Positions 1 to 64,000 of a DNA stretch of 64,000 nt are shown in pieces. Source of the stretch: Acidobacteriota bacterium. GTDB taxonomy: Bacteria > Acidobacteriota > Vicinamibacteria > Vicinamibacterales > UBA8438. Location of the stretch: assembly GCA_009838525.1 (NCBI GenBank), contig VXRJ01000018.1, positions 645,087 to 709,086 of the forward strand. The letters are read 5' to 3'. Position numbers and translations under genes: made by a program. The notes under the pieces are model-generated. The model ran no database searches, was not told where the DNA came from, and saw nothing but the letters and a program-made list of their open reading frames with translations. Position 1 is the first letter of the stretch, and every line of letters starts with the position of its first letter.

Positions 1-510
1 GAGCGCTGCCGTCGGTTCGTCCGTGATCAGCAGCGGCGCCTCGGCCGCGATGGCCCGCGCCACGTGCACGCGCGCCAGCTCGCCGCCGGAAAGGGTGGTC
101 GCGGCGCGGCCTGCGAACGCCGTGAGATCGCAGACCGTCAGGGCGCGCTCCACCGCGGCGGCATCCGACGGACCCAGGCGGCCGAGCGCGACCCCATGCG
201 CGAAGCGCCCGAGCGCCACGAGGTCGCGGACACGGATCGGCCAGGCGAGGGGACGGAGTTGCGGCAGGTAGGCGACACGACGGGCGCGCTCGGCGGCGCC
301 GAGCCGCGCTGGATCGTCACCGCCAATCGCTACCGTCCCGCCGGTGCGCGGCGCCAGCCCGAGCAGACCGCGAAGGAGCGTCGTCTTGCCGGCGCCGTTC
401 GCCCCGAGCAACGCCACCAACTCTCCCTCGCCCACCTGGAGCGACGCGTCGTCGACGATGGTCCGGCCGCCGAGCGCGACGCTCAACCCGCTTACTGTCA
501 GGTCAGGCAT
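1..510 (-). CDS. btuD: Cobalamin/Fe3+-siderophore ABC transporter ATP-binding protein (partial, C-terminus beyond the window)
   Basis: This is the ATPase subunit of a vitamin B12-type importer, reading leftward off the window edge, so about the first 170 residues are visible. The Walker A motif GANGAGKTT lies near residue 35, the ABC signature LSGGELARV near residue 145, and the Walker B/D-loop ITDEPTAAL sits at the edge. The ATG at 510 overlaps the end of the upstream permease gene by 8 bases, which suggests translational coupling. The family also serves haem and siderophores. The B12 riboswitch at the head of the operon makes cobalamin or a cobinamide the likely substrate. Confidence 0.93.
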   Translation of the reverse strand, partial: MPDLTVSGLSVALGGRTIVDDASLQVGEGELVALLGANGAGKTTLLRGLLGLAPRTGGTVAIGGDDPARLGAAERARRVAYLPQLRPLAWPIRVRDLVALGRFAHGVALGRLGPSDAAAVERALTVCDLTAFAGRAATTLSGGELARVHVARAIAAEAPLLITDEPTAAL

Positions 511-1492
511 TGCTCATGCTTCGACGTGCCGCGATCCAGACGAAGAACGGTGCGCCAATCAGCGCGGCCACGACACCCAGACGCAATTCCGCGCTGGTGG
601 GTGCGATGCGGACGCCGATGTCGGCCACCACCAGGATCAACCCGGCCAGGAGCGCCGACGGCGCCAGGGTCCGGGCCGGGTCGTGATCAACGAATGGACG
701 CACCAGATGGGGCGCGACGATGCCGACGAAACCGATGGCGCCGGCGACCGAAACCGCGGCGCCCGTGGCCAGACCCGCGCCGATGACGACGAGGCGCCGC
801 GCGCGCGGGAGGTCGACGCCGACACCTGCGGCCGCCTCTTCACCCAGCGTCAGTGCCGAGAGACTACGCCGGGACAACGCCAGCAACCCCAGCCCGGCAA
901 TGCCGAATGGCGCAGCCAGCAGGAGATCGGCAAAGCTCCGGTTTGCGACCGTGCCAAGCGTCCAGCTCAACATGTCGGCAAGCGAGAAGGGGTTCGGCGC
1001 GAAGTTCATCAGGAGCGACATCATCGCCCCGGCGAAACTGGACAACCCGATGCCGACCAGGATGAGCGTCACCATCGAGCCGACGCGGAGCGCGGCGACG
1101 GTCAGAACGGAAGTAGCGGCGAGGGCGCCGGCGATCGCGGCCAGCGGCATCGCGAACGCACCCACGTCGACGAGGCCGTAGTAGATGACGAAGGTAGCTC
1201 CAAGCGATGCCGTGGCGGAGACACCCAGCACGCCCGGCTCGGCCAGGGGATTACGGAGCAGACCCTGCATCGCGGCGCCGGAGGCGCCGAGCGCGGCGCC
1301 GACGGCGAACGCGGCAAGGGCTCGCGGCAGGCGGATTTCCCAGACGACGATCTGATCGCCGGGAGATCCGGCGCCGGCCAGCGCGGCGACGACGCGGCCG
1401 ATTCCGAGCGGTGTCGATCCAATCAGGCAGGCCGCGACGACAGCGGACGCGGACGCCGCGGCGAGCCACCAGAGGAGCGCGCGGCCAGTCAA
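503..1492 (-). CDS. btuC: FecCD/BtuC-family ABC transporter permease
   Basis: This is a 329-residue inner-membrane permease of the BtuC/FecCD family, with many hydrophobic segments. It contains the family stretch RLPRALAAFAVGAALGASGA followed by MQGLLRNPLAEPGVLGVS (residues about 54-95). The start is a TTG at 1492 that overlaps the TGA of btuF (TTGA), as expected for a coupled operon. It would form the dimeric membrane channel that takes B12 from BtuF and is driven by the downstream ATPase. Substrate assignment rests on the riboswitch and on BtuF. The fold alone would not separate B12 from ferric siderophores. Confidence 0.93.
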   Translation of the reverse strand: MTGRALLWWLAAASASAVVAACLIGSTPLGIGRVVAALAGAGSPGDQIVVWEIRLPRALAAFAVGAALGASGAAMQGLLRNPLAEPGVLGVSATASLGATFVIYYGLVDVGAFAMPLAAIAGALAATSVLTVAALRVGSMVTLILVGIGLSSFAGAMMSLLMNFAPNPFSLADMLSWTLGTVANRSFADLLLAAPFGIAGLGLLALSRRSLSALTLGEEAAAGVGVDLPRARRLVVIGAGLATGAAVSVAGAIGFVGIVAPHLVRPFVDHDPARTLAPSALLAGLILVVADIGVRIAPTSAELRLGVVAALIGAPFFVWIAARRSMSNA

Positions 1493-2409
1493 CCCGCAGA
1501 CTCCACCAGCGCTTCGACGGCGTCTACCAGATACCAGCCGCCGCAGGTGACCGTCGCCCCATCGATCGGCGTCATCGGCCCCTCCGCCACGCGGCGGGTC
1601 GCGACCGGATGACGAAACGGGGTCCAGGCGTCGACGTGGCTTCGGTTCCGTCCGAACAGACCGACAGCGTAGCGTTCAGGTGTCTCGTAGGCGAGGCGTT
1701 CGAGCGGGAGCGAACGCCAGCCGGGCTGCCGCTGGAAGTTGTCAAAGCCCGCGGTCTCTATCAGTTCGTGGACGAAAGTGCCCGGTCCCGCACTCACGCC
1801 CGCGGGCGACAGGTAGAGGATGTCTGCGTCCACCGACTGGGCGCGCCGTTTCGCACGCTCGAGCCCGGCGTCCATCTCCGTCACAAGCGACTCGCCGCGC
1901 TCCGGGACGCCGAACGTGGCGGCGGCGCGACGAACGGTGGCCCGCACGGCATCGATATCCTGCATGAAGCCAAGTGCGAGAACCGGCACGCCCGCCTGCT
2001 GCAGGAAGAGCGTGGCGCGCGGCCCTCCGCCGTAGCTCCGGACCACAAGATCCGGGTGGAGCGCGAGCACGTCCTCGATGCGCTGGCGGACCGTCGACAG
2101 CCCCTCGGCCTCGTGGCGCAGGTACGAAAACGCCTCGCGGGCGTCGGGCGACAGGGCCAGGATCCGATCCCGGTCGGCGAGACCGAGGACGTACTGATCG
2201 GCGCAGTAGTCAAGGCTGACAATGCGCCGCGGAGATTCGGTCGGTGCATCCGGCGCCGGGCTGGCGGCCGGAACGGGCACGTCGGGCGAGGCGGTCGCCT
2301 CGTCGAGGGCCGGCAGCCCCGAGCCGTCGACCGCGCAGCCAGCCAGCACGCAACCGGCGGTGAAGAGTGACCAGAGACTTCGTGCGCGAGCGGCTTCGTG
2401 AGCGGCCAC
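1489..2409 (-). CDS. btuF: Cobalamin-binding periplasmic lipoprotein (BtuF-like)
   Basis: This is a substrate-binding protein of the helical-backbone (BtuF/FhuD) type. I chose the GTG at 2409, giving 306 residues, because a strong AAGGAGGA lies 4-5 bases upstream. An ATG 21 bases further up lacks this. A signal peptide with lipobox LAGC (Cys at about residue 25) is followed by a proline/alanine-rich linker and then RRIVSLDYCADQYVLGLA, the typical start of the binding domain. The cysteine indicates lipid anchoring in the envelope. It is first in the operon and sits directly behind a cobalamin riboswitch, which supports B12 or a corrinoid as ligand. Confidence 0.9.
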   Translation of the reverse strand: MAAHEAARARSLWSLFTAGCVLAGCAVDGSGLPALDEATASPDVPVPAASPAPDAPTESPRRIVSLDYCADQYVLGLADRDRILALSPDAREAFSYLRHEAEGLSTVRQRIEDVLALHPDLVVRSYGGGPRATLFLQQAGVPVLALGFMQDIDAVRATVRRAAATFGVPERGESLVTEMDAGLERAKRRAQSVDADILYLSPAGVSAGPGTFVHELIETAGFDNFQRQPGWRSLPLERLAYETPERYAVGLFGRNRSHVDAWTPFRHPVATRRVAEGPMTPIDGATVTCGGWYLVDAVEALVESAG

Positions 2410-2447
2410 TGTTCCTCCTTGCCTCCCCATCGGAAGCAGTGCGAGGC

Positions 2448-2598
2448 GTGACCGGACCGGTCTCCTGGCTTGCAGGCGTCGCCTACTCTCCGCGCCTTCC
2501 CACCCCGAAGGGCAGTGGCCACCGTGCGGATTTCGTACCTGTTCACAGTTGCGAGGGCAGCGTCGGTCTAAGCACCGAACTTCCCGTCATCCGGTCAC
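2448..2598 (-). promoter_or_regulatory. Cobalamin (B12) riboswitch
   Basis: Read on the minus strand, the outer stem GTGACCGG (2598-2591) pairs perfectly with CCGGTCAC (2455-2448). Inside are the conserved elements in order: GGGAA and GGTGC near the 5' side, CTGCCCTCGCAACTGTGA, GCCACTG, GGGAAGGCG and the B12 box AGCCAGGAGACC (about 2470-2459). A short hairpin GCCTC (2447-2443)/GAGGC (2425-2421) lies between the aptamer and the ribosome binding site of btuF, so control of translation initiation is plausible. Ligand binding is expected to lower expression of the B12 importer. Confidence 0.95.
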
Positions 2599-2615
2599 AA
2601 CCGTGTTGTGCCCGC

Positions 2616-2645
2616 ACTCTAGCACGCGCTCACCAAGCAGGGCAA
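2616..2645 (-). promoter_or_regulatory. Promoter of the btu operon
   Basis: On the minus strand TTGCCC (2645-2640), an 18-base spacer and TAGAGT (2621-2616) form a plausible sigma-70 promoter. The start of transcription would fall about 10 bases before the outer stem of the riboswitch. This is inferred from motif match and position only. Confidence 0.55.
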
Positions 2646-2703
2646 TCGCGCGTCCTCGCGTCCCTTGACAGGCGCGCCGTCGCAAGGAATCTATGGGTGC
2701 GCG

Positions 2704-3618
2704 CTACGGCGTGACGGTGACCGTCAGCTCGGCGCTGCTCGTGAGCGCGCCATCCCCCGCCATGCCGCGCAGTACGTAGGTGCCCGGCTCGTCGAAACTC
2801 ACCGCGGCCATCCACCGGCCGTCTTCGGGTACCGGCGGGAGGATGTAAGGGGGCGACCAGGGAGAGTTGGAATAGACCCGCGTGTCCTGCCAGGTCTTCA
2901 ACTGGTCCTCGCTGAACTGGACCTTGGACGCGTCGCCACGGTACACCATCCACGAAAAGCGGAGCGCCGCCGGGTTGCCCGGGACGATCTGGCGGGGCGG
3001 CGTGTAGGCGGGATGCGGCTTGCCCGGTTCCGGCTCCGGCGGCGTGTAGTTGCCGGTCGGGATCCCGTCGTCGGTTACAAAGGCGACCAACTGGAGCGGT
3101 TCGCCGACCCGGACCCGGCGCGGCTGATCCACTTGCAGGCGGACGGTCGGGAATTCGTTCGTTCGCCATTCGTCGATCACGCGGCCGAAATTCGCCCCCA
3201 TCTCGGTCGCGATGGTCTGCGGATCCAGCAGGTAGTCGGTGCGGAGCGACCCGTAAGCGCGCTCCGTCCGTCCGTTGGTCGTGAGCGTCCAGACCACTTC
3301 GTCGTCACCGAAGTCCGCCGGCACCTCGACGGTGAAGAGGAACAGGTTCCGGCGCGGATAGAAGTGGGTCGGCTGGCCGCGGTCCGGGCCGCCCGGCTCG
3401 ATGTGGTTGTCGGGGCCGACCGGGATGTGAAACGTCTCCTCCCAGTTGGAGTTCATGTACCCGAAGAACAGCGAGTACGTGCCGTCGTCGTTCTGCCACC
3501 ACCCCTCGAACGCGGGGGAGACGCTCTGGCCGCGGCTATAGGTGAAGCGGGTCTGCGCCCCGGCGTTCGCCGCGGCAGCCACCAGCAACAGTGCCAGGAC
3601 TACGGTCAGCCGCCGCAT
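2704..3618 (-). CDS. Secreted protein of unknown function
   Basis: This is a 304-residue protein with a clear signal peptide (cleavage likely after NAGA, about residue 21). The mature part is rich in Trp, Tyr, Phe and Pro. The last 60 residues (GTYVLRGMAGDGALTSSAEL) look like an Ig/PKD-type beta-sandwich that ends in TVTVTP. I do not recognise a catalytic motif. It starts 10 bases after the haem c/copper protein gene, so the two are probably co-transcribed and may act together in the periplasm. Proteins of this general look accompany haem c/copper-monooxygenase-like proteins in Acidobacteriota, but the function is unknown. Confidence 0.75.
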   Translation of the reverse strand: MRRLTVVLALLLVAAAANAGAQTRFTYSRGQSVSPAFEGWWQNDDGTYSLFFGYMNSNWEETFHIPVGPDNHIEPGGPDRGQPTHFYPRRNLFLFTVEVPADFGDDEVVWTLTTNGRTERAYGSLRTDYLLDPQTIATEMGANFGRVIDEWRTNEFPTVRLQVDQPRRVRVGEPLQLVAFVTDDGIPTGNYTPPEPEPGKPHPAYTPPRQIVPGNPAALRFSWMVYRGDASKVQFSEDQLKTWQDTRVYSNSPWSPPYILPPVPEDGRWMAAVSFDEPGTYVLRGMAGDGALTSSAELTVTVTP

Positions 3619-3627
3619 CGCCTGGGC

Positions 3628-5022
3628 TTAGGGACCGGCGTCGGCCGCCGCCTCCGCCTCCGACGGGAACTCCACGCCGCAGAGTGGACAGCCGATCAGA
3701 TGGTCGTTCTTCGAGAGCTGCAACCGTTCGCGGCGTGCCGCCATCTCCGCTTCGAACTGCTCATCGGTCAATTCAACGGCCAGGCCGAGGTCGATGAACA
3801 TGTTCGCGACGGACCGGCGGCCGCCACCCGACCAGTTGCGGGGGTCGGCGACGTTACGGTTCGACACGGTGGTGTCGAGCCAACCGATGATGTGCAGAAT
3901 CGTGCCCTTCGGCAGCAACGGGGCGTAGTCGTCCTCATAGATGTACTGCTTCACCCAGTTGTGGTCGTAGTGGGCGCACGTCAGCGTCTCGATGTTGTGC
4001 CCCCAGATGGCCTCGAGACACATCCGCGTGCCGGGCGCGTGCTGGTGCGGCTCGAACGACAGCAGTTTCGTGTGTTGATCGAGGACCCGGTAGGCGTGCA
4101 GTTCCTGCCCCGCCTGATTCGGCTTGATATCGATATCGACGCCGTTGCCGGTAAAGGCGCGCGAGTAGTTGACCTCGGGCTCATACCCGGCAGGGTGCAG
4201 CTTGAACGCGAACTGCAGTCGGGCCCGGGTCTCGCGTCCGTTCGAATGCAGGTGAGCCGTCTCGAGATCGAGTACCGAGCCGGCTGCCAGCCGCCGCCCC
4301 GCGTTCGGCGGGAAGATGTCCGCGTTGCGGCCCACTTCGTGCACCGGCCAGCTCGTGGGCGCCGTCTGCGAGTCATCCTCGGGCGCGAAAGTGGTGTAGG
4401 TCTGGTGATGGAAGACGTAGCGGCCGCCCACCGTGTCACTCGCGGCGTCCTTGGGAACGTCGTTGATCTCGCGCACCTCCACCGCCGCCACGTAGCGATC
4501 CTCGGTGAGGCCGGTCGGGATCGAGCCAAGCGACGTCCACTTGTCGGGCGCCGCGGCGGGAACGACAATCTCCGGCGACTCCAGCACGAGGTCGGGTACG
4601 CCAATCGACCACTCGTCGGCGTTGCCGAAATCGAGCGGCGGCGGGAGGTTCGCCGGATCGCCGAGCGGCGCGCCGGAATCGGCCCAGGTGGCGATCTTCG
4701 CGATCTCTTCCTCGCTCAGGGAAGGATCGTTCTTGTAGTTCTGAATGCCGAGGTCCTTCTCGATGAACCAGGGCGGCATGGCGCCGCGCCGGTTGCGGAG
4801 CGCGGTCCGGTTCTTCATCGCGCGCGCCCAGGGCCGAGCCTCCTCGTAGGTGAGGAGCGACATCGGCGCCACCGATCCCGGGCGGTGGCACTGCTGGCAG
4901 CTCTGCTGAAGGATGGGCGCGATGTCCTTCGCGAAGGTCACGTCGGTCTGAGTCTGGGCCAGGGCGATAGCGGGAAGGAACAGGACGGCTATCGCCAGTC
5001 CGCCACGGACAAAGATCTTCAT
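3628..5022 (-). CDS. Secreted haem c / copper type II ascorbate-dependent monooxygenase-like protein
   Basis: This is a 464-residue protein from the ATG at 5022, six bases after a GGGGG stretch. Another ATG lies 6 bases upstream. The signal peptide is MKIFVRGGLAIAVLFLPAIA. A cytochrome c-like segment with CQQCH, preceded by FAKDIAPILQQS, gives one haem. Its likely distal ligand is in MSLLTYEEARPW or GAMPPWF. The C-terminal two thirds contain His-x-His pairs (TAHLHSNG, EPHQHAPG) and CAHYDHNW, as in the copper-binding half of PHM/DBH-type monooxygenases. It ends with a CPLC pair. An oxidative or electron-transfer role in the periplasm is inferred, and the substrate is unknown. Confidence 0.8.
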   Translation of the reverse strand: MKIFVRGGLAIAVLFLPAIALAQTQTDVTFAKDIAPILQQSCQQCHRPGSVAPMSLLTYEEARPWARAMKNRTALRNRRGAMPPWFIEKDLGIQNYKNDPSLSEEEIAKIATWADSGAPLGDPANLPPPLDFGNADEWSIGVPDLVLESPEIVVPAAAPDKWTSLGSIPTGLTEDRYVAAVEVREINDVPKDAASDTVGGRYVFHHQTYTTFAPEDDSQTAPTSWPVHEVGRNADIFPPNAGRRLAAGSVLDLETAHLHSNGRETRARLQFAFKLHPAGYEPEVNYSRAFTGNGVDIDIKPNQAGQELHAYRVLDQHTKLLSFEPHQHAPGTRMCLEAIWGHNIETLTCAHYDHNWVKQYIYEDDYAPLLPKGTILHIIGWLDTTVSNRNVADPRNWSGGGRRSVANMFIDLGLAVELTDEQFEAEMAARRERLQLSKNDHLIGCPLCGVEFPSEAEAAADAGP

Positions 5023-5104
5023 CGACATCCCCCGTCGGTTACGGCGTCCCCAGTATCCCCGAAAAGGACCCGCCACCGCAATCGGGCCCCGACCACCGGC
5101 CCAA

Positions 5105-5134
5105 TTGACACGCTTCGACACGGTCTGCTACGCT
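5105..5134 (+). promoter_or_regulatory. Promoter of the aromatic amino acid supraoperon
   Basis: A perfect TTGACA (5105-5110), an 18-base spacer and TACGCT (5129-5134) form a good sigma-70 promoter. Transcription should start near 5141, only about five bases before the ATG of the leader peptide at 5146. The leader peptide would then be translated from an almost leaderless 5' end. Confidence 0.7.
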
Positions 5135-5145
5135 CCGGCGCTACG

Positions 5146-5265
5146 ATGACGTTTCCGGGTCGGCAGAGCGGTTCGTTCGAGAGTGGCGCGGCGCGTGCCC
5201 CCTACGGGTATTGGTGGCGTTACTCGTTTGGGCTGCCTGCTGGGGAGGCTGTCATCCGCACCTGA
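5146..5265 (+). CDS. Leader peptide for aromatic amino acid attenuation (39 aa)
   Basis: This is a short ORF directly after the promoter, ATG 5146 to TGA 5265. Its middle encodes Tyr20-Gly-Tyr22-Trp23-Trp24-Arg-Tyr26-Ser-Phe28, six aromatic residues in nine codons (5203-5229). This is the hallmark of attenuator leader peptides such as TrpL and PheL. The stop codon lies 25 bases before an intrinsic terminator, and the operon behind it makes chorismate, Trp, prephenate and 4-hydroxyphenylpyruvate. Charged-tRNA sensing of Trp and Tyr, with some Phe, is the inferred role. No Shine-Dalgarno is visible, so initiation would be near-leaderless. Confidence 0.75.
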   Translation: MTFPGRQSGSFESGAARAPYGYWWRYSFGLPAGEAVIRT

Positions 5266-5324
5266 TCAGAGACCGACGGACGACACCACAGCCTCTTCAG
5301 CCAGCCGGTTGAAGAGGCTTTTTT
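5245..5324 (+). terminator. Transcription attenuator: intrinsic terminator with competing antiterminator
   Basis: The terminator stem AGCCTCTTCA (5290-5299) pairs with TGAAGAGGCT (5310-5319), 10 perfect base pairs around a 10-base loop, followed by a run of six T (5319-5324). The upstream stretch GAGGCTGT (5245-5252) is perfectly complementary to ACAGCCTC (5288-5295), so it can form an exclusive antiterminator. It lies just inside the end of the leader peptide frame. A ribosome stalled on the Trp/Tyr codons about 30 bases upstream would leave it free to pair. This matches the classical 2:3 versus 3:4 switch. aroDE starts 20 bases after the T run. Confidence 0.85.
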
Positions 5325-5343
5325 GTGTCCGGAGGCAGGACCG

Positions 5344-6828
5344 ATGCCCAAGGCGTGGATTTGCGCGACCGTGACCGGCGACACGACAGCCGAGCTGCGC
5401 GCACACCGCGACGCACAGACCGAAGCGGACCTGGTTGAACTGCGCCTCGACACGGTCAACCGGCCGGACGTTGCCGCGGCAATCGCCGGCCGCCGGGCAC
5501 CGGTTGTCGTCACGTGCCGGCCAACCCGGGAGGGAGGCCACTTCGACGGCAGTGAAACCGAACGTGAGTCGATCCTGTTCGAGGCGGCAGCCCGGGGCGC
5601 CGAGTACATCGATGTGGAACACGACGCGCCGTTCGCCAACAGGCTCATTCGGTCCCGCCGCGGCCACGGCGTTGTGCTGTCGTATCACGCCTTTGACCGC
5701 CGGCCCGACGATCTCGCCAAACGCTACCGCGCCATGCGCGCGACTGGTGCGGAGGTGGTCAAGGTGGCGGTTGCCGTCAGCAGTCTGACGGACGCGCTGC
5801 GCGTGACCGCCACCGGCAATCCGAGGAACGAAGAGGATGGCGGGCGGCGCGTGCTGGTCGCGATGGGCGCGGCGGGAATCCCGTCGCGCCTGCTCGCGGG
5901 ACGCTTCGGATCCTGCTGGACGTATGCGGGCGACGGCGTCGCACCGGGTCAGGTTGACCTGAAACGCATGAGGAACCAATTCCGCGCCGGTGAAGTGACT
6001 TCACGCACGGCGGTCTATGGCGTTCTGGGCGCCCCAATCGGTCACTCCGTGTCTCCCGCGATGCACAACGCCGGTTTCCGCGCCCTGGGCATGGATGCCA
6101 TCTACCTGCCGCTCGAAGCGGAGAGCACCGACGATTTCGCGGCCTTTGCCCGGTCGGCGGATCTACGCGGGGCCAGCATCACCGCGCCATTCAAGGAAAC
6201 GGTGGCGGAATCCACTAGTGTCCGTGACGATGTGTCGTCGGCGGTCGGCGCCGTCAATACGCTACGGATCGTCGACGGGCGCTGGATCGGCTGCAACACG
6301 GACGTCGCCGGTTTTCTCGCGCCGCTCGCGGGTCGGCTGCGCCTCGCCGACGCCCGCGCCACGGTTCTCGGCGCCGGGGGCGCGGCCCGAGCGGCGGCGT
6401 ACGCGCTCCGCCAAGCGGGCGCCATCGTGACGGTATGCGCGCGCCGACCGAAGCGGGCGGCCGAGGTGGCGCGCGCAACCGGCGTCGCCTCGGCGCCACT
6501 CCCTCCAGGGCGCGGATCATGGGACCTGCTCGTCAACACGACGCCGGTCGGAACGTTCCCCGATGTTGAAGCGAGTCCGCTGCCGGATGGACCGTTTGAC
6601 GGCCAGATCGTCTACGACATGGTCTACAACCCGACCACGACACGTCTGCTGGCGGACGCGGCGAGCGCCGGATGTGAAACGATTGGCGGCCTCGCGATGC
6701 TGGTGGCGCAGGCAGAAGAGCAGTTCGCCTGGTGGACGGGCAAGCGCCCACCAGGCGGACTGTTTCGGGCTGCGGCGGAGAGGGATCTCGCGCGTCAGGC
6801 GACCGGCACAGATGGTGCGGCGACATGA
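5344..6828 (+). CDS. aroDE: Bifunctional 3-dehydroquinate dehydratase (type I) / shikimate dehydrogenase
   Basis: This is a 494-residue fusion catalysing two consecutive shikimate-pathway steps: dehydroquinate to dehydroshikimate, then NADPH-dependent reduction to shikimate. The N-terminal part (about 1-215) has the AroD features ELRLDTV, the catalytic His in VLSYHAF and the Schiff-base Lys in GAEVVKVAV. The C-terminal part starts at YGVLGAPIGHSVSPAMHN (substrate-binding SxS) and has the nucleotide loop VLGAGGAARAAAYAL and NTTPVGTFP. The start at 5344 is set by GGAGG nine bases upstream. The gene is first behind the attenuator and overlaps trpE by ATGA. Confidence 0.93.
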   Translation: MPKAWICATVTGDTTAELRAHRDAQTEADLVELRLDTVNRPDVAAAIAGRRAPVVVTCRPTREGGHFDGSETERESILFEAAARGAEYIDVEHDAPFANRLIRSRRGHGVVLSYHAFDRRPDDLAKRYRAMRATGAEVVKVAVAVSSLTDALRVTATGNPRNEEDGGRRVLVAMGAAGIPSRLLAGRFGSCWTYAGDGVAPGQVDLKRMRNQFRAGEVTSRTAVYGVLGAPIGHSVSPAMHNAGFRALGMDAIYLPLEAESTDDFAAFARSADLRGASITAPFKETVAESTSVRDDVSSAVGAVNTLRIVDGRWIGCNTDVAGFLAPLAGRLRLADARATVLGAGGAARAAAYALRQAGAIVTVCARRPKRAAEVARATGVASAPLPPGRGSWDLLVNTTPVGTFPDVEASPLPDGPFDGQIVYDMVYNPTTTRLLADAASAGCETIGGLAMLVAQAEEQFAWWTGKRPPGGLFRAAAERDLARQATGTDGAAT

Positions 6829-8366
6829 CGGAAAGCGCGATCGAAACGACGTTCGAGCAGTTCGCCGATCTCGCAGAGCAGGGGACCTTCATTCCCGTCT
6901 GCCGCGAAGTACGGACCGACCTCCTCACGCCCGTCTCCGCCTTCCTGACGGTGGCGGAGCACGCAGACCACGCGTTTCTGTTCGAGAGCATCGCCGGCGG
7001 AGAGCGGCTCGCACGCTACTCGTTCCTCGGCAAGGACCCCTTCCTCGTGCTGCGGTCCAGCGGCGGGCGGACTTTCTGCCGTGAGGCCGGCAGGAACGGC
7101 GGGGAGTCGATCGAACGGCCCGGGACTTTCATGGACGCGCTGCGTGACGTGATGGCGCGATACCGGGCGCCGCGTGTGGCATCGCTACCTCGGTTCACCG
7201 GTGGCGCGGTCGGCTATTTCGGCTACGACACAGCCGCCTGGTTCGAGTCCAAGCTTGCCGACGCCCGTTTCGCGCATCCGAAGCCGTTCGAGCAGGAGGG
7301 TGGCGGCGCGGCGGACGAGGCGGCGTTCATGCTCTTCGACACCGTGCTCGCATTCGATCACGTGAAGCATCGGATGCTCATCGTCGCCAACGCGGCGGTG
7401 GAGCAGGATTGCGACCTTCGCGCCCGCTACCATCTGGCCGTTGCGAAGATCGACTGCCTCCGCGCCGAGCTGCAGCGTCCTCTCTCGGCACCGCCTTCCG
7501 CGCCCGACGCGCCCGTCGCCTTCGAGTCGAACACGACGCGCGAGAGATTCGAGCAGGCGGTTCGAACCGCCAAGGAGTACATCGCCGCGGGCGACATCTT
7601 CCAGGTCGTGCTCTCGCAACGCTTCGACGCACGACTCGCGGCCGATCCCTTCGCCGTCTACCGGGCCCTCCGCCACGTCAACCCGTCTCCCTACATGTAC
7701 TGCCTCCGGATGGGGGAGTTGGCGATAGTCGGATCGTCACCGGAGATGCTGGTCCGGGTGGAGAACCGCCGGGCCGAGACGCATCCGATTGCGGGCACCC
7801 GGCCGCGCGGCGCCACGCCGGAGGCCGACGAAGCGCTGGCGGAAGAGCTGATCGAAAACGAGAAGGAACGTGCCGAGCACGTCATGCTGGTCGATCTCGG
7901 CCGAAACGACCTGGGACGCGTCTCGGCGTACGGCTCGGTCCAGGTGCCGGTCTATATGACGCTGGAGCGGTACTCGCACGTGATGCACCTCGTGTCCCGG
8001 GTCGTTGGCCGGCTGACCGACGAGCACGACGCACTCGATGCGCTCACCGCCTGCTTCCCGGCCGGAACGGTATCCGGCGCGCCGAAGATCCGCGCCATGG
8101 AGATCATCGAGGAACTCGAGCCTACACGGCGCGGGGTGTACGCCGGCGCGGTCGGGTACGTCGACTTTGCAGGCCATCTGGACTGCTGCATAACCATCCG
8201 GACGATTGTGATCCGCGACGGGCGTGCCTCCGTGCAGGCCGGCGCGGGCATCGTGGCGGATTCCGATCCCGCGGCGGAGTACGAGGAAACGCGCGCGAAG
8301 GCGTCCGCGATGTTCCGGGCAATCCGGATGGCGCAAGGCGACTCCGGTGGAGACGGAGACCCATGA
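6825..8366 (+). CDS. trpE: Anthranilate synthase component I
   Basis: This is a 513-residue chorismate-utilising subunit that makes anthranilate from chorismate with ammonia from TrpG. The N-terminal region contains the allosteric-site type motif LLESxxGG as LFESIAGGERLARYSFLG. The C-terminal chorismate-binding domain carries GDIFQVVLSQRF, PIAGTRPRG, ENEKERAEHVMLVDLGRNDL, FPAGTVSGAPKIRAMEIIEE and a final QAGAGIVADSDP. The length is usual for the family. The ATG overlaps the aroDE stop (ATGA). Feedback inhibition by Trp is likely given the conserved N-terminal pocket, but this is inferred. Confidence 0.97.
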   Translation: MTESAIETTFEQFADLAEQGTFIPVCREVRTDLLTPVSAFLTVAEHADHAFLFESIAGGERLARYSFLGKDPFLVLRSSGGRTFCREAGRNGGESIERPGTFMDALRDVMARYRAPRVASLPRFTGGAVGYFGYDTAAWFESKLADARFAHPKPFEQEGGGAADEAAFMLFDTVLAFDHVKHRMLIVANAAVEQDCDLRARYHLAVAKIDCLRAELQRPLSAPPSAPDAPVAFESNTTRERFEQAVRTAKEYIAAGDIFQVVLSQRFDARLAADPFAVYRALRHVNPSPYMYCLRMGELAIVGSSPEMLVRVENRRAETHPIAGTRPRGATPEADEALAEELIENEKERAEHVMLVDLGRNDLGRVSAYGSVQVPVYMTLERYSHVMHLVSRVVGRLTDEHDALDALTACFPAGTVSGAPKIRAMEIIEELEPTRRGVYAGAVGYVDFAGHLDCCITIRTIVIRDGRASVQAGAGIVADSDPAAEYEETRAKASAMFRAIRMAQGDSGGDGDP

Positions 8367-8367
8367 C

Positions 8368-8936
<569 letters not shown>

Positions 8937-8940
<4 letters not shown>

Positions 8941-9983
8941 CGGAACCGACACCCCCGGGGACTCGGGCGCGGGAGGCTATCGAGACCCTGCTGCGTCGGG
9001 AAGATCTGGTCGCCGGACAGGCCGAGGCGGTGATGGAGGAGGTGATGTCGAGCGGGGCGACGCCGACCCAGATCGCCGGTTTCCTGATCGCCCTTGCCAT
9101 GAAGGGCGTCCGGCCGCCGGAGCTGGTCGGGCTCGCAAGGACGATGCGCCACCACGCCGTGCGCCTTCCGGCGGTGCGTGAGGCCTGCTTCGACACCTGC
9201 GGCACGGGCGGCGATCGGTCGAACACGTTCAACGTGTCGTCCGTCACGGCAATCGTGCTCGCGGCGTGCGGGATCGAGGTGGCGAAACACGGTAACCGGT
9301 CGGTCTCTAGCCGGTGCGGCAGCGCCGATCTGTTCGAAGCACTCGGCGTCCGAGTGGACGCGGGCCCGGACATCGTGACCAGATGTCTCGACAAGGCGGG
9401 TATCGGGTTCTTCTTCGCGCCGGCGTTCCATCCCTCCATGCGCCATGCCGGCCCGGTTCGACGCGAACTGGGAGTGCCGACCGCGTTCAATCTGTTGGGC
9501 CCACTCACCAACCCAGCCGGCGCGCGCCGGCAGGTGATTGGCGTGCCGCGGCCGGAGTTGACCGACCTGCTGGCGCAGGCGCTGCTCGAGTTGGGGACCG
9601 AGCGTGCCTGGGTAGTCCATGGCACGGCCGGTCTCGACGAAGTGTCGACCGTCGGGCCGACGAAGGTGTGCGAGGTGCGCGACGGGGAGGTTGCCGCCTT
9701 CTTTCTGTCTCCCGGTGACTTCGGCCTGCCCGAGACGAACCTGAGTGACCTTCGCGTGGAGGGCCTCGACGAGAGTGTCGCCGTCGCGCGCTCCGTGCTC
9801 GGCGGAGAGAAGGGACCGGCCCGAGACTTCGTTCTCGCGAACGCGGGATCGGGCCTGCTGGTGGCCGGCCAGGTCGACTCGCTCAGGGACGGAGTGGCCT
9901 TGGCCGCGAGGGCAATCGACGAGGAAAGGGCGCAGGCAACGCTCGCCACGATGGCGCGGGTTTCGCAGGAGGGTAGCGCGTGA
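8937..9983 (+). CDS. trpD: Anthranilate phosphoribosyltransferase
   Basis: This is a 348-residue enzyme that transfers phosphoribosyl from PRPP to anthranilate. The N-terminal helical domain (SSGATPTQIAGFLIALAMKG) is followed by DTCGTGGDRSNTFNVSS, which contains the PRPP/Mg loop, KHGNRSVSSRCGSADLFEALG, and RRELGVPTAFNLLGPLTNPA. The GTG start overlaps the trpG TGA. Length and motifs are typical, with no extra domain. Confidence 0.97.
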
Positions 9984-10831
9984 CGTACCGTCCTGATCTC
10001 CTCGAGACGATCGTGGCCGCGACGCGGCGTGACCTCTCGGACCGGACGAGATCCGATCCGGCGGCTCGCGGGAAGGGCGCCGCACGCGGTCACCAGCCGC
10101 GGGGCCAGGTGTTCATCGAGACACTGCGCGAAACGGGTCGATGCCGGGTCATCGCGGAGTGCAAGCGGCGTTCGCCCTCTCGAGGCGTGATCCGCAAGGA
10201 CTACGATCCTGCGGCCATCGCATCGAGCTATGCCGACGCGGGCGCCGCGGCGATCTCGGTTCTCACCGAGCGGGGTTTCTTCGATGGCGCCCTCGAACAC
10301 CTCGCCGCCGTCCGGCGAGAGGTATCGTTGCCGCTGCTTCGGAAGGACTTCATCATCGATCGGCGCCAGCTGACGGACGCAGCCGAGGCGGGCGCGGATG
10401 CCGTGCTGCTAATCGTGGCGGCCCTCGACGACAGGAACCTCCGGGATTTGACGGATGCCGCCAGCGAACTTGGACTGGCAACCCTGACCGAAGTGCACGA
10501 CCGCCGGGAACTCGACCGGGCGCTCGACGCCGGCGCGGACATCGTCGGTGTCAACAACCGGAACCTGCGGACGCTCGAGGTTGACCTCGATGCGTCACGC
10601 ACCCTTATCGAAGCGATCCCCGAGGACGTCGTCGCGGTCGCGGAGAGCGGCCTGCGCACGGCGACCGATCTGGCGGGATTGCGGCGTGCCGGCTACGACG
10701 CGTTCCTGATCGGCGAGTCGCTGATGCAGGAGCCCGATCCGGGTGCATCGCTCGGTAGCCTCTTGAACGAGACGGGAGAGATCCCGCGTGGCAGGAGACC
10801 CGCGGCAGCGCGGATCCAGGCAACCGCATGA
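9980..10831 (+). CDS. trpC: Indole-3-glycerol phosphate synthase
   Basis: This is a 283-residue TIM-barrel enzyme converting carboxyphenylaminodeoxyribulose phosphate to indole-3-glycerol phosphate. Motifs include VIAECKRRSPSRGVI with the catalytic Glu/Lys pair, ISVLTERGFFDG, LLRKDFIIDRRQL with the second catalytic Lys, VGVNNRNLRTLEVDL and VAVAESGLRT. It starts with GTG overlapping the trpD stop and ends in ATGA shared with trpF. The N-terminal 40 residues carry an extra basic insertion (about 15 residues, RSDPAARGKGAARG) compared with the minimal family. Confidence 0.97.
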   Translation: MTYRPDLLETIVAATRRDLSDRTRSDPAARGKGAARGHQPRGQVFIETLRETGRCRVIAECKRRSPSRGVIRKDYDPAAIASSYADAGAAAISVLTERGFFDGALEHLAAVRREVSLPLLRKDFIIDRRQLTDAAEAGADAVLLIVAALDDRNLRDLTDAASELGLATLTEVHDRRELDRALDAGADIVGVNNRNLRTLEVDLDASRTLIEAIPEDVVAVAESGLRTATDLAGLRRAGYDAFLIGESLMQEPDPGASLGSLLNETGEIPRGRRPAAARIQATA

Positions 10832-11511
10832 TGGTGAACGTGAAAGTGTGCGGGATCACGCGGGCGGGAGATGCCGCTCTTGCAGCGAAGCTGGGCGCCT
10901 CCGCAGTCGGCTTCATCTTCTGGCCGCGCAGTCCCCGCTACATCGAGCCCGCGGTTGCGGCCGGGATCGTGCGGTCTATGCCCGGGAACGTCGTCCCGGT
11001 CGGTGTCTTCGTGAATCCGACGCGTGAAGAAGTGCAGGAGGTCGCCGGCACGGTCGGTCTCGCCGGGGTGCAGTTGCACGGCGACGAGCCGGCGACCCTG
11101 TGCGACGGCCTTCCGTACGATGTCTGGAAGGCCGTGGCGGTCGATTCGAATCGTGACGTCACGCGTGCCCGGGTTGATGAGGTGCCAGACGAAGTGACCG
11201 TGCTGCTCGATGCCTCGGACCGCACCCGCCGAGGCGGGACGGGCCGGACAATCGACTGGGAGATAGCCGCTGTCATCGCCGCCGAACGCCGCACCATGTT
11301 GGCGGGTGGACTAGCCCCCGACAATGTCGGCGCGGCGCTCCGGCGGGTACGGCCCCATGGCCTCGACGTGTCGTCGGGCGTCGAAGCGTCGCCCGGTCAA
11401 AAGGACCCGGATAGACTGCGCGCGTTCTTCAACGCGGTTCGCGCCACCCATCAGGCGATGGGCGACGGCATGCGGGCCGCGCCCCGGCGTACCCTGGAGA
11501 ACTCGCGATGA
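10828..11511 (+). CDS. trpF: Phosphoribosylanthranilate isomerase
   Basis: This is a 227-residue TIM barrel performing the Amadori rearrangement between TrpD and TrpC. It shows [12 protein letters not shown] at the start (general base Cys), [31 protein letters not shown] with the general acid Asp, a short GGTG phosphate loop, [14 protein letters not shown] and GLDVSSGVE. Two in-frame starts (ATGATG) exist and the first overlaps the trpC stop. The order C then F as separate genes differs from the enteric trpCF fusion. Confidence 0.96.
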
Positions 11512-12770
11512 CGGCACCGGTCTTTCACCGGCGCGATCCCGATGCACGGGGCTACTTCGGCGCCTACGGCGGCCGGTTCGTCCCGGAGACGCTGGTAGCG
11601 CCGGTTGAAGCACTGGCCGCGGCCTATGACGAAGCGCGCGCCGATCCCGCATTCGCCGATCGACTCGCTGGCCTGCTGGAGCGCTACGTGGGCCGGCCGA
11701 CACCGATTACGGCAGCCGACCGCCTGCGCGCCGCCGTCGCGGCGGACGCGGGAGTCGCCGTGGACCGGGTAGCCCGCATCCTCCTGAAACGCGAGGATCT
11801 CGCGCATACGGGCGCCCACAAGATCAACAACGCGCTGGGCCAGGGGTTGCTTGCGGTTCGGATGGGAAAACGGCGCGTCGTCGCGGAAACCGGGGCGGGG
11901 CAGCATGGCGTCGCGACGGCCACCGCCTGCGCCCTGCTCGGCCTCGACTGCCATGTCTACATGGGAACGGAAGACATGGCGCGGCAGGCGCTCAACGTCT
12001 ACCGCATGCGTCTGCTCGGGGCGGACGTGACGGGAGTCGACGCGGGCAGCCGGACACTGAAGGATGCGATCAACGAGGCGATGCGCGACTGGGTAACGAA
12101 CGTGACGGACACGTACTACCTGCTCGGCTCGGTGCTTGGCCCGCACCCGTACCCGTTGATGGTGCGTGAGTTCCAGTCGGTGATCGGCCGTGAGGCGCGC
12201 GCGCAAACCCAGACGCTGGTCGGCCGCAACCCGGATGCCGTGGTCGCCTGCGTAGGCGGCGGCAGCAACGCGCTGGGCATCTTCGACGGTTTTGTCGATG
12301 ACGGACAGGTCCGGCTGATCGGCGTCGAGGCAGGCGGCGAATCCCTTGCGCCCGGACGCCACGCGGCCCGCTTCGCCACCGGCATGGCGGGCGTACTGCA
12401 GGGAACGCGCACCTTCATCCTGCAGGACGGCGACGGCAACATCGAGCCGACCCATTCCATCTCGGCCGGACTCGACTATGCTGCGGTCGGTCCGGAGCAC
12501 GCGTGGCTGCGCGACCTCGGACGCGCCGAGTACGACTCGGTCTCCGACACCGATGCGCTGGCCGCGTTCCGGGAACTGGGACGGACGGAGGGCATCCTGC
12601 CGGCGCTGGAGTCAGCGCACGCCGTGGCTTACGCGAGGCGCCTGTCCCTTGCCCTGGGAGGCGGCAACGTAGTCCTTGTGAATCTGTCCGGAAGAGGCGA
12701 CAAGGACGTCGAAGCGGTCCGTGATCGCGAGGCGGAAGGCAATCCAACCCCTGGGGGGAGCGCGAGCTGA
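11508..12770 (+). CDS. trpB: Tryptophan synthase beta chain
   Basis: This is a 420-residue PLP enzyme condensing indole with serine. Motifs are [12 protein letters not shown] at the N-terminus, the PLP Lys in [51 protein letters not shown] for phosphate binding, and [16 protein letters not shown]. It is the canonical TrpB1 type that pairs with TrpA, whose gene follows directly. It has a slightly longer segment around [16 protein letters not shown] near residue 80. ATG overlaps the trpF stop. Confidence 0.97.
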
Positions 12771-13612
12771 TGTCGCGCCTCGAAACGACATTCGCCGCAT
12801 TGCGCCGGGCGGGCCGGCCCGGTCTGGTGACGTACACGACGGCGGGCGACCCCGACCTGGCTTGCTCCGGTCGCATTCTTCGGGCCCTCGATGCGGCGGG
12901 CGCCGACGTACTCGAAGTAGGCGTGCCCTTTTCCGATCCGCTGGCTGATGGGCCGGTCATTCAGCGTGCTTCCGAACGGGCGCTGTCCGCCGGCGCCACG
13001 CTCCGCCGGACCCTGTCTCTCGTGGCGGAGGTTCGACCGTCGATTCGGGCCGGAATCGTGTTGTTCACGTACGCCAATCCGGTGATTCGGATGGGGCTCG
13101 AAGACTTCGTCGACCGGGCGTCCGCGGCGGGCGTTGACGGCGTGCTGATGCTCGATCTGCCGATAGAAGAGGCTGACGGGTTGCGGGCGGCGTTGGACGG
13201 ATCGGGAATCGACCCGATATTCCTGCTGTCGCCGACGACCACCGATGCGCGGCTCCGGAGGGCCGCAGCACTGGGACGAGGGTTTCTCTACGGCATCTCG
13301 AGACTCGGGGTGACCGGCGCGAGAGATACGATCGCCGTAGGCGCCAAGGCGCTCGTCGAGAGGATACGCGCGGCGTCCGAACTGCCCGTCGCGCTGGGCT
13401 TCGGGATATCGCGACCGGAGCAGGTGGCTGAAGTGACCCGCTGGGCGGACGCCGCGGTTGTCGGCAGCGCGCTCGTGGACGTGATCGCCCGTGCCACCCC
13501 GGACACGGCAGCGACAGAGGCGGCCCGGTACGTCGCCTGGCTCCGGGGAGCGGATGGAGCGGTCGCCGTCGCAAACGGAACGGCGGCGACGGCAGGGCCG
13601 GATGACGACTGA
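12770..13612 (+). CDS. trpA: Tryptophan synthase alpha chain
   Basis: This is a 280-residue TIM barrel cleaving indole-3-glycerol phosphate to indole for TrpB. It shows LVTYTTAGDPD, the catalytic Glu in VLEVGVPFSDPLADGPVIQ, the catalytic Asp in DGVLMLDLPIEEADGL, LSPTTTDARL, YGISRLGVTGAR and ALGFGISRPEQV. The start shares one base with the trpB stop (TGATG). The C-terminal 20 residues are alanine-rich and probably disordered. Confidence 0.97.
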   Translation: MSRLETTFAALRRAGRPGLVTYTTAGDPDLACSGRILRALDAAGADVLEVGVPFSDPLADGPVIQRASERALSAGATLRRTLSLVAEVRPSIRAGIVLFTYANPVIRMGLEDFVDRASAAGVDGVLMLDLPIEEADGLRAALDGSGIDPIFLLSPTTTDARLRRAAALGRGFLYGISRLGVTGARDTIAVGAKALVERIRAASELPVALGFGISRPEQVAEVTRWADAAVVGSALVDVIARATPDTAATEAARYVAWLRGADGAVAVANGTAATAGPDDD

Positions 13613-13655
13613 GCGACCTGGATGGACGGCGCGGGAACGCGCGGGAGCGAGACCC

Positions 13656-14003
13656 ATGGGGGCAGACCAAAAGACAGAGACTCAGGGGGCGCCAGCGGCA
13701 GATGGCGGAAACGACATCACCACCAGCCTGGACGCCTTCCGGGGACAAATCGACCGGCTCGACGCAGAGATCGTGCGCCTGCTGAACGCGAGAGCCACCT
13801 GCGCAAACGAGATCGGCTGGCTCAAGGGTCGGGTGGGCATGGAAATCTACGATCCGGCCCGCGAGAAGGCGGTGCTCCAGCATGTCCGGCAGACGAATCC
13901 CGGCCCGCTCGACGGTGACGCGGTTGCTCGGGTCTTCGAGCGGATCATCGACGAGTCGCGCCGGATGGAGCGGCTGACAACGGAAGGACGCGAACGGCAG
14001 TAG
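13656..14003 (+). CDS. Chorismate mutase (AroQ type II)
   Basis: This is a small all-helical AroQ-type protein converting chorismate to prephenate. Core motifs are FRGQIDRLDAEIVRLLNARA, with the conserved Arg at the start of helix 1, and RVGMEIYDPAREKAVLQHV with a Lys/Arg active-site set, then FERIIDESRRMERL. I chose ATG 13656 (115 residues) with GGGAG nine bases upstream. An ATG at 13602 overlapping the trpA end would add 18 residues of low complexity. It is not fused to prephenate dehydratase or dehydrogenase. The neighbouring DAHP synthase may form a complex with it, as seen for AroQ/DAHPS pairs in other bacteria (inference). Confidence 0.9.
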   Translation: MGADQKTETQGAPAADGGNDITTSLDAFRGQIDRLDAEIVRLLNARATCANEIGWLKGRVGMEIYDPAREKAVLQHVRQTNPGPLDGDAVARVFERIIDESRRMERLTTEGRERQ

Positions 14004-14037
14004 GCACCGTTCGGAAACAGGATGAAGGAGAGAGATC

Positions 14038-15090
14038 ATGGTTGTAGTGATGGAAGAACGGGCGTCGGAGGATCAGATCCAGCATGTCATCGCGACGCTG
14101 GTCGAGAAGGGGTTCGACGTGCACCGGTCGACCGGCGCGCTGAAGACCGTGCTCGGCGCAGTGGGCGGTAACCGGGAATTCGACTCCGCCCTTCTGCAGG
14201 TGATGGAGGGCGTGCAACAGGTACTGCGAATCACGGAGCCGTACAAGCTGGCGAGTCGAACCTTCAAGCCGGAACGGACGCTTGTCTCGATGGGCGACTT
14301 TCGCATCGGAGGCGACGAGGTGATTGTCATGGCCGGTCCCTGCTCGGCAGAGACGGAAGAGCAGGTGGAGGCATCAGCCACGGCCGTCGCCGGTGCCGGC
14401 GCCAAGATGTTGCGCGGCGGCGCCTTCAAGCCTCGCAGCTCGCCCTACAGCTTCCAGGGCCTCGGCGAGGATGGCCTCAAGATGATGCGCGCGGCATGCG
14501 ACCGGCACCACCTGAAGCTCGTCACCGAGGTCATGGACGTCAGCCAGATCGACCTCGTGGAGCGCTACGCGGACATGTTGCAGGTCGGAGCCCGCAACAT
14601 GCAGAACTACTCTCTGTTGCGGGAACTGGGTCGCCGACGGACGCCGATCCTCCTGAAACGGGGCATCTCCGCCACTATCGAAGAATGGCTCCTGTCGTCG
14701 GAGTACATTCTGTCGGGCGGCAACACCGACGTGGTGTTGTGCGAGCGGGGAATCCGGACCTTTGAGACGTACACGCGGAACACCCTCGACATCTCCGCCG
14801 TGCCCGTGATCCACAAGCTGAGCCATCTGCCGATCGTCGCGGATCCGAGCCATGGCACGGGACTGCGAAACAAGGTGGCGCCCATGGCTCGGGCCGCCGT
14901 CGCGGCAGGCGCCGACGGGCTGATCATCGAGGTGCATCCCGACCCGGACCATGCCAAGAGCGACGGGGCGCAGTCGATGTTCCCGGAGCAGTTCGACCGC
15001 CTGATGGCGGAACTGCGGATCATTGCGCCGGCCATCGGCAGGAGCATCTGCGTCGAGCCGGCCGCGCGCCGCGTCCCGGCGAGGGCGTGA
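14038..15090 (+). CDS. aroF: 3-deoxy-7-phosphoheptulonate (DAHP) synthase, class I-beta with N-terminal regulatory domain
   Basis: This 350-residue enzyme condenses PEP and erythrose 4-phosphate, the entry step of aromatic biosynthesis. Residues 1-75 form a ferredoxin-like regulatory domain ([20 protein letters not shown]) as in Thermotoga DAHPS. The barrel has [72 protein letters not shown] with metal ligands, and [19 protein letters not shown] clear ribosome binding site AAGGAGAG precedes the start, one of the few in this operon and consistent with the 34-base gap. Feedback inhibition through the N-domain is likely. Confidence 0.96.
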
Positions 15091-15112
15091 CACGGATCCG
15101 GACCGCCAGACG

Positions 15113-16048
15113 ATGTCAGACGACGCGCGCCGCCTCCCCGTCGTGCAACCAGGGCGGGCCGGGACGATCCCGGCCACCGGCGACCCGCCGATCTTCGACA
15201 AGGTAGCCATCGTCGGCTTCGGGCTGATTGGTGGCTCCATCGCACTCGCCGCACGCCAACTCTGGCCTGCGGGTTTCGTTATCGGAGTCGACGACAAGGC
15301 GGTTCTCGAGCGCGCCATGGTCCGCCACGCGATTGACGTGGCGGCAGACGACCCGGTCGTGATGGCCGAGGCGGATCTCGTGATCCTGGCGGCGCCGGTC
15401 CGTGACAACCTGACGATCCTGGCCGACCTTGAACAGCACGTTTCCGGGCACGCCGTCGTCACCGACGTCGGCAGCGCCAAGCGGGACATCGTCTCGGCGG
15501 CACGCGCCCTGCCGACGCGCCTCACTTTCATCGGCGGACATCCGCTTGGCGGCGCGCCTCGGAGCGGGTTCGATCAGGCGCGCCCAGACCTCTTTCAGAC
15601 TCGCCCCTGGCTCTTCACGCCGACGGACGATCATCACCCCGAGGCGCTCGACCGCCTCCGACGATTCGTCACCGCGCTCGGCGCGACACCGCACGTCGTC
15701 ACCGCGGAGGCGCACGATCGGCTGATGGCATTCCTCAGCCACCTCCCGCAACTGGCGGCCAGTGCGCTAATGCACGTGGTGGGTGAGGAGATCGGAGCGG
15801 AGGGGCTTTCGCTGAGTGGTAGAGGGTTGTCCGATACGACGCGCCTCGCGTCGAGTCCGGCCGACATATGGCGGGACATCTGTGCAACGAACGAAGACGA
15901 AATCCACGTCGCACTCGATCGGCTTATTGCCGAACTGGAGACTATCCGCGATGGTCTCTCCGACGGAGGCGCGATAGACCGCGTGTTCGAGTCGGCCGCG
16001 GCGTGGCGCGAGGTGATGGCGGCAGGTTCCCGGACGGCGGGTCGCTGA
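15113..16048 (+). CDS. tyrA: Prephenate dehydrogenase
   Basis: This is a 311-residue TyrA-family NAD(P) enzyme that oxidatively decarboxylates prephenate toward tyrosine. The Rossmann loop VAIVGFGLIGGSIAL (about 26-40) is followed by the family segments VVTDVGSAKRDIV, FIGGHPLGGAPRSGF, HDRLMAFLSHLPQLAA with the catalytic His, and GRGLSDTTRLASSPADIW. No ACT domain is present. The start at 15113 lies 22 bases after the DAHP synthase stop. It is the last gene of the supraoperon. Prephenate dehydratase for Phe is not in the window. Confidence 0.93.
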   Translation: MSDDARRLPVVQPGRAGTIPATGDPPIFDKVAIVGFGLIGGSIALAARQLWPAGFVIGVDDKAVLERAMVRHAIDVAADDPVVMAEADLVILAAPVRDNLTILADLEQHVSGHAVVTDVGSAKRDIVSAARALPTRLTFIGGHPLGGAPRSGFDQARPDLFQTRPWLFTPTDDHHPEALDRLRRFVTALGATPHVVTAEAHDRLMAFLSHLPQLAASALMHVVGEEIGAEGLSLSGRGLSDTTRLASSPADIWRDICATNEDEIHVALDRLIAELETIRDGLSDGGAIDRVFESAAAWREVMAAGSRTAGR

Positions 16049-16061
16049 ACGCGCCGGACTT

Positions 16062-16484
16062 CTACCGGAAGCGCTGGCCGCGCACCTCAATGCGGGTTCG
16101 GGCCGAGATCAGCACGTCGTCCTGCCGCTTCAGGTGCAGCCGCACTTCGTACCGCCCGGGGTAGTCGAAGGTGTGGCGGACGGAGAAGCGCCGCCGGATC
16201 TCGCTCACGCCCGCCTCGAACGGATCGCAGTCAGGCGTGTTCTCCGAGATCGTGTCATCCCCCCAGTCCCATTCGATGGTGGGGCAGTAGAGTTCCTCGT
16301 TGTCGTCAGGTCCTCCCCGCAGTTCCCCAACGAAGAGAATGTCGTTGCCTGCGAACGCCACCCGCGGCGTTGCGCGGAGCCGAAGGTCCGCGTCGTCATC
16401 CTCATCCTGAGCGACAGGTGTCACGGCGCCGATGCTGCCCGCAAGCGCGAGCGCAAACATGAAGGTGAGCAGTCGGTAAGCCAT
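16062..16484 (-). CDS. Small secreted PKD-like protein
   Basis: This is a 140-residue protein with a signal peptide (MAYRLLTFMFALALAGSIGA, cleavage near residue 20-25), then an acidic stretch DEDDDAD and one PKD-like beta-sandwich. It has WDWGDDT, FSVRHTFDYPGRYEVRLHLK as the characteristic PKD core, and a final TRIEVRG. No enzyme motif is seen. An extracellular adhesion or accessory role is possible. Its start codon lies five bases after a TAGAAT hexamer, so it is probably translated from a leaderless transcript. It is divergent from pepA and its stop faces the end of tyrA. Confidence 0.8.
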   Translation of the reverse strand: MAYRLLTFMFALALAGSIGAVTPVAQDEDDDADLRLRATPRVAFAGNDILFVGELRGGPDDNEELYCPTIEWDWGDDTISENTPDCDPFEAGVSEIRRRFSVRHTFDYPGRYEVRLHLKRQDDVLISARTRIEVRGQRFR

Positions 16485-16489
16485 GTTTC

Positions 16490-16495
16490 ATTCTA
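16490..16495 (-). promoter_or_regulatory. -10 element TAGAAT for the PKD-like gene (leaderless geometry)
   Basis: On the minus strand TAGAAT ends five bases before the ATG at 16484, placing the transcription start at or next to the A of the start codon. No ribosome binding site could fit and no recognisable -35 lies at 16-18 bases. Confidence 0.6.
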
Positions 16496-16538
16496 CTCCG
16501 GCCGGGGCTCGAACAGGCCGGAATTCGCGCGCCGCCGA

Positions 16539-16544
16539 TATAAT
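16539..16544 (+). promoter_or_regulatory. -10 element TATAAT for pepA (leaderless geometry)
   Basis: A perfect TATAAT ends seven bases before the ATG of pepA at 16552, so transcription is expected to begin at the start codon. There is no Shine-Dalgarno and no clear -35. The divergent gene 16484 shows the same arrangement 55 bases away. Confidence 0.65.
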
Positions 16545-16551
16545 TGTGCCG

Positions 16552-18123
16552 ATGCCCCGCACGCTCACGCCGGACGTGACCGCCGGCGCGTCCCTTCCGG
16601 CTGCAACCGATGCGGACGTGGTGGCCATTCCGATTCTGGGCGCTCCAGACGCCGATTCGCTGGATGACCTTCCCGGACTTGACGGCGCGGCGGACGGCGC
16701 GATCGCCCGGGCACGCACGTCGGGCGAATTCCGCGCGAAGCGGCATGAGACGTTCGTCGTGCATCTTCGGAATGACGCCTGGAGGACGTCGCGCGTCGTC
16801 CTGGTGGGCGCACCGGCAGCGAAGGCCGGCACGGTAGATGCCAACTCCGGCGATACGGATCGCTTGCGCGACGCCGCGGCTGTCGTGGGACGTCTCACGC
16901 GCGCGCGGCGTTTCTCGCGCGTGGCGTTCGTCTGCCGTGGTCCGGGCGACCGGCAGGAGTTGGCGCGGGCCGCGGCGGAAGGCCTGGTCCTTGGCGGCTA
17001 TTGCGACACCCGCTACAAGACCGATGCCGACGTCATGGGGAATGGGCGCTCTGGCAATTCCGGCGACAACCCATACGCCTGCACGGTTCTCCAGCCGGAT
17101 GGAACGCACACGGAGGCAATGGGAGACGCGGTCCGGCGCGGCGTGGCCCTGGGAGATGCAACCAACGTGGCGCGTCGTCTCGCAAACGAACCATCCAACA
17201 TACTGACGCCCCGCGTCTTCGCCCGGGAGGCGGTCGAAGCGGTCGACGGCGCCGGCATCCATACGGAGGTGCTCGACGAGCGCGCAATCGCGAACTTAGG
17301 GATGGGGCTATTCCTCGGCGTCGCCCAGGGAAGTCGCGAACCGCCCCGTCTCCTCGTGATGCGCCATGACCCTCCCGGCGCCCCGCCGTCACCGCTGCTT
17401 GCCCTCATCGGCAAAGGAGTTACCTTCGACAGCGGCGGCATCTCGATCAAGCCGGCGGGCGGCATGGAGTGGATGAAGAGCGATATGGCGGGCGGAGCAG
17501 CCGTGATCGGTGCGATGCGCGCAATCGGCCAGCTCGGCGCCCGGCGCCGAGTGCTAGGTGTAGTTCCCATGACCGAGAACATGCCCGGTGGACGCGCGAT
17601 CCGTCCGGGTGACATCCTGACCGGAGCCAGCGGTACGACGGTCGAGGTAATAAACACGGATGCCGAGGGGCGTCTGATCCTGGGCGACGCGATCTGGTAC
17701 GCGCGCCAGCAGGGTGCTACCCACCTGGTTGATGTCGCAACCCTGACCGGCGCCTGCGTGATTGCGCTAGGCCATGCCACGAGTGGACTCTTCGGGCGGC
17801 CCAAAGCCTGGTCCGCGACCGTACGCAGCGCGGCTGCGCGCGCGGGCGAGGCGGTCTGGCCGATGCCGCTTTACGAGGAGTACCGGGAACAGCTACGGTC
17901 GGAGATGGCCGACCTCATGAACGTCGGCGGACGATCGGCGGGCGCCTGCACCGCCGCATCGTTCCTCGAGGCCTTCACTGACGGTTTGCCCTGGGCCCAT
18001 CTCGACATCGCGGGCACCGCCTGGCACGAGAAACCCCGCGACGAAGCGGCGGCCGGCGCGACAGGCGTGATGGTCCGGACACTCGCGACTCTGGCGAACG
18101 ACAACGGCTCCTGGGAGGCATGA
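16552..18123 (+). CDS. pepA: Leucyl aminopeptidase (PepA, M17)
   Basis: This is a 523-residue cytosolic dimetal exopeptidase of family M17 that removes N-terminal residues from peptides. The N-terminal macro-like domain is variable. The catalytic domain has ALIGKGVTFDSGGISIKP (metal Lys and Asp), MEWMKSDMAGGAAVIGAM, the signature NTDAEGRLILGDA (metal Asp/Glu and catalytic Arg), VATLTGACVIALG, and WAHLDIAGTAW. The ATG at 16552 is preferred because it directly follows a TATAAT and precedes all conserved sequence. It overlaps the small downstream gene by ATGA. Some homologues also bind DNA, but nothing here tests that. Confidence 0.95.
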   Translation: MPRTLTPDVTAGASLPAATDADVVAIPILGAPDADSLDDLPGLDGAADGAIARARTSGEFRAKRHETFVVHLRNDAWRTSRVVLVGAPAAKAGTVDANSGDTDRLRDAAAVVGRLTRARRFSRVAFVCRGPGDRQELARAAAEGLVLGGYCDTRYKTDADVMGNGRSGNSGDNPYACTVLQPDGTHTEAMGDAVRRGVALGDATNVARRLANEPSNILTPRVFAREAVEAVDGAGIHTEVLDERAIANLGMGLFLGVAQGSREPPRLLVMRHDPPGAPPSPLLALIGKGVTFDSGGISIKPAGGMEWMKSDMAGGAAVIGAMRAIGQLGARRRVLGVVPMTENMPGGRAIRPGDILTGASGTTVEVINTDAEGRLILGDAIWYARQQGATHLVDVATLTGACVIALGHATSGLFGRPKAWSATVRSAAARAGEAVWPMPLYEEYREQLRSEMADLMNVGGRSAGACTAASFLEAFTDGLPWAHLDIAGTAWHEKPRDEAAAGATGVMVRTLATLANDNGSWEA

Positions 18124-18362
18124 TGCTCGCGCAGCCAATGACCCCGGCTGTCTACGAGGTGGTGGAGCAGACGACGGAGCAGACCACGGTCGTTGACGTC
18201 CTGCTCGGGACTTTCGCCTTCGTCGGTGTGCTCGGCCTGGTAGCCGTGCTGCTTGGACTCGCGATGGCGGGCGGTCTGATCCTGCTCAACAAGGACCGCG
18301 GCGATCCGGCGTCTGGAGGCACCGGCGCTACACGCCTTGGTCTTGACACCACGAACCGGTAG
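18120..18362 (+). CDS. Small single-pass membrane protein
   Basis: This is an 80-residue protein with a polar N-terminus (EQTTEQTTVVD), one long hydrophobic helix (about residues 27-55) and a basic/glycine-rich tail. No family is recognised. The start ATGATG overlaps the pepA stop, so either Met is possible, and it is likely co-translated with pepA. Function is unknown. About 95 bases with nothing recognisable separate its end from the end of ftsK. Confidence 0.65.
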   Translation: MMLAQPMTPAVYEVVEQTTEQTTVVDVLLGTFAFVGVLGLVAVLLGLAMAGGLILLNKDRGDPASGGTGATRLGLDTTNR

Positions 18363-18458
18363 ACAGGCTGATCTCGACGTCCCGTCGGGTGACCGGACAA
18401 GGCAGGAACACCTCGTCCCGTCGCCGGGAGCTTGGCGCCGGCGCACCCACAGGGCGCG

Positions 18459-20834
18459 CTAGCGCAGGTGGGCGTCGATTTCCTCGAAGTAGTCCGGCTT
18501 GACGAGCACTTCGCGCGGCTTGCCGGCCGTGCCGGCCGAGACGAGACCGTCCGCCTCCATCATGTCGACAAGCCGGGCCGCCCGACTGAATCCGATCCGG
18601 AGTCTCCGCTGCAGATAGGAAATGGACGCCTGTCCGCTCGAGACCACGATACGGGCCGCCTGATCGAACAGATCGTCCCGCTCGATCGGCACCGCATCCG
18701 GCGCGGCCTCGTCTTCGGTGATCGATTCGTCGTAGCCCGGTCCGCCCTGCTTTCGAAGAAAACTGCAGAAACGGGCAGTCTCGCGCTCCGAGATGTACGG
18801 GCCGTGCAGCCGCACGCTACGTGACGTAGCAGGCGCCAGGAAGAGCATGTCTCCCTTTCCGAGCAACTGCTCCGCGCCGTTCGCATCAAGGATGGTCCGC
18901 GAGTCGATCTTCGACGACACGCGGAAGGCGATTCGCGAGGGGAAGTTCGCCTTGATCAGACCCGTGATGACATCGACCGACGGCCGCTGCGTCGCCAGGA
19001 TCAGGTGGATACCGACCGCGCGCGCCATCTGCGCCAGGCGGGCAATCGACTCCTCGACGTCCTTGCTCGCCACCATCATCAGGTCGGCCAGTTCGTCGAT
19101 CGCCAGCACCAGGTAGGGAAGCGGCCTGGGAAGTCCATCCTCTTCTTCCTCTTCCCCCGGCTTCGGCCCGGCGGGATTCTTCTCCTCCGCTTCCGCGCGG
19201 AGCAGGCGGACGTTGCGGTTGTACTGGTCGATGTTCCGAACACCCTCCGCGGCAAGCTGCTTGTAGCGTTCCTCCATCTCCCGAACCGCCCAGCGAAGCG
19301 CGTTGTTCGCCTGTTTGGGTTCGACGACAACCGGCGTCAGCAGGTGGGGGATGGCGGCGTACATTCCGAGCTCAAGCCGCTTCGGATCGATCAGAATCAG
19401 GCGGACATCATCGGGAGTTGCACGGTAGAGGATGCTGGTCAGCATCGCGTTGAGCGACACCGACTTGCCCGTGCCCGTCGCGCCCGCTATCAACAGATGG
19501 GGCATCGTCGCGAGGTCTGAGACGACCGGCTCGCCATGGATGGTCTTGCCAAGCACCAGCGTCAGCTTCGATGTCGAACGCTGGTACGGTTCGGATTCCA
19601 GCATCTCGCGAAGGGAGATCTGGTCGCGCACGGGATTCGGAATCTGAATGCCGACGGTGTTCTTCCCCGGAATCCTCTCGATTAGGACCGACTCGGCCTC
19701 CATCGCCAGGCAGAGGTCGTCCGCCAGGCCTGTCACCTTGCTGTACTTCACGCCTGGATTCGGACTGAATTCGAAAGTAGTGACGACCGGCCCGGGCTGA
19801 ATCTGCGACACGGCTCCATCGACAGCAAACTCGCCGCACTTCTGCTCAAGCAGCCGAGCGCCTTCCATCAACCGGCGTTCGTCCACTTTCTGGGCCCGCT
19901 TCGGAGCGTCGAGCAGCGTGATCGGTGGATTCGTAAAGTCGCCGCCCCGCAGCCCGACCGGACGCTCCGTTTCCAGCGGCAAGCGCGGCTCCGCAACCGG
20001 CGCCCGCTTCTTCGACGCCTTGATCTTCGGCGGTGGCGAGAGCGTGATTGCGCCGGCCGGCTCGCCGCTGACAGGCGGCGCCTCGGCAACCGGAGGGTCG
20101 TCCACTTCCTCCGACGCGCGCTCGCGCCGTGCCTCCGCCCCGGTTTCGCTCCTTGCCAGGATCTCCATTCGGGCGGTGGAGGCGCCCGTCTTTGCCAGGT
20201 GCTTGTTCACCACGTCCCTGCGCTGACGCGCCTTGGCCCGTTCCGTCCGCCATCGGTGAATCCGCCCGCTAATGCTCCGGGCCGTGCGCGCGGCGAACCG
20301 GCCGCCGTGGGTGAATCCGTGACCGAGCGATGCCTGCGTCGACAGGATGATCGAGAGGCAAAGCAACGTCAGGACCACCACCAGAGACCCGGCGTGGTTG
20401 AAATAGTCGGCCATGCCGGTGGCAATCAGCCCACCGAGGATGCCGCCGGCATCAAACGACCGGCCCGTCGTCTCCGGCGAACCGAGCGAGAGGCTGAGAA
20501 ACGCCGCCGTGCAGATGAACAACAAGCCCACACCGGCCAGTCTCATGTAACCGGCACTGATGGGACGGCACCAGAAGGCATGCCAGCCTAGCGCTCCCAG
20601 TGTCACGGGAACGAGTACCGCCGCAAAACCGAACACCTGGTGGGACACTTCCGCCAGGAACGCCCCAACCTGTCCGCCCAGGTTCGTGGCCTGCGTCTGC
20701 CCGCCCGTCTTGAAGAACCAGACGGGGTCCGCCGCTTCATAGGTCGCAATGGCAATCAGCCAGAACAGAGCCAGCCCGAACAGGGCAACACCCGTGCACT
20801 CGCTTATGCGTCGCGACAGAACGTCTCCAGACAC
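18459..20834 (-). CDS. ftsK: FtsK/SpoIIIE family DNA translocase
   Basis: This is a 791-residue membrane-anchored ATPase that pumps chromosome termini through the division septum. The GTG at 20834 is chosen because GGAG sits eight bases upstream. The N-terminal region (about 10-180) has four hydrophobic segments. A basic/acidic linker (about 200-300) leads to the motor with FSPNPGVKYSKVTGLADDL, Walker A GATGTGKSVSLN, Walker B LVLAIDELADLMM, and ATQRPSVDVITGLIKANFPS. The C-terminal gamma winged helix (SISYLQRRLRIGFSRAARLV) should read KOPS-like sequences. It is convergent with the pepA unit and downstream of rsmA. Confidence 0.95.
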   Translation of the reverse strand: MSGDVLSRRISECTGVALFGLALFWLIAIATYEAADPVWFFKTGGQTQATNLGGQVGAFLAEVSHQVFGFAAVLVPVTLGALGWHAFWCRPISAGYMRLAGVGLLFICTAAFLSLSLGSPETTGRSFDAGGILGGLIATGMADYFNHAGSLVVVLTLLCLSIILSTQASLGHGFTHGGRFAARTARSISGRIHRWRTERAKARQRRDVVNKHLAKTGASTARMEILARSETGAEARRERASEEVDDPPVAEAPPVSGEPAGAITLSPPPKIKASKKRAPVAEPRLPLETERPVGLRGGDFTNPPITLLDAPKRAQKVDERRLMEGARLLEQKCGEFAVDGAVSQIQPGPVVTTFEFSPNPGVKYSKVTGLADDLCLAMEAESVLIERIPGKNTVGIQIPNPVRDQISLREMLESEPYQRSTSKLTLVLGKTIHGEPVVSDLATMPHLLIAGATGTGKSVSLNAMLTSILYRATPDDVRLILIDPKRLELGMYAAIPHLLTPVVVEPKQANNALRWAVREMEERYKQLAAEGVRNIDQYNRNVRLLRAEAEEKNPAGPKPGEEEEEDGLPRPLPYLVLAIDELADLMMVASKDVEESIARLAQMARAVGIHLILATQRPSVDVITGLIKANFPSRIAFRVSSKIDSRTILDANGAEQLLGKGDMLFLAPATSRSVRLHGPYISERETARFCSFLRKQGGPGYDESITEDEAAPDAVPIERDDLFDQAARIVVSSGQASISYLQRRLRIGFSRAARLVDMMEADGLVSAGTAGKPREVLVKPDYFEEIDAHLR

Positions 20835-20888
20835 GATGTGATCTCCATTCGACAGTCGGCGGACGCACCCGCCGAACGGGTCTACCAC

Positions 20889-20973
20889 AATCTATCGGCA
20901 CGACCGGGCGTTCAGATCAAGCGCAGGCTGCTGGGAAGGCCTGCGAAGGCGAGACGCGCTGCACGCAAGTGTA
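20889..20973 (-). promoter_or_regulatory. Possible promoters upstream of ftsK
   Basis: In the 213-base gap between rsmA and ftsK the minus strand has two -10 candidates: an extended TGCTACACT with its hexamer at 20973-20968, and TAGATT at 20894-20889. Neither has a convincing -35. They would let ftsK be transcribed apart from the lexA-rsmA genes. Confidence 0.4.
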
Positions 20974-21047
20974 GCACGCGCGGTGGAAACACCCTCAGCA
21001 CGCCATGCGGGCGTGTCAGCCCGCGCGCCTCAAGCCAACGCTACCCG

Positions 21048-21887
21048 TCATCCGCCCGCGGTGACCAGCGCCGCGTCCAGAGCCATCAGCTCGATGAGGG
21101 ACAGAGTGCCAGGCCGCCGTGCCGGGTCAATGCCGGCCGCCCGGCAAATCCCGGCCGGATCCCGGTTCGCAGGATCTTCCGCCGGCAGCAGGGCATTCAC
21201 GAGCTGCTTGCGCCGTCGCGTGAAGAGCCGCCGGACGAATGCGTCGAACCGAGCAGGATCGGGCGGCCCACACGGCAGGTCGCGGAACCTGAGGGTCACC
21301 ACCGTGGAGCGGACCTTGGGCGGCGGACGGAACGCGCGCGGCGGAAGCTGCAGCACGCAACGCGCCGTGGCGTGAAGCATGGTCAGAATCGCAAGCGGAC
21401 CATAGTCGCGCATTCCGGGCTCCGCCACCACTCGTTCCGCCACTTCGCGTTGCAGCATAAGAACGGCATCGCGGAATCCTGCGGCACGCGCGCTCCGAAG
21501 CATCATTGTGAGAATCGGCGAGGAGATCGAGTAGGGGAGGTTGCCAGCTATCCGCAGCGTTGCGTCGGCTGGCCCATGGTTCCGCAGGCGACGCGCCCAT
21601 TCCCTTAGATCGTCAGCCAGAATGTCCTGCTCGACGATCTCGACGGTGTCGGGGACACGCTCCTGCAACCCGCGTGCTAGCGCTGGATCGCGTTCGACCG
21701 CCACGATCCTGGCCGCGCGAGCCGCCAGTGGCAGGGTCAGCGCACCGTGCCCGGGACCGATCTCCAGAATGTGTTCGTGAGCCTCCGGCGCTACCGTATC
21801 GATCACTCTCGCGACCCAGCCAGGTTCCAGGAAATGCTGGCCCAGGCGCCGGCGACGGCTACCGGTCGCTTGTATCTTCCGCTTCAT
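21048..21887 (-). CDS. rsmA: 16S rRNA (adenine1518/1519-N6) dimethyltransferase
   Basis: This is a 279-residue KsgA-family enzyme dimethylating two adenines at the end of 16S rRNA. It shows RRLGQHFLEPGWVARVI, the SAM loop ILEIGPGHGALTLPL, VAVERDP, catalytic NLPYSISSPIL (NLPY), and the C-terminal domain FRPPPKVRSTVV and FTRRRKQLVNALL. I start at the ATG 21887, close before the conserved RRRLGQHF, which gives a 29-base overlap with the preceding metallopeptidase gene. A more upstream start would add 20 basic residues. Confidence 0.93.
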   Translation of the reverse strand: MKRKIQATGSRRRRLGQHFLEPGWVARVIDTVAPEAHEHILEIGPGHGALTLPLAARAARIVAVERDPALARGLQERVPDTVEIVEQDILADDLREWARRLRNHGPADATLRIAGNLPYSISSPILTMMLRSARAAGFRDAVLMLQREVAERVVAEPGMRDYGPLAILTMLHATARCVLQLPPRAFRPPPKVRSTVVTLRFRDLPCGPPDPARFDAFVRRLFTRRRKQLVNALLPAEDPANRDPAGICRAAGIDPARRPGTLSLIELMALDAALVTAGG

Positions 21888-22293
21888 CTGGATCGAGTCC
21901 GCGCGCTTCGAACCACTGGTCCCGCCAGAGCGCTTCCGCTTCGTCAATCTCCTCCTCGCTCAGACCGAAGTGGTGGCCGAACTCGTGGATCACCGTCTCG
22001 ACAATCATGTCGCGCACAGCATCCTCGTCTTCGGCATCCACCAGGATCGGCTCCCGGAAGATGGTGATGCGATCCGGCAACATGCCGCTCATGCTCCATT
22101 CACGTTCCGTTAACGGCGTTCCTTCGTAAAGCCCGTACAGCGTGTCGGGAGGCGTAATGTCGAGCTCGGCGAGCGTCTCCGCAGACGGACGGTCCTCCAC
22201 CACCAGCACCACGTTCTCCATCAACTCGCGCAACTCTTCGGGGATACGCCGCTGCGCGTCGGACACCAGCTCTCCAAACCGCGCGCTGGTCAT
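21859..22293 (-). CDS. Zincin-like metallopeptidase family protein
   Basis: This is a 144-residue protein with a zinc-site HExxH motif, VIHEFGHHFGLSEEEI, near residue 107-122, followed by an acidic C-terminus. The upstream half has LYGLYEGTPLTEREWSMSG and LPDRITIFREPIL, typical of the small predicted zinc metalloprotease family often found beside ksgA or RNA genes. The ATG at 22293 overlaps the nth stop (ATGA). The protein appears cytosolic and its substrate is unknown. Confidence 0.88.
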   Translation of the reverse strand: MTSARFGELVSDAQRRIPEELRELMENVVLVVEDRPSAETLAELDITPPDTLYGLYEGTPLTEREWSMSGMLPDRITIFREPILVDAEDEDAVRDMIVETVIHEFGHHFGLSEEEIDEAEALWRDQWFEARGLDPDEAEDTSDR

Positions 22294-23006
22294 CGATGCC
22301 CCGCCGCCTGCCGCCCGTCTCGTTCGACCATCGTCGGGTTTGCGGCGTACGCGCAATCCGAACGGGCGCCGCAACGGTCACAGAGCGGTCTAGGCCTGCA
22401 GATCCTCCGCCCGTGCAGGATGAACGAATCCGACGCGACGGTCCACTTGGTGCGCGGAAGGAGCCGGCAGAGCGCCGTCTCGGCGGCGACCGGATCGTCG
22501 GTCGCGATAAGACCGAGCCGGCGCGTGACGCGCAACACGTGCCGATCAACCGGGAAGCCCGGGATTCCGAACGCATGCCCGAGGACCACGTTGGCGGTCT
22601 TGCGGCCGACACCCGGCAGCCCGACGAGATCGTCCATGGAGGGCGGAACATCCCCGCCATGGCGTTTGACGAGCGCGCCCGCCATGCCAAGCAGCGCGCG
22701 TGTCTTCGACCGGAAGAAGCCGGTGGTCCGGATGAGCCGCTCGATTGTCTCAGGTCGCGCACGAGCGAGCGCCGACGCGTCCGGGTAGCGCCGGAACAGC
22801 GCCGGCGTCACCTCGTTTACCCGCGCGTCCGTGCACTGAGCCGACAGGATCGTCGCCGTCAACAGCTCGAACGGCGTCGCGTAGCGCAACTCCGTATCAG
22901 CTCCAGGATGGAGTCGCTCCAGCGCTCGCAGGATGCGTCGCGCGACTGTCTTCGACACCCGCACCGGCGCCTCAGAGGCGCCCGCCTGCTTCTCAGTGGA
23001 CGGCAT
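22290..23006 (-). CDS. nth: Endonuclease III (DNA glycosylase/AP lyase)
   Basis: This is a 238-residue base-excision repair enzyme for oxidised pyrimidines. It has FELLTATILSAQCTDARVNE, the helix-hairpin-helix LPGVGRKTANVVLGHAFG whose Lys is catalytic, the catalytic Asp in FPVDRHVLRVTRRLGL, and the 4Fe-4S site with Cys spacing C-x6-C-x2-C-x5-C in ICRPRPLCDRCGARSDC. The N-terminus overlaps the end of the DUF3467 gene by 14 bases. It sits in a unit headed by the lexA-like gene, so repair regulation is plausible. Confidence 0.96.
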   Translation of the reverse strand: MPSTEKQAGASEAPVRVSKTVARRILRALERLHPGADTELRYATPFELLTATILSAQCTDARVNEVTPALFRRYPDASALARARPETIERLIRTTGFFRSKTRALLGMAGALVKRHGGDVPPSMDDLVGLPGVGRKTANVVLGHAFGIPGFPVDRHVLRVTRRLGLIATDDPVAAETALCRLLPRTKWTVASDSFILHGRRICRPRPLCDRCGARSDCAYAANPTMVERDGRQAAGHR

Positions 23007-23307
23007 CGCGGGGCGGCGTCACTTTGGGTGGCGACTCGCTGAAGTTGCGCAGATGGTTCTGCAGCGCCGCAATCAGGTTGGGGATGAACTGCGCCGGCAC
23101 GACAATCTGCGCGCGAACCGGCGCCCGAAGCTGCCGATTCGTCTCGGCCCGCCGCACGTCGCTCTCGGTTGGCGGTTGAACTTCACAGAAAGTAAGCGTG
23201 AAATCATACGGCGTGTGAGAAAGCGCGCAAAAGTTCGAGTAGAAACGGGGCGCGTCACCCGGTTCGCCCGGCACGACGGTGAAGTTGATTTGCTTGCGTT
23301 CAGCCAT
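22993..23307 (-). CDS. DUF3467 protein
   Basis: This is a 104-residue cytosolic protein recognised as DUF3467 by its layout: APRFYSNFCALSHTPYDFTLTFCEV followed by RAQIVVPAQFIPNLIAALQNHL. The function of the family is unknown. The start is set by the strong ribosome binding site GCAGGAGA six bases before the ATG. It lies 44 bases after the lexA-like gene and overlaps nth, so it is probably part of the same unit. Confidence 0.88.
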   Translation of the reverse strand: MAERKQINFTVVPGEPGDAPRFYSNFCALSHTPYDFTLTFCEVQPPTESDVRRAETNRQLRAPVRAQIVVPAQFIPNLIAALQNHLRNFSESPPKVTPPRDAVH

Positions 23308-23351
23308 AGTTCTCCTGCGTCTGATGAAGTCGCCAATGCGACAGATGGTGG

Positions 23352-23960
23352 TCAGTATGTTCGCATGACACCAATGACGACCCCTTGCACCTGCACGCGC
23401 CCGGCGTCGACTGCGCTGGCCCCGACGGCAGGAGTCGCCGCTCCCAGGTGAATACGCTGGCCCCGCTGGCGGAAACCGCGCACCGTCACCGCCTTCCTGT
23501 CGATGAGGGCCAATACGAGGTCGCCATTCCTTACGCCTTTTCGCTCAGCGATGATGACGATGTCCCCGTGGCGAATCTGCTCCTCGAGCAACGTGTCGCC
23601 CCTCACGGCGAGCGCATAGAGATCGCTCTCGCGGGCGAGATCTTCCGGTACTGCCACCGTCTCTCGTGGGAGCACAGCGTCTATCGGCATACCGGCCGCC
23701 AGGTAACCAAGCAGTGGGACATCGACCGCGCGCGCGCCGGTCCGCGCCGGTAGCAACGTGATCGCTCGACTCCGGTTCCAGGACCGCTTGATGAATCCCT
23801 TGTCCTCCAGATTCGTCAGGTGTTTGTGCACGGTGGCGAGCGAGGAGAGGCCGAAGCGCTGGCCAATCTCCTCCAGACTCGGCGGGCGGCCCTCCCGGTC
23901 GATGCACTCCCGCAGGAAGTCGAGGATTTGTCGTTGCCGACGTGTCAGAGCCGGTTGCAC
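23352..23960 (-). CDS. lexA: LexA-like repressor lacking the self-cleavage dyad
   Basis: This is a 202-residue protein with LexA architecture. A winged helix at residues 1-70 has the recognition region PSLEEIGQRFGLSSLATVHK, followed by an S24-type domain. The scissile Ala89-Gly90 is kept (YLAAGMPID). However, the catalytic Ser of the family (GDSM/GMSM) is Thr123 in VRGDTLLEEQI, and the catalytic Lys (VTVK) is Arg161 in AVTVRGF. Both codons are unambiguous. The GTG at 23960 follows GGAG by 9-10 bases and lies 16 bases after TACACT. It heads a unit with DUF3467 and nth. RecA-stimulated cleavage is not expected. It may be a constitutive or otherwise tuned repressor. Confidence 0.88.
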   Translation of the reverse strand: MQPALTRRQRQILDFLRECIDREGRPPSLEEIGQRFGLSSLATVHKHLTNLEDKGFIKRSWNRSRAITLLPARTGARAVDVPLLGYLAAGMPIDAVLPRETVAVPEDLARESDLYALAVRGDTLLEEQIRHGDIVIIAERKGVRNGDLVLALIDRKAVTVRGFRQRGQRIHLGAATPAVGASAVDAGRVQVQGVVIGVMRTY

Positions 23961-24014
23961 GAGGGTCTCCGGTCGGAGTGTATCCCACCGCGCGGCGGCG
24001 GTTCGGCAGCGTGG

Positions 24015-24020
24015 TACAGT
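24015..24020 (+). promoter_or_regulatory. -10 element TACAGT for the gene at 24027 (leaderless geometry)
   Basis: TACAGT ends six bases before the GTG at 24027, so the transcript would begin at the start codon. It lies in a 66-base region divergent from lexA, whose own TACACT is on the other strand at 23982-23977. No LexA operator of the GAACN4GTTC or GTTCN7GTTC types is visible here. Confidence 0.55.
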
Positions 24021-24026
24021 GAGAGC

Positions 24027-24620
24027 GTGCCGTGGCTGATGGCCATCGCGGTAGGGGCGGCAATCGCGAGCGCCGGTCAGACTGGGACGCTCAGCGCGGC
24101 GGACGGGCGGGCGGTCGAAGAGGCGCTCGACCAGATCCTTCTCAACGCGGCGACGGAACATACGACGGGCCGGCCACGAACGGTAGCGATCGCCGAGCGT
24201 TCCCTCAATGCGTGGTTCCGCTTTCAGGGAGCCGATGGCTTCCCCCCCGGCGTGACCGACCCGGAGCTCGCGTTCGAGGGGGCGGGCCGCCTGATCGCTC
24301 GCGCGACGGTCAACCTCGACGATCTTCACGCGGAAGAATCGGAGCGCGGCCTTTTCGACCCCCTTCGTTATCTGAGCGGTCAGTTGCCAGTCACTGCGGT
24401 TGGGCTCGTGCGGGCGCAGGACCGGACCATCCGTGTCGACATCGAATCGGTTGAAGTGGGCTCGGTGTCCGTGCCCGCCACCCTGGTCCACGAGCTCGTC
24501 CGGTACTACACCCGTTCCGACAGCCAGCCCGATGGCATCGATCTGACCGACACGTTCGACCTGCCGTACAGCATCGAGGCGGTCCGCATCGAGCCGCGCC
24601 AGGTGGTGGTGGTGCAATAG
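24027..24620 (+). CDS. Exported or membrane-tethered protein of unknown function
   Basis: This is a 197-residue protein. The N-terminus (VPWLMAIAVGAAIASAGQTG) looks like a short signal peptide. The mature part has no recognised domain. A helix-rich region (AVEEALDQILLNAATEH) is followed by beta-rich VTAVGLVRAQDRTIRVDIE and VSVPATLVHELVRYYTRS. The GTG start is chosen because TACAGT ends six bases before it, and no ribosome binding site is seen. It ends three bases before recG. I cannot assign a function. Confidence 0.65.
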   Translation: MPWLMAIAVGAAIASAGQTGTLSAADGRAVEEALDQILLNAATEHTTGRPRTVAIAERSLNAWFRFQGADGFPPGVTDPELAFEGAGRLIARATVNLDDLHAEESERGLFDPLRYLSGQLPVTAVGLVRAQDRTIRVDIESVEVGSVSVPATLVHELVRYYTRSDSQPDGIDLTDTFDLPYSIEAVRIEPRQVVVVQ

Positions 24621-24623
24621 CGC

Positions 24624-26822
24624 GTGACCACGTCAGCAGCCGGCGTTGCTGCGGCGGCAGGCGCGCCGGCCCCGGTCGGGGCGGCCGCTCCGTCCCGCGG
24701 CTCGCTCGATGCGCCGGTGTCGGCTCTCCATGGCGTCGGGCCACGCCGTCTCGCAGACCTTGAAGCGGTCGGCATACGGACTATCGAGGACCTGCTGCTG
24801 TCACTGCCGCGCCGGTACGAAGACCGGGCGCCCGTCCGTTCGATCGCCACCCTCGAGCGGGGCACATCCGCTACCGTTGCCGGTCGCGTCGTTTCCTGCC
24901 GGCTGCGACGAACCCGGCGGCCGGGATTCACCCTCGTCGAAGTGACCATCGAGGACGACACAGGCCGAGCACGTGCCACATTCATGAACCAGACGCACAT
25001 GGCCAGCTTCTTTCGGCCAGGACGACGCGTGGCGCTGCATGGCTTGTACGACCGCGGCCGAGGCGGCCTGGAGTTCACCAACCCCGACCACGAACCCCTC
25101 ACGGACGCAACGGAAGGAACGGACGATGAGGACGAGGCGCCATACGGCAGCGGCAAGACTCCGGAGCCGGACAGTCTCCATACCGGACGAATCGTCCCTG
25201 TATATCCCGCAGCAGGGACGTGCACATCGAGAATGCGACGGCGATGGGCTCATGACGCGTTGGCGCGTCTGCCATCGAAGCCCGGAGACGACGCGCCATC
25301 CGATCCCCTGCCGGAGGAGATCCGGCGCAGGCACGGCTTCCCGCCGCGTGACGAGGCGCTGCGGTCGGCTCACTTCCCACCGGCCGGGACGTCGCTCGAG
25401 ACGCTGAATGCGTTTCGGACACCGGCACAACAGCGGCTGGTCTACGAGGAGTTCTTCGAGTTCCAGGTCGACCTCGTGCGCCGACGGCGCCTTGCGGCCC
25501 GACGGGCCTCGTCCCGCCCCCTGCTGATCGATGATCGGATCCGCCGGGCGGCACGCGAGCTCCTGCCGTTCCGGTTGACCGGCGATCAGCGGACCGCGCT
25601 CGCGTCGATTGCCGACGACCTGCGAAGTTCCGCGCCGATGCGGCGCCTGCTGCAGGGCGACGTCGGTTCGGGAAAGACGATCGTCGCAGTGCTCGCGGCC
25701 CTGATTGCCATGGAGAACGGACGCCAGGTGGCGCTGATGTCACCCACGGAGGTGCTCGCCGAGCAGCAGTACGCCAACGTGGCGCGCCTGCTGGCGCCCT
25801 CGCATTTCTCTCCGCTCCTGCTTACCGGAGCGCTCACGCCCACCGCCCGGCGCGAGGCGGCGGCCAACATCGCGAACGGTAGTACGCGGTTCGTGGTAGG
25901 GACACACGCGCTGGTCCAGGACGAAGTCGCGTTCCGCGACCTGAGCCTCGGCATCGTCGACGAGCAACATCGCTTTGGCGTCATGCAGCGCGCAGCGCTT
26001 GCCGCGAAGGGGTTCCATCCGAACCTGCTCGTCATGACCGCAACACCGATCCCGCGCACGCTTGCGATGTCGGCGTACGGAGATCTCGATGTTTCGGAGC
26101 TGCGCGAGCGTCCACCGGGACGCCAGTCCGTCACGACCCACGTTTGGACGATGTCACGTCGCAACGAGGCTTACGAACGGGTGCGGGCCGAACTGAGTTC
26201 GGGCCGCCAGGCCTTCGTGGTCCATCCGCTGGTCGACGAATCGGAAACGCTCGACCTGCGGGGCGCAACCGCGCTTGCGAGGGAACTGGACACTATCGTC
26301 TTTCCGAAGCACCGGGTCGGCCTGGTCCACGGCGGACTTCCTTCGGTCGGTCGTCAGGAGACGATGACCGCCTTCAGCGCGGGCGCCATCGACGTTCTTG
26401 TCGCAACCACCGTGGTTGAGGTAGGCGTCGACGTGCCGAACGCGACGATCATGGTGATTGAGCAGGCTGAGCGGTTCGGCCTCGCACAACTGCATCAGTT
26501 GCGTGGCCGTGTCGGACGAGGCGAAGCTGCGTCCACATGCATTCTGCTGCATGCACCGGAGGCGGGCGAGCGGGCGCTGGCCCGTCTGGAGGTGCTCGCC
26601 GAAACCTCTGACGGCTTTGCGATCGCCGAGCGCGACCTGGAATTGCGCGGCCCGGGCGATCTCCTTGGTACGCGCCAGTCAGGCCTGCCGTTCTTTCGTA
26701 TTGGCGATGTCGTCCGCGATCATCGCCTGATGGCAGACGCCCACCAAGCCGCCGCGGCGTGGGTCGCGGCGGCCGGCGCCGGGAAAGCCGGAGCGCCACC
26801 CGATGCGGATCATCTCGGGTGA
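24624..26822 (+). CDS. recG: ATP-dependent DNA helicase RecG
   Basis: This is a 732-residue helicase that regresses stalled forks. An alanine-rich N-terminal tail precedes the wedge domain with HGVGPRRLADLEAVGIRTIE and LPRRYEDR, then an OB-like fold. The motor has Walker A QGDVGSGKTIVA, MSPTEVLAEQQ, the RecG-typical DEQHRFGVMQR box, MTATPIPRTLAM, TVVEVGVDVPNATIMV, and the arginine-finger region QLRGRVGRGEA. An acidic insert around residue 155 (EGTDDEDEAPYG) is unusual. GTG start; it overlaps rsmD by 20 bases. Confidence 0.96.
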   Translation: MTTSAAGVAAAAGAPAPVGAAAPSRGSLDAPVSALHGVGPRRLADLEAVGIRTIEDLLLSLPRRYEDRAPVRSIATLERGTSATVAGRVVSCRLRRTRRPGFTLVEVTIEDDTGRARATFMNQTHMASFFRPGRRVALHGLYDRGRGGLEFTNPDHEPLTDATEGTDDEDEAPYGSGKTPEPDSLHTGRIVPVYPAAGTCTSRMRRRWAHDALARLPSKPGDDAPSDPLPEEIRRRHGFPPRDEALRSAHFPPAGTSLETLNAFRTPAQQRLVYEEFFEFQVDLVRRRRLAARRASSRPLLIDDRIRRAARELLPFRLTGDQRTALASIADDLRSSAPMRRLLQGDVGSGKTIVAVLAALIAMENGRQVALMSPTEVLAEQQYANVARLLAPSHFSPLLLTGALTPTARREAAANIANGSTRFVVGTHALVQDEVAFRDLSLGIVDEQHRFGVMQRAALAAKGFHPNLLVMTATPIPRTLAMSAYGDLDVSELRERPPGRQSVTTHVWTMSRRNEAYERVRAELSSGRQAFVVHPLVDESETLDLRGATALARELDTIVFPKHRVGLVHGGLPSVGRQETMTAFSAGAIDVLVATTVVEVGVDVPNATIMVIEQAERFGLAQLHQLRGRVGRGEAASTCILLHAPEAGERALARLEVLAETSDGFAIAERDLELRGPGDLLGTRQSGLPFFRIGDVVRDHRLMADAHQAAAAWVAAAGAGKAGAPPDADHLG

Positions 26823-27387
26823 GCTGAGGGGGCGCCGCCTCCGGACTCCCAGGTGGCCCGGACTGCGCCCGACTTCCGATCGATTACGCGAGACGCTCTT
26901 CGCCATCCTCGGGCACGGCGTCACAGGCGCCACCGTGCTCGACGGATGCGCCGGGACGGGAGCCATCGGACTCGAAGCGATCAGCCGGGGCGCTGCTTCC
27001 GTCACGTTCGTTGAGAGCGACCGCCGCGCCACGGCGCTCATTAGGACGAATCTGGAACAGTGCGGCGTCGCCTCCCGAGGGCGAATCATCCATGGCGCGC
27101 TGCCGGCCGCGCTCGACCGTGTCGAGCAGCCGGCCGCCTTCGATCTGGTCCTGCTGGACCCGCCGTACGGGTTTGATGACGGGGCCGTCAGTGCGATACT
27201 CTCCGCACTCACCCGGCGGACGGCGCCGGGGGGCTTGCTGGTGATTGAGCGGCCACGGCGCCGTGAACCGCTCGCGATGGAAGCGGAGGGGAACATCGCG
27301 CTGATCCACACGCGCCGCATCAGGGCAGGTGACAGCGCCCTGGACGTTTACCGGCGCGGCGCGCCGGACTCGGCCACCGACGAGTGA
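26803..27387 (+). CDS. rsmD: 16S rRNA (guanine966-N2) methyltransferase
   Basis: This is a 194-residue SAM enzyme modifying the small subunit rRNA. It begins with the diagnostic MRIISGELRGRRL, then RPTSDRLRETLFAIL, the SAM loop VLDGCAGTGAIGLEAISRGA, VESDRRA and the catalytic DPPYGF. The start within the 3' end of recG suggests coupling. It is followed 12 bases later by coaD, the common rsmD-coaD pairing. Confidence 0.96.
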   Translation: MRIISGELRGRRLRTPRWPGLRPTSDRLRETLFAILGHGVTGATVLDGCAGTGAIGLEAISRGAASVTFVESDRRATALIRTNLEQCGVASRGRIIHGALPAALDRVEQPAAFDLVLLDPPYGFDDGAVSAILSALTRRTAPGGLLVIERPRRREPLAMEAEGNIALIHTRRIRAGDSALDVYRRGAPDSATDE

Positions 27388-27399
27388 CCGCAAGCGAAC

Positions 27400-27957
27400 A
27401 TGGCACCTGAAACACGAGACGACATCGCCGCGACAGCGAGCGACTCGCGGCGGCGGCCCCGGCTCGCCGTCTATCCCGGCTCGTTCGATCCGCTCACGAA
27501 CGGCCATGTCGACATCATTCAGCGGGGCGCACGCCTCTTTGATCGCATCGTCATAGCGATCCTCGTCAACCTCGACAAGTCGCCCCTCTTCTCGATCGAC
27601 GAACGCGTGGAGATCGCCCGCGAGGTGTTCCGCGATCAGCCGGCCGTCGAGGTAGAGACGTTCAATGGCCTGCTGGTGGACTATGCGGAGCGGCGTGGTG
27701 CCGACGTGATCGTACGGGGGTTGCGCGCCATTTCGGACTTCGAGTACGAGATGCAGATGGCCCTGATGAACCGGCACCTGCGCCAGTCGATCGAGACGGT
27801 CTTCATGATGCCGGATGAGCGCTACACGTATCTCAGCTCCCGCCTCGCACGCGAGGTGTTCGCCCTCGGCGGATCCATCTCCGGACTCGTGCCGCAGGTG
27901 GTCGAGCAGCGGCTCCGGCAGAAGGTGGGACCGGTGACGCCCGGCGTCCGGACGTAG
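27400..27957 (+). CDS. coaD: Phosphopantetheine adenylyltransferase
   Basis: This is a 185-residue nucleotidyltransferase for the penultimate step of CoA synthesis. The core starts LAVYPGSFDPLTNGHVDII (T/HxGH motif), with VRGLRAISDFEYEMQMA, and YTYLSSRLAREVF as the second ATP motif. A 24-residue polar N-terminal extension is unusual for the roughly 160-residue family. An internal start is not supported by a visible ribosome site. It is adjacent to rsmD as in many genomes. Confidence 0.96.
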   Translation: MAPETRDDIAATASDSRRRPRLAVYPGSFDPLTNGHVDIIQRGARLFDRIVIAILVNLDKSPLFSIDERVEIAREVFRDQPAVEVETFNGLLVDYAERRGADVIVRGLRAISDFEYEMQMALMNRHLRQSIETVFMMPDERYTYLSSRLAREVFALGGSISGLVPQVVEQRLRQKVGPVTPGVRT

Positions 27958-27964
27958 AACGACC

Positions 27965-29164
27965 ATGACCACCGCCACCAGGCAACGCCTTGCGCGCCGC
28001 CTCGACCGCGTCGCGCCGTCCGCCACCCAACTCGTGCTCCAGGCCGCGTCTCAGTTGCGCCGCGATGGTGTGGACGTGGTCGACCTGGGAGCTGGCGAGC
28101 CCGATTTCCCCACTCCGGAACCGATCCGCGCCGCCGGCATTGCAGCAATCAACGAGGGTTTCACGAAATACACGCCGAGCCGCGGCATCCCGGAACTGCG
28201 CGAAGCCATCTGTGACCGCTACCGCGCGGACTATGGCGTAACGTACCACCCGGACGAGGTCATCGTCACCGCCGGCGGAAAGCAGGGGCTCTTCAACGTC
28301 GCGCTGGCGCTCTGTGATCCGGGCGACGAGGTCGTGACTCACGCGCCGTACTGGCCGTCGATAGTGGAGCAGATCAAGCTGGCCGAAGCGGAGCCGGTCA
28401 TTGTTCGGACGTCGGCGGAGCAGGACTTCACGGTGACCGCCGACGGGATTCTGGAGGCAGTGACACCGCGGACGCGCGCCATCATCATCAACTCGCCGGG
28501 CAACCCGACGGGGGCGCTGATCGCCGAATCGGAACTCGAGGCGATTGCACGCGAGACAGCTGAGGCCGGAATCTGGCTGGTGATCGATCTCTGTTACGAA
28601 CGGCTTGTCTACGACGACGTTCCGCACAACCTGGCGAAGGTGACCGCCGAATATGCGCGCGACCGGACGGTCCTGGTGGGCAGCGCATCGAAGAGCTGGT
28701 CGATGACCGGATGGCGTTGCGGCTGGGCAGTCGGACCGAGGGAGCTCATCAAGGCGGCCGACGTCGTACAGGGCCATGCCACGACGAACGTCTCGTCGAT
28801 TACGCAGCGCGCCGCTCTCGCCGCCCTGACTGGCCCGGATGACGACGTGCGGGCGATGCTCGGCGAGTACCGCGCGCGGCGCGATCGACTGATCGCCTGG
28901 ATGGCGGACGAGCCACGCTACCGCGTCGTGCCCCCGGCCGGCGCGTTCTATCTCTTTCCGGATATCTCGGAGCTGCTGGCACCGAACGGCATCCGAACAT
29001 CGGCGGAGTTCGCCTTGCGCCTGCTCGACGAGGCGCACGTGGCGCTGACGCCGGGAGAGGCCTTCGACGCCCCCGGATTCCTGCGACTGTCGTACGCGAC
29101 GTCCATCGACCGGCTCGCCGAGGGCGCCGAGCGGCTGAAGAGATTCGCAGGCGGCCTTGGCTGA
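27965..29164 (+). CDS. aspC: Class I aminotransferase, aspartate aminotransferase type (I-gamma)
   Basis: This is a 399-residue PLP transaminase. Motifs are VVDLGAGEPDFPTPEPI, YTPSRGIPELREAI, VTAGGKQGLFNVALAL, SPGNPTGALI, and the PLP Lys in VGSASKSWSMTGWRCGW, with the final Arg in RLSYATS. Similar enzymes accept aspartate and often aromatic substrates or prephenate, so it may complete the Tyr/Phe routes of this organism (inference). It is seven bases downstream of coaD. Confidence 0.9.
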   Translation: MTTATRQRLARRLDRVAPSATQLVLQAASQLRRDGVDVVDLGAGEPDFPTPEPIRAAGIAAINEGFTKYTPSRGIPELREAICDRYRADYGVTYHPDEVIVTAGGKQGLFNVALALCDPGDEVVTHAPYWPSIVEQIKLAEAEPVIVRTSAEQDFTVTADGILEAVTPRTRAIIINSPGNPTGALIAESELEAIARETAEAGIWLVIDLCYERLVYDDVPHNLAKVTAEYARDRTVLVGSASKSWSMTGWRCGWAVGPRELIKAADVVQGHATTNVSSITQRAALAALTGPDDDVRAMLGEYRARRDRLIAWMADEPRYRVVPPAGAFYLFPDISELLAPNGIRTSAEFALRLLDEAHVALTPGEAFDAPGFLRLSYATSIDRLAEGAERLKRFAGGLG

Positions 29165-29203
29165 TCCGCACGTCCCCGCCCACCCGCCAGGTCCTGGAAG
29201 TTC

Positions 29204-30901
29204 CTAGCGATTGGCGATCAGAAGTACGGTCAGGACGTAGCGGTCCGGATCGGGGTCCAGGAACGTCCGAAGGTTGAAGTTGCCGGTGTTGACGTAGGGA
29301 ACGCCGGCGATACGGGCGAACGGTACGCCCCGCAGCGCAAGCGCCTCCGCGTCGTCGGAACGGAGAACGACAAGGACCCGCTCGGGGGAGCGGAGGAAAT
29401 CGCGCACCGCCTCAAGGCTCACGAGTTCGGTGTGTGGCGTACCGACGTAATAGACCAGGTTCCGATCGAAGACGCGGTAACGCCCGTACGGTTCGTCCGC
29501 CTGTCGTGCTTCCGCCACGAGGGAGGCCATCCGCTCGACCGGAGCGGGTCCCGGTCCCGCCAGCACCATGGTGCGGGTTGCCGCGGCGGTGACTACCACC
29601 GCAGCCGCGATCGCAACCGGCACGGCCCGAAGGTAGCGGGACTTCCATGCGGCCCAGAGCGTGACCGTGGCCGCGATGCCGCCTACCATCGCGATAGCGT
29701 CGGCGACCCCACCAACCACCACACCCGGCCGCTGAATCAGAAGAGCACGCGCGTACCAGACGGACGCTCCGATCAGCGCAACGACGATACCCGCCGCAAC
29801 CCCGCCAGCGACGAAGAGGCGCCGGTCGGTTCTTGTTGCATCGGCCTGCATCGCCTGGGTCAGCGCACGGCCGATCAGGACGGCGAGCGGAACCAGCATG
29901 GGCAGGATGTAGCGGGGCTGCTTGCCGACCGACAGCGTGTAAAAGAGCAACGGCACCGCAGCCCAGGCAACGAGGCGCACCGCGCGCGTGTCGAACTCCC
30001 TGCGGTTCCAGGCTCGTCGCAGCGCCGGGATCCAGAGCGTCATGAAGGGAGTCCAGGGAAGCATGCCCCCCGCAACGATAGGGACGTAGTACCAGATCGG
30101 ACGCGGATCGTTGTACCGATCGGTCGCGAATCGATCGAAGTTCTCGGCGAAGAAGAAGCGATCGAGGTACGCGGAGCCGTGCCCGATCGCCATCGCGCCG
30201 TACCAGGGCAGGGCGAGCAGAAAGAAGAGCGCCGCCGCAAGCAACACATCCACCGTCCGCGCCCGCCAGAGAGCGCCGCCGCGCCACCAGTCGAAGGCGG
30301 CGGCAGGAACGACCGCCAGGGCCACCAGCACCGGGCCGACCGGCCCTTTCACGAGGAACGCACCGGCTGCGGCGACACCTGCAACGACCAGCCATGCGCG
30401 CCGATGGCGGCCGTCAGCGGCAGCGCCACCGTCGTGCGCGGTTTCCTCCAGCAATCCGACCAGCGATGCCCACGTGGAGAGCGCAATCAGGAACGCGAGC
30501 GGCAGGTCGGGCAGCGACTGGTGCGCCATGGCGACCGCGGCGAAGCAGGTCGCTGCCACCACACCGGCCATGAGCGCCGTCGGCGCGCCGTAGTACCGCC
30601 GCGCGCACGCCCAGGCAACGAACACCAGACCGAAGCCGGCCAGGGCCGACGGCAAACGCGCCGCCCCGGGAGAGACCCCGGCGATCTGATAAGCGGCGGC
30701 GGCAAGCCAGTAGTAGAGAACCGGCTTCTCGAAGCGGGGCTGACCGTTGAAGTACGGTGTCAGCCAGTCGTTCCGTTCGACCATCTCACGGGCGCTCTCG
30801 GCGTAGAACGCTTCGTCCGAGTCAGTGAGCGCCGGTTGCCCCAGGCCGACGAGGAACGTCAGCCCGCAAAGGCCGACGAGAATGGCCGCGTGACGGAACA
30901 C
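29204..30901 (-). CDS. ArnT/PMT-like membrane glycosyltransferase (GT83/GT39 type)
   Basis: This is a 565-residue integral membrane protein with about ten to twelve hydrophobic helices. The first periplasmic loop has TDSDEAFYAESAREMV, with the acidic DE pair typical of ArnT-like polyprenyl-phosphate-dependent transferases, then NGQPRFEKPVLYYWL. A soluble C-terminal region follows residue about 430. It probably moves a sugar from an undecaprenyl-phosphate carrier to lipid A or another envelope acceptor. The specificity is unknown. The GTG start follows TATAAT by eight bases, so the message is probably leaderless. Confidence 0.85.
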   Translation of the reverse strand: MFRHAAILVGLCGLTFLVGLGQPALTDSDEAFYAESAREMVERNDWLTPYFNGQPRFEKPVLYYWLAAAAYQIAGVSPGAARLPSALAGFGLVFVAWACARRYYGAPTALMAGVVAATCFAAVAMAHQSLPDLPLAFLIALSTWASLVGLLEETAHDGGAAADGRHRRAWLVVAGVAAAGAFLVKGPVGPVLVALAVVPAAAFDWWRGGALWRARTVDVLLAAALFFLLALPWYGAMAIGHGSAYLDRFFFAENFDRFATDRYNDPRPIWYYVPIVAGGMLPWTPFMTLWIPALRRAWNRREFDTRAVRLVAWAAVPLLFYTLSVGKQPRYILPMLVPLAVLIGRALTQAMQADATRTDRRLFVAGGVAAGIVVALIGASVWYARALLIQRPGVVVGGVADAIAMVGGIAATVTLWAAWKSRYLRAVPVAIAAAVVVTAAATRTMVLAGPGPAPVERMASLVAEARQADEPYGRYRVFDRNLVYYVGTPHTELVSLEAVRDFLRSPERVLVVLRSDDAEALALRGVPFARIAGVPYVNTGNFNLRTFLDPDPDRYVLTVLLIANR

Positions 30902-30909
30902 CGCAGCGG

Positions 30910-30915
30910 ATTATA
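30910..30915 (-). promoter_or_regulatory. -10 element TATAAT for the glycosyltransferase (leaderless geometry)
   Basis: On the minus strand TATAAT ends eight bases before the GTG at 30901, and no ribosome binding site can fit. The divergent gene at 30960 has CACACT ending six bases before its ATG, a weaker example of the same geometry. Confidence 0.6.
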
Positions 30916-30959
30916 TGTCTCCGCTTGCCGTCCGGCGGCGGAGTTGACACACTCGACGC

Positions 30960-31340
30960 ATGCGTATCGCAGTGGTAGGCGCGTCGACCGATCGGCGCAA
31001 GTACGGCAACAAGGCCGTCCGGGCACTGCTCGCCCAAGGGCACGACGTGGCGGCGGTGAATCCCGGACGCGCGGCGGCAGGGGAGTCTATCGAGGGGGTG
31101 CCGGCGCATGCCTCGCTTCGCGACGTGCCGGGCACGATCGACATTGCGACCTTCTACGTGCCTCCGGCGGTGGGGGAACTCCTGCTCGACGATGTCGTGG
31201 CGCGAGAGATTCGCCAGATATGGTTGAACCCGGGCGCCGAGAGTGACGCGTTGATGGCCCGAGCCCGTGAACTAGGCCTTGAGACGCGTCTCCAGTGCAG
31301 CATCCTCGCGGTGGGCGATTCGCCCGCGAACTACAACTAG
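30960..31340 (+). CDS. CoA-binding domain protein (YccU-like)
   Basis: This is a 126-residue single-domain Rossmann-like protein. It has IAVVGASTDRRKYGNKAVRAL at the start, VAAVNPG, ASLRDVPGTIDIATFYVPP and IRQIWLNPGAESD, which match the stand-alone CoA-binding family related to succinyl-CoA synthetase alpha. The ligand and role are unproven. The ATG at 30960 has no ribosome binding site. A TTGACA at 30944-30949 is too close to the start to act as a -35. Confidence 0.88.
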   Translation: MRIAVVGASTDRRKYGNKAVRALLAQGHDVAAVNPGRAAAGESIEGVPAHASLRDVPGTIDIATFYVPPAVGELLLDDVVAREIRQIWLNPGAESDALMARARELGLETRLQCSILAVGDSPANYN

Positions 31341-31401
31341 CACGCCTTTCACGGGCGGGCGCGCAAGCTCCTGGCCCGGGGGCGGCGGGCGCGGCGGCGA
31401 C

Positions 31402-31430
31402 TTGACAATGGTCCCGCGCGTTCCTATGCT
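31402..31430 (+). promoter_or_regulatory. Promoter of rho
   Basis: TTGACA (31402-31407), a 17-base spacer and TATGCT (31425-31430) make the best full sigma-70 promoter in the window. Transcription should start near 31437, leaving an untranslated leader of about 100 bases before rho. It contrasts with the -10-only promoters of the leaderless genes. Confidence 0.75.
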
Positions 31431-31537
31431 ACGTGGCAACCTGCTGCCGGAATTCTCGCGGGCAGCACTTTCCTGAACATTCTGGCCCCTGCGGCCGATT
31501 CACCACACCAATCGTCACCCCGGAGGTTTATCCGAGC

Positions 31538-32934
<1,397 letters not shown>

Positions 32935-32938
<4 letters not shown>

Positions 32939-33150
32939 CTGCCATGCCGACTACGATCAGACTGCGCGACAACGGGCCTTGCCTTGTCGACGGTGACGAC
33001 ATCACCGTCGTGGACGCGGAAGGAAACCGGTACGAGATCGCCAGGCGGCCCTTTTCCCTTTGCCGCTGCGGACACTCGGAAAACAAGCCGTTCTGTGACG
33101 GCTCGCACCGAGGAGCAGGCTTCACGTCGGCACCGCGCGCCGGCTCGTAG
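32935..33150 (+). CDS. CDGSH iron-sulfur domain protein
   Basis: This is a 71-residue protein with the CDGSH 2Fe-2S motif, [16 protein letters not shown] (three Cys and one His ligands), preceded by the [14 protein letters not shown] strand. Small prokaryotic homologues bind a redox-active cluster. The start shares ATGA with the rho stop, and a second Met lies three codons later. It is likely co-transcribed with rho. The physiological partner is unknown. Confidence 0.9.
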
Positions 33151-33167
33151 TCCGCCCGCCGGGGCTG

Positions 33168-35362
33168 CTATGCCTCGGTTGCCTCGGCCATCTTGGCCGA
33201 CACGGCGAACGACAACCCATCACCCCCGGCGTCCACTACAACCGTATCGCCTTCGCTGAACTCGCCCCTTAGCAGACGTTCGGCGAGTGGATCGAGCACG
33301 CGACGCTGCATCGTACGCCGCAGGGGGCGCGCGCCGTAGGCGGCGTCGTAGCCTTCGGCGACCAGATGCTCGGTTGCCGCGTCGGTCAGCTTCACGGTAA
33401 CCCGGCGATCTGCCAGGCGGCGTCCGAGTGATGCCAGCTGCATGGCAGCAATCTGCCTGAGATGCGCACGGCCGAGTGCGTGAAAGACGATAATCTCGTC
33501 GATGCGGTTCAGGAACTCCGGCCTGAAGTGCGCACGCATCACCTCGTCGATTTGACGGCGCGTTCCCGCGTCCAGATCAACGTCGCCCCCCGAGGCCAGG
33601 CCGCTGCGTTCGGCGATCAGCTCGCTCCCCAGGTTGGATGTCATGATGACGACCACGTTCCGGAAATCGACGGTTCGTCCCTGCCCATCGGTCAACCGCC
33701 CGTCGTCAAGAAGCTGCAGCAGGACGTTCAGCACATCGGCATGCGCCTTCTCCACCTCGTCGAACAACACCACGGCGTACGGCCGCCGACGGACCGCTTC
33801 CGTCAGCTGGCCCGCTTCGTCGTAGCCGACATACCCGGGCGGCGCGCCGACGAGGCGCGAGACGGCGTGTTTCTCCAGGTACTCCGACATGTCGATCCGG
33901 ATCAGAGCCCGTTCGTCATCGAAGAGGAACTCGGCGAGAGCACGTGCCAACTCGGTCTTTCCGACGCCGGTCGGACCCAGGAAGATGAAGCTGCCGAGCG
34001 GGCGGTTCGGGTCCTGCAGACCGGCCCGCGCGCGCCGAACCGCGTTCGCCACCGCGACAATGGCGTCGTCCTGACCGACCACCCGCTCGCGCAGGCGTTC
34101 TTCCATCCTGATCAGCTTCTCGACTTCTCCTTCCACTAGCTTGCTGACGGGAATGTGCGTCCACTTGCTGACGACCGCCGCGATATCCTCCTCGTCGACC
34201 TCTTCCTTCAGCATCCGCGGCGCCTCTCCGTCGCCTGGGTCGTCGCGACTTGACGCCAGCCTCTGTTCGAGTTCCGGGATGCGTCCGTACTGCAGTTCCG
34301 ATGCGCGCGCGTAGTCCCCCTCGCGCTGGGCGCGCTCCACCTCCAGACGGAGGCCTTCGAGTTCCTCCTGCAGCTTGCGATCACCCTGAATCTGCGCCTT
34401 CTCCCGTTCCCACTGCACCCGCAGCCGCTTCCGTTCCTCCTTCAAGCCAGCCAGCTCCGTCTCAAGCCGGCCGAGGCGCGTCTTCGACGAGGTATCGGTC
34501 TCCTTGCGGAGGGCTTCACGCTCGATCTCGAGCTGCATCAGGCGCCTTTCCACCTCGTCGAGTTCGACGGGCAGCGAGTCGATCTCCATCCGGAGCTTCG
34601 ACGCCGCCTCGTCAATCAGATCGATCGCCTTGTCCGGCAGGAATCGGTCACTGATGTACCGGTTCGACAGGACGGCCGCAGAAACAAGCGCCGCGTCCTT
34701 GAACCGGACGCCGTGATGGATCTCGTAGCGCTCACGCAGGCCACGCAGGATGCTGACCGTGTCCTGGACGGTCGGCTCGGCCACCATGACCGGCTGAAAC
34801 CGGCGCTCCAGAGCGGCGTCCTTTTCGATGTACTGGCGGTACTCGTTGAGCGTCGTTGCGCCGATCGTGTGGAGCTCGCCGCGCGCGAGCAACGGCTTCA
34901 GCATGTTCGACGCATCGATGGCCCCTTCGGCCGCGCCGGCACCCACGACCGTGTGCAACTCATCGATGAAGAGAACGATGCGCCCTTCGGCGTCGGTGAT
35001 CTCCTTCAGCACGGCCTTGAGACGCTCCTCGAACTCGCCGCGGTACTTCGCTCCCGCGATGAGAGCCCCCATGTCGAGCGCCGCCAGCCGCTTGTCCTTG
35101 AGTCCTTCGGGCACATCGCCTCGGACAATCCGCTGCGCCAATCCCTCGACGATGGCGGTCTTGCCAACTCCCGGATCACCGATCAGGACGGGGTTGTTCT
35201 TGGTTCGGCGCGACAGCACCTGGATCGCGCGGCGGATCTCCTCGTCTCGACCAATCACCGGGTCGAGCTTCCCGCCACGCGCCAGTTCAGTCAGGTCGCG
35301 TGCGTACCGCTCCAACGCCGGTTGCTGCTGTCCGTCCTCCGGCGGCGGTCGTCCGTGTCCGT

Positions 35363-35366
<4 letters not shown>
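33168..35366 (-). CDS. clpB: ClpB-type disaggregase without the N-terminal domain
   Basis: This is a 732-residue HSP100 with both AAA+ modules. NBD1 has Walker [16 protein letters not shown] (about residue 63) and [14 protein letters not shown] coiled-coil M-domain lies at about 280-400 ([20 protein letters not shown]). NBD2 has [17 protein letters not shown] and [16 protein letters not shown]. The sequence starts just before NBD1 ([20 protein letters not shown]), so the roughly 140-residue Clp-N domain is missing. The ATG overlaps the dnaJ stop (ATGA), so this short form is not a start-site error. It should work with DnaJ/DnaK on aggregates. Confidence 0.94.
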
Positions 35367-36388
<1,022 letters not shown>

Positions 36389-36409
36389 TCCCCGTCGTCT
36401 CGATTCCAG

Positions 36410-36415
36410 TATAGA
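36410..36415 (-). promoter_or_regulatory. -10 element TATACT for dnaJ-clpB
   Basis: TATACT on the minus strand lies 21 bases before the dnaJ ATG. No clear -35 of sigma-70 type is present and no CIRCE palindrome is visible, so heat-shock control cannot be read from the sequence. Confidence 0.45.
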
Positions 36416-36523
36416 GGGGCAACCCCGGCTGGTGGCGAGGCTCGAGTCGAAGCAGGCGGGAATGCTCCCGGGGACTGCTACACTTCAGCGAGCCATCCGA
36501 CACGGCCCGCTGGCCCGCACGCG

Positions 36524-38017
36524 ATGCCGACCCAGACCAGCACCACCGGCTCCGACTTCTTCACTTCCCGCTGGGGTGTCATCGTCGCCGGTATCGGCAT
36601 GGCGGTCGGTGCGGGCAACCTCTGGCGCTTTCCCCGTATCGCGGCGGAGAATGGCGGCGGCGCGTTCCTGATTCCCTGGCTCATCTTCCTCTTCGCGTGG
36701 TCGATTCCGCTCCTGATCGCCGAATTCGGCCTTGGACGCGGCGCGCGGCGCGGACCAATCGGAGCGTTCGCCGCCCTGGTAGGTCGCCATACCGCCTGGA
36801 TGGGCGGTTTCGTCGTCGTCACCACCGTGATGATCATGTTCTACTACTCGGTCGTCACCGGGTGGGCGCTCAAGTACTTCACGGCGTCACTTGCCGGCGA
36901 CCTTGCCTCCGGCGCCGACCCCGGAGCCTACTGGGAGACCTACAGCAACTCCATCTGGCAACCGATCCTGTTCCACGTCGCCGCCATTGCCGCCGCCGGC
37001 ACCGTCGTGGCGCGTGGCGTTACGCGCGGTATCGAGCGCGCAAACCGGATTCTGATTCCGACGCTCTTTGTCCTGCTGTTGCTCGCGGTGACACGCGCGG
37101 TAACGCTGCCGGGAGCGGAGGAGGGGTTGCGCTATCTCTTCGTTCCGGATCTGGCCCGCCTCGCCGACTATCGCACATGGCTCGAGGCGCTGACGCAGTC
37201 CGCCTGGTCGACCGGGGCCGGTTGGGGACTGCTGCTCAGCTACGCCGTCTACGTTCGGTGCGACGACGACGTGGTAACAAACGCCGTATCGATCGGCCTG
37301 GGTAACAACCTGGCGTCGATCCTCGCGGCCATGGCGATTCTGCCGGCGGTCTTCGCCATCCTGCCGACCGCCGAAGCACTCGATGCGATGGCGGCTGGAA
37401 ACACCGGACTGTCGTTTATCTGGATCCCGCAGGTATTCGCACTAATGCCGGCCGGGGAGGTCTTCCTGCCGCTTTTCTTTCTCACGCTTTTCTTCGCGGC
37501 GCTCTCCTCCTTGATCGCGATGGTCGAACTGGCGGTTCGCGTGCTGCTGGATGGCGGACTGCCGCGCAAGCGGGCCGTCAGCCTGGTAGTAGCGGCCGCC
37601 GCCGTCTGCGGGATGCCTTCGGCGGCAAGCCTGCAGGTATTCGACAATCAGGACTGGGTCTGGGGACTTGCGCTGATGGTTAGCGGGGTGTTCATTGCGG
37701 TCGCCGTAATCCGCTATGGAGCGGAGCGGTTTCGCACGGACCTGGTCAACACGAACAGCACGGGCCGCCGCGCCGGCTCACTCTGGAGCTGGGTGCTGAC
37801 CTGGCTCGTGCCCATCGAGTTCGTGGTGATGTTTGCCTGGTGGATGTACCAGTCGGCGACCGTGTACGACCCGGAGGGGTGGTGGCACCCGATCCGCGTC
37901 CTCAGCATCGGCACCTGCGTCGCGCAATGGGGGATTGCGCTGACCATTCTCTGGCTCGGCAACCGCAGTCTGGCCGAACGTAGCCTTGCCGCGCCCCATC
38001 GGGGCGAAGCGGTATAA
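36524..38017 (+). CDS. Neurotransmitter:sodium symporter (NSS) family transporter
   Basis: This is a 497-residue LeuT-fold sodium-coupled transporter with about 12 helices. TM1 has SRWGVIVAGIGMAVGAGNLW-RFPRIAAENGGGAFLIPW, with the unwound sodium/substrate region, and LIAEFGLGRGARRGPIG follows. The ATG at 36524 is just before the conserved start. Substrates of bacterial members are amino acids, and the actual one is unknown. The stop TAA lies inside the TATAAT that precedes the next gene. A TACACT at 36478-36483 could be its own -10. Confidence 0.93.
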   Translation: MPTQTSTTGSDFFTSRWGVIVAGIGMAVGAGNLWRFPRIAAENGGGAFLIPWLIFLFAWSIPLLIAEFGLGRGARRGPIGAFAALVGRHTAWMGGFVVVTTVMIMFYYSVVTGWALKYFTASLAGDLASGADPGAYWETYSNSIWQPILFHVAAIAAAGTVVARGVTRGIERANRILIPTLFVLLLLAVTRAVTLPGAEEGLRYLFVPDLARLADYRTWLEALTQSAWSTGAGWGLLLSYAVYVRCDDDVVTNAVSIGLGNNLASILAAMAILPAVFAILPTAEALDAMAAGNTGLSFIWIPQVFALMPAGEVFLPLFFLTLFFAALSSLIAMVELAVRVLLDGGLPRKRAVSLVVAAAAVCGMPSAASLQVFDNQDWVWGLALMVSGVFIAVAVIRYGAERFRTDLVNTNSTGRRAGSLWSWVLTWLVPIEFVVMFAWWMYQSATVYDPEGWWHPIRVLSIGTCVAQWGIALTILWLGNRSLAERSLAAPHRGEAV

Positions 38018-38018
38018 T
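38013..38018 (+). promoter_or_regulatory. -10 element TATAAT for the bacilliredoxin gene
   Basis: TATAAT includes the TAA stop codon of the symporter gene. The start of transcription would be near 38025, giving a 60-base leader with a good ribosome binding site AAGGAG before the GTG at 38085. No -35 match is seen at the proper spacing. Confidence 0.55.
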
Positions 38019-38084
38019 CGTGCTCGATCTTCGGCGCCATCCCAGGCGCTGGCGGGAATCGTAGAGTCACCAAGGAGCAAGAAC

Positions 38085-38522
38085 GTGTATCCAGAATTCT
38101 TCATCGCCCCGATGCGGGAGGAATTGACGCGGCTCGGGGTCAAGGAACTGCGAACGGCCGAGGCGGTCGATGAGGCAGTTGCCGGTACTTCGGGAACCTT
38201 GATGGTCGTCGTCAACTCCGTCTGTGGCTGTGCCGCCGGCAGGGCCCGTCCCGGAATTGCGCTCGCGCTGCAGCACGGGACTCGGCCGGATGTCGTCGCC
38301 AGCGTCTTCGCCGGAGCCGACCTCGAGGCGACCGAGCGGGCACGTGGCTATTTCGTCGGCTATCCTCCGTCTTCGCCTTCAGTCGCCCTGCTGCGCGGCG
38401 GCAAGCTGGTCTACATGATGGAGCGGCACCAGATCGAGAATCAGGAAGCGGACGCGATAGCCCGCGACCTGGCCGCCGCCTTCGACGAGCATTGCGCACC
38501 GGCCGGGGCTGCGGTCAGCTAG
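38085..38522 (+). CDS. Bacilliredoxin, BrxA/BrxB (YphP/YqiW) family
   Basis: This is a 145-residue thioredoxin-fold protein with the CGC active site at residues 47-49 (VVVNSVCGCAAGRARPG). The family removes bacillithiol or related thiols from proteins. Other conserved stretches are FAGADLEATERARGYF, PPSSPSVALLRGGKLVYMM and ERHQIE. The GTG start has AAGGAG eight bases upstream. The stop codon overlaps the stop of the convergent hemH. It may imply a bacillithiol-like thiol in this organism (inference). Confidence 0.92.
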   Translation: MYPEFFIAPMREELTRLGVKELRTAEAVDEAVAGTSGTLMVVVNSVCGCAAGRARPGIALALQHGTRPDVVASVFAGADLEATERARGYFVGYPPSSPSVALLRGGKLVYMMERHQIENQEADAIARDLAAAFDEHCAPAGAAVS

Positions 38523-39613
38523 CCGTCCGGCCATCGTCCTACGGTTTCTTCGGTTCCGAGCGGCGTCATGACCGGCTGTACCGACGCAGCGTGCTCGCGC
38601 CGGGCGGGTGGTGGCGGTTCGACTCGCGCCGGAGGATCGGGCGAGACAATCGGCAGCGGGCGCCCACCACGCGCCCATTCGTCGCGTGTCAGTTCCGCCA
38701 GCAGATCGAGGAATGCCGGATGGTCGTTTGCGGCGGACGCCCGTTGCATCGGAAGGTCCATCGCGCGGCAGAGGTCCGCCGCTTCCGTGTCGAGGTCATA
38801 GAGGACCTCCAGGTGATCGGCCACGAAGCCGATCGGCGCAATAACTACCGCGGCTAGACTACGGTTTCGTTCCACCCGCAGATAGTCGTAGACGTCCGGC
38901 TCCAGCCACGGATCCTGGGGACGTCCGCTCCGGCTCTGGTACGTGAGGGCCCAGTCGCAAGCGCCGGCGGCGTTGGCGACGAGACGCGCGGACTCCAGCA
39001 ATTCCGCCTCGTAACGGCATGCATCCGCCATCGATTGCGGAATGCTGTGGGCAGTGAAGACAACCCGGGCGTCCCGCTGCAATTCCGGCGGCAATCTGCG
39101 CCGCGCTTCGGCGACGCGTTCCGCGTTCGCCATGACATAGCCTGGATGCGCGTGCCAGTCGCCGGCATACGTGACCTCGATGTCGGGGCGGCCCGCGGAT
39201 CGGAGCGCCCGGCGTGCGTCGTCGACGTTCTGGCGGTACTGGCCGCAACTCGAATAGCTGTGCTGCGCCGCCATGATGATGCCGAGGGCGCGACGAACAC
39301 CGGCATCAGCCATTCCGGCAAGTGTCTCGTCGAGGAACGGATGCCAGTTGCGCATGCCTATCCATACCGGCAGATCGGGCGTGGCCGCGGCCAGACGCGC
39401 ACGTAGACCCTCCGCCTGCCGGCGGGTTATCGCAGTGATCGGTGATCTCCCGCCAAACTGCTCGTAGTGATGCGCCACCGCTTCGATCCGTTCCGCGGGT
39501 ATGCGGCGACCACGCAGCACGTTGCGGAGAAAGGGCCGGATCTCGTCCGGACCCTCCGGGCCGCCGAAGCTGATGAGCAGGACGGCGTCGAACGGGCCGC
39601 CGGTACGTGCCAT
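38519..39613 (-). CDS. hemH: Ferrochelatase / coproporphyrin ferrochelatase
   Basis: This is a 364-residue chelatase that inserts iron into a porphyrin. It shows AVLLISFGGPEGPDEIRPFL, the catalytic His in VVFTAHSIPQSM, LTYQSRSGRPQDPWLEPD, and the acidic loop PIGFVADHLEVLYDLDTEA. The AHSIP and GFVADHLEVLYD forms resemble coproporphyrin ferrochelatase (CpfC) of Gram-positives more than the FSFHGLP enteric type. A proline-rich tail of about 45 residues is extra. The ATG at 39613 lies exactly six bases after TATCAT, so the message is likely leaderless. Confidence 0.93.
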   Translation of the reverse strand: MARTGGPFDAVLLISFGGPEGPDEIRPFLRNVLRGRRIPAERIEAVAHHYEQFGGRSPITAITRRQAEGLRARLAAATPDLPVWIGMRNWHPFLDETLAGMADAGVRRALGIIMAAQHSYSSCGQYRQNVDDARRALRSAGRPDIEVTYAGDWHAHPGYVMANAERVAEARRRLPPELQRDARVVFTAHSIPQSMADACRYEAELLESARLVANAAGACDWALTYQSRSGRPQDPWLEPDVYDYLRVERNRSLAAVVIAPIGFVADHLEVLYDLDTEAADLCRAMDLPMQRASAANDHPAFLDLLAELTRDEWARGGRPLPIVSPDPPARVEPPPPARREHAASVQPVMTPLGTEETVGRWPDG

Positions 39614-39619
39614 CACCGA

Positions 39620-39625
39620 ATGATA
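39620..39625 (-). promoter_or_regulatory. -10 element TATCAT for hemH (leaderless geometry)
   Basis: On the minus strand TATCAT ends six bases before the ATG at 39613, which would be the first transcribed codon. No Shine-Dalgarno or -35 is seen. Confidence 0.6.
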
Positions 39626-39693
39626 GCGGGAGCACGTCAGACAGCCGCGAGCGGCGGCGTGATAGGATGGGCGCCTGCCGGGGGAGACGACTG

Positions 39694-40449
39694 ATGCCCA
39701 GATTTGCCGCCAGCGTGGCGATGATGTTCAACGAGTGGGATCTGCTCGACCGTTTCGAGCAGGCGGCACGCGTCGGGTTCGAGGGAGTGGAGATTCAGGC
39801 GCCCTACGGAGAATCTCCCCAGGACATCGCGGATCGGGTACAGCAGCACGACCTGGTCGCAACCCTGATGAACGTTCCAGTTGCGGCTGGCGCGATCCCC
39901 GGGCGCGAGCAGGAGTATCGTGACGGCCTGTCGCGTGCATTCGACTATGCGGAGGCGGCGGGCTGCGGTCAACTCCATTGCCTCGCCGGCCGGACCGATG
40001 ATGCGCGGGCGGAGGACACGTTCGTGGCCAACCTGGAGTGGGCCTCCGAACGGGCGCGCCCGCTCGGGATCCGGCTGCTGCTCGAACCCCTCAACACGCA
40101 GGACAATCCCGGCTACTTCCTGAGCGGGTCGGCGCAGGCCAGAGGCATCATCGAGCGGGTCGGCGCGGATAATGTCTTCCTGCAGTACGACTTCTACCAC
40201 ATGCAGATCATGGAGGGATACCTGGCCGAGACGGTCCGGGCAAACCTGGACATCATCAGCCACTTCCAGATCGGCGGCGTGCCGGGGCGGAATGAGCCGG
40301 ACGAGACCCAGGAAATCAACTACCCGTACCTGTTCGGGGTGATCGACGAGATCGGCTTCGAAGGGTGGGTCGGCTGCGAGTACCGCCCTGCGGGAGAGAC
40401 CATCGCGGGGCTGGAGTGGGCCCGACCGTACGGAATCAACCCGGGTTAG
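39694..40449 (+). CDS. hyi: Hydroxypyruvate isomerase-like sugar isomerase (Hyi/OtnI family)
   Basis: This is a 251-residue TIM-barrel protein of the xylose-isomerase-like superfamily. It has ASVAMMFNEWDLLDRFEQAA, GVEIQAPYGESPQDI, NVPVAAGAIPGREQEY, LLLEPLNTQDNPGYFL with the metal Glu, LQYDFYHMQIMEGYL and HFQIGGVPGRNEPD, all typical of Hyi. It probably interconverts hydroxypyruvate and tartronate semialdehyde or a related four-carbon sugar. GGGGGAG nine bases upstream sets the ATG. It is divergent from hemH, and a TAGGAT near 39663 may be its -10. Confidence 0.92.
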   Translation: MPRFAASVAMMFNEWDLLDRFEQAARVGFEGVEIQAPYGESPQDIADRVQQHDLVATLMNVPVAAGAIPGREQEYRDGLSRAFDYAEAAGCGQLHCLAGRTDDARAEDTFVANLEWASERARPLGIRLLLEPLNTQDNPGYFLSGSAQARGIIERVGADNVFLQYDFYHMQIMEGYLAETVRANLDIISHFQIGGVPGRNEPDETQEINYPYLFGVIDEIGFEGWVGCEYRPAGETIAGLEWARPYGINPG

Positions 40450-40471
40450 GTAGAATAGAAGACCCCTTGGT

Positions 40472-40549
<78 letters not shown>

Positions 40550-40563
40550 CCTCCACCTTCCGG

Positions 40564-42144
40564 CTACGGACCTTCGTTCGTCGTGACGTACTGCTGCGCT
40601 TCCGTGTAACCCGGGTCGCTGGAGTCCCCGATCCAGAAGTCGGCCAACGTCGCGTAGTACCCGCGGGCTGCCTCGCGGTCACCGGCGGCGGCGGCGGCGC
40701 GCCCGGCGCCTAGCAGCGATCGCATTCGATTCGGCATCCGGAGAAGAGAAGTCTCGAACTTCTCAAGCGCCTCCCCGGGACGGTCCAACTCGAGCAGGAT
40801 CTCGCCATACAACTCGTACGGGGGCTTTATGGGGCTCGCCGCGCCATTCGGAAGCCGGAGCGTCTCCACGATCTCAAGTGCCTCGTCCATCAGCGCGATC
40901 GCTTCATCTGCCTTCCCCTCGGCGGTGCGGACGGATGCCGCGACCTCGCGATAGGCGATACGATTCTGGGCGCTGTCCTCATCAGCCATCGTCTTGAGGG
41001 CAGCTTCCGCTTCCCGTGCGGCCGCGAGATTGCCGGTCCGCACGGCGCTCAACCCAGTCGCGAGCAGCTCATGCATTGACGAATCGTCCGTTACGGGCAA
41101 GACCCGCCACTCCTCGGTTTCCACGACATAGCGGGCGTTCACCAACGGCAACGTGTTAACCGCGCGCTGCTGGCCATCGCTGTCGGCGATCAGGTTCTCC
41201 AGTCGCTCGATCCAGACGCGGGCCTTCCCATAGTCGCCGCGCTGCAGGTCGCCGTACTGCCCCCAGTCGAGCGAATGGACCGCATCGCCCACGCTGTCGC
41301 CCGGCTGCCAGAGGGCGATCGCCGCCTCGTGGGCCGACTGGTTATGGTTTGAAACGAGATCCCACATGCCATGCTGAATGAAGATGTGCGTCGGCATGTG
41401 CCGGGCGTGCGAAACAGCAGGCGCGATCTCCGCGTACCGCCGTGCGGCAGCGAGCGCAAGCGGCGCATGAATCGGATCGTCGAATGAGTGGATCGTGTAG
41501 TGCGGCGCGCCCGGATGATCCGGGTTCTCGTTGAAGACGCGCATCGCAATCGTTCCCGCCCGCACCTCAAGGCGTAGCGACTGATCGCCCAGCGCGCGCG
41601 ATCCGGCCAGCATCGAGAGGGCATAGAAGGTGGCGACCTCGTGGTCGTCGGGGTACCGGTCGTAGAGTCGCTCCATCGCCTCCATGTAGCGGACCTGCCG
41701 TTCGGCGTAGGTTCCATCCTCCGACCAGAGCTCCTCGACCGCCTCGAGGAAGCCGCGCTCTCGGTCCGTCGGCGCCTTCGCGGCGCGCTCGGACCGGGTC
41801 GGAGCAAGGCGGCTCAGGACCGCGCGCGGGTTCTCCTCGTCGAGGCCGCGACCTGCCCCGAACAGGGGATGGTTGTAGCAGAGCGTCTCGCCCCAGTACG
41901 CGAGGGCAAAGTCGGGCTCAATCTCCTGCGCCGCCTGAAACTGCTCGATCGCCTGCTTCCAGCCAAAACTGTGCAGGATGGCAACGCCCCGCAGAAAGTG
42001 ATTCTGCGCCGCTTCCGAGCTGGCTGAAGTAGGAAAATCGAGCGAACCCACCTCCGTGAACTGCGCCGCGGCGGGAACCGCCGCGCCGAACGTCAGAAGA
42101 AGGGCAAGGAGAATGGCGGGAGTGCGGGCGCATGCTTGCATCAT
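40564..42144 (-). CDS. Secreted tetratricopeptide-like protein
   Basis: This is a 526-residue protein with a signal peptide (LLALLLTFGAAVPAAAQ, cleavage near residue 28) and helical TPR-like repeats. The first is HFLRGVAILHSFGWKQAIEQFQAAQEIEPDFALAYWG, broken here only by residue count. It also contains HARHMPTHIFIQHGMWDL and HYTIHSFDDPIHAPLAL, whose His residues suggest a metal site, as in a group of secreted TPR proteins in Acidobacteriota. No enzymatic function is assigned. The ATG has GGAGAG five bases upstream. Confidence 0.8.
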   Translation of the reverse strand: MMQACARTPAILLALLLTFGAAVPAAAQFTEVGSLDFPTSASSEAAQNHFLRGVAILHSFGWKQAIEQFQAAQEIEPDFALAYWGETLCYNHPLFGAGRGLDEENPRAVLSRLAPTRSERAAKAPTDRERGFLEAVEELWSEDGTYAERQVRYMEAMERLYDRYPDDHEVATFYALSMLAGSRALGDQSLRLEVRAGTIAMRVFNENPDHPGAPHYTIHSFDDPIHAPLALAAARRYAEIAPAVSHARHMPTHIFIQHGMWDLVSNHNQSAHEAAIALWQPGDSVGDAVHSLDWGQYGDLQRGDYGKARVWIERLENLIADSDGQQRAVNTLPLVNARYVVETEEWRVLPVTDDSSMHELLATGLSAVRTGNLAAAREAEAALKTMADEDSAQNRIAYREVAASVRTAEGKADEAIALMDEALEIVETLRLPNGAASPIKPPYELYGEILLELDRPGEALEKFETSLLRMPNRMRSLLGAGRAAAAAGDREAARGYYATLADFWIGDSSDPGYTEAQQYVTTNEGP

Positions 42145-42204
42145 GTTCTCTCCGTACAGACGTCAACTGAGGGTAACACAGGAAGTCCGCTTCCGACCGA
42201 TGGT

Positions 42205-42210
42205 TATAAT
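42205..42210 (+). promoter_or_regulatory. -10 element TATAAT for acylphosphatase-apt
   Basis: TATAAT is followed by a short leader of about 25 bases containing GGCGGACGAAG before the ATG at 42242. No -35 match is seen. It lies between the divergent TPR protein and acylphosphatase genes. Confidence 0.55.
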
Positions 42211-42241
42211 CCCGCAGGCAATCTGTGGCGGACGAAGTCCA

Positions 42242-42517
42242 ATGCACATAGCACGTCGTTTCCTGGTGAGTGGCCGCGTACAACGGGTCGGTTTCCGCGC
42301 GTTCGTCGCTAACGCCGCGCGCCGTGAGGGAATCCGCGGCTTCGTCCGAAACCTGGCCGACGGGCGCGTGGAAGCGGTGGGCGAAGGGGACCGGGAAGCC
42401 GTCGAACGCTTCGTCCGGGCTCTACACCAGGGCCCGCCCTTCTCGAAGGTGCTGGACGTGATCGTCGAAGAGCTGGCCCCGCTCAACCTGACCGGGGATT
42501 TCACCGTCCGCGTCTGA
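42242..42517 (+). CDS. Acylphosphatase
   Basis: This is a 91-residue enzyme hydrolysing acyl phosphates. It has the phosphate loop VSGRVQRVGFRAFVANAARR, whose Arg is catalytic, and the catalytic Asn in GFVRNLADGRVEAVGEG. The length is exactly that of the family. The start is chosen to give MHIARRFLVSGRVQ. It lies 54 bases before apt and probably shares its transcript. Confidence 0.95.
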   Translation: MHIARRFLVSGRVQRVGFRAFVANAARREGIRGFVRNLADGRVEAVGEGDREAVERFVRALHQGPPFSKVLDVIVEELAPLNLTGDFTVRV

Positions 42518-42571
42518 TCGCACGAACCTTCACGCAGCTCGCGCAAGCACTCCACGGAAGAACGAGGTCAC

Positions 42572-43087
42572 ATGGAAGCACTGAAGCAATTGATCCGGGA
42601 AGTGCCCGACTTCCCGAAGCCGGGAATCCTCTTCTATGACATTACGACGCTCCTGATGGATCCCGACGGTCTGCGTCACGCGATTGACTGTGTGGTGAAA
42701 CCGTACCGTGACGCGCCAGTCGACAAGGTGATCGGCATCGAGAGCCGCGGATTCATCCTGGGCGCAGCAGTCGCGAATCACCTCGGCGTGGGCTTCGTGC
42801 CGGTCCGCAAGCCCGGCAAGTTGCCGTCGCGGTCGGTGCGGAGGGAATACGCGCTGGAATATGGCACCGACGCGCTCGAGATGCACGCGGACGCGGTGAG
42901 TTCCGGGGAGCGCATCCTGATCGTCGACGACCTCCTTGCGACCGGCGGCACCGCGCGGGCGGTCGCGGATCTGGTTGGCGAACTGGGCGCCACGGTCCAT
43001 GCACTGGCGTTTCTGATCGAACTGGACGCGCTGCATGGCCGCGACAGGCTCGACGGACACGAGATCTTCTCGGTCCTGCACTACTGA
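42572..43087 (+). CDS. apt: Adenine phosphoribosyltransferase
   Basis: This is a 171-residue purine-salvage enzyme making AMP from adenine and PRPP. It shows [20 protein letters not shown] at the N-terminus, [36 protein letters not shown] and the PRPP motif [23 protein letters not shown] element precedes the ATG. Its end overlaps any upstream start of the next gene. Confidence 0.97.
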
Positions 43088-43109
43088 TCCCAACGCGGGT
43101 ACCGGAGCC

Positions 43110-43631
43110 TTGGATCTCACGCTGATCGTCGTCGCGGTAGTGCTCGCCGTGGCCGCGGCCGGCGTGGCCGAGCGCTACCGGCGAGAGAGGCGCCGCGACC
43201 ACCAGGAACGCATCGTTGCGCTGCTCCTCACCACCTTCATGCCAGCCGTCGCGCGCGCCGACCCGCGCGAGTTGCTGGCGTGGCGAACTTCCGCGGACTC
43301 CGTCCGCGAGTTGTTTCCGGAGGCGGTGGCAACGATAGAAGCGCAAACCGGCGAACGATTTCCGTTCCCGCGTGCCGTGGTCGAAGACGCCCACGCACAG
43401 TGGACCGCCGATTGGCTGGCGTGGGAGCGGCAGCATGACACGGCATATCGCGAGCGGGCCGCGACGCTCGAGGCGGAACTTCAGGCGACGGGCGGTGATG
43501 ACGCCGCCGCGGCCGTGCGCGCAAAGATCGCCACGCTCGAGGACGAGAGGCTGCAGACGTATCAACGCCGTTACGAGGATTACGTCCGGGTGGGCAACGG
43601 CCTCATTGCCCTGACCGAGACGGCCGGCTGA
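43110..43631 (+). CDS. Membrane-anchored helical protein of unknown function
   Basis: This is a 173-residue protein if the TTG at 43110 is used. An ATG at 43035 inside apt would add 25 residues of low complexity. One N-terminal transmembrane helix (LTLIVVAVVLAVAAAGVAER) is followed by a very basic stretch (RYRRERRRDHQER) and a long charged helical region with likely coiled coil (YRERAATLEAELQATGGDDA, KIATLEDERLQTYQRRYE). No family is recognised. The start codon is uncertain. A tRNA gene follows. Confidence 0.6.
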   Translation: MDLTLIVVAVVLAVAAAGVAERYRRERRRDHQERIVALLLTTFMPAVARADPRELLAWRTSADSVRELFPEAVATIEAQTGERFPFPRAVVEDAHAQWTADWLAWERQHDTAYRERAATLEAELQATGGDDAAAAVRAKIATLEDERLQTYQRRYEDYVRVGNGLIALTETAG

Positions 43632-43665
43632 GGGCCGGAGCACCGTATACACTCATGGAGCGCGT

Positions 43666-43742
43666 GCGCGTGTAGCTCAGCTGGATAGAGCAGCCGCCTC
43701 CTAAGCGGCAGGCCCCCGGTTCGAATCCGGGCACGCGCGCCA
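43666..43742 (+). tRNA. tRNA-Arg (anticodon CCT)
   Basis: This is a 77-base cloverleaf. The acceptor GCGCGTG pairs with CACGCGC, the D-stem is GCTC/GAGC, and the anticodon stem GCCGC/GCGGC holds loop CTCCTAA with anticodon CCT reading AGG. The T-arm CCCGG/CCGGG has loop TTCGAAT, and the CCA end is encoded. A TATACA/TACACT near 43645-43652 is the likely -10. Confidence 0.96.
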
Positions 43743-43800
43743 CCCACCCGTGGGTCCGTTCCGGACACATGGGCTACGGAAACTACGGATTCGGAGTCGA

Positions 43801-45273
43801 TTACAGGTCCCGGTTGGCGTAGTGGTTCCAGCCGAACGCTTCCTTGACGGCCATCGACAGGTCGAAGCCGTGCTGTACCGCGTCGGGCACCGTCAGGTTG
43901 AAGTCGAAGGGGAAGATGGCGTGCCCTTCGAACTCCTCGTTCCACGACCCGACGATGTAGGTGGGGGCGGGCAACGCTGGCGTGCCGAGTTGCGCAAGCC
44001 AGTTGGTCTCGATGTACTCGTGCAGGTGGACATCGCGCAGCAGTTTCAGAAAGTCCGTGTAGGTTGCGCGGTTGATCTGCAGCGTCGGATAGCCAGGCTT
44101 GGCGAACCCGGGCGACAGGTTCGGAATCACCAGGATGCGCCGGCCGGTGAACGCATTGTTGATCGAGCCGATCGTTGCGTAGTTGGTCCGCAGGATCGTG
44201 AGGAGGTTCTCTATGTAGGCGCGGCTTACCGGCAGCGCGAGAGGCGTCTGCGTCGGCTTGAGCGCGGCGTGATGATAGACGTAAATCGCATCGAAATTCG
44301 TGGACCGCAGTTTCCGATCCTCCGTGACATCCCGCGTCGACGCCAGGTAGACCTCGTCACCCACGAGGTACGGGAAGGCGCCATATATGTCGCGGAACCG
44401 GTTCCGTAGCATTCGGATCGCGTCCCTGATGGCGGTGTAAGCAGCAGCGTTGGGGGGAATCGTCCCCCAGGTATGCGAGCCGAAGATGAAGATGACGGGG
44501 CGGCCGTCGAGTGTGAAGATGCGGACCGGTGTCTCGTCGCGCACCTCCACCAGGAAGCGGGCCATCTCCTCGAAATCGTCGCGCAGTCGTTCGATGACAC
44601 CCGCGGTACGGAAATCGAGACGCTCGAAGGGATCGCCCGAGTTCCTCAGGTTGGCAATCGTGTTCTCGTAGATCAAACAGGCGTAACGCGTGTTGGCATT
44701 CGGCGCCTGCAGGTACCCCTGCCGGTAGTTTTCCTGGTTCGAGTGGTTGTGGAGATCGCGCGCCGGAATCCAGCTCAACGCGTCGACCGTCACGCCAAAC
44801 TCGTTCTTCAGCTCGTTAAAGGTCGTCTCGACCACGGGATCCGCGGAGAGGTAGTTCCCGCCTCGGAAGCGTGTCGTCTGAAGGGCCACGGGCCGGATCG
44901 TGGACTTGTACCAACCGTAGTGCCAGGCAATCGTGATCGGCCGGGTTCGTGTCTGCAGGCCGGCGCCGTAACGCTGCACCGAGTGTTCGATGGAGTTGAC
45001 GGAGGTGGCATCCACCGTGCCTCGTCCGAAAACATCGGCCCGCGGATCGAAGCCGTGGGCAGGCTGCAGGCCGAAGCCGCGGTTCGTGAACAGCGCCGAT
45101 GCGGCCAGGTCCCGATCGGACGCACCGACCGCGCCGTCGCCGTCGACATCCGCGACCCAGGAGGGAAGCAGCACCGGCGTCTGTGCATTCGACTGACTTA
45201 CCCGCGCGGCGGCGGCCGCCACCGCTGCGCCCGCGGTCGCCATGAACCGCCGCCGGGGCGCGGTCCGCGTCAT
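43801..45273 (-). CDS. Tat-exported GH99/WbsX-like protein with N-terminal dockerin-like segment
   Basis: This is a 490-residue protein. The N-terminus TAPRRRFMATAGAAVAAAAA resembles a Tat signal (RRRFM). Two dockerin/EF-like halves follow: DVDGDGAVGASDRDL with a calcium-loop pattern, and RGTVDATSVNSIEHSV. The main domain has IAWHYGWYKSTI, FTLDGRPVIFIFGSH and a C-terminal YIVGSWNEEFEGHAIFPFDF, features of GH99-like (endo-mannosidase/WbsX) barrels. Export and carbohydrate binding or cleavage are inferred. ATG 45273 is preferred to one 15 bases upstream because GGGACGG lies eight bases before it. A dockerin outside a cellulosome is unusual. Confidence 0.8.
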   Translation of the reverse strand: MTRTAPRRRFMATAGAAVAAAAARVSQSNAQTPVLLPSWVADVDGDGAVGASDRDLAASALFTNRGFGLQPAHGFDPRADVFGRGTVDATSVNSIEHSVQRYGAGLQTRTRPITIAWHYGWYKSTIRPVALQTTRFRGGNYLSADPVVETTFNELKNEFGVTVDALSWIPARDLHNHSNQENYRQGYLQAPNANTRYACLIYENTIANLRNSGDPFERLDFRTAGVIERLRDDFEEMARFLVEVRDETPVRIFTLDGRPVIFIFGSHTWGTIPPNAAAYTAIRDAIRMLRNRFRDIYGAFPYLVGDEVYLASTRDVTEDRKLRSTNFDAIYVYHHAALKPTQTPLALPVSRAYIENLLTILRTNYATIGSINNAFTGRRILVIPNLSPGFAKPGYPTLQINRATYTDFLKLLRDVHLHEYIETNWLAQLGTPALPAPTYIVGSWNEEFEGHAIFPFDFNLTVPDAVQHGFDLSMAVKEAFGWNHYANRDL

Positions 45274-45528
45274 TCGTGACCGTCCCATGGGAAGTCAGCA
45301 GTGCTTCAATTCCAATTCCGTCCCGCTCCGGAGCGCGGCAGCCAACAGTCGCCGCAGGGGCCGTACCGTAGCCCAAGATCCGGGCATCCTGTCAAGCCCT
45401 GCATGGGCCCACTGCTCCGGGCCTTTCGCCAGTCAGCGCACGACACCGCCAAAACGGGCGGATTTGGTAAGCTAACTGGTCGGAGAGGCGGTTGTGCGCC
45501 CGGATGGACGCGCGCCGGAGCTCGCACC

Positions 45529-46296
45529 ATGAAGCGATCAGAACGGCACCACCTGAAGGAAAACCCGCTCGCGACCTTCCTCGCGGAATTGTCCGAGACC
45601 AACTGGGTGAGCACGCGAGCGGTCACGGGCGCCGCCCTGGTGGTGGGCGCGCTGATTGTCGCCGGCACCGTCTTCGGCTGGCAGCAGTACCGTTCGTCGA
45701 GAGCGAGCGCGCTCCTCGCCTCGGCGATGGCCATCGTCGATGCGCCGGTCGCCGCCACGGACGCAACCGATGGTGCGAGCGGACCGGCGTCGAGCACGGA
45801 GCCCGGCACGCCGACGGAATTCCCCTCAGTCGCCGCCAAGCTGGAAACGGCCGTGCCGCAACTGCTTGAGGCGGCGGAAGCCTATCCGAGCCTCTCGCAG
45901 GGGATCGCCGCACGCTACCAGGCTGCGGTGGCCCTGAGCGTGCTCGGAAGGACCGAAGAAGCGGATACCCAGTACCAGCAGGTCATGGAATTGGACGGAG
46001 ACGGTACCTACGCTCGAATGGCCCGTCTCGGCCGTGCCGAGGCACTGTTGGCCACCGGTGACTACGACGGCGCCATCACCCTCCTGGCCGAGGCGTCGGC
46101 CGCGCCGGCAACCGACGGCGCGGGACTGCCGCGCGATGCCCTGCTGATGCGTCTCGGCCAAGTGTACGCGCTGGCCGGCCAATCGGCCGAGGCGGTCTCC
46201 ACCTTCCGTCAGTTGATTGATGAATTCCCGGCCTCCGGGTACCGCTTCGAGGCCCAGCGCGAACTCAATACCCTCCCGCAACCGGGCGACGGGTAG
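45529..46296 (+). CDS. YfgM-like membrane-anchored TPR protein
   Basis: This is a 255-residue protein. The polar N-terminus (KRSERHHLKENPLATFLAEL) precedes one transmembrane helix (TGAALVVGALIVAGTVFGWQ, about 30-50) and a periplasmic TPR region (YQAAVALSVLGRTEEADTQY, LGQVYALAGQSAEAVSTFR). This layout resembles YfgM, which works at the SecYEG translocon, so a chaperone-like role is possible. GGAG lies eight bases before the ATG. The preceding 240 bases hold only a weak TAAGCT (45467-45472) as possible -10. Confidence 0.8.
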   Translation: MKRSERHHLKENPLATFLAELSETNWVSTRAVTGAALVVGALIVAGTVFGWQQYRSSRASALLASAMAIVDAPVAATDATDGASGPASSTEPGTPTEFPSVAAKLETAVPQLLEAAEAYPSLSQGIAARYQAAVALSVLGRTEEADTQYQQVMELDGDGTYARMARLGRAEALLATGDYDGAITLLAEASAAPATDGAGLPRDALLMRLGQVYALAGQSAEAVSTFRQLIDEFPASGYRFEAQRELNTLPQPGDG

Positions 46297-46324
46297 ACAC
46301 CCCGCCTTGCCTGGCGCACCAGCC

Positions 46325-47212
46325 ATGCACGCCGGCAGTTTCACCGTCGGCCTCGTGCAGATGCAATGGCCCGGATCCACAGCCGCCGCACACGATGCGG
46401 CCGAGGCGGGAATCCGCGAGGCGGTGGGGCAGGGAGCCCAGATTGTGTGCCTCCAGGAGCTCTTCGGTTCTCCCTATTTCTGCCAGAAGGAAGATGCCGC
46501 CTGTTTCGACCTGGCGGAGGCGCTGCCAGGCCCAACCACGGACCGGTTCGCGGCGGTCGCGCGTGAACTGGAGGCGGTGCTTGTCGTTCCCGTCTTCGAA
46601 CGGCGAACCGCTGGCCTCTACCACAACACGGCGGCAGTGATCGATGCGTCGGGGGAACTGCTCGGGACGTATCGAAAAATGCACATTCCGGACGATCCCC
46701 AGTACTACGAGAAGTTCTACTTCGCACCCGGCGATCTGGGGTACCCGGTGTTCGAGACGCGCTACGCCCGGCTCGGTGTCCTGATCTGCTGGGATCAGTG
46801 GTACCCCGAAGCGGCGCGCCTCATGGCTCTGGGGGGAGCGGAACTGATCTGTTATCCGACCGCCATCGGATGGCCAGCCACCGAGCCCGGACCGGAAGGC
46901 GAGGCGGAACGCGACGCCTGGCGCACGGTGCAACGGGGGCATGCCGTGGCGAATGGCATCTGGGTGGCGTCCGTGAATCGCGTCGGCGTGGAAAGCTCCT
47001 CGTCCGACCGCCTGCGGTTCTGGGGTAGCTCCTTCGTATGCGATCCGGCCGGACGGGTCGTGGCGGAAGCGTCGGAGGAAGCCGCCGTCGTCGTCGCGCG
47101 ATGCGAGCGCAATCTGGTGGAACAACAGCGCCGCGCCTGGCCCTTCCTTCGTGACCGGCGGGTCGAAACCTACGCACCCCTGAGCCGGCGGTTTCTCGAC
47201 GGCCGCGAATGA
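46325..47212 (+). CDS. aguB: N-carbamoylputrescine amidohydrolase
   Basis: This is a 295-residue nitrilase-superfamily enzyme cleaving N-carbamoylputrescine to putrescine, ammonia and CO2. The triad is visible: Glu in VCLQELFGSPYFCQ, Lys in TYRKMHIPDDPQYYEKFYF, and Cys in VLICWDQWYPEAARLMAL. The segment FYFAPGDLGYPVFET and the Gly-Trp-Pro region YPTAIGWP are typical of AguB. The stop overlaps the aguA start (ATGA), which confirms the pathway. Confidence 0.96.
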   Translation: MHAGSFTVGLVQMQWPGSTAAAHDAAEAGIREAVGQGAQIVCLQELFGSPYFCQKEDAACFDLAEALPGPTTDRFAAVARELEAVLVVPVFERRTAGLYHNTAAVIDASGELLGTYRKMHIPDDPQYYEKFYFAPGDLGYPVFETRYARLGVLICWDQWYPEAARLMALGGAELICYPTAIGWPATEPGPEGEAERDAWRTVQRGHAVANGIWVASVNRVGVESSSSDRLRFWGSSFVCDPAGRVVAEASEEAAVVVARCERNLVEQQRRAWPFLRDRRVETYAPLSRRFLDGRE

Positions 47213-48294
47213 GTGCGCAAGTCGCCGGCGCCCGGATGCCGGCGGAGTGGGAGCCACATGCGGCCACGTGGCTCGTCTGGCCCCACAACCGTGACGACTG
47301 GGGCGTCAAAACCGGCGCCGTCGAGTGGTGCTACGTCGAGATGATCCGTCATCTGGTACGTGCTGAGCGCGTAGCACTCGTCTGCCAGGATGCGCGCGTG
47401 CGTCAGCGCGCGTGCAGTCGCCTCGAGCGATCCGGGGTCGACATGGCGCGCATCGACCTTCATTTGATCGCGACGAACCGCTCGTGGATTCGCGACAGCG
47501 GACCCATCTTCGTCGTGCGCGGCACGGGGCCGCGCAGGACCGTCCTGGCCACCGACTGGCGTTTCACGGGGTGGTCGCGGTACCGCGCGCATGCGCTGGA
47601 CGACGCACTGCCCCGACACATCGCACGGCGTCTCGGAATGAAACGGATCGACTTGCGTGACGGAGCTGGCCGCGTCGTTCTCGAGGGCGGCAGCATCGAT
47701 GTCGACGGCTCCGGCTTACTGCTGACGACCGAGACCTGCCTGCTCGGCCATGCGCAAGCGCGCAATCCCGGACTCTCACGCGAGGTGCTGGAACAGATCC
47801 TTGAACGGTTCCTGGGAGTCAAGCAGGTGCTGTGGCTGCCGGGTGGCGACGGAGAAACGGTGCTGGCTGGCGACGATACCCACGGGCACGTCGACAACGT
47901 GGCGCGCTTCGTCGGACCGGCAACCGTATTGGCGGCCGAAACGGACAATCGGCACGATCCGCGCTACCCGCTCCTCGCGGCGAACATGGCGCGGCTTCGG
48001 TCGCTACGCACGGCGCAGGGCAGAACCATCGGCGTGATCCCGATCCGGATGCCGCGGCCACTCGTCTTCGACGGAGAACCGCTGCCGGCAAGCTACCTCA
48101 ACTTCTACATTGCGAACGACGTTGTGCTCGTGCCTACGTTCAACGACCCGGCGGATCGCGACGCGCTCTCGACCCTCGCCAACTGCTTCCCCGAAAGGGA
48201 GGTGGTAGGCATCCACGCCGTCGATCTGATCGTGGGTCTGGGCGCCATCCATTGCGTCACGCAACAACAGCCGACCGGCCACAACAGCCCGTGA
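47209..48294 (+). CDS. aguA: Agmatine deiminase
   Basis: This is a 361-residue guanidino-modifying enzyme that converts agmatine to N-carbamoylputrescine for AguB. Motifs are WEPHAATWLVWPHNRDDWG, NRSWIRDSGPIFVV, VVLEGGSIDVDGSGLLLTTE, DDTHGHVDNVARFV, and the nucleophilic Cys in GLGAIHCVTQQQP. The length is typical. It is translationally coupled to aguB. Arginine decarboxylase is not in the window. Confidence 0.96.
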   Translation: MSAQVAGARMPAEWEPHAATWLVWPHNRDDWGVKTGAVEWCYVEMIRHLVRAERVALVCQDARVRQRACSRLERSGVDMARIDLHLIATNRSWIRDSGPIFVVRGTGPRRTVLATDWRFTGWSRYRAHALDDALPRHIARRLGMKRIDLRDGAGRVVLEGGSIDVDGSGLLLTTETCLLGHAQARNPGLSREVLEQILERFLGVKQVLWLPGGDGETVLAGDDTHGHVDNVARFVGPATVLAAETDNRHDPRYPLLAANMARLRSLRTAQGRTIGVIPIRMPRPLVFDGEPLPASYLNFYIANDVVLVPTFNDPADRDALSTLANCFPEREVVGIHAVDLIVGLGAIHCVTQQQPTGHNSP

Positions 48295-48305
48295 GGCAGG
48301 CTTCC

Positions 48306-49394
48306 TCAGGCTTCCGCGGCTTCGCCATCGAAATGATCGACGGGGACGGGCCGGCCGTCCACCACGAGGATGCGGTCCTTTAGGTCGAACGCCGGTGGCC
48401 GGCGCATCGAGAGCTCGTCAGTGGCGGACCCCGCCAGCGCGGTGGCGATGATCGGCAAGGCGACGGTCGCATCGGCGGACACCGTCACGCGATCCGCGTC
48501 ACCAGCCAGCTTGCCCCAGCTCTCCGCTTCGTCGAGGGTCGATCCGCTCGCGCCTCCGAAGTGCGGCACGTCCGTTACGACCTGAAGCGCGTAGCGGTGT
48601 CCCTCGATGCCGTCGCGATAGAACGCCGCCTGGACGCTCGCCTGGTTGATGAAGTTCTTCGGCGTGCCGCCTCCCAGAACCACGGACGCGGTCCGCGGGC
48701 GGCGGATCACAAGGTTGGCGGATTCGATGATGTCGCCAATGACGTCGATCTGACCCGCCTCGGCGGCGTCGTGACGCGCTTGCGACAGTCCCATCCCGAG
48801 GGACGAGTCGGCGATGGCGGGGCAGAAAATGGGGACGTTCGCCCGGTAGGCCGCGGTCAGAATACCGTCCGCGCCCGTTTCATTCCAGAGTCGTTCACCC
48901 AGCCGGTAAAGGAACTCGCGCGTGGTGTGTCGTCTCGGCTCCAGGGTCGCGGCGAATCCCGCAATCCAGATGTCGTTGCGGACGAACTCATCTTCATCGA
49001 CAAACGTGTCGTAAACACGGTCGATACGAGCATCGGCCAGCGCCCGGTCATCGGTCCGAGGCGAACCGATGAAGTGGCGCTGACCACGTGTCTCGTGCAG
49101 GTCGTGGTACAGGTTCGCGCCGGTCGACACTACGCAGTCGACGGCGCGCCGGTGAATCAAGTCGGCGAGGATCAACCGCAATCCCCCCGCGCTGAGAGCC
49201 CCGGCAATGCCCAGAAAGATCAGTAGCTCGTCGCCGAGCATCCTCTGCCATACCCGATGGGCCGCAGCGAGGTTCCGTCCCTGGAACGAGATCCGCTCCA
49301 TCCGCCGAAGCACCTCGTCAACCGGGAGACCTCCTTCTACCCGGTAGGGTTCGACCGGCGTGGCAAGAAACCGCGACTTCTTGGACCTGGTCAT
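48306..49394 (-). CDS. Deoxyhypusine synthase family enzyme (probable homospermidine-type aminobutyltransferase)
   Basis: This is a 362-residue NAD-dependent member of the deoxyhypusine synthase family. It has FLGIAGALSAGGLRLILADL, VDCVVSTGANLYHDLHE, PIFCPAIADSSLGMGL, SVVLGGGTPKNFINQA and GASGSTLDEAESWGKL. Lys295 in SWGK corresponds to the catalytic Lys329 of human DHS. Bacteria lack eIF5A, so the acceptor must be different. Bacterial members include homospermidine synthases that use putrescine. It lies end-to-end with aguA, and tsaB is 11 bases upstream in the same direction. Substrate and product are inferred. Confidence 0.88.
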   Translation of the reverse strand: MTRSKKSRFLATPVEPYRVEGGLPVDEVLRRMERISFQGRNLAAAHRVWQRMLGDELLIFLGIAGALSAGGLRLILADLIHRRAVDCVVSTGANLYHDLHETRGQRHFIGSPRTDDRALADARIDRVYDTFVDEDEFVRNDIWIAGFAATLEPRRHTTREFLYRLGERLWNETGADGILTAAYRANVPIFCPAIADSSLGMGLSQARHDAAEAGQIDVIGDIIESANLVIRRPRTASVVLGGGTPKNFINQASVQAAFYRDGIEGHRYALQVVTDVPHFGGASGSTLDEAESWGKLAGDADRVTVSADATVALPIIATALAGSATDELSMRRPPAFDLKDRILVVDGRPVPVDHFDGEAAEA

Positions 49395-49405
49395 GGAGCG
49401 GCGGG

Positions 49406-50110
49406 CTAGCGTCCTCGTTCCCGGGCGCGCACTGCGTCGGGGCGGCGAACGTACAACGGCTGTACCGCGTGCGGCTCGACGGCGGTGTCAACCGTTTCGA
49501 CAGCCAGGCGGATCATCGCGGGAGCGAGCGGCGGCGGCTCGCGCAGCTTCCCACGTGATCCCAGCCTCGCGTCGAGCAGATCGCGCGTCGCCTCGATGCC
49601 GTCGCCTATCACCGTTAGGGAGCGACTCGCCAGTAGGGGCGCCCAGTAGTCCAGCAGCGCCGCCGCCGGACCAACGCGCGGCTCGTCGAGGGGAGTCCGC
49701 CCGTCGGCATCGTAGAGGCCGCCGAAGATCTCCTGCCGCTGTCCGTCCATCCAGACGACGACCCGCTCCTGGGCGGTTTCTCCCTGCGGACCGGTATCCG
49801 CGCCAATCCGGGCAAGGACATCCAGCGTCGACAGCGGTACGACCGGACGCCCCGCGGCGAGTGCAAGCGCCTGCACGGTCGCGATGCCGACACGGAGACC
49901 GGTGAACGATCCGGGGCCGATCGCAACGGAATAGTAGTCGATGCCGGCCAGGGCAACCCCGGCGGTACCAGCCAGCCCAATCAGGTCGTTGGGCAGGCGC
50001 TCGCCATGCGTCCGGGACGGATCGCCCCGCAGGGAGGCAACTACGTTGCCGTCCTGGGCAACCGCCGCGCTGCCACCCCGTGTGCTCGTGTCAAGCGCCA
50101 GAATCCACAT
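49406..50110 (-). CDS. tsaB: tRNA threonylcarbamoyladenosine biosynthesis protein TsaB
   Basis: This is a 234-residue ASKHA-fold partner of TsaD for the t6A37 modification of ANN-reading tRNAs. It has MWILALDTSTRGGSAAVAQD at the start, IDYYSVAIGPGSFTGLRVGI, and the TsaB-typical end PLYVRRPDAV. It starts from ATG 50110 with AGGGA nearby, divergent from mutS. TsaD is not in the window. The gene 11 bases downstream is a polyamine-type enzyme. Confidence 0.93.
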   Translation of the reverse strand: MWILALDTSTRGGSAAVAQDGNVVASLRGDPSRTHGERLPNDLIGLAGTAGVALAGIDYYSVAIGPGSFTGLRVGIATVQALALAAGRPVVPLSTLDVLARIGADTGPQGETAQERVVVWMDGQRQEIFGGLYDADGRTPLDEPRVGPAAALLDYWAPLLASRSLTVIGDGIEATRDLLDARLGSRGKLREPPPLAPAMIRLAVETVDTAVEPHAVQPLYVRRPDAVRARERGR

Positions 50111-50135
50111 GAGCGGTCCCTGATGGTGGCGATGC

Positions 50136-50141
50136 TACCAT
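50136..50141 (+). promoter_or_regulatory. -10 element TACCAT for mutS, overlapping the divergent TAGCAT of tsaB
   Basis: TACCAT ends seven bases before the mutS ATG (50149), which fits a leaderless message. On the minus strand TAGCAT (50137-50132) overlaps it and lies 21 bases before tsaB. The two promoters probably exclude each other. Confidence 0.5.
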
Positions 50142-50148
50142 CGGCACG

Positions 50149-52854
50149 ATGACCGCCTCGCCGCTGACGCTGACGGAGGCACGCCGCCATGCCACTCCCG
50201 CGATGCGTCAGTACCTCGACGCAAAGGCCCAACACCCGGACGCCCTGATCCTCTTCCGTATGGGCGACTTCTACGAGCTCTTCTTCGATGACGCCGTAAC
50301 TGCGGCCCGCGAGCTCGAACTGACGTTGACGTCGCGCTCGAAAAACGCCGCTGGGGGCGAGATTCCCATGTGCGGGGTTCCACACCACGCAATCGACGGC
50401 TATCTGGTCCGCCTTGTCAAGAAGGGGTACCGAGTCGCGCTTTGCGAGCAGATGGAAGACCCGAGAAAGGCGAAGGGCCTGGTCCGTCGGGAGGTCGTGC
50501 GCGTCGTCTCGCCCGGCACGTTGACCGACAGCGGGTATCTCGAATCACGTGAATCGGTGTTCCTGGTGGCGATCGCGCCAGAGCAGGCGGGAGGCCTACC
50601 CAAGGGGATTCCAGCATACGGACTGGCGACGGCCGATTTGTCGACTGGCGAGTTCCGCGTCTCTCAGCACGCTGGTGCGTCTGCCGCCGCATTGGTGGCG
50701 GACGAGCTGGCCGCACTCCGTCCGCGCGAATTGTTGCTGCCGTCCGAAAACGGGGCAACGCCGACGATGCCCGGGCTCGACGCCGGAATCCGCGTCACGG
50801 GCGCCGCTCCCTGGACCTTCGATCTGAACCATGCGATCCGTGCGTTGACCGAACAGTTGGGGACCGCATCGCTTGACGGCTTCGGCCTGGCGCCCGATCG
50901 CCACTCGGCGGCGATCTGCGCCGCGGGCGCGCTGGTTCACTATCTTCGCGAAACGCAGAAGGCAGAGCTTGCGCACTTTGCAACACTCGAATTCCGTCCC
51001 GAAGCAGACTATCTGCTGTTAGACGCGGCGACGTTCGAACATCTGGAGATCCTGCGGGGCGCGAACGACGCGCGAACCGGATCGCTCGTGGCCGAACTGG
51101 ATCTGACCACTACCGCGATGGGCGGCCGTCTGCTCCGCGCGTGGCTGCAGCGGCCGCTCGCCTCGCGGGATCCAATCCGCGACCGGCTGGACGCAGTCGG
51201 TGAGTTCGCCGCGGGTACGACGCTCCGGACACGCGTCCGGACCGTGTTGAAATGCGTACAGGATCTCGAGCGGCTGATCTCCCGCGTCGCCCTCGGCACC
51301 GCGGGACCGCGCGAGTTGCTTGCCCTGGGTCGCTCGGTCGCCGCCATACCGGACCTCCTGCCGATCGTGGCCGAGTTGCGCGCCCCGCTCTGCGTGAAGC
51401 TGGTCGGCGAGCTGGACGAGCTGGCGGATGTCCGCAAGCGCGTCCTCTCGACGCTGACCGACGACCCGCCGGCCCTTGCGCGGGATGGTGGAGCGATCCG
51501 CAAAGGAGTGGATCCCGAGCTGGACGCGCTGCGGAACATGAGCGGCGACGCGAAGCACGCGATCGCCGCAATGGAAACCTCTGAACGGAAACGGACCGGC
51601 ATAACGAACCTCAAGGTCCGATTCAACCGGGTCTTTGGCTACTACATCGAAGTATCGAAGTCGAACCTGGAGGCAGTACCCGACGACTACACGCGGAAAC
51701 AGACGGTGGCGACGGGGGAGCGGTTCAGCACCCCCGCCCTGAAGGAGTACGAGCAGAAGGTGCTCACCGCGGACGAACGGATCGTGGAGCGTGAGCAGGC
51801 ACTGGTGGAGGAGCTTCGCCTTGGGGTGCTAGCCGAAGCGGAACGGGTGCAGCGGACCGCGCGTGCCCTGGCCACGCTGGATGTCCTGGCGACATTCGCC
51901 GAAATCGCCACCCGGCGGGACTATGTCAAGCCGGCGATCGCCGAGGACCGCGAGCTGACCATCACCGATGGCCGCCACCCGGTGGTGGAAAGGACCGTCG
52001 ACGGCTTCGTTCCGAACGACCTTCACCTCAACGATACCGATCACCAGGTGCTGTTGCTCACCGGACCCAACATGGGAGGCAAGTCGACCTTTCTTCGACA
52101 GGCGGCCCTGATCGTGCTGATGGCGCAGGCGGGCTCGTTCGTCCCGGCTCGCGCGGCGTCACTGCCGGTGGCAGATCGCATTTTCGCCCGGATCGGCGCC
52201 TCCGACAACATCGCGCGCGGCCAGTCGACCTTCATGATCGAGATGCAGGAGACGGCGAAGATCCTCCACCAGGCGACCTCCGACAGCCTGGTGCTGCTCG
52301 ACGAGATTGGCCGCGGCACCGCGACATTCGATGGATTGAGCATTGCCTGGGCGGTGGCCGAACATCTGGTGAGCAACCCGCGCGCCCGGCCGCGAACGCT
52401 ATTTGCGACGCACTACCACGAACTGACCGATCTCGCCGACACGCACGCCGCAGCGGTCAACTATCACGTCGCGGCGCGCGAATGGAGGGATGGCATCGTC
52501 TTTCTTCGAAAGGTCGAGCCGGGACGCTCCGACCGCAGCTATGGCATCCATGTCGCTCGTCTCGCGGGACTGCCTCCCGAGACGGTAGCCCGTGCCCGGA
52601 CCATTCTTGCGGGCCTCGAGCGCGACGAACTATCGCGCGGCGGACGGCCGTCGTTCAGTGGCCCCTCGATTGCGAGTGACCGTACCCAGCCTCAGCTCGC
52701 CCTGTTCGAGCGCGCGGCGCCACCCCCCGCGGAGGGGGAGGCGGCGGAGCGAATCCGGAGCGTCGATCTCGACGAAACGACACCCAGGGAAGCCCACGCG
52801 CTGCTGACCGACCTGCAACGGCTTCTTGGCGTGGATGACTCCGAACGACGGTAG
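50149..52854 (+). CDS. mutS: DNA mismatch repair protein MutS
   Basis: This is a 901-residue mismatch sensor. The N-terminal domain has the mismatch-wedging region LILFRMGDFYELFFDDA with Phe-x-Glu and KNAAGGEIPMCGVPHHA. The clamp follows, then the ATPase with LLLTGPNMGGKSTFLRQAAL, DNIARGQSTFMIEMQETA, LLDEIGRGTATFDGLSIAW and FATHYHELTDL. The C-terminus has TPREAHALLTDLQRLL as in beta-clamp-linked MutS1 tails. The length is typical. It is predicted leaderless. Confidence 0.97.
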   Translation: MTASPLTLTEARRHATPAMRQYLDAKAQHPDALILFRMGDFYELFFDDAVTAARELELTLTSRSKNAAGGEIPMCGVPHHAIDGYLVRLVKKGYRVALCEQMEDPRKAKGLVRREVVRVVSPGTLTDSGYLESRESVFLVAIAPEQAGGLPKGIPAYGLATADLSTGEFRVSQHAGASAAALVADELAALRPRELLLPSENGATPTMPGLDAGIRVTGAAPWTFDLNHAIRALTEQLGTASLDGFGLAPDRHSAAICAAGALVHYLRETQKAELAHFATLEFRPEADYLLLDAATFEHLEILRGANDARTGSLVAELDLTTTAMGGRLLRAWLQRPLASRDPIRDRLDAVGEFAAGTTLRTRVRTVLKCVQDLERLISRVALGTAGPRELLALGRSVAAIPDLLPIVAELRAPLCVKLVGELDELADVRKRVLSTLTDDPPALARDGGAIRKGVDPELDALRNMSGDAKHAIAAMETSERKRTGITNLKVRFNRVFGYYIEVSKSNLEAVPDDYTRKQTVATGERFSTPALKEYEQKVLTADERIVEREQALVEELRLGVLAEAERVQRTARALATLDVLATFAEIATRRDYVKPAIAEDRELTITDGRHPVVERTVDGFVPNDLHLNDTDHQVLLLTGPNMGGKSTFLRQAALIVLMAQAGSFVPARAASLPVADRIFARIGASDNIARGQSTFMIEMQETAKILHQATSDSLVLLDEIGRGTATFDGLSIAWAVAEHLVSNPRARPRTLFATHYHELTDLADTHAAAVNYHVAAREWRDGIVFLRKVEPGRSDRSYGIHVARLAGLPPETVARARTILAGLERDELSRGGRPSFSGPSIASDRTQPQLALFERAAPPPAEGEAAERIRSVDLDETTPREAHALLTDLQRLLGVDDSERR

Positions 52855-52888
52855 TGATCGTCCACTCTCGGGGCCGCCCACCACCCGG

Positions 52889-52917
52889 TTGAAACGGCCC
52901 ATGCCGTGTGATACGTT
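52889..52917 (+). promoter_or_regulatory. Promoter of the DUF465-psd-pssA unit
   Basis: TTGAAA (52889-52894), a 17-base spacer and TACGTT (52912-52917) form a plausible sigma-70 promoter. The leader of about 55 bases ends in CAGGAGGCGCC before the ATG. Confidence 0.55.
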
Positions 52918-52978
52918 GCAGTCGGAATGCGCAATCGGCGGTCAGTCCTAAGCAACGATATCCCGGACAGGAGGCGCC

Positions 52979-53194
52979 ATGACGCGAGAGCAGCACGCCC
53001 GTGAAGTGTTGCTGCAGGAGGACGACGAGTACCGTCGTCTGGCCGAGCAGCATCAGCAACTGGAATCCCGCCTTGACGAGCTGCTCGGCAACCGTTACCC
53101 CTCCGGCGCCGATGACCTGGAACGAACCACCCTCAAGAAGCAGAAGCTGCAGGTGAAGGATCGCATGGAGCGGATCCTCCGCCGCCATCTGTGA
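52979..53194 (+). CDS. DUF465 (YdcH-like) small protein
   Basis: This is a 71-residue, highly charged, helical protein, recognised as DUF465 by the pattern DDEYRRLAEQHQQLESRLDE and KKQKLQVKDRMERIL, which probably forms a coiled coil. A strong AGGAGG precedes the ATG. It overlaps psd by GTGA. Function is unknown. Confidence 0.92.
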   Translation: MTREQHAREVLLQEDDEYRRLAEQHQQLESRLDELLGNRYPSGADDLERTTLKKQKLQVKDRMERILRRHL

Positions 53195-53871
53195 CCATCG
53201 ATCGCGCCGGAATCCCGTTCATCGCGGCCCCCGCCCTGGCGGGGGGCACGCTTTGGCTTGTCGGACAGCCGGCGATCGGTGCAGCGCTGGTGCTGATCGC
53301 CGGAGCCATCACGCTGTTCTTCCGGGACCCGGAGCGTCCCTTGCCGGCTGGCGTGAGTCCGGATGCAGTTCTCGCGCCAGCGGATGGCACGGTACTCCAT
53401 GCCGGGGAACCCGATCCGGAAGCTGCCCCCGAGGGCGCCTGGTGGCAGGTGAGCATTTTCCTGTCCCTCCTTGATGTCCACGTGAACCGCGTGCCCATCG
53501 GCGGGCAAGTCGTCTCCGTCAACCACCGCCCGGGGCGGTTTCTACCCGCGTTTCATCAGCACGCGGCTGACCGGAACGAACGGACCGAGGTGCTGATCGA
53601 CCATGACGGCCAGCCGGTCGTCTTTCATCAGGTCGTGGGAGTGCTGGCGCGCCGGGTCGTGTGCCGCATAGAACCTGGAATGGAGGTGGCACAGGGACAG
53701 CGGTTCGGTATCATGAAGTTCGGATCGCGCATGGACCTGTTTGTTCCCCGCTCGGCGAAGCTCGTAGTGGCGGTTGGGCAAACGGTGCGTGGCGGGGAGA
53801 CCGTCCTGGCTCGCCTGGCAGCCTGTAGTGAGACCCCACGCCGCACCGAGAGCGGCGAGGCGCCCGGCTGA
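53191..53871 (+). CDS. psd: Phosphatidylserine decarboxylase, archaeal-type
   Basis: This is a 226-residue membrane-associated pyruvoyl enzyme making phosphatidylethanolamine. It has FFRDPERPLPAGVSPDAVLA, SIFLSLLDVHVNRVPIGG with the Asp/His pair, and the self-processing site KFGSRMDLFVP, whose Ser becomes the pyruvoyl group. Two hydrophobic stretches lie near the N-terminus. The GTG start overlaps the DUF465 stop. It is the short family form without the extended N-domain and is followed directly by pssA. Confidence 0.95.
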   Translation: MTIDRAGIPFIAAPALAGGTLWLVGQPAIGAALVLIAGAITLFFRDPERPLPAGVSPDAVLAPADGTVLHAGEPDPEAAPEGAWWQVSIFLSLLDVHVNRVPIGGQVVSVNHRPGRFLPAFHQHAADRNERTEVLIDHDGQPVVFHQVVGVLARRVVCRIEPGMEVAQGQRFGIMKFGSRMDLFVPRSAKLVVAVGQTVRGGETVLARLAACSETPRRTESGEAPG

Positions 53872-53893
53872 CGAGGCGCGACGAGACACAAGA

Positions 53894-54688
53894 ATGAGTC
53901 CGGTCCTGGCGATGTTCAAACGGCGGCAAAGGCAGCGGCGCAGGGGAGCGTACCTTCTGCCGAGTCTCTTCACGGTCGCGAACATGTTCTGCGGCTGGGC
54001 CTGCATCGTCTTCACCCTCAGAGGGGAGTACGTGACCGCTGCCCCCTTTGTCGGCTTCGCAATGGTCCTCGACCTGCTCGACGGCCGGATTGCGCGGTCG
54101 ACCGGGTCGACGAGCGAGTTCGGAACGCAGCTAGACTCGCTGGCCGACGTCATCTCGTTCGGCATCGCACCGGCAACGCTCGTCTTCGCCTGGGGGCTCG
54201 AATCGCTTGGCCGGGTCGGCTGGGCGGTGGCCTTCCTCTGGCTTACCGCCACCGCGGTTCGCCTCGCCCGGTTCAACATCAGCGGACACGAAGGAGACAG
54301 ACGCTACTTCATCGGGCTGCCGAGTCCGGCGGCGGCGGGTGTGCCGGCAGCGACGGTATTCGCCTGGCCGCTTGGCTTCGGGGATCCGGCGACCGCTGTT
54401 GCGGCCCTGTCGATTGTTCTCGTCCCGGCAATCCTGATGGTGAGTCGTCTCCGCTTCCGGAGTTTCGGCGCCCTGATTCCGGGCCGCCGGCGTTCCTATC
54501 TGACGCCGGTTGTGATTGGAGCCGTGATAGCCGCCATCGCGGCACAGCCGGAAGTGGTCCTGCTGCTGATGGCCTACACGTATCTCGCCTCCGGCCTGGC
54601 CGGCGCCCTGTGGAACCGCGCCCGGCACCCGCCCCGCGACGAAACGGCTTCTGAAGCCTCATCCGATCGACGCCATCGCCCCGCCTAG
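53894..54688 (+). CDS. pssA: CDP-diacylglycerol-serine O-phosphatidyltransferase
   Basis: This is a 264-residue integral membrane enzyme making phosphatidylserine, the substrate of Psd. The CDP-alcohol motif DG-x2-AR-x8-G-x3-D-x3-D is present in LLDGRIARSTGSTSEFGTQL-DSLAD. About six to eight hydrophobic helices are seen, and the N-terminus is very basic (FKRRQRQRRRG). ATG 53894 lies just before the conserved part. The 114 bases to the kinase stop hold nothing recognisable. Confidence 0.95.
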   Translation: MSPVLAMFKRRQRQRRRGAYLLPSLFTVANMFCGWACIVFTLRGEYVTAAPFVGFAMVLDLLDGRIARSTGSTSEFGTQLDSLADVISFGIAPATLVFAWGLESLGRVGWAVAFLWLTATAVRLARFNISGHEGDRRYFIGLPSPAAAGVPAATVFAWPLGFGDPATAVAALSIVLVPAILMVSRLRFRSFGALIPGRRRSYLTPVVIGAVIAAIAAQPEVVLLLMAYTYLASGLAGALWNRARHPPRDETASEASSDRRHRPA

Positions 54689-54802
54689 CAGCTCCGTCTG
54701 GACGGCGTTCCCCAGTAGACAAGGTCCTCCTGTCACTTGCCGGGTCAGAAGGTGGAGTCTCGAGTTGCCGGCCTGGAGACCGACGCACCAGCCGGCGCAC
54801 CG

Positions 54803-57800
54803 CTAACCGGCCGGAAAGCGGAGCGTGACGGTCGTCCCCGTACCCTTTGCGCTGGTGACGCGGATCGTTCCGCCGTTCAACTCCACGTTTCGCTTCGCGA
54901 TCGCCATTCCGAGACCCGTGCCGGAGGTGCGTGTCGAGAAGTACGGCTCGAAGATACGCCCGAGCGTCGCCTCGTCGAGACCGATGCCATCGTCCTCAAG
55001 CCGCAACGCGACTTCTCCGTCGTCTGCGTAGGCGTCAATCGTGAGCGTTCCTTCGCCGGGCATCGCGTGAAGCGCGTTTTCGATCACGTTGGTGAGGGCG
55101 CGGGCAATCAATGTCCGATCGATCGTGAGAGCTGGCAGCACCGGTGGAACGTCGACCTTCAGACGGATCCGTTCGTTGAGACCGACGCGGTACGGCTCGA
55201 CCACATCCGCCACCAACACAGCAAGCGACGTCGGTTCCCGCGCGACCGGCGGCGAAATCGCGTAGGTCGAGAAGTCTGACGAGATCTGACGGAGGATCCG
55301 CACCTGTTTCAGGATCGAGTCGACACAGTCACGCATCACCGTACCTAGCGGCTCGCCCCGGTCGCGGTGAACGCGCAGCAGGTGCTCAGCCGAGAGCTGC
55401 ACCGGCGTCAGCGGGTTCTTGATGTCGTGGGCCACCTGCCTCGCCATCTCCGCCCAGGCCTCCAACCGGTTGGTCCGCTCCAGCTGACGGCGCTGTTCCG
55501 ACAGGTCCTGCGCCATGCGGTTGAACGACCCGACGAGCCGTGCCAGCTCGTCAGCGGATCGCGTGGCCACACGCGCTTCGAAGTCGCCTCGAGCGATTCG
55601 GCGCGTCGCGCGCGTCAGTCGCTGAACCGGATCGGCAATCCTCTCGGCCATGGTGAAACCACTTGCGGCGCCCAGCAGGATCAGCAGGGTCACGCCAAGC
55701 AGGATGCCCCTATCCAGATTCGTGATCTGCTGTTCGATGGCCTGCTGCTGAGACGCCAGCGGGATAGTCAGGATGGCATCGGGACCAACCGAGTTGATTG
55801 GCACTGCCGCCACGAGGTAAGGCTGCGCCCCGATCCGGTCCTCGGCCACGAAGCTGGGCGCGCCAGCAAGCGCAATCGCGCTGTAGACGGGTGCGGGTGT
55901 ACGGGCCGGGAGCAGTCCCGAAGCGAACAGGTCGCGCTGGCTGGTTGCGAGCAGTTGCGCACCGTTGTAGACGTGGACGTCCTGATCGAGGATCTGGCTG
56001 ACGAATACCAGCAGATCGTCGGTCACGACGGGACCGGTATCGCTTCCCGCCTGCTCCAGCTCGTCGATTACCCTCTGCGCCGTGGTCGCCGTCTGCGCCG
56101 CTCCCGCCTCGATGTCCGCCCGCAACTCCGCCGTCGAGTAGTTTCGGATGATCGTGGCGAGCACGAGCACCGGCGCGACGGCAACTACCACGAACGCGAG
56201 GAACAGCCGGCGATAGAAGCTGACCCGCAGTTCGCGAACCAATTCCCGCCCCAGGCGGTACCGGTCCCGCGTGAACGGCTGCACCAGTGTAAGGACAATC
56301 AGCCAGACGAGAAACGCGGTTCCCAGGATGGCCACAATCTCGGCCAGTTGGACAGCGTGGTCGAACATCGACAGCCGGCGATGCCCGACGGCGTAGATAC
56401 CGCTCCGATCGTTCGAGATGTAGACGTCCGAAACACCACCACCGGCGCGCAGCGTCGTCCAGAACGGCTCGCGGGATGCATAGATCCGGCCAAACAGCTC
56501 CTCGTCGATTGTCCAGGCGCCCGTTCCCGACGTGAAAATCGGCGAAAGACCCCAGCCGTAGATGGACAGGGCGAAGTCACTCTCCACGCGGGGCGGCACA
56601 GCCGTCTCCGTGAACGGCCCGCGGAGCAGTTCGCCGTACGGGCTCGCCGAGGAAATGAACGGGAGCGACTGGTAGTCGAGGGGGACATGCACCACGACCG
56701 AGCCTAGAAGGCGCCGGCCGCCAACCTCTATGCCGTCTCCGTCGGGCGATCCGCAGATCGCCCGCTCCGCATGAAGCAGCCGGCGCTCCTGCGATCCGAA
56801 AGGAGAGACTTCACCGTAGGTGGTCCAGTCGCATGAGGTGGCCTGAAAGGACTGCGCGGTTGCCGTGTATTCCGGGAAGTTCAACGCGAAACGGCTGGCC
56901 AGCGCCCCTGCCGCGTCGTACAGTTCGATCGCCGAAGACAGACGCTGATCCGCCAGATCGGTCTCTCTCCACAGGGCAAAGGCAGCGTCCGGGGTGGGGC
57001 GGTCCGTCGAGTCGGGCACCGGCATCACCACCTCGCCGAGGTAGTCGTCGATATCCGCGCGGGCACGTGTCAGCGACGCAAGAAGCGTTTCGGGGTGGCG
57101 GGCCATTGCGGGTGCGAACTCCGCCTCGATGAATGTCCGGCGGGCGGCGTCCTGATAGTGGGTGATCGAGGGATAGGCCAGGATCGCCGGCAGGACGAAG
57201 CACGCCAGCAAGATCGTCAGGCGGCCGGACTCCGACGCGTGCCGCAGGCGCGGACGCAGTCGCCGCGACAGCAACCCGATTCCGATCGCCGCGCTTACCG
57301 CTGCCAGGTACGGAGTGGTCGGAACCGGAAGCACGAGCAGCATCACGATAGGGGGCAGGATCCACGCGGTGAGTCCGGCGACACCCAGTCGAAATCGGCG
57401 CCGGTTCCAGCGCGCGTCGGCCAGAACCAACGCCTGCGCGCCGAGCCAGATCGCCGATGAAGCGCCCACCAGGAGGCCGAACAGGACACCGAGCCGCGCC
57501 GGATTCCAAGGACCGGGCGTCGGGTCGAGCAGGTTGACCAGCGATCCGGTCAGGTTACGGTTCAGGACGCCGTCACAAACGACGAACCAGAGCGCGGTGA
57601 GCCCTCCGGCGACAAGGTGGCCAAACAGCATCACGCCACGCGAAGAAGCAGGCCGTGTCCGCCAAGCGAAGCGCGCGCCCTGAACGAAACGCACGGACGT
57701 TCCCGCGATCGCTGCGCCGAACAGCGAGAGCAGTAGCACGTCGACGGACGATCGGACGACTGGAGCGTCAGCGAACGGTCCCTCCGTAATCGGTTCCGCC

Positions 57801-58699
57801 GGAGCGCTGACGTACCACAGAAGGGCAGTCGCGACAGTCAGCCCACTCGCCCCGAACAAAGTCCGGCGAAGCACTTCCTGCCTGGCGGTGCGACGCGGCG
57901 CCAGCGCAAGTTCCGGCAAAGCGGCGACAAGCAGCATGGCCGCCACAAACCCGAGCAGCAGCCGGCGCATCGCCTGACGCCACTGCGCGCGGGCCGCCTC
58001 CAGGTCGGCCATCGCCACTTCGACATCAAGCAGTGGCGTACCGTCCGGCGCCTCCAGAACGAACCGGTTCGATCCGCCGGCCGCGGCCGATCCCGGCGTG
58101 ACAGCGGTCGCGGCGGGCCGGAGGGTGACAGGGGCCAGCGGCGAATTGACGAGCGCCGGCTCCTGCGTTGAACGGAAACCGCCCGATAACGACAACGCGC
58201 GCTCTACGGCGACTGAGCCGAGGCGGCGTCCGGGCGTGACTTCATCGCCTGGCGCACTGATCGGCTCGACATGAACGAGGCGGAGACCAGCCGCCCCGGA
58301 CGTGATGAACAGCGCGGCATCGGGCAGTCGCTCGAGAGCAATCTCCGACGGCTGCCCGCTCCAGGCACGAGGCGTGCCGCCGGAGTCATAAACGGTAACG
58401 TCGAGCCCGATCGGCCCGCCGGACGCTAGAAGATCGAACAGAGACGCGGACGCTGGAGCAGCGCTCCCGAGCCGTTGTGTCACTTCCGCGTGACGCGCCA
58501 CGTCCGCCGCGCTCTCCGCCAACTCGCCGGTGAGTTGCGAGAATCGGTTCCGCACTTGTGCTTCCACCCGGTCGGCGGTGTCGTCGACCGAGGCGCCAAA
58601 CCGGAAGGGCTCCCCGATCCACCCGACGCCGAGGAGCAACAATGCGCCGACAATCGTGAACGTCGCAATCCGGCGCCAGAGACCGAAAGGGGTGCTCAT
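54803..58699 (-). CDS. Very large NtrY-like membrane sensor histidine kinase
   Basis: This is a 1298-residue kinase. TM1 (TIVGALLLLGVGWIG) is followed by a first extracytoplasmic domain (about 35-240), a cluster of about nine hydrophobic helices (240-520), a second sensor region (about 520-780), more TM helices (about 780 and 835), a third extracytoplasmic region (about 860-1000), TM plus HAMP (about 1000-1060), and a kinase core. His1091 lies in VAHDIKNPLTPVQLSAEHL. The ATP lid has NVIENALHAMP, LEDDGIGLDEATL and TSGTGLGMAIAK. It overlaps the preceding propeller gene by ATGA. No response regulator is nearby. The extra membrane domain is unlike ordinary NtrY. Confidence 0.88.
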   Translation of the reverse strand: MSTPFGLWRRIATFTIVGALLLLGVGWIGEPFRFGASVDDTADRVEAQVRNRFSQLTGELAESAADVARHAEVTQRLGSAAPASASLFDLLASGGPIGLDVTVYDSGGTPRAWSGQPSEIALERLPDAALFITSGAAGLRLVHVEPISAPGDEVTPGRRLGSVAVERALSLSGGFRSTQEPALVNSPLAPVTLRPAATAVTPGSAAAGGSNRFVLEAPDGTPLLDVEVAMADLEAARAQWRQAMRRLLLGFVAAMLLVAALPELALAPRRTARQEVLRRTLFGASGLTVATALLWYVSAPAEPITEGPFADAPVVRSSVDVLLLSLFGAAIAGTSVRFVQGARFAWRTRPASSRGVMLFGHLVAGGLTALWFVVCDGVLNRNLTGSLVNLLDPTPGPWNPARLGVLFGLLVGASSAIWLGAQALVLADARWNRRRFRLGVAGLTAWILPPIVMLLVLPVPTTPYLAAVSAAIGIGLLSRRLRPRLRHASESGRLTILLACFVLPAILAYPSITHYQDAARRTFIEAEFAPAMARHPETLLASLTRARADIDDYLGEVVMPVPDSTDRPTPDAAFALWRETDLADQRLSSAIELYDAAGALASRFALNFPEYTATAQSFQATSCDWTTYGEVSPFGSQERRLLHAERAICGSPDGDGIEVGGRRLLGSVVVHVPLDYQSLPFISSASPYGELLRGPFTETAVPPRVESDFALSIYGWGLSPIFTSGTGAWTIDEELFGRIYASREPFWTTLRAGGGVSDVYISNDRSGIYAVGHRRLSMFDHAVQLAEIVAILGTAFLVWLIVLTLVQPFTRDRYRLGRELVRELRVSFYRRLFLAFVVVAVAPVLVLATIIRNYSTAELRADIEAGAAQTATTAQRVIDELEQAGSDTGPVVTDDLLVFVSQILDQDVHVYNGAQLLATSQRDLFASGLLPARTPAPVYSAIALAGAPSFVAEDRIGAQPYLVAAVPINSVGPDAILTIPLASQQQAIEQQITNLDRGILLGVTLLILLGAASGFTMAERIADPVQRLTRATRRIARGDFEARVATRSADELARLVGSFNRMAQDLSEQRRQLERTNRLEAWAEMARQVAHDIKNPLTPVQLSAEHLLRVHRDRGEPLGTVMRDCVDSILKQVRILRQISSDFSTYAISPPVAREPTSLAVLVADVVEPYRVGLNERIRLKVDVPPVLPALTIDRTLIARALTNVIENALHAMPGEGTLTIDAYADDGEVALRLEDDGIGLDEATLGRIFEPYFSTRTSGTGLGMAIAKRNVELNGGTIRVTSAKGTGTTVTLRFPAG

Positions 58700-59952
58700 T
58701 GCGTCATCGGCGGTGTCGGCAGACGCAGCGGGTGCAACTCGGTCATCAGCGCCGGAGAAAGCCGATCCGGAAGCGGCAGGAGAGGGTGCGGCGGGAAGGA
58801 GATCGCGATCCGTGGCGGCCCCTCCGGCGCGGTCAACGCGACAAGGCGGCCGTTAGTGGTAATCAACGCGAGATGGGGCAAGACCGGCGGTGCTCCATCG
58901 TCCTCCGTCTCGGGCGGGGGAATGAGATACGGCGGCGCGGCCAGCTCGCCCGGCGCGTCGTAACGGCCTGCCGGGGCTCCGCTCTCGGCGTCGAAGAAGG
59001 ACGCCGACTCCGACACGCCGGTCACGAGCAGAAGCGATCCCGCGAGAACCGGCCCGCTCGTCGGCCGGGAATCCAGGAAGCTTCGCCAGCGCCGAGCGCC
59101 GTTTTGCCGGTCTAGCGCCCGGAGCACGTTGTCGCGCGCCGTGAAGTACACGCGTTCTTCATCAACGACCGGCATGCCAACGATGCCGCCACCGGCCCGC
59201 CAGTACCAGTCATGGTCTCCATCGGAGAGCGCGAGTCGGTACAAGTGCCGATCCGTCGATCCGACAAAGATGGCCTCGCTTGCCAGTACCCCCTGCGGTT
59301 GCCCTCCCAGCGGACTCTCCCACAGGACCTCTCCCGTGACGAGCTCCAACGCGACGACGCGGCCGACATCAAGCGAAACGTACAGTCGATCCCCGGAAAT
59401 ACTGGGACGGACACCTGCGGTCGTGCCGATCTGTTGCCGCCACACCGTGCTTCCGTCCCGGCCCCGCAGCGCGAACAAACCGCCGCCGACGGTCGCGGCA
59501 ACCAGCCAATCGCCCACAAACGCGAGTGGTGCGGCGATTGCGGTCTCGAACGACAGGGTCCAGTGGGGAAGGCCATCCCCTATGCGCCGGGCCGTTAACC
59601 GAGTCCCGTCGGCGACCACCACGAGTTGCTCACCGACGACTGGAGGCTGATCCGCCGGCTGCTCCACCGACCACAGGATCTCCCCGGAATGGAGTGCAAC
59701 CGCGGCTAGTCTCCCGTTGCGCAGCGTAACGTACGCGGTCCCGGCGTCCCAGGCAGGTGCGTGCAGAGGACCGGTTTCAAACTCGAGCGTCCAGGCGACG
59801 TCAGCCGGGAGAACGGGCAGAGCCGCCGTCTCTTCATCCGGGGAGGGCTCCGCCTGACCGGCAGCCGGCTGTGGGGCAACCCCCAGCCAACAAACCGTCA
59901 GACCCGCGACGAACGCACGGATGCGCGCGCAGCTGGCCCAACCGGCGCCCAT
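58696..59952 (-). CDS. Secreted PQQ-type beta-propeller protein
   Basis: This is a 418-residue protein with a signal peptide (FVAGLTVCWLGVAPQPAAGQ) and repeats of the WD-like PQQ propeller (ALHSGEILWSVEQPADQPPV, RGRDGSTVWRQQIGT, LVTGEVLWESPLGGQP, DRQNGARRWRSFLDSR). It resembles BamB or an alcohol-dehydrogenase-like beta-propeller without visible enzyme residues. The ATG follows TATTAT by six bases. It is coupled to the giant kinase downstream, so it could be a periplasmic sensor partner (inference). Confidence 0.85.
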   Translation of the reverse strand: MGAGWASCARIRAFVAGLTVCWLGVAPQPAAGQAEPSPDEETAALPVLPADVAWTLEFETGPLHAPAWDAGTAYVTLRNGRLAAVALHSGEILWSVEQPADQPPVVGEQLVVVADGTRLTARRIGDGLPHWTLSFETAIAAPLAFVGDWLVAATVGGGLFALRGRDGSTVWRQQIGTTAGVRPSISGDRLYVSLDVGRVVALELVTGEVLWESPLGGQPQGVLASEAIFVGSTDRHLYRLALSDGDHDWYWRAGGGIVGMPVVDEERVYFTARDNVLRALDRQNGARRWRSFLDSRPTSGPVLAGSLLLVTGVSESASFFDAESGAPAGRYDAPGELAAPPYLIPPPETEDDGAPPVLPHLALITTNGRLVALTAPEGPPRIAISFPPHPLLPLPDRLSPALMTELHPLRLPTPPMTQ

Positions 59953-59969
59953 CCCGGTATAATACCGGG
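59953..59969. promoter_or_regulatory. Palindromic bidirectional -10 region between the propeller gene and guaA
   Basis: CCCGGTAT-A-ATACCGGG is a perfect 8-base inverted repeat around one A. On the plus strand it contains TATAAT (59958-59963) for guaA. On the minus strand it contains TATTAT (59964-59959), which ends six bases before the ATG at 59952. It may be a bidirectional core promoter or a binding site of a dimeric regulator, or both. Confidence 0.6.
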
Positions 59970-60034
59970 AGTCGCGACTTGCCCTGTTCCGGTGTTCCTT
60001 CCTTGCAGGGAATTCGCGTCGCCTCCGTGGACAG

Positions 60035-61576
60035 GTGAACCATCAAACCATTCTGGTTCTCGACTTCGGATCCCAATACACCCAGCTGATCGCCAGGCGC
60101 CTGCGCGAACTGTCGGTCTACTCCGAGATCGTCCCCTTCGATACGGGCGCCGCGGCGATCGTCGAGCGAAGAGCGGCGGGAGTGATCCTGTCCGGCGGGC
60201 CGTCGAGCCTTTCCGATGAGGGGGCGCCTCTGGTCGACCGGGCAATCTTCGAAGCCGGCGTACCGGTACTGGGTATCTGCTACGGCATGCAGACGATGAC
60301 CGACGCGCTGGGCGGCGGAGTCGTGCCGGCAACCGAGCGTGAGTACGGAGACGCCACCGTCACGCTATGCGAGCGGGACGGGCTGTTCGACGGAGTCCCG
60401 GAGACGCTTCGCGTCTGGGCAAGCCATGGCGACCGGATCAGCAAAGCGCCGCCCGGCTTCATCGTCACCGCATCCAGCCCGAACGCGCCGGTGGCGGCCA
60501 TGGCAGACCCCCAACGCCGACTCTACGGCCTGCTGTTTCACCCCGAAGTAGTCCACACGGAGCATGGCGCGGAAATCCTGCGCAACTTCGCCGGCCGCGT
60601 CTGCGGCTGTGCCGGCGACTGGACGATGGCCTCGTTTATCGAGGAGGCGACCGAACGGATCGATGCGCAGGTGGGACCGGACGGACGCGTGGTCTGCGGG
60701 CTGAGCGGCGGTGTCGATTCCACCGTCGCCGCCCTTCTGATCCATCGCGCCATCGGTGACCGCCTGACCTGCATTTTTGTCGATAACGGCCTGCTGCGAC
60801 TGAACGAAGCAAAGCAGGTAGAGGAACGCTTCACCACCCGGATGCATCTACCGCTCGTGTGCGAGGATGCCTCCGACACGTTCCTGACGGCGCTCGATGG
60901 CGTCACCGATCCCGAGGCAAAGCGGAAGATCATCGGCCGTACCTTCATCGACGTCTTCGAGTCGGTAGCGGCGCGGCTCGGCGGGTTCGACTTCCTGGCA
61001 CAGGGGACGCTCTATCCCGACGTCATCGAGAGCGTGTCCGTAGTCGGCCCGTCATCGGCGATCAAGAGTCATCACAACGTGGGTGGCCTGCCCGAACGCC
61101 TCCGGTTCAGGCTCATAGAGCCTCTGCGTGAACTGTTCAAGGACGAGGTTCGCGCCCTGGGAGAGGAGTTGGGACTGGAGACGGACTTCGTTTGGCGCCA
61201 GCCGTTTCCCGGTCCGGGCCTCGCCGTACGCATCCTGGGGGAGGTGACCCACGACCGCCTCGATCTGCTGCGGCTCGCAGATGCCATCGTCGTGGACGAG
61301 GTCCGGCAGGCGGGGCTGTACCGAAAGACCTGGCAATCCTTCGCCGTCCTCTTGCCGGTGCAGAGCGTGGGTGTCATGGGGGACGGCCGGACGTACGAGT
61401 ACACGGTGGCTGTCCGTGCGGTCGAAAGCCGCGACGGTATGACCGCCGACTGGGCGCGCCTGCCCCATGATCTGCTGGCTGCCATCTCGTCGCGCATAGT
61501 GAACGAGGTGCACGGCATAAACCGCGTCGTCTACGACATCAGTTCCAAGCCCCCCTCCACTATCGAGTGGGAATAG
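60035..61576 (+). CDS. guaA: GMP synthase (glutamine-hydrolysing)
   Basis: This is a 513-residue two-domain enzyme making GMP from XMP. The N-terminal glutaminase has [33 protein letters not shown], the nucleophilic Cys in [11 protein letters not shown] and HPEVVHT. The ATP-pyrophosphatase domain has [15 protein letters not shown], and the C-terminal dimerisation domain has [17 protein letters not shown] and PPSTIEWE. The GTG at 60035 lacks a clear ribosome site. The leader from the TATAAT would be about 65 bases. dnaE follows at 30 bases. Confidence 0.97.
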
Positions 61577-61606
61577 GTGCTGGGTCGAGGGAGGAGTCCT
61601 CAGGTC

Positions 61607-64000
61607 GTGGCCGACTTCGTTCACCTTCATCTGCATACCGAATTCTCACTCCTTGACGGTGCCTGCCGCATTGGCGAGATGCTCGACCGCGCGGCGGAGC
61701 TGAAAATGCCGGCGGTGGCCGTCACCGAACATGGGAACCTCTTTTCAGCAGTCACCTTTCACGATGCGGCACGAGAGCGGGGGATCAAGCCCATCATCGG
61801 ATGCGAGGTGTACGTCGCTCCTCACGACCGGCGCGACCGTAGCGGACAGCCAGGCGATACGGCGAACCATCTTGTGCTGCTCGCGTCGAACGAGACCGGC
61901 TACCGCAACCTGATCAAGCTGGTCTCATCCGGCTACACCGACGGCTTCTACTACAAGCCGCGGATCGACAAGGATCTCCTCGCTCAACACGCCGGCGGAT
62001 TGATCGGGCTGAGCGCCTGCCTCAAGGGAGAAGTAGCGCAGCGTATCACTCGCCAGCAGATCAACGAGGCTCGCGCCGCAGCCGCCACGTTTCGCGACAT
62101 CCTCGGCGCCGAGAACTTCTACCTGGAGATGCAGTACCAGGGGATCCCCGATCAACAGGTGGTCAACCGGGGACTGCAACCGATCGCGGCGGACCTCAAC
62201 CTTCCCCTCGTATGCACGAATGACGTTCATTACCTGCAACAGGCGGATTTTGAGCCGCACGACGTTCTGCTGTGCATCGGCACCGGCAAGAACGTAGACG
62301 ACGAGAAACGACTCCGCTACCACGGCGATCAGTTCTTCCTCAAGACACCGGAGGAGATGGCGGCTGTCTTTGGCGACTTCCCGGAAGCGCTCAGCAATAC
62401 CCTGGCGATCGCGGAACGATGCAACGTGCAGATTCCGGGGGACAACTATCACCTGCCGCGCTTCGACGTACCCGATCCCTTCACGGGCCCGGACGACTAC
62501 TTTGCGCACGTCACGCGGGAGGGATTCACCCACCGGCGGGCCCGGCTCGAGGATCTCGCGGCCCGCGGCCTGCTGAAGCATGGCCTCGATGAGTACGATC
62601 AACGGCTCCAGTACGAGATCGGCGTGATCCAGAACATGGGTTTCGCCGGTTACTTCCTGATCGTCTGGGACTTCATACGGTACGCGCGAGAGCGGGGCGT
62701 ACCCGTCGGTCCCGGACGCGGATCGGCGGCCGGCAGCCTGGTTGCCTATGCTCTGCGGATCACCGACATTGATCCCCTGGAGTACGACCTGATCTTCGAG
62801 CGGTTCCTCAATCCGGAACGCATCTCGCTGCCTGACATCGATATCGATTTCTGCGAACGGCGGCGCGGCGAGATCATCGACTACGTCACCCGCAAGTACG
62901 GCCGCGAGAACGTGGCCCAGATCATCACGTTCGGGACGATGAAGGCACGCGCGGTAGTGCGGGACGTCGGTCGCGTGCAGGGGCTGTCCTACGCGGAGGC
63001 GGACCGGGTCGCTAAACAGATCCCGTCGGCGCTCGACATGACGCTCGAGAAGGCGCTCAAGGAAAACGCCGTGCTTCGCGACATGGAACAGGGCGACCCG
63101 AAGGTGCAGAACCTGCTCAGGGTGGCGCGCCGTCTCGAGGGGGTGACGCGCCACGCGTCCGTTCACGCCGCCGGGGTCGTGATCGCCCCGGAAGCGATCT
63201 CGGAGTTCGCTCCGCTCTACAAGAGCCAGAAGGACGAGATCACGACCCAATGGGGCTGGAAGGAAATCGAGCGGGTCGGGCTGCTCAAGATGGACTTCCT
63301 CGGCCTCAGCACGCTGACGCTTCTGCACGACGCAGTGGAGATGATTGAGCGGACGACAGGGAACCGCGTTGCCCTTGATGGTCTCCCGCTCGATGACGCC
63401 CCCACCTACCGGCTGTTCACAGACGCGCAGACAAACGGCATCTTCCAGTTCGAGAGCTCCGGCATGCGCGATGTGCTGCGCAAGGCGAAGCCACAACGGT
63501 TCGACGATCTGATTGCCCTCAACGCCCTGTATCGGCCCGGCCCGCTCGGTGGCGGCGTCATCAGCGACTACATCAGGCAGAAGGAGGGCTCGCAGAAGAT
63601 CACGCACCCCACTCCGGAGCTCGAACCGATTCTGCGGGAGACCTATGGCGTGATTGCCTACCAGGAGCAGGTGATGCGGATCGCCGGCGAACTGGCCGGC
63701 TTTTCCATGGGCCAGGCGGACATCCTCCGCAAGGCCATGGGCAAGAAGAACGAAGCCGTAATGGAAGGGCAACGCGAGCCGTTCATGCAGGGGGCACTGA
63801 AGGAAGGCCTGCAGCACGAAACGGCGAAAGTGCTCTTCGACCGAATCAAGCACTTCGCCGGTTACGGCTTCAACAAGAGCCACTCGACGGCTTATGCGCT
63901 CCTGGCATACCAGACGGCCTACCTGAAGGTGCATTACCCGGCCCACTTCATGGCGGCGCTGTTGACCATCGAACGACAGAACACGGACAAGGTCGCGCTC
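61607..64000 (+). CDS. dnaE: DNA polymerase III alpha subunit (partial, C-terminus beyond the window)
   Basis: This is the first 798 codons of the replicative polymerase. The PHP domain starts FVHLHLHTEFSLLDGACRIG and contains VAVTEHGNL and PIIGCEVYVA. The polymerase region has FAGYFLIVWDFIRYARERGV, VGPGRGSAAGSLVAYALRI, and the catalytic acidic motif LPDIDIDFCERRRGEII. The fingers have GYGFNKSHSTAYALLAYQTA. GTG 61607 is preceded by GGAGGAG about 11 bases upstream. It reads through to the right edge without a break. It is a DnaE1-type Gram-negative enzyme. Confidence 0.97.
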   Translation, partial: MADFVHLHLHTEFSLLDGACRIGEMLDRAAELKMPAVAVTEHGNLFSAVTFHDAARERGIKPIIGCEVYVAPHDRRDRSGQPGDTANHLVLLASNETGYRNLIKLVSSGYTDGFYYKPRIDKDLLAQHAGGLIGLSACLKGEVAQRITRQQINEARAAAATFRDILGAENFYLEMQYQGIPDQQVVNRGLQPIAADLNLPLVCTNDVHYLQQADFEPHDVLLCIGTGKNVDDEKRLRYHGDQFFLKTPEEMAAVFGDFPEALSNTLAIAERCNVQIPGDNYHLPRFDVPDPFTGPDDYFAHVTREGFTHRRARLEDLAARGLLKHGLDEYDQRLQYEIGVIQNMGFAGYFLIVWDFIRYARERGVPVGPGRGSAAGSLVAYALRITDIDPLEYDLIFERFLNPERISLPDIDIDFCERRRGEIIDYVTRKYGRENVAQIITFGTMKARAVVRDVGRVQGLSYAEADRVAKQIPSALDMTLEKALKENAVLRDMEQGDPKVQNLLRVARRLEGVTRHASVHAAGVVIAPEAISEFAPLYKSQKDEITTQWGWKEIERVGLLKMDFLGLSTLTLLHDAVEMIERTTGNRVALDGLPLDDAPTYRLFTDAQTNGIFQFESSGMRDVLRKAKPQRFDDLIALNALYRPGPLGGGVISDYIRQKEGSQKITHPTPELEPILRETYGVIAYQEQVMRIAGELAGFSMGQADILRKAMGKKNEAVMEGQREPFMQGALKEGLQHETAKVLFDRIKHFAGYGFNKSHSTAYALLAYQTAYLKVHYPAHFMAALLTIERQNTDKVAL

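Follow-up and report, generated by a model that had tools for sequence, protein, structure and literature searches.

The locus examined here raises the question of how a bacterium might adjust one long operon to its supply of more than one aromatic amino acid. In the window (the whole stretch of 64,000 nucleotides of an Acidobacteriota genome that was analyzed), an aroDE fusion gene opens a supraoperon that continues through the trp genes to tyrA, and an initial annotation, made from the letters alone, had placed a leader-peptide attenuator with a mixed Tyr, Trp and Phe stalling site in front of it. Ribosome-mediated attenuation and leaders of mixed codon content, such as those of ilv and thr, are established; what needs to be settled is whether the present element belongs among them and which amino acids it reads.

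Promoter, leader ORF, antiterminator and terminator can all be read directly from the sequence of the leader region, 5105-5343 (Table 1). The promoter coordinates, the 39-codon frame with its aromatic run and the perfect 10-bp terminator with a T run all proved to be correctly annotated, and two of the structures turn out to be larger than first described. The terminator core (5290-5299/5310-5319) is lengthened to a 13-bp stem by 5300-5302/5307-5309, and the antiterminator, initially given as 5245-5252/5288-5295, comprises 14 bp, including two G-U pairs, between GCTGGGGAGGCTGT (5239-5252) and ACAGCCTCTTCAGC (5288-5301). The energy of this duplex is -26.1 kcal/mol, with a z of -4.6 against shuffled sequences, none of 200 of which were as low. 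The leader frame translates as MTFPGRQSGSFESGAARAPYGYWWRYSFGLPAGEAVIRT, and by our own arithmetic from the amino-acid frequencies of the operon (W 0.5%, Y 2.1%, F 3.1%) the chance of 6 aromatic residues in 9 codons is about 2e-6 per position; codons 3 and 11 encode two more Phe residues outside the cluster. A chance origin of the cluster is excluded by its conservation together with the frame and shuffle controls described below. As the frame is open far upstream (866 codons, much of that antisense to divergent genes) and thus lacks an upstream stop, the start of the leader is set by the promoter and by conservation.

Table 1. Coordinates of the leader element and of the operon genes in the window
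Feature	Positions	Strand	Details and basis
Promoter TTGACA-18-TACGCT	5105..5134	+	TTGACA 5105-5110, 18-nt spacer, TACGCT 5129-5134; sequence, and strong promoter in 79/85 relatives
Leader peptide gene, 39 codons + TGA	5146..5265	+	ATG 5146-5148, TGA 5263-5265; without Shine-Dalgarno; sequence and conservation
Control codons 20-28, Tyr Gly Tyr Trp Trp Arg Tyr Ser Phe	5203..5229	+	Sequence; the last codons at which stalling is predicted to spare the antiterminator
Arm 2, antiterminator 5' side, within leader ORF	5239..5252	+	GCTGGGGAGGCTGT
Arm 3, antiterminator 3' side, overlapping terminator 5' arm	5288..5301	+	ACAGCCTCTTCAGC
Intrinsic terminator hairpin	5290..5319	+	5290-5302 with 5307-5319, 13 bp, one G-U, 4-nt loop
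Terminator T run	5320..5324	+	Sequence
Shine-Dalgarno GGAGG of aroDE	5331..5335	+	Sequence
aroDE fusion (3-dehydroquinase type I + shikimate dehydrogenase), first structural gene	5344..6828	+	
trpE	6825..8366	+	
trpG	8368..8940	+	
trpD	8907..9983	+	Start approximate
trpC	9980..10831	+	
trpF	10828..11511	+	
trpB	11508..12770	+	
trpA	12770..13612	+	
Chorismate mutase type II	13605..14003	+	Start approximate
DAHP synthase	14038..15090	+	
tyrA, prephenate dehydrogenase	15110..16048	+	Start approximate

The nearest upstream gene runs divergently on the minus strand (3628 to about 5022), and hence the leader terminator serves no other gene. Further out on that side lies a cobalamin riboswitch (2438-2609, minus strand; Rfam, 93 bits) upstream of a gene for a periplasmic binding protein (1489-2430), which is accompanied by a FecCD-type permease gene (503-1492); these probably constitute a vitamin B12 uptake operon. 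Apart from the reverse strand of the same palindrome, the covariance model R1 detects no second copy of the leader element in the window's genome at E < 1. Among the 4227 models of Rfam, none matches the leader element at or above its gathering score, and nothing meaningful emerges even at E 10. These searches bear on the idea that the leader RNA or the promoter is read by a T-box or by a Trp-binding protein (TRAP, TrpR), systems of a kind that regulates trp operons in Firmicutes and enterobacteria. The T-box model RF00230 matches neither the window's genome nor any of 31 relatives (0/31), with positive controls being found, and regulators of this type would leave the leader ORF unexplained; we regard them as hardly credible here.

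The element is not peculiar to this genome. AroDE is present in 93 of the 100 relatives searched, and the upstream DNA sampled covers about 86 aroDE loci from 15 families of the class Vicinamibacteria (Acidobacteriota), many of them in fragmented assemblies. In essentially every locus examined, promoter, leader ORF, antiterminator and terminator precede the operon. By a simple scan, every locus but one has a strong terminator immediately before aroDE, and that of the sole exception (G069) is recovered by the covariance model. The W-rich leaders stop 19-51 nt before the terminator, and nearly all loci carry Trp-rich aromatic clusters (e.g., WWWYYAF, YWWWY, WWYWC, WRWYWF, WFWFIYF), with the Glu/Gly-Ala codons that follow the cluster spelling arm 2; at least two Trp residues occur in 81 of 85 leaders, those of G002 and G009 being degenerate. 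The operon was followed over 12-15 kb in 20 further genomes: 19 keep the order aroDE-trpEGDCFBA-(CM)-DAHPS-tyrA, CM (chorismate mutase) or DAHPS (DAHP synthase) being undetected in a few, and the remaining contig ends early. In one family of the same class (f87; L210-L224), a leader peptide or attenuator was not seen upstream of trpE or aroDE, and its aroDE frame extends a long way upstream, as would be expected from a fusion or an overlap with another gene.

A further shared feature is the position of the leader start. At the corresponding position, 79 of 85 relatives have a strong promoter of the TTGAC-17/18-TAnnnT type, and in 36 of these 79 genomes an ATG in the leader frame lies 5-17 nt after the -10 box, against 0/79 in each of the other two frames; if GTG and TTG are counted too, the in-frame starts rise to 54/79 versus 13 and 5 in the other frames. 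Only two of 85 leader starts have a Shine-Dalgarno-like motif. Given that transcription usually begins about 6-7 nt after the -10 box, most leaders with such an in-frame start would be leaderless or nearly so. Longer 5' ends are found in families f3, f9, f13 and f14, in most of f11 and in half of f1, the family of the window. Near-leaderless initiation, as predicted from promoter position, is a conserved trait, and the initial estimate of about five nucleotides between the expected transcript start and the leader ATG is right in the same predictive sense.

Covariation within each of the alternative stems, which the initial annotation had named as a check, was assessed on an alignment of 58 leaders (A1) against 500 shuffles, with slid versions of the stems as a control. 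The terminator is 96.5% paired and shows two-sided changes in 9 of its 13 pairs, with 0/500 shuffles as high; the antiterminator is 92.2% paired, with two-sided changes in 5 of 10 pairs and 28 two-sided cells where 10.1 are expected (0/500 shuffles). None of the 500 shuffles reaches the value of either stem in paired cells, in two-sided cells or in covariation score, and both stems lie far above their slid versions. For the antiterminator, the count of two-sided pairs and that of pair types in this 58-leader alignment are no higher than in the shuffles, and its support therefore comes from the cell-based measures and from the duplex energies, which reach p <= 0.05 against shuffles in 66 of 85 genomes. 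The two stems share arm 3 and are mutually exclusive; the same bases of arm 3 have to find their partners either in arm 2 or in arm 4, and concerted substitutions in all three arms are seen (e.g., A-T-A to G-C-G). The conservation of the aromatic codons and of both pairings, on which the initial claim had been staked, was found throughout the order, and both stems carry compensatory changes. The terminator arm GCCTCTTCAGCC (window 5290-5302, A1 columns 108-120) is near-identical across the 15 families and resembles that of the sister family f16 discussed below. Pairing alone would not seem to demand so close a likeness, part of which may stem from arm 3 serving both stems and from arm 2 being coding sequence.

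In a switch of this kind the control codons should lie where a waiting ribosome leaves arm 2 free. We folded the RNA outside the ribosome, assuming a leading edge 12 nt downstream of the first base of the A-site codon, in a model that ignores kinetics. In the window, arm 3 is paired upstream with a probability of 0.90 when any of codons 12-28 is in the A site, and this falls to 0.67, 0.44 and 0.07 at codons 29, 30 and 31; the fall sets in right after codon 28, where the aromatic cluster ends. Over 85 genomes, each of the five positions that lead up to the last permissive codon is aromatic in 58-76% of cases; the figure is 27% for that codon itself and at most 5% beyond it. The scan for this boundary began from the last Trp; when it is redefined without Trp, from the complementarity near the stop codon, the aromatic peak again falls at the leading edge. 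In most genomes, a ribosome at the stop codon covers a large part of arm 2, although the arm's first few nucleotides lie just upstream of the trailing edge of the assumed footprint. In these models, stalling at the control codons is predicted to spare the antiterminator, and a ribosome at the stop codon to mask arm 2.

Taking these findings together, we propose that transcription would start about 5 nt before the leader ATG and that a ribosome would load on this near-leaderless 5' end. When Trp or Tyr is short, it would wait with its A site at one of codons 20-28 and its leading edge just short of arm 2, such that arms 2 and 3 would pair, the terminator would not form and the operon would be transcribed. 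When the amino acids are plentiful, it would reach the stop codon and cover arm 2, whereupon arms 3 and 4 would pair and transcription would end at 5320-5324. As any one scarce amino acid would be enough, the switch would act as an OR gate. A race simulation with assumed rates, which gauges consistency only and in which Phe codons 3 and 11 count, has slower Trp, Tyr or Phe codons each raising read-through, with fast decoding keeping it low at polymerase speeds of 25-40 nt/s. In the ribosome-free fold, arm 3 of the window is paired upstream with a probability of 0.79, and across genomes the antiterminator is partly formed in many (median 0.54). RNAalifold on A1 gives the terminator only, in an alignment that begins 9 nt before the last Trp and so limits the detection of a 1:2 protector; since no conserved hairpin of that type was found, the default without translation may be read-through.

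Another account would be a constitutive weak terminator, with a short upstream ORF that tunes basal expression or couples translation and senses no amino acid. Terminators upstream of operons can indeed set basal levels, but this account gives no reason for Trp and Tyr codons to follow the boundary of arm 2, for arms 2 and 3 to be complementary with compensatory change, or for leader codons to differ with operon content; we consider it very unlikely. The computed parts, their conservation across the order, the covariation of both stems and the placement of the Trp and Tyr codons instead make it highly probable that a ribosome-mediated transcription attenuator with Trp sensing, through the charging of tRNA-Trp, controls the whole aromatic supraoperon, and, given an attenuator, the sensing of Trp is very likely.

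The remaining question is whether Tyr and Phe are read as well. With one genome per family, Trp makes up 30% of residues in the stalling zone versus 1.5% outside (median p 7e-19) and Tyr 12.5% versus 2.0% (median p 1e-5). Ser, Cys, His, Arg, Gly and Ala show no order-wide enrichment in the zone. Phe, at 6.7% versus 4.7%, is not significant across the order (p 0.26), and we reject it as a general third signal; among the large families tested (f1, f2, f6 and f10), Tyr is enriched in each (p about 0.001) and Phe in f1 only, weakly (p 0.023). Of the mixed aromatic stalling site initially proposed, the Trp plus Tyr part stands across the order, and the Phe part finds weak support in the window's family. 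As the leaders had initially been chosen by aromatic density, two re-selections were used as a control for bias. Choice by Trp only returns the same ORF in 83 of 85 cases, and choice by an ATG near the -10 box, which uses no aromatic information, returns it in 36 of 36 genomes; in these 36 ATG-chosen leaders Tyr accounts for 37/324 residues (11.4%) in the zone versus 18/857 (2.1%) outside (p 3e-10), with 0.2% in other frames. The Tyr codons of the leaders are TAT in 54 cases and TAC in 48, whereas the operon genes of the window have 8 TAT and 46 TAC; the third base varies, indicating that conservation acts on the amino acid and not on the base, and usage in the leaders is shifted towards the rarer codon. 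A constraint on the RNA instead of the codon is unlikely in view of this about equal use of TAT and TAC.

It is nonetheless possible that the attenuator answers to Trp only and that Tyr (and Phe) are passengers, kept, for instance, for slow decoding beside Trp or for contacts of the peptide with the ribosome. Trp is the universal core of the leaders, as its counts attest, and family f5 has tyrA in its operon and yet leaders of a WWWW-C type without Tyr, from which it follows that Tyr codons are not indispensable. There is also a precedent for an unsensed Tyr: the aroR leader of Corynebacterium glutamicum contains Phe-Tyr-Phe and is reported, in the account consulted, to respond to Phe and not to Tyr (PMC11802643, citing Neshat et al. 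2014). It is chiefly this reported response of AroR to Phe only that cautions against assuming that Tyr is sensed. Against a Trp-only reading stand the 5-6 fold enrichment of Tyr in exactly the stalling zone, repeated in each of the large families, the mixed TAT/TAC usage combined with the lack of enrichment of the six other amino acids, the presence of tyrA and common-pathway genes in the operon, and the co-occurrence of His codons with his genes in f16. On balance, a Trp-only switch is a minority possibility that deserves to be taken seriously; sensing of Tyr by the leader, through tRNA-Tyr, is somewhat more probable than not, and that of Phe (tRNA-Phe) in the window's family is rather doubtful. 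A different alternative is a peptide-sensing arrest of the TnaC or ErmCL type, in which the ribosome, while making the leader peptide, halts in response to a free amino acid or another small molecule. A Trp-rich peptide is indeed conserved in this regulatory leader, but around the cluster the peptide is very variable, as the motifs listed above illustrate, and all that stays constant is the type of codon and how far it lies from arm 2, a pattern better suited to codon starvation than to a contact between peptide and tunnel; we judge such an arrest to be remoter still than the constitutive terminator.

A comparison with family f16, which belongs to another order of the same class (L169-L179, L186, L252-L255), is instructive with respect to codon repertoire. 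Its operon reads aroDE-thiF-hisZGDCBHA-IE-trpEGDCFBA, with CM and DAHPS then following in 3 of the 4 genomes read far enough. Its leaders are flanked by the same type of promoter and by a terminator of similar sequence (GCCTCTTCAGG), have ends such as VRRWRPVFRHHRYHP, VWRGSVHHHRHHS and VVRRWRTVFHYHWHP, and contain 2-5 His codons beside Trp, Phe and Tyr. In nine f16 leaders, His accounts for 27/126 of the last 14 codons (21%) and for 0/109 in the N-terminal parts; in the corresponding stretch of leaders from 48 genera in the query's order it accounts for 11/667 (1.6%; p 6e-15, or 1e-9 at the level of leaders). This is one evolutionary contrast between two clades, and the p-values gauge its cleanness, not independent events. 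The hairpins of f16 differ, in that the antiterminator arm comes after the stop codon and further hairpins intervene, and the simple arm-2 masking model fails for these leaders on both counts. The leaders of both groups bring together codons of more than one operon product, namely Trp and Tyr, enriched in the stalling zone, across the query's order and His, Trp, Phe and Tyr in f16, which suggests, at the level of sequence, that leader codons follow operon content. We lean, with reserve, toward an evolvable multi-input attenuator, in which one near-leaderless leader would read several amino acids and its codon repertoire would change with gene gain and loss: Trp and Tyr for aroDE-trp-tyrA, and Trp, His, Phe and Tyr for aroDE-his-trp.

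Several other leaders came to light in the same searches; matches of R1 outside the class are weaker, and their E-values are rough. Outside the class, a credible Trp leader, SNWWWYC*, lies upstream of aroDE-trpE in f38 (G138, L125), and another, GWWWRTAHAEGG, upstream of trpE in f19 (G102, L127), on the basis of which Trp leaders may predate the class. In f18 and f82 (L119, L120, L123, L124), WWW-type leaders and terminators are found upstream of a gene for a TrpB-like PLP enzyme. In f55, of the same phylum (L126, L128), a Leu/Val leader ending in ILLLLVLVLVLVTQGAN and a terminator precede a class IV aminotransferase (ilvE-like) gene; this is a probable branched-chain attenuator. Within the query's order, G069 has a Phe-type leader, MRRPAFPFACSFAGFIAGREAV, and a terminator directly before a chorismate mutase-prephenate dehydratase gene (L122:320-470; an R1 match). 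A crude scan of the window's genome and its close relatives revealed no Phe leader at a separate prephenate dehydratase gene. The remaining weak R1 matches in the phylum resemble plain terminators.

A close parallel is the E. coli trpL leader of trpEDCBA, with which the element shares a short leader ORF, tandem Trp codons, a 2:3 antiterminator opposed to a 3:4 terminator, and the freeing of 3:4 by a ribosome at the stop codon. It differs in that the operon opens with aroDE and closes with tyrA, that Tyr (and Phe) codons share the stalling site, that the ORF begins almost at the predicted 5' end of the transcript without a Shine-Dalgarno sequence, that arm 2 lies inside the ORF, where it would be masked by the terminating ribosome, and that a conserved 1:2 protector or pause hairpin was not found in the region covered by A1. 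The E. coli ilvGMEDA and thr leaders likewise combine codons for several operon-linked amino acids in one leader, but these are branched-chain or Thr/Ile, not aromatic, and the systems are gammaproteobacterial. A leaderless leader-peptide mRNA precedes a trp gene in Sinorhizobium meliloti (trpL; PMC7298713), an alphaproteobacterial case with a 14-residue leader and trpE(G) only. The actinobacterial trp attenuators of Corynebacterium and Streptomyces have double or triple UGG codons and a GC-rich terminator, and differ in reading Trp only; the survey that describes them reports no conserved structure for Phe or Tyr operons (PMC1262725). C. glutamicum aroR-aroF (PMC11802643) shares a mixed aromatic leader before a common-pathway gene and differs in phylum, in having no Trp codons described and in serving the aroF operon only. 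According to a 2010 survey, hardly any of the attenuators predicted in Acidobacteria had an assigned function, and leader-peptide systems, until the Firmicutes case described there, were demonstrated in Proteobacteria and Actinobacteria alone (PMC2965389). The novelty initially suggested for a mixed aromatic leader is partial, as aroR precedes it; for Acidobacteriota, a search of the open PMC literature yielded no earlier description of an aromatic attenuator.

Throughout one order of Acidobacteriota, the synthesis of Trp and Tyr, together with the common pathway, appears to be driven from one promoter via a single switch that is read by the ribosome. Should the mixed codons work, such a switch would balance several end products of a branched pathway. 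The conserved near-leaderless start raises the question of how the ribosome keeps pace with the polymerase, given that a pause hairpin is not evident. With operon layouts that have or lack his genes, whether leader codons follow the operon is directly testable by a leader swap.

Follow-up and report, generated by a model that had tools for sequence, protein, structure and literature searches.

What becomes of a LexA repressor when both residues of its self-cleaving dyad have been replaced? The question is raised by lexA1, a gene within a 64,000-nucleotide stretch of DNA (hereafter ‘the window’) from a bacterium of the Acidobacteriota (order Vicinamibacterales), which a sequence-only reading had described as a LexA homologue with Thr and Arg in place of the catalytic Ser and Lys, an intact winged helix and possibly a rewired regulatory role. 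Here we compare the window genome (G000; 4.29 Mb, 38 contigs, 96.85% complete, draft) with 59 relatives. A LexA match at E up to 0.001 is found in 57 of these 60 genomes and, as one of them (G021) has a paralog alone, a lexA ortholog is present in 56, window genome included. The window genome is the sole member of its genus in this sample, and its family is represented by 28 genomes, 27 of which have a match. The features discussed are collected in Table 1.

Table 1. Features of the lexA1 locus and of the second lexA locus in the window genome; positions are those of the window unless a contig or locus is named.
Feature	Position	Strand	Remarks
lexA1	23352..23960	-	LexA ortholog, dyad replaced (Ser->Thr123, Lys->Arg161); 202 aa, GTG start
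Codon 123, ACG (Thr)	23592..23594	-	Catalytic Ser column; Ser in 54/54 distinct orthologs
Codon 161, CGC (Arg)	23478..23480	-	Catalytic Lys column; Lys in 54/54 distinct orthologs
Codons 89-90, Ala-Gly	23691..23696	-	Scissile bond site, retained; coordinates calculated from 23960 start
Codons 30-65, helix-turn-helix and wing	23766..23873	-	0/26 near-invariant columns changed; coordinates calculated from 23960 start
lexA1 upstream region	23961..24460	-	Without family direct-repeat operator; best matrix score -12.3
DUF3467 protein gene	22993..23307	-	Conserved neighbour between lexA and nth
nth, endonuclease III-like (HhH-GPD)	22290..23006	-	Conserved neighbour
lexA2, second LexA	G000:C10:2299-2883		37% identical to LexA1
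ImuB-like gene behind lexA2	L089:307-1740 (G000 contig C10)	-	~80 N-terminal residues fewer than relatives’ ImuB

The family assignment holds. The lexA1 frame runs through 202 residues from its GTG start with no internal stops in the window translation, and its product matches the NCBIfam lexA model TIGR00498 over its full length (165.2 bits, cut-off 110.95), contains both the LexA_DNA_bind (PF01726) and Peptidase_S24 (PF00717) domains, and occupies the orthologous gene position, such that score, domain content and synteny agree on a true LexA ortholog. The best structural matches of a predicted model (pLDDT 80.5) are LexA crystal structures, the superposition being good per domain only and poor for the whole two-domain chain (rmsd about 16 A). 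The third-position GC content of lexA1 (0.757) is normal, lying between those of ksgA (0.742) and nth (0.807). The DUF3467 gene adjoins lexA in 52 of the 54 relatives’ loci, as it does in the window, and nth lies near lexA in 34 of the 54, a count limited by flanks of about 1.5 kb; the unit with nth that had been proposed for this locus is thus borne out, with the DUF3467 gene in between. Since the order lexA–DUF3467–nth is shared with the relatives, we take the window gene to be the primary LexA, LexA1.

The replaced dyad is equally secure. Solved LexA structures, used as references in an alignment, have their catalytic Ser and Lys at the positions of Thr123 and Arg161 and their scissile bond at Ala89-Gly90; the codons and coordinates given by the sequence-only reading are right. 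Of the hallmarks of a self-cleaving S24 Ser-Lys LexA, the protein therefore lacks the catalytic dyad and keeps the Ala-Gly bond, which is present in all 54 distinct orthologs as well. Ser and Lys occupy the dyad in 55/55 other orthologs from the same order (the 54 distinct sequences and a partial one, L222), and column 124, Leu in LexA1, is Met in 54/54. Such invariance of the ortholog columns in our alignment rules out chance or alignment error as the source of Thr123 and Arg161. That the pair might prove to be conserved among relatives was not borne out: neither residue occurs at the dyad in any of the 55 orthologs, and the replacement is private to the window lineage. A wider distribution among distant relatives was likewise rejected, as visual inspection of the alignment showed Ser and Lys at every one of 13 further LexA loci on named contigs; the closest of these, from an Acidobacteria MAG (L037), encodes a protein identical to that of L011 and is excluded from the counts. 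Arg is a poor general base, harder to deprotonate than Lys, and Thr is a bulkier nucleophile than Ser, for which reasons self-cleavage of LexA1 at neutral pH seems unlikely. Thr or Arg substitutions in LexA have been worked on; no paper about them turned up in the literature searched. Separately, an XRE-HTH and S24-like regulator on another contig of the window genome (C31; L006:1036-1782, +) has the Ser motif SDAM, by eye with Ala for Ser, and is perhaps a second S24 protein of this genome whose sequence lacks the nucleophile.

The dyad is part of a broader divergence. LexA1 has 43 residues found in no ortholog, where the maximum for any of the 54 orthologs is 18 and the median 1, and changes at conserved positions include S123T, M124L and K161R together with four in the RLQPAN stretch (R171H, Q173G, P174A, N176T). 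Mean identity to the 54 orthologs is 0.49 for its C-terminal domain (others 0.74) and 0.73 for its N-terminal domain, where the others average 0.89, and its terminal branch in the LexA tree measures 0.661, the next longest being 0.271. The controls behave differently: mean identities of the window proteins are 0.797 vs 0.809 for RecA (25 relatives), 0.608 vs 0.641 for DUF3467 (52 relatives) and 0.648 vs 0.674 for Nth (33 relatives), and the terminal branch of the window RecA (0.130) is the third longest of 26. The acceleration in the window lineage is specific to LexA, with RecA, Nth and DUF3467 near normal. It also spares particular parts of the protein: 17 of 90 near-invariant ungapped columns are changed, none of them among the 26 of the helix-turn-helix (HTH) and wing vs 17/64 elsewhere (Fisher p 0.002), and none of the 43 private residues falls within residues 30-65. 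The winged helix, described earlier as looking intact, is thus under constraint. None of the seven near-invariant columns of the last C-terminal strand is changed either. Conservation of the HTH together with this strand suggests that a DNA-binding dimer may still be under selection, and we infer that LexA1 binds DNA without cleaving itself.

To what would it bind? In the relatives, the lexA promoter carries a site of the form TTGAyNTTCGCcTTTtNTTTGCrTA, a direct repeat of period 11 set between promoter-like boxes (loci L008-L036 and L050-L074), which suggests that TTYGC-N6-TTYGC is the predicted order-wide LexA1 operator and that the relatives’ lexA is autoregulated. A matrix of this operator scores 18.8 or more upstream of lexA in 53/54 distinct relatives, the exception (L028) lying 191 bases before a contig end. 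It was trained on 51 of the scored rows, L037 included, so the scores of those rows are partly circular; three rows outside the training set also reach 18.8 (L018, L056, L062), and for these and for the window the result is not circular. The same half-sites, as TTCGCTTGACATTCGC, lie in the recA promoter of relatives (exact in 6/25, with one mismatch in 3 more). At 8/13 loci read (L209, L210, L212-L215, L220, L221) they immediately precede a pair of genes, first ImuA-like and then ImuB-like, which are named there from RecA-model matches and likeness to cassette genes. No published report of a TTYGC-N6-TTYGC LexA operator was found in the literature searched, nor a dedicated study of LexA in Acidobacteria, which is not proof that none exists. 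At two further loci (L217, L218) a LexA1-type site, TTCGCTTTTTGTTCGC, lies beside a gene that we take, from its motifs, to belong to the radical SAM family; its promoter was dropped as a window comparison, the window genome having only a 37% identical partial match.

This operator is gone from the window lineage. A scan of the lexA1 upstream region, extended 20 bases into the gene, found no family operator, the best score (-12.3) lying below the mean for the shuffled stretch (-9.9; maximum 6.7), and the autoregulation through the family operator expected of an SOS master regulator was thus not found in the lexA1 promoter, where a new, unrelated operator is conceivable. Nor was the family operator found at recA of the window genome, where an SOS regulator would be expected to control a repair gene. 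Genome-wide, the lexA-form operator with up to one mismatch is absent from the window genome, and 57/59 relatives (57/60 genomes searched) have one or more copies; the other two genomes without it, G032 and G048, are also without a LexA match. The former belongs to the same order and is 97% complete; it has recA and yields no LexA match within the E limit of 0.001, a possible case of complete LexA loss in another family. In the RecA tree, a single-gene tree for which support values are not quoted, the window genome is sister to genus g2, followed by g9 and g6. The exact LexA1 site is absent from the recA promoters read in these three genera, and the four g9 genomes have 1, 1, 1 and 3 lexA-form sites, from which it is plausible that the LexA1 regulon was already shrinking, at an undated point, before catalysis was lost.

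Searches of the window genome for present targets returned no more than background. The lexA-form pattern with up to two mismatches gave nine sites vs 16 for the reversed control, seven of the nine within predicted ORFs, and the generic TTYGC-N6-TTYGC pattern gave 22 vs 22, with 21 of the 22 inside predicted ORFs and the remaining match (L190) near a contig end; this generic pattern is too loose to inform in most relatives as well. The suggestion of a rewired regulator is therefore half upheld: the old SOS wiring is lost at lexA1, at recA and genome-wide at up to one mismatch, and new wiring was not found by these pattern searches.

The window genome does have a second, canonical LexA, as had been proposed as a check on the first. 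LexA2 has intact Ser and Lys (motifs VRGESM and TVKTF), as do all 13 aligned second LexA-like proteins of relatives (L085 lies outside the alignment). Downstream of lexA2 follow an ImuA-like gene (NF033429 at 35 bits, where the cut-off is 150) and an ImuB-like gene, a diverged member of the Y family, whose product aligns with the ImuB beside the relatives’ LexA2 and lacks, in frame, about 80 N-terminal residues, so that the mutasome, or the LexA2 branch, may be altered or impaired. The putative LexA2 operator, ATACAAATGTAT-like and palindromic, overlaps a -10-like box. It occurs at one place in the window genome, at lexA2, and recA accordingly appears, on predicted operators, to be under neither repressor. 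Several relatives pair LexA2 with a fully canonical LexA1 (e.g. G007, G008, G010), and on these grounds we rejected the idea that LexA2 alone brought about the LexA1 loss.

We consider it fairly probable that LexA1 is the vertically inherited primary LexA of this lineage, in which LexA1 lost RecA sensing and LexA2 kept it, leaving LexA1 a RecA-blind DNA binder. In the relatives, LexA1 most likely occupies TTYGC-N6-TTYGC at lexA, joined in some of them by recA and imuA, and RecA-stimulated self-cleavage presumably clears it away. The window lineage no longer has this operator at lexA1 or recA, and its imuA-imuB lies behind LexA2, whose operator is different and palindromic. An uncleavable LexA repressor would normally block SOS. 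With its known SOS operators gone, and thus no SOS gene dependent on its release, an uncleavable LexA1 would cease to carry this cost, and Ser, Lys and much of the pocket could diverge, which would explain both losses together. LexA1 would most likely still be a DNA-binding dimer, given its conserved HTH, wing and C-terminal strand, acting as a regulator blind to RecA, and RecA sensing would now lie with LexA2. What the compared sequences themselves show is the replaced residues, which recur in no ortholog, the disappearance of the operators, a second LexA and a conserved HTH; that LexA1 binds DNA and fails to cleave itself, how the changes were ordered and what function it may have today are matters of inference. 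This explanation draws on one genome in draft assembly. Against it speak the acceleration of the N-terminal domain as a whole, the empty search for new targets, which leaves the conserved HTH with no site to account for it, the shortened ImuB-like protein, and the relatives in which LexA2 coexists with a canonical LexA1. A fuller handover, in which the operators were dismantled first and the scissors lost next, with the intact dimer then recruited to a new regulon (through another recognition pattern or signal) and a LexA2 mini-regulon carrying the remaining SOS, is a tentative elaboration that we would on balance doubt.

Of the alternatives, the one that survives best is that LexA1 is a decaying orphan, its operators gone, functionless and drifting neutrally toward a pseudogene. 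Catalysis, autoregulation and genome-wide operators have indeed been lost together, both domains are accelerated, and the target search came up empty. However, the 202-codon frame is intact with normal GC3 (0.757), and changes fall in none of the 26 HTH and wing columns and none of the seven C-terminal strand columns vs 17 of the 57 remaining (the strand grouping is post hoc), which speaks against neutral drift, and we regard decay as unlikely though worth holding in mind. Quite improbable, in our view, is that LexA1 still cleaves itself with a Thr nucleophile and an Arg general base, perhaps slowly or at high pH only. Both substitutions are chemically conservative, the Ala-Gly bond is kept, and a reference title in PMC4759255 reports pH-dependent, RecA-independent self-cleavage of the Anabaena LexA. 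Against this, Thr or Arg stands at the dyad in 0/55 orthologs, the adjoining invariant Met is altered too, as is the RLQPAN stretch, and autocleavage uses a deprotonated Lys according to PMC10020695. Arg is harder to deprotonate. The regulatory sites of LexA1 are, moreover, gone regardless of whether it can be cut.

Intermolecular LexA cleavage occurs, and a second S24 protein, LexA2 for instance, might cut LexA1 in trans and so keep it damage-responsive; the kept Ala-Gly bond and the retention of 8/10 near-invariant cleavage-loop columns would fit. The loop is, however, indistinguishable from the rest of the domain in this respect (2/10 vs 10/31 columns changed) and the two LexA proteins are just 37% identical, making cleavage in trans highly improbable. 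A sequencing, assembly or binning artefact, conceivable for a draft of 38 contigs that is the single genome of its genus, is scarcely credible given an 885-kb contig, conserved neighbours, an open frame, a RecA that groups with the family, and private residues scattered over 43 positions, not just two.

The preferred reading, of LexA1 as a RecA-blind DNA binder beside a sensing LexA2, bears on how SOS systems evolve. Models of SOS evolution, as given in PMC8565304, have the primary LexA lost while a diverged paralog takes over. What the sequences document here is a dyad lost in a single lineage, from which the ancestral LexA1 operator has also gone and in which a canonical LexA2 is present. 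This is apparently an in-between state: sister genera have a canonical LexA1 with its operator, and the window lineage lacks sensing residues and operator, keeps the DNA-binding domain and has LexA2 alongside. The order of events, operators first and scissors second, thereby becomes testable, and the Acidobacteriota would be a second bacterial phylum, besides the cyanobacteria, with a natural LexA probably unable to cleave itself.

Among known systems, a close one is the LexA of Synechocystis sp. PCC 6803, which according to PMC3091678, PMC7567884 and PMC4759255 lacks both Ala-Gly and the nucleophilic Ser and has a non-SOS role. As described there, it too is a natural LexA without its nucleophile, presumably non-cleaving and untied from SOS genes, and its reported binding site, CTA-N9-CTA, is a direct repeat, in kind like the site of our relatives. 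The two differ in that Synechocystis LexA has lost Ala-Gly and has Asp for Ser, whereas LexA1 keeps Ala-Gly and has Thr for Ser and Arg for Lys; in addition, the window genome has a second canonical LexA, and its ancestral operator and the loss thereof are traceable. Anabaena LexA, according to PMC4759255, shows no cleavage at physiological pH. The arrangement with two repressors recalls Pseudomonas putida, for which PMC3901139 describes LexA1, LexA2 and a lexA2-imuA-imuB-imuC cassette: there as here, two LexA proteins have separate regulons, with LexA2 over a mutagenesis cassette, but the LexA1 of the window lineage is without catalytic dyad and operators.

The Bacteroidetes model of PMC8565304 runs from duplication through motif divergence to loss of the primary LexA, and the same text counts 17 LexA motifs, with direct repeats that include GTTC-N7-GTTC, also of period 11. 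Common to both are a duplicate repressor whose motif has diverged and the later loss of the primary LexA; yet that model, as described there, deletes the primary gene, and this lineage retains it with its HTH intact and its dyad missing. Nor has LexA2 retaken recA, and LexA2 is only a putative duplicate of LexA1. Close, too, is the canonical LexA1 of the family and order itself (55 orthologs), with which the window protein shares gene order, HTH, fold and scissile bond, while Ser, Met and Lys, together with the promoter operator, have been lost in the window lineage only.
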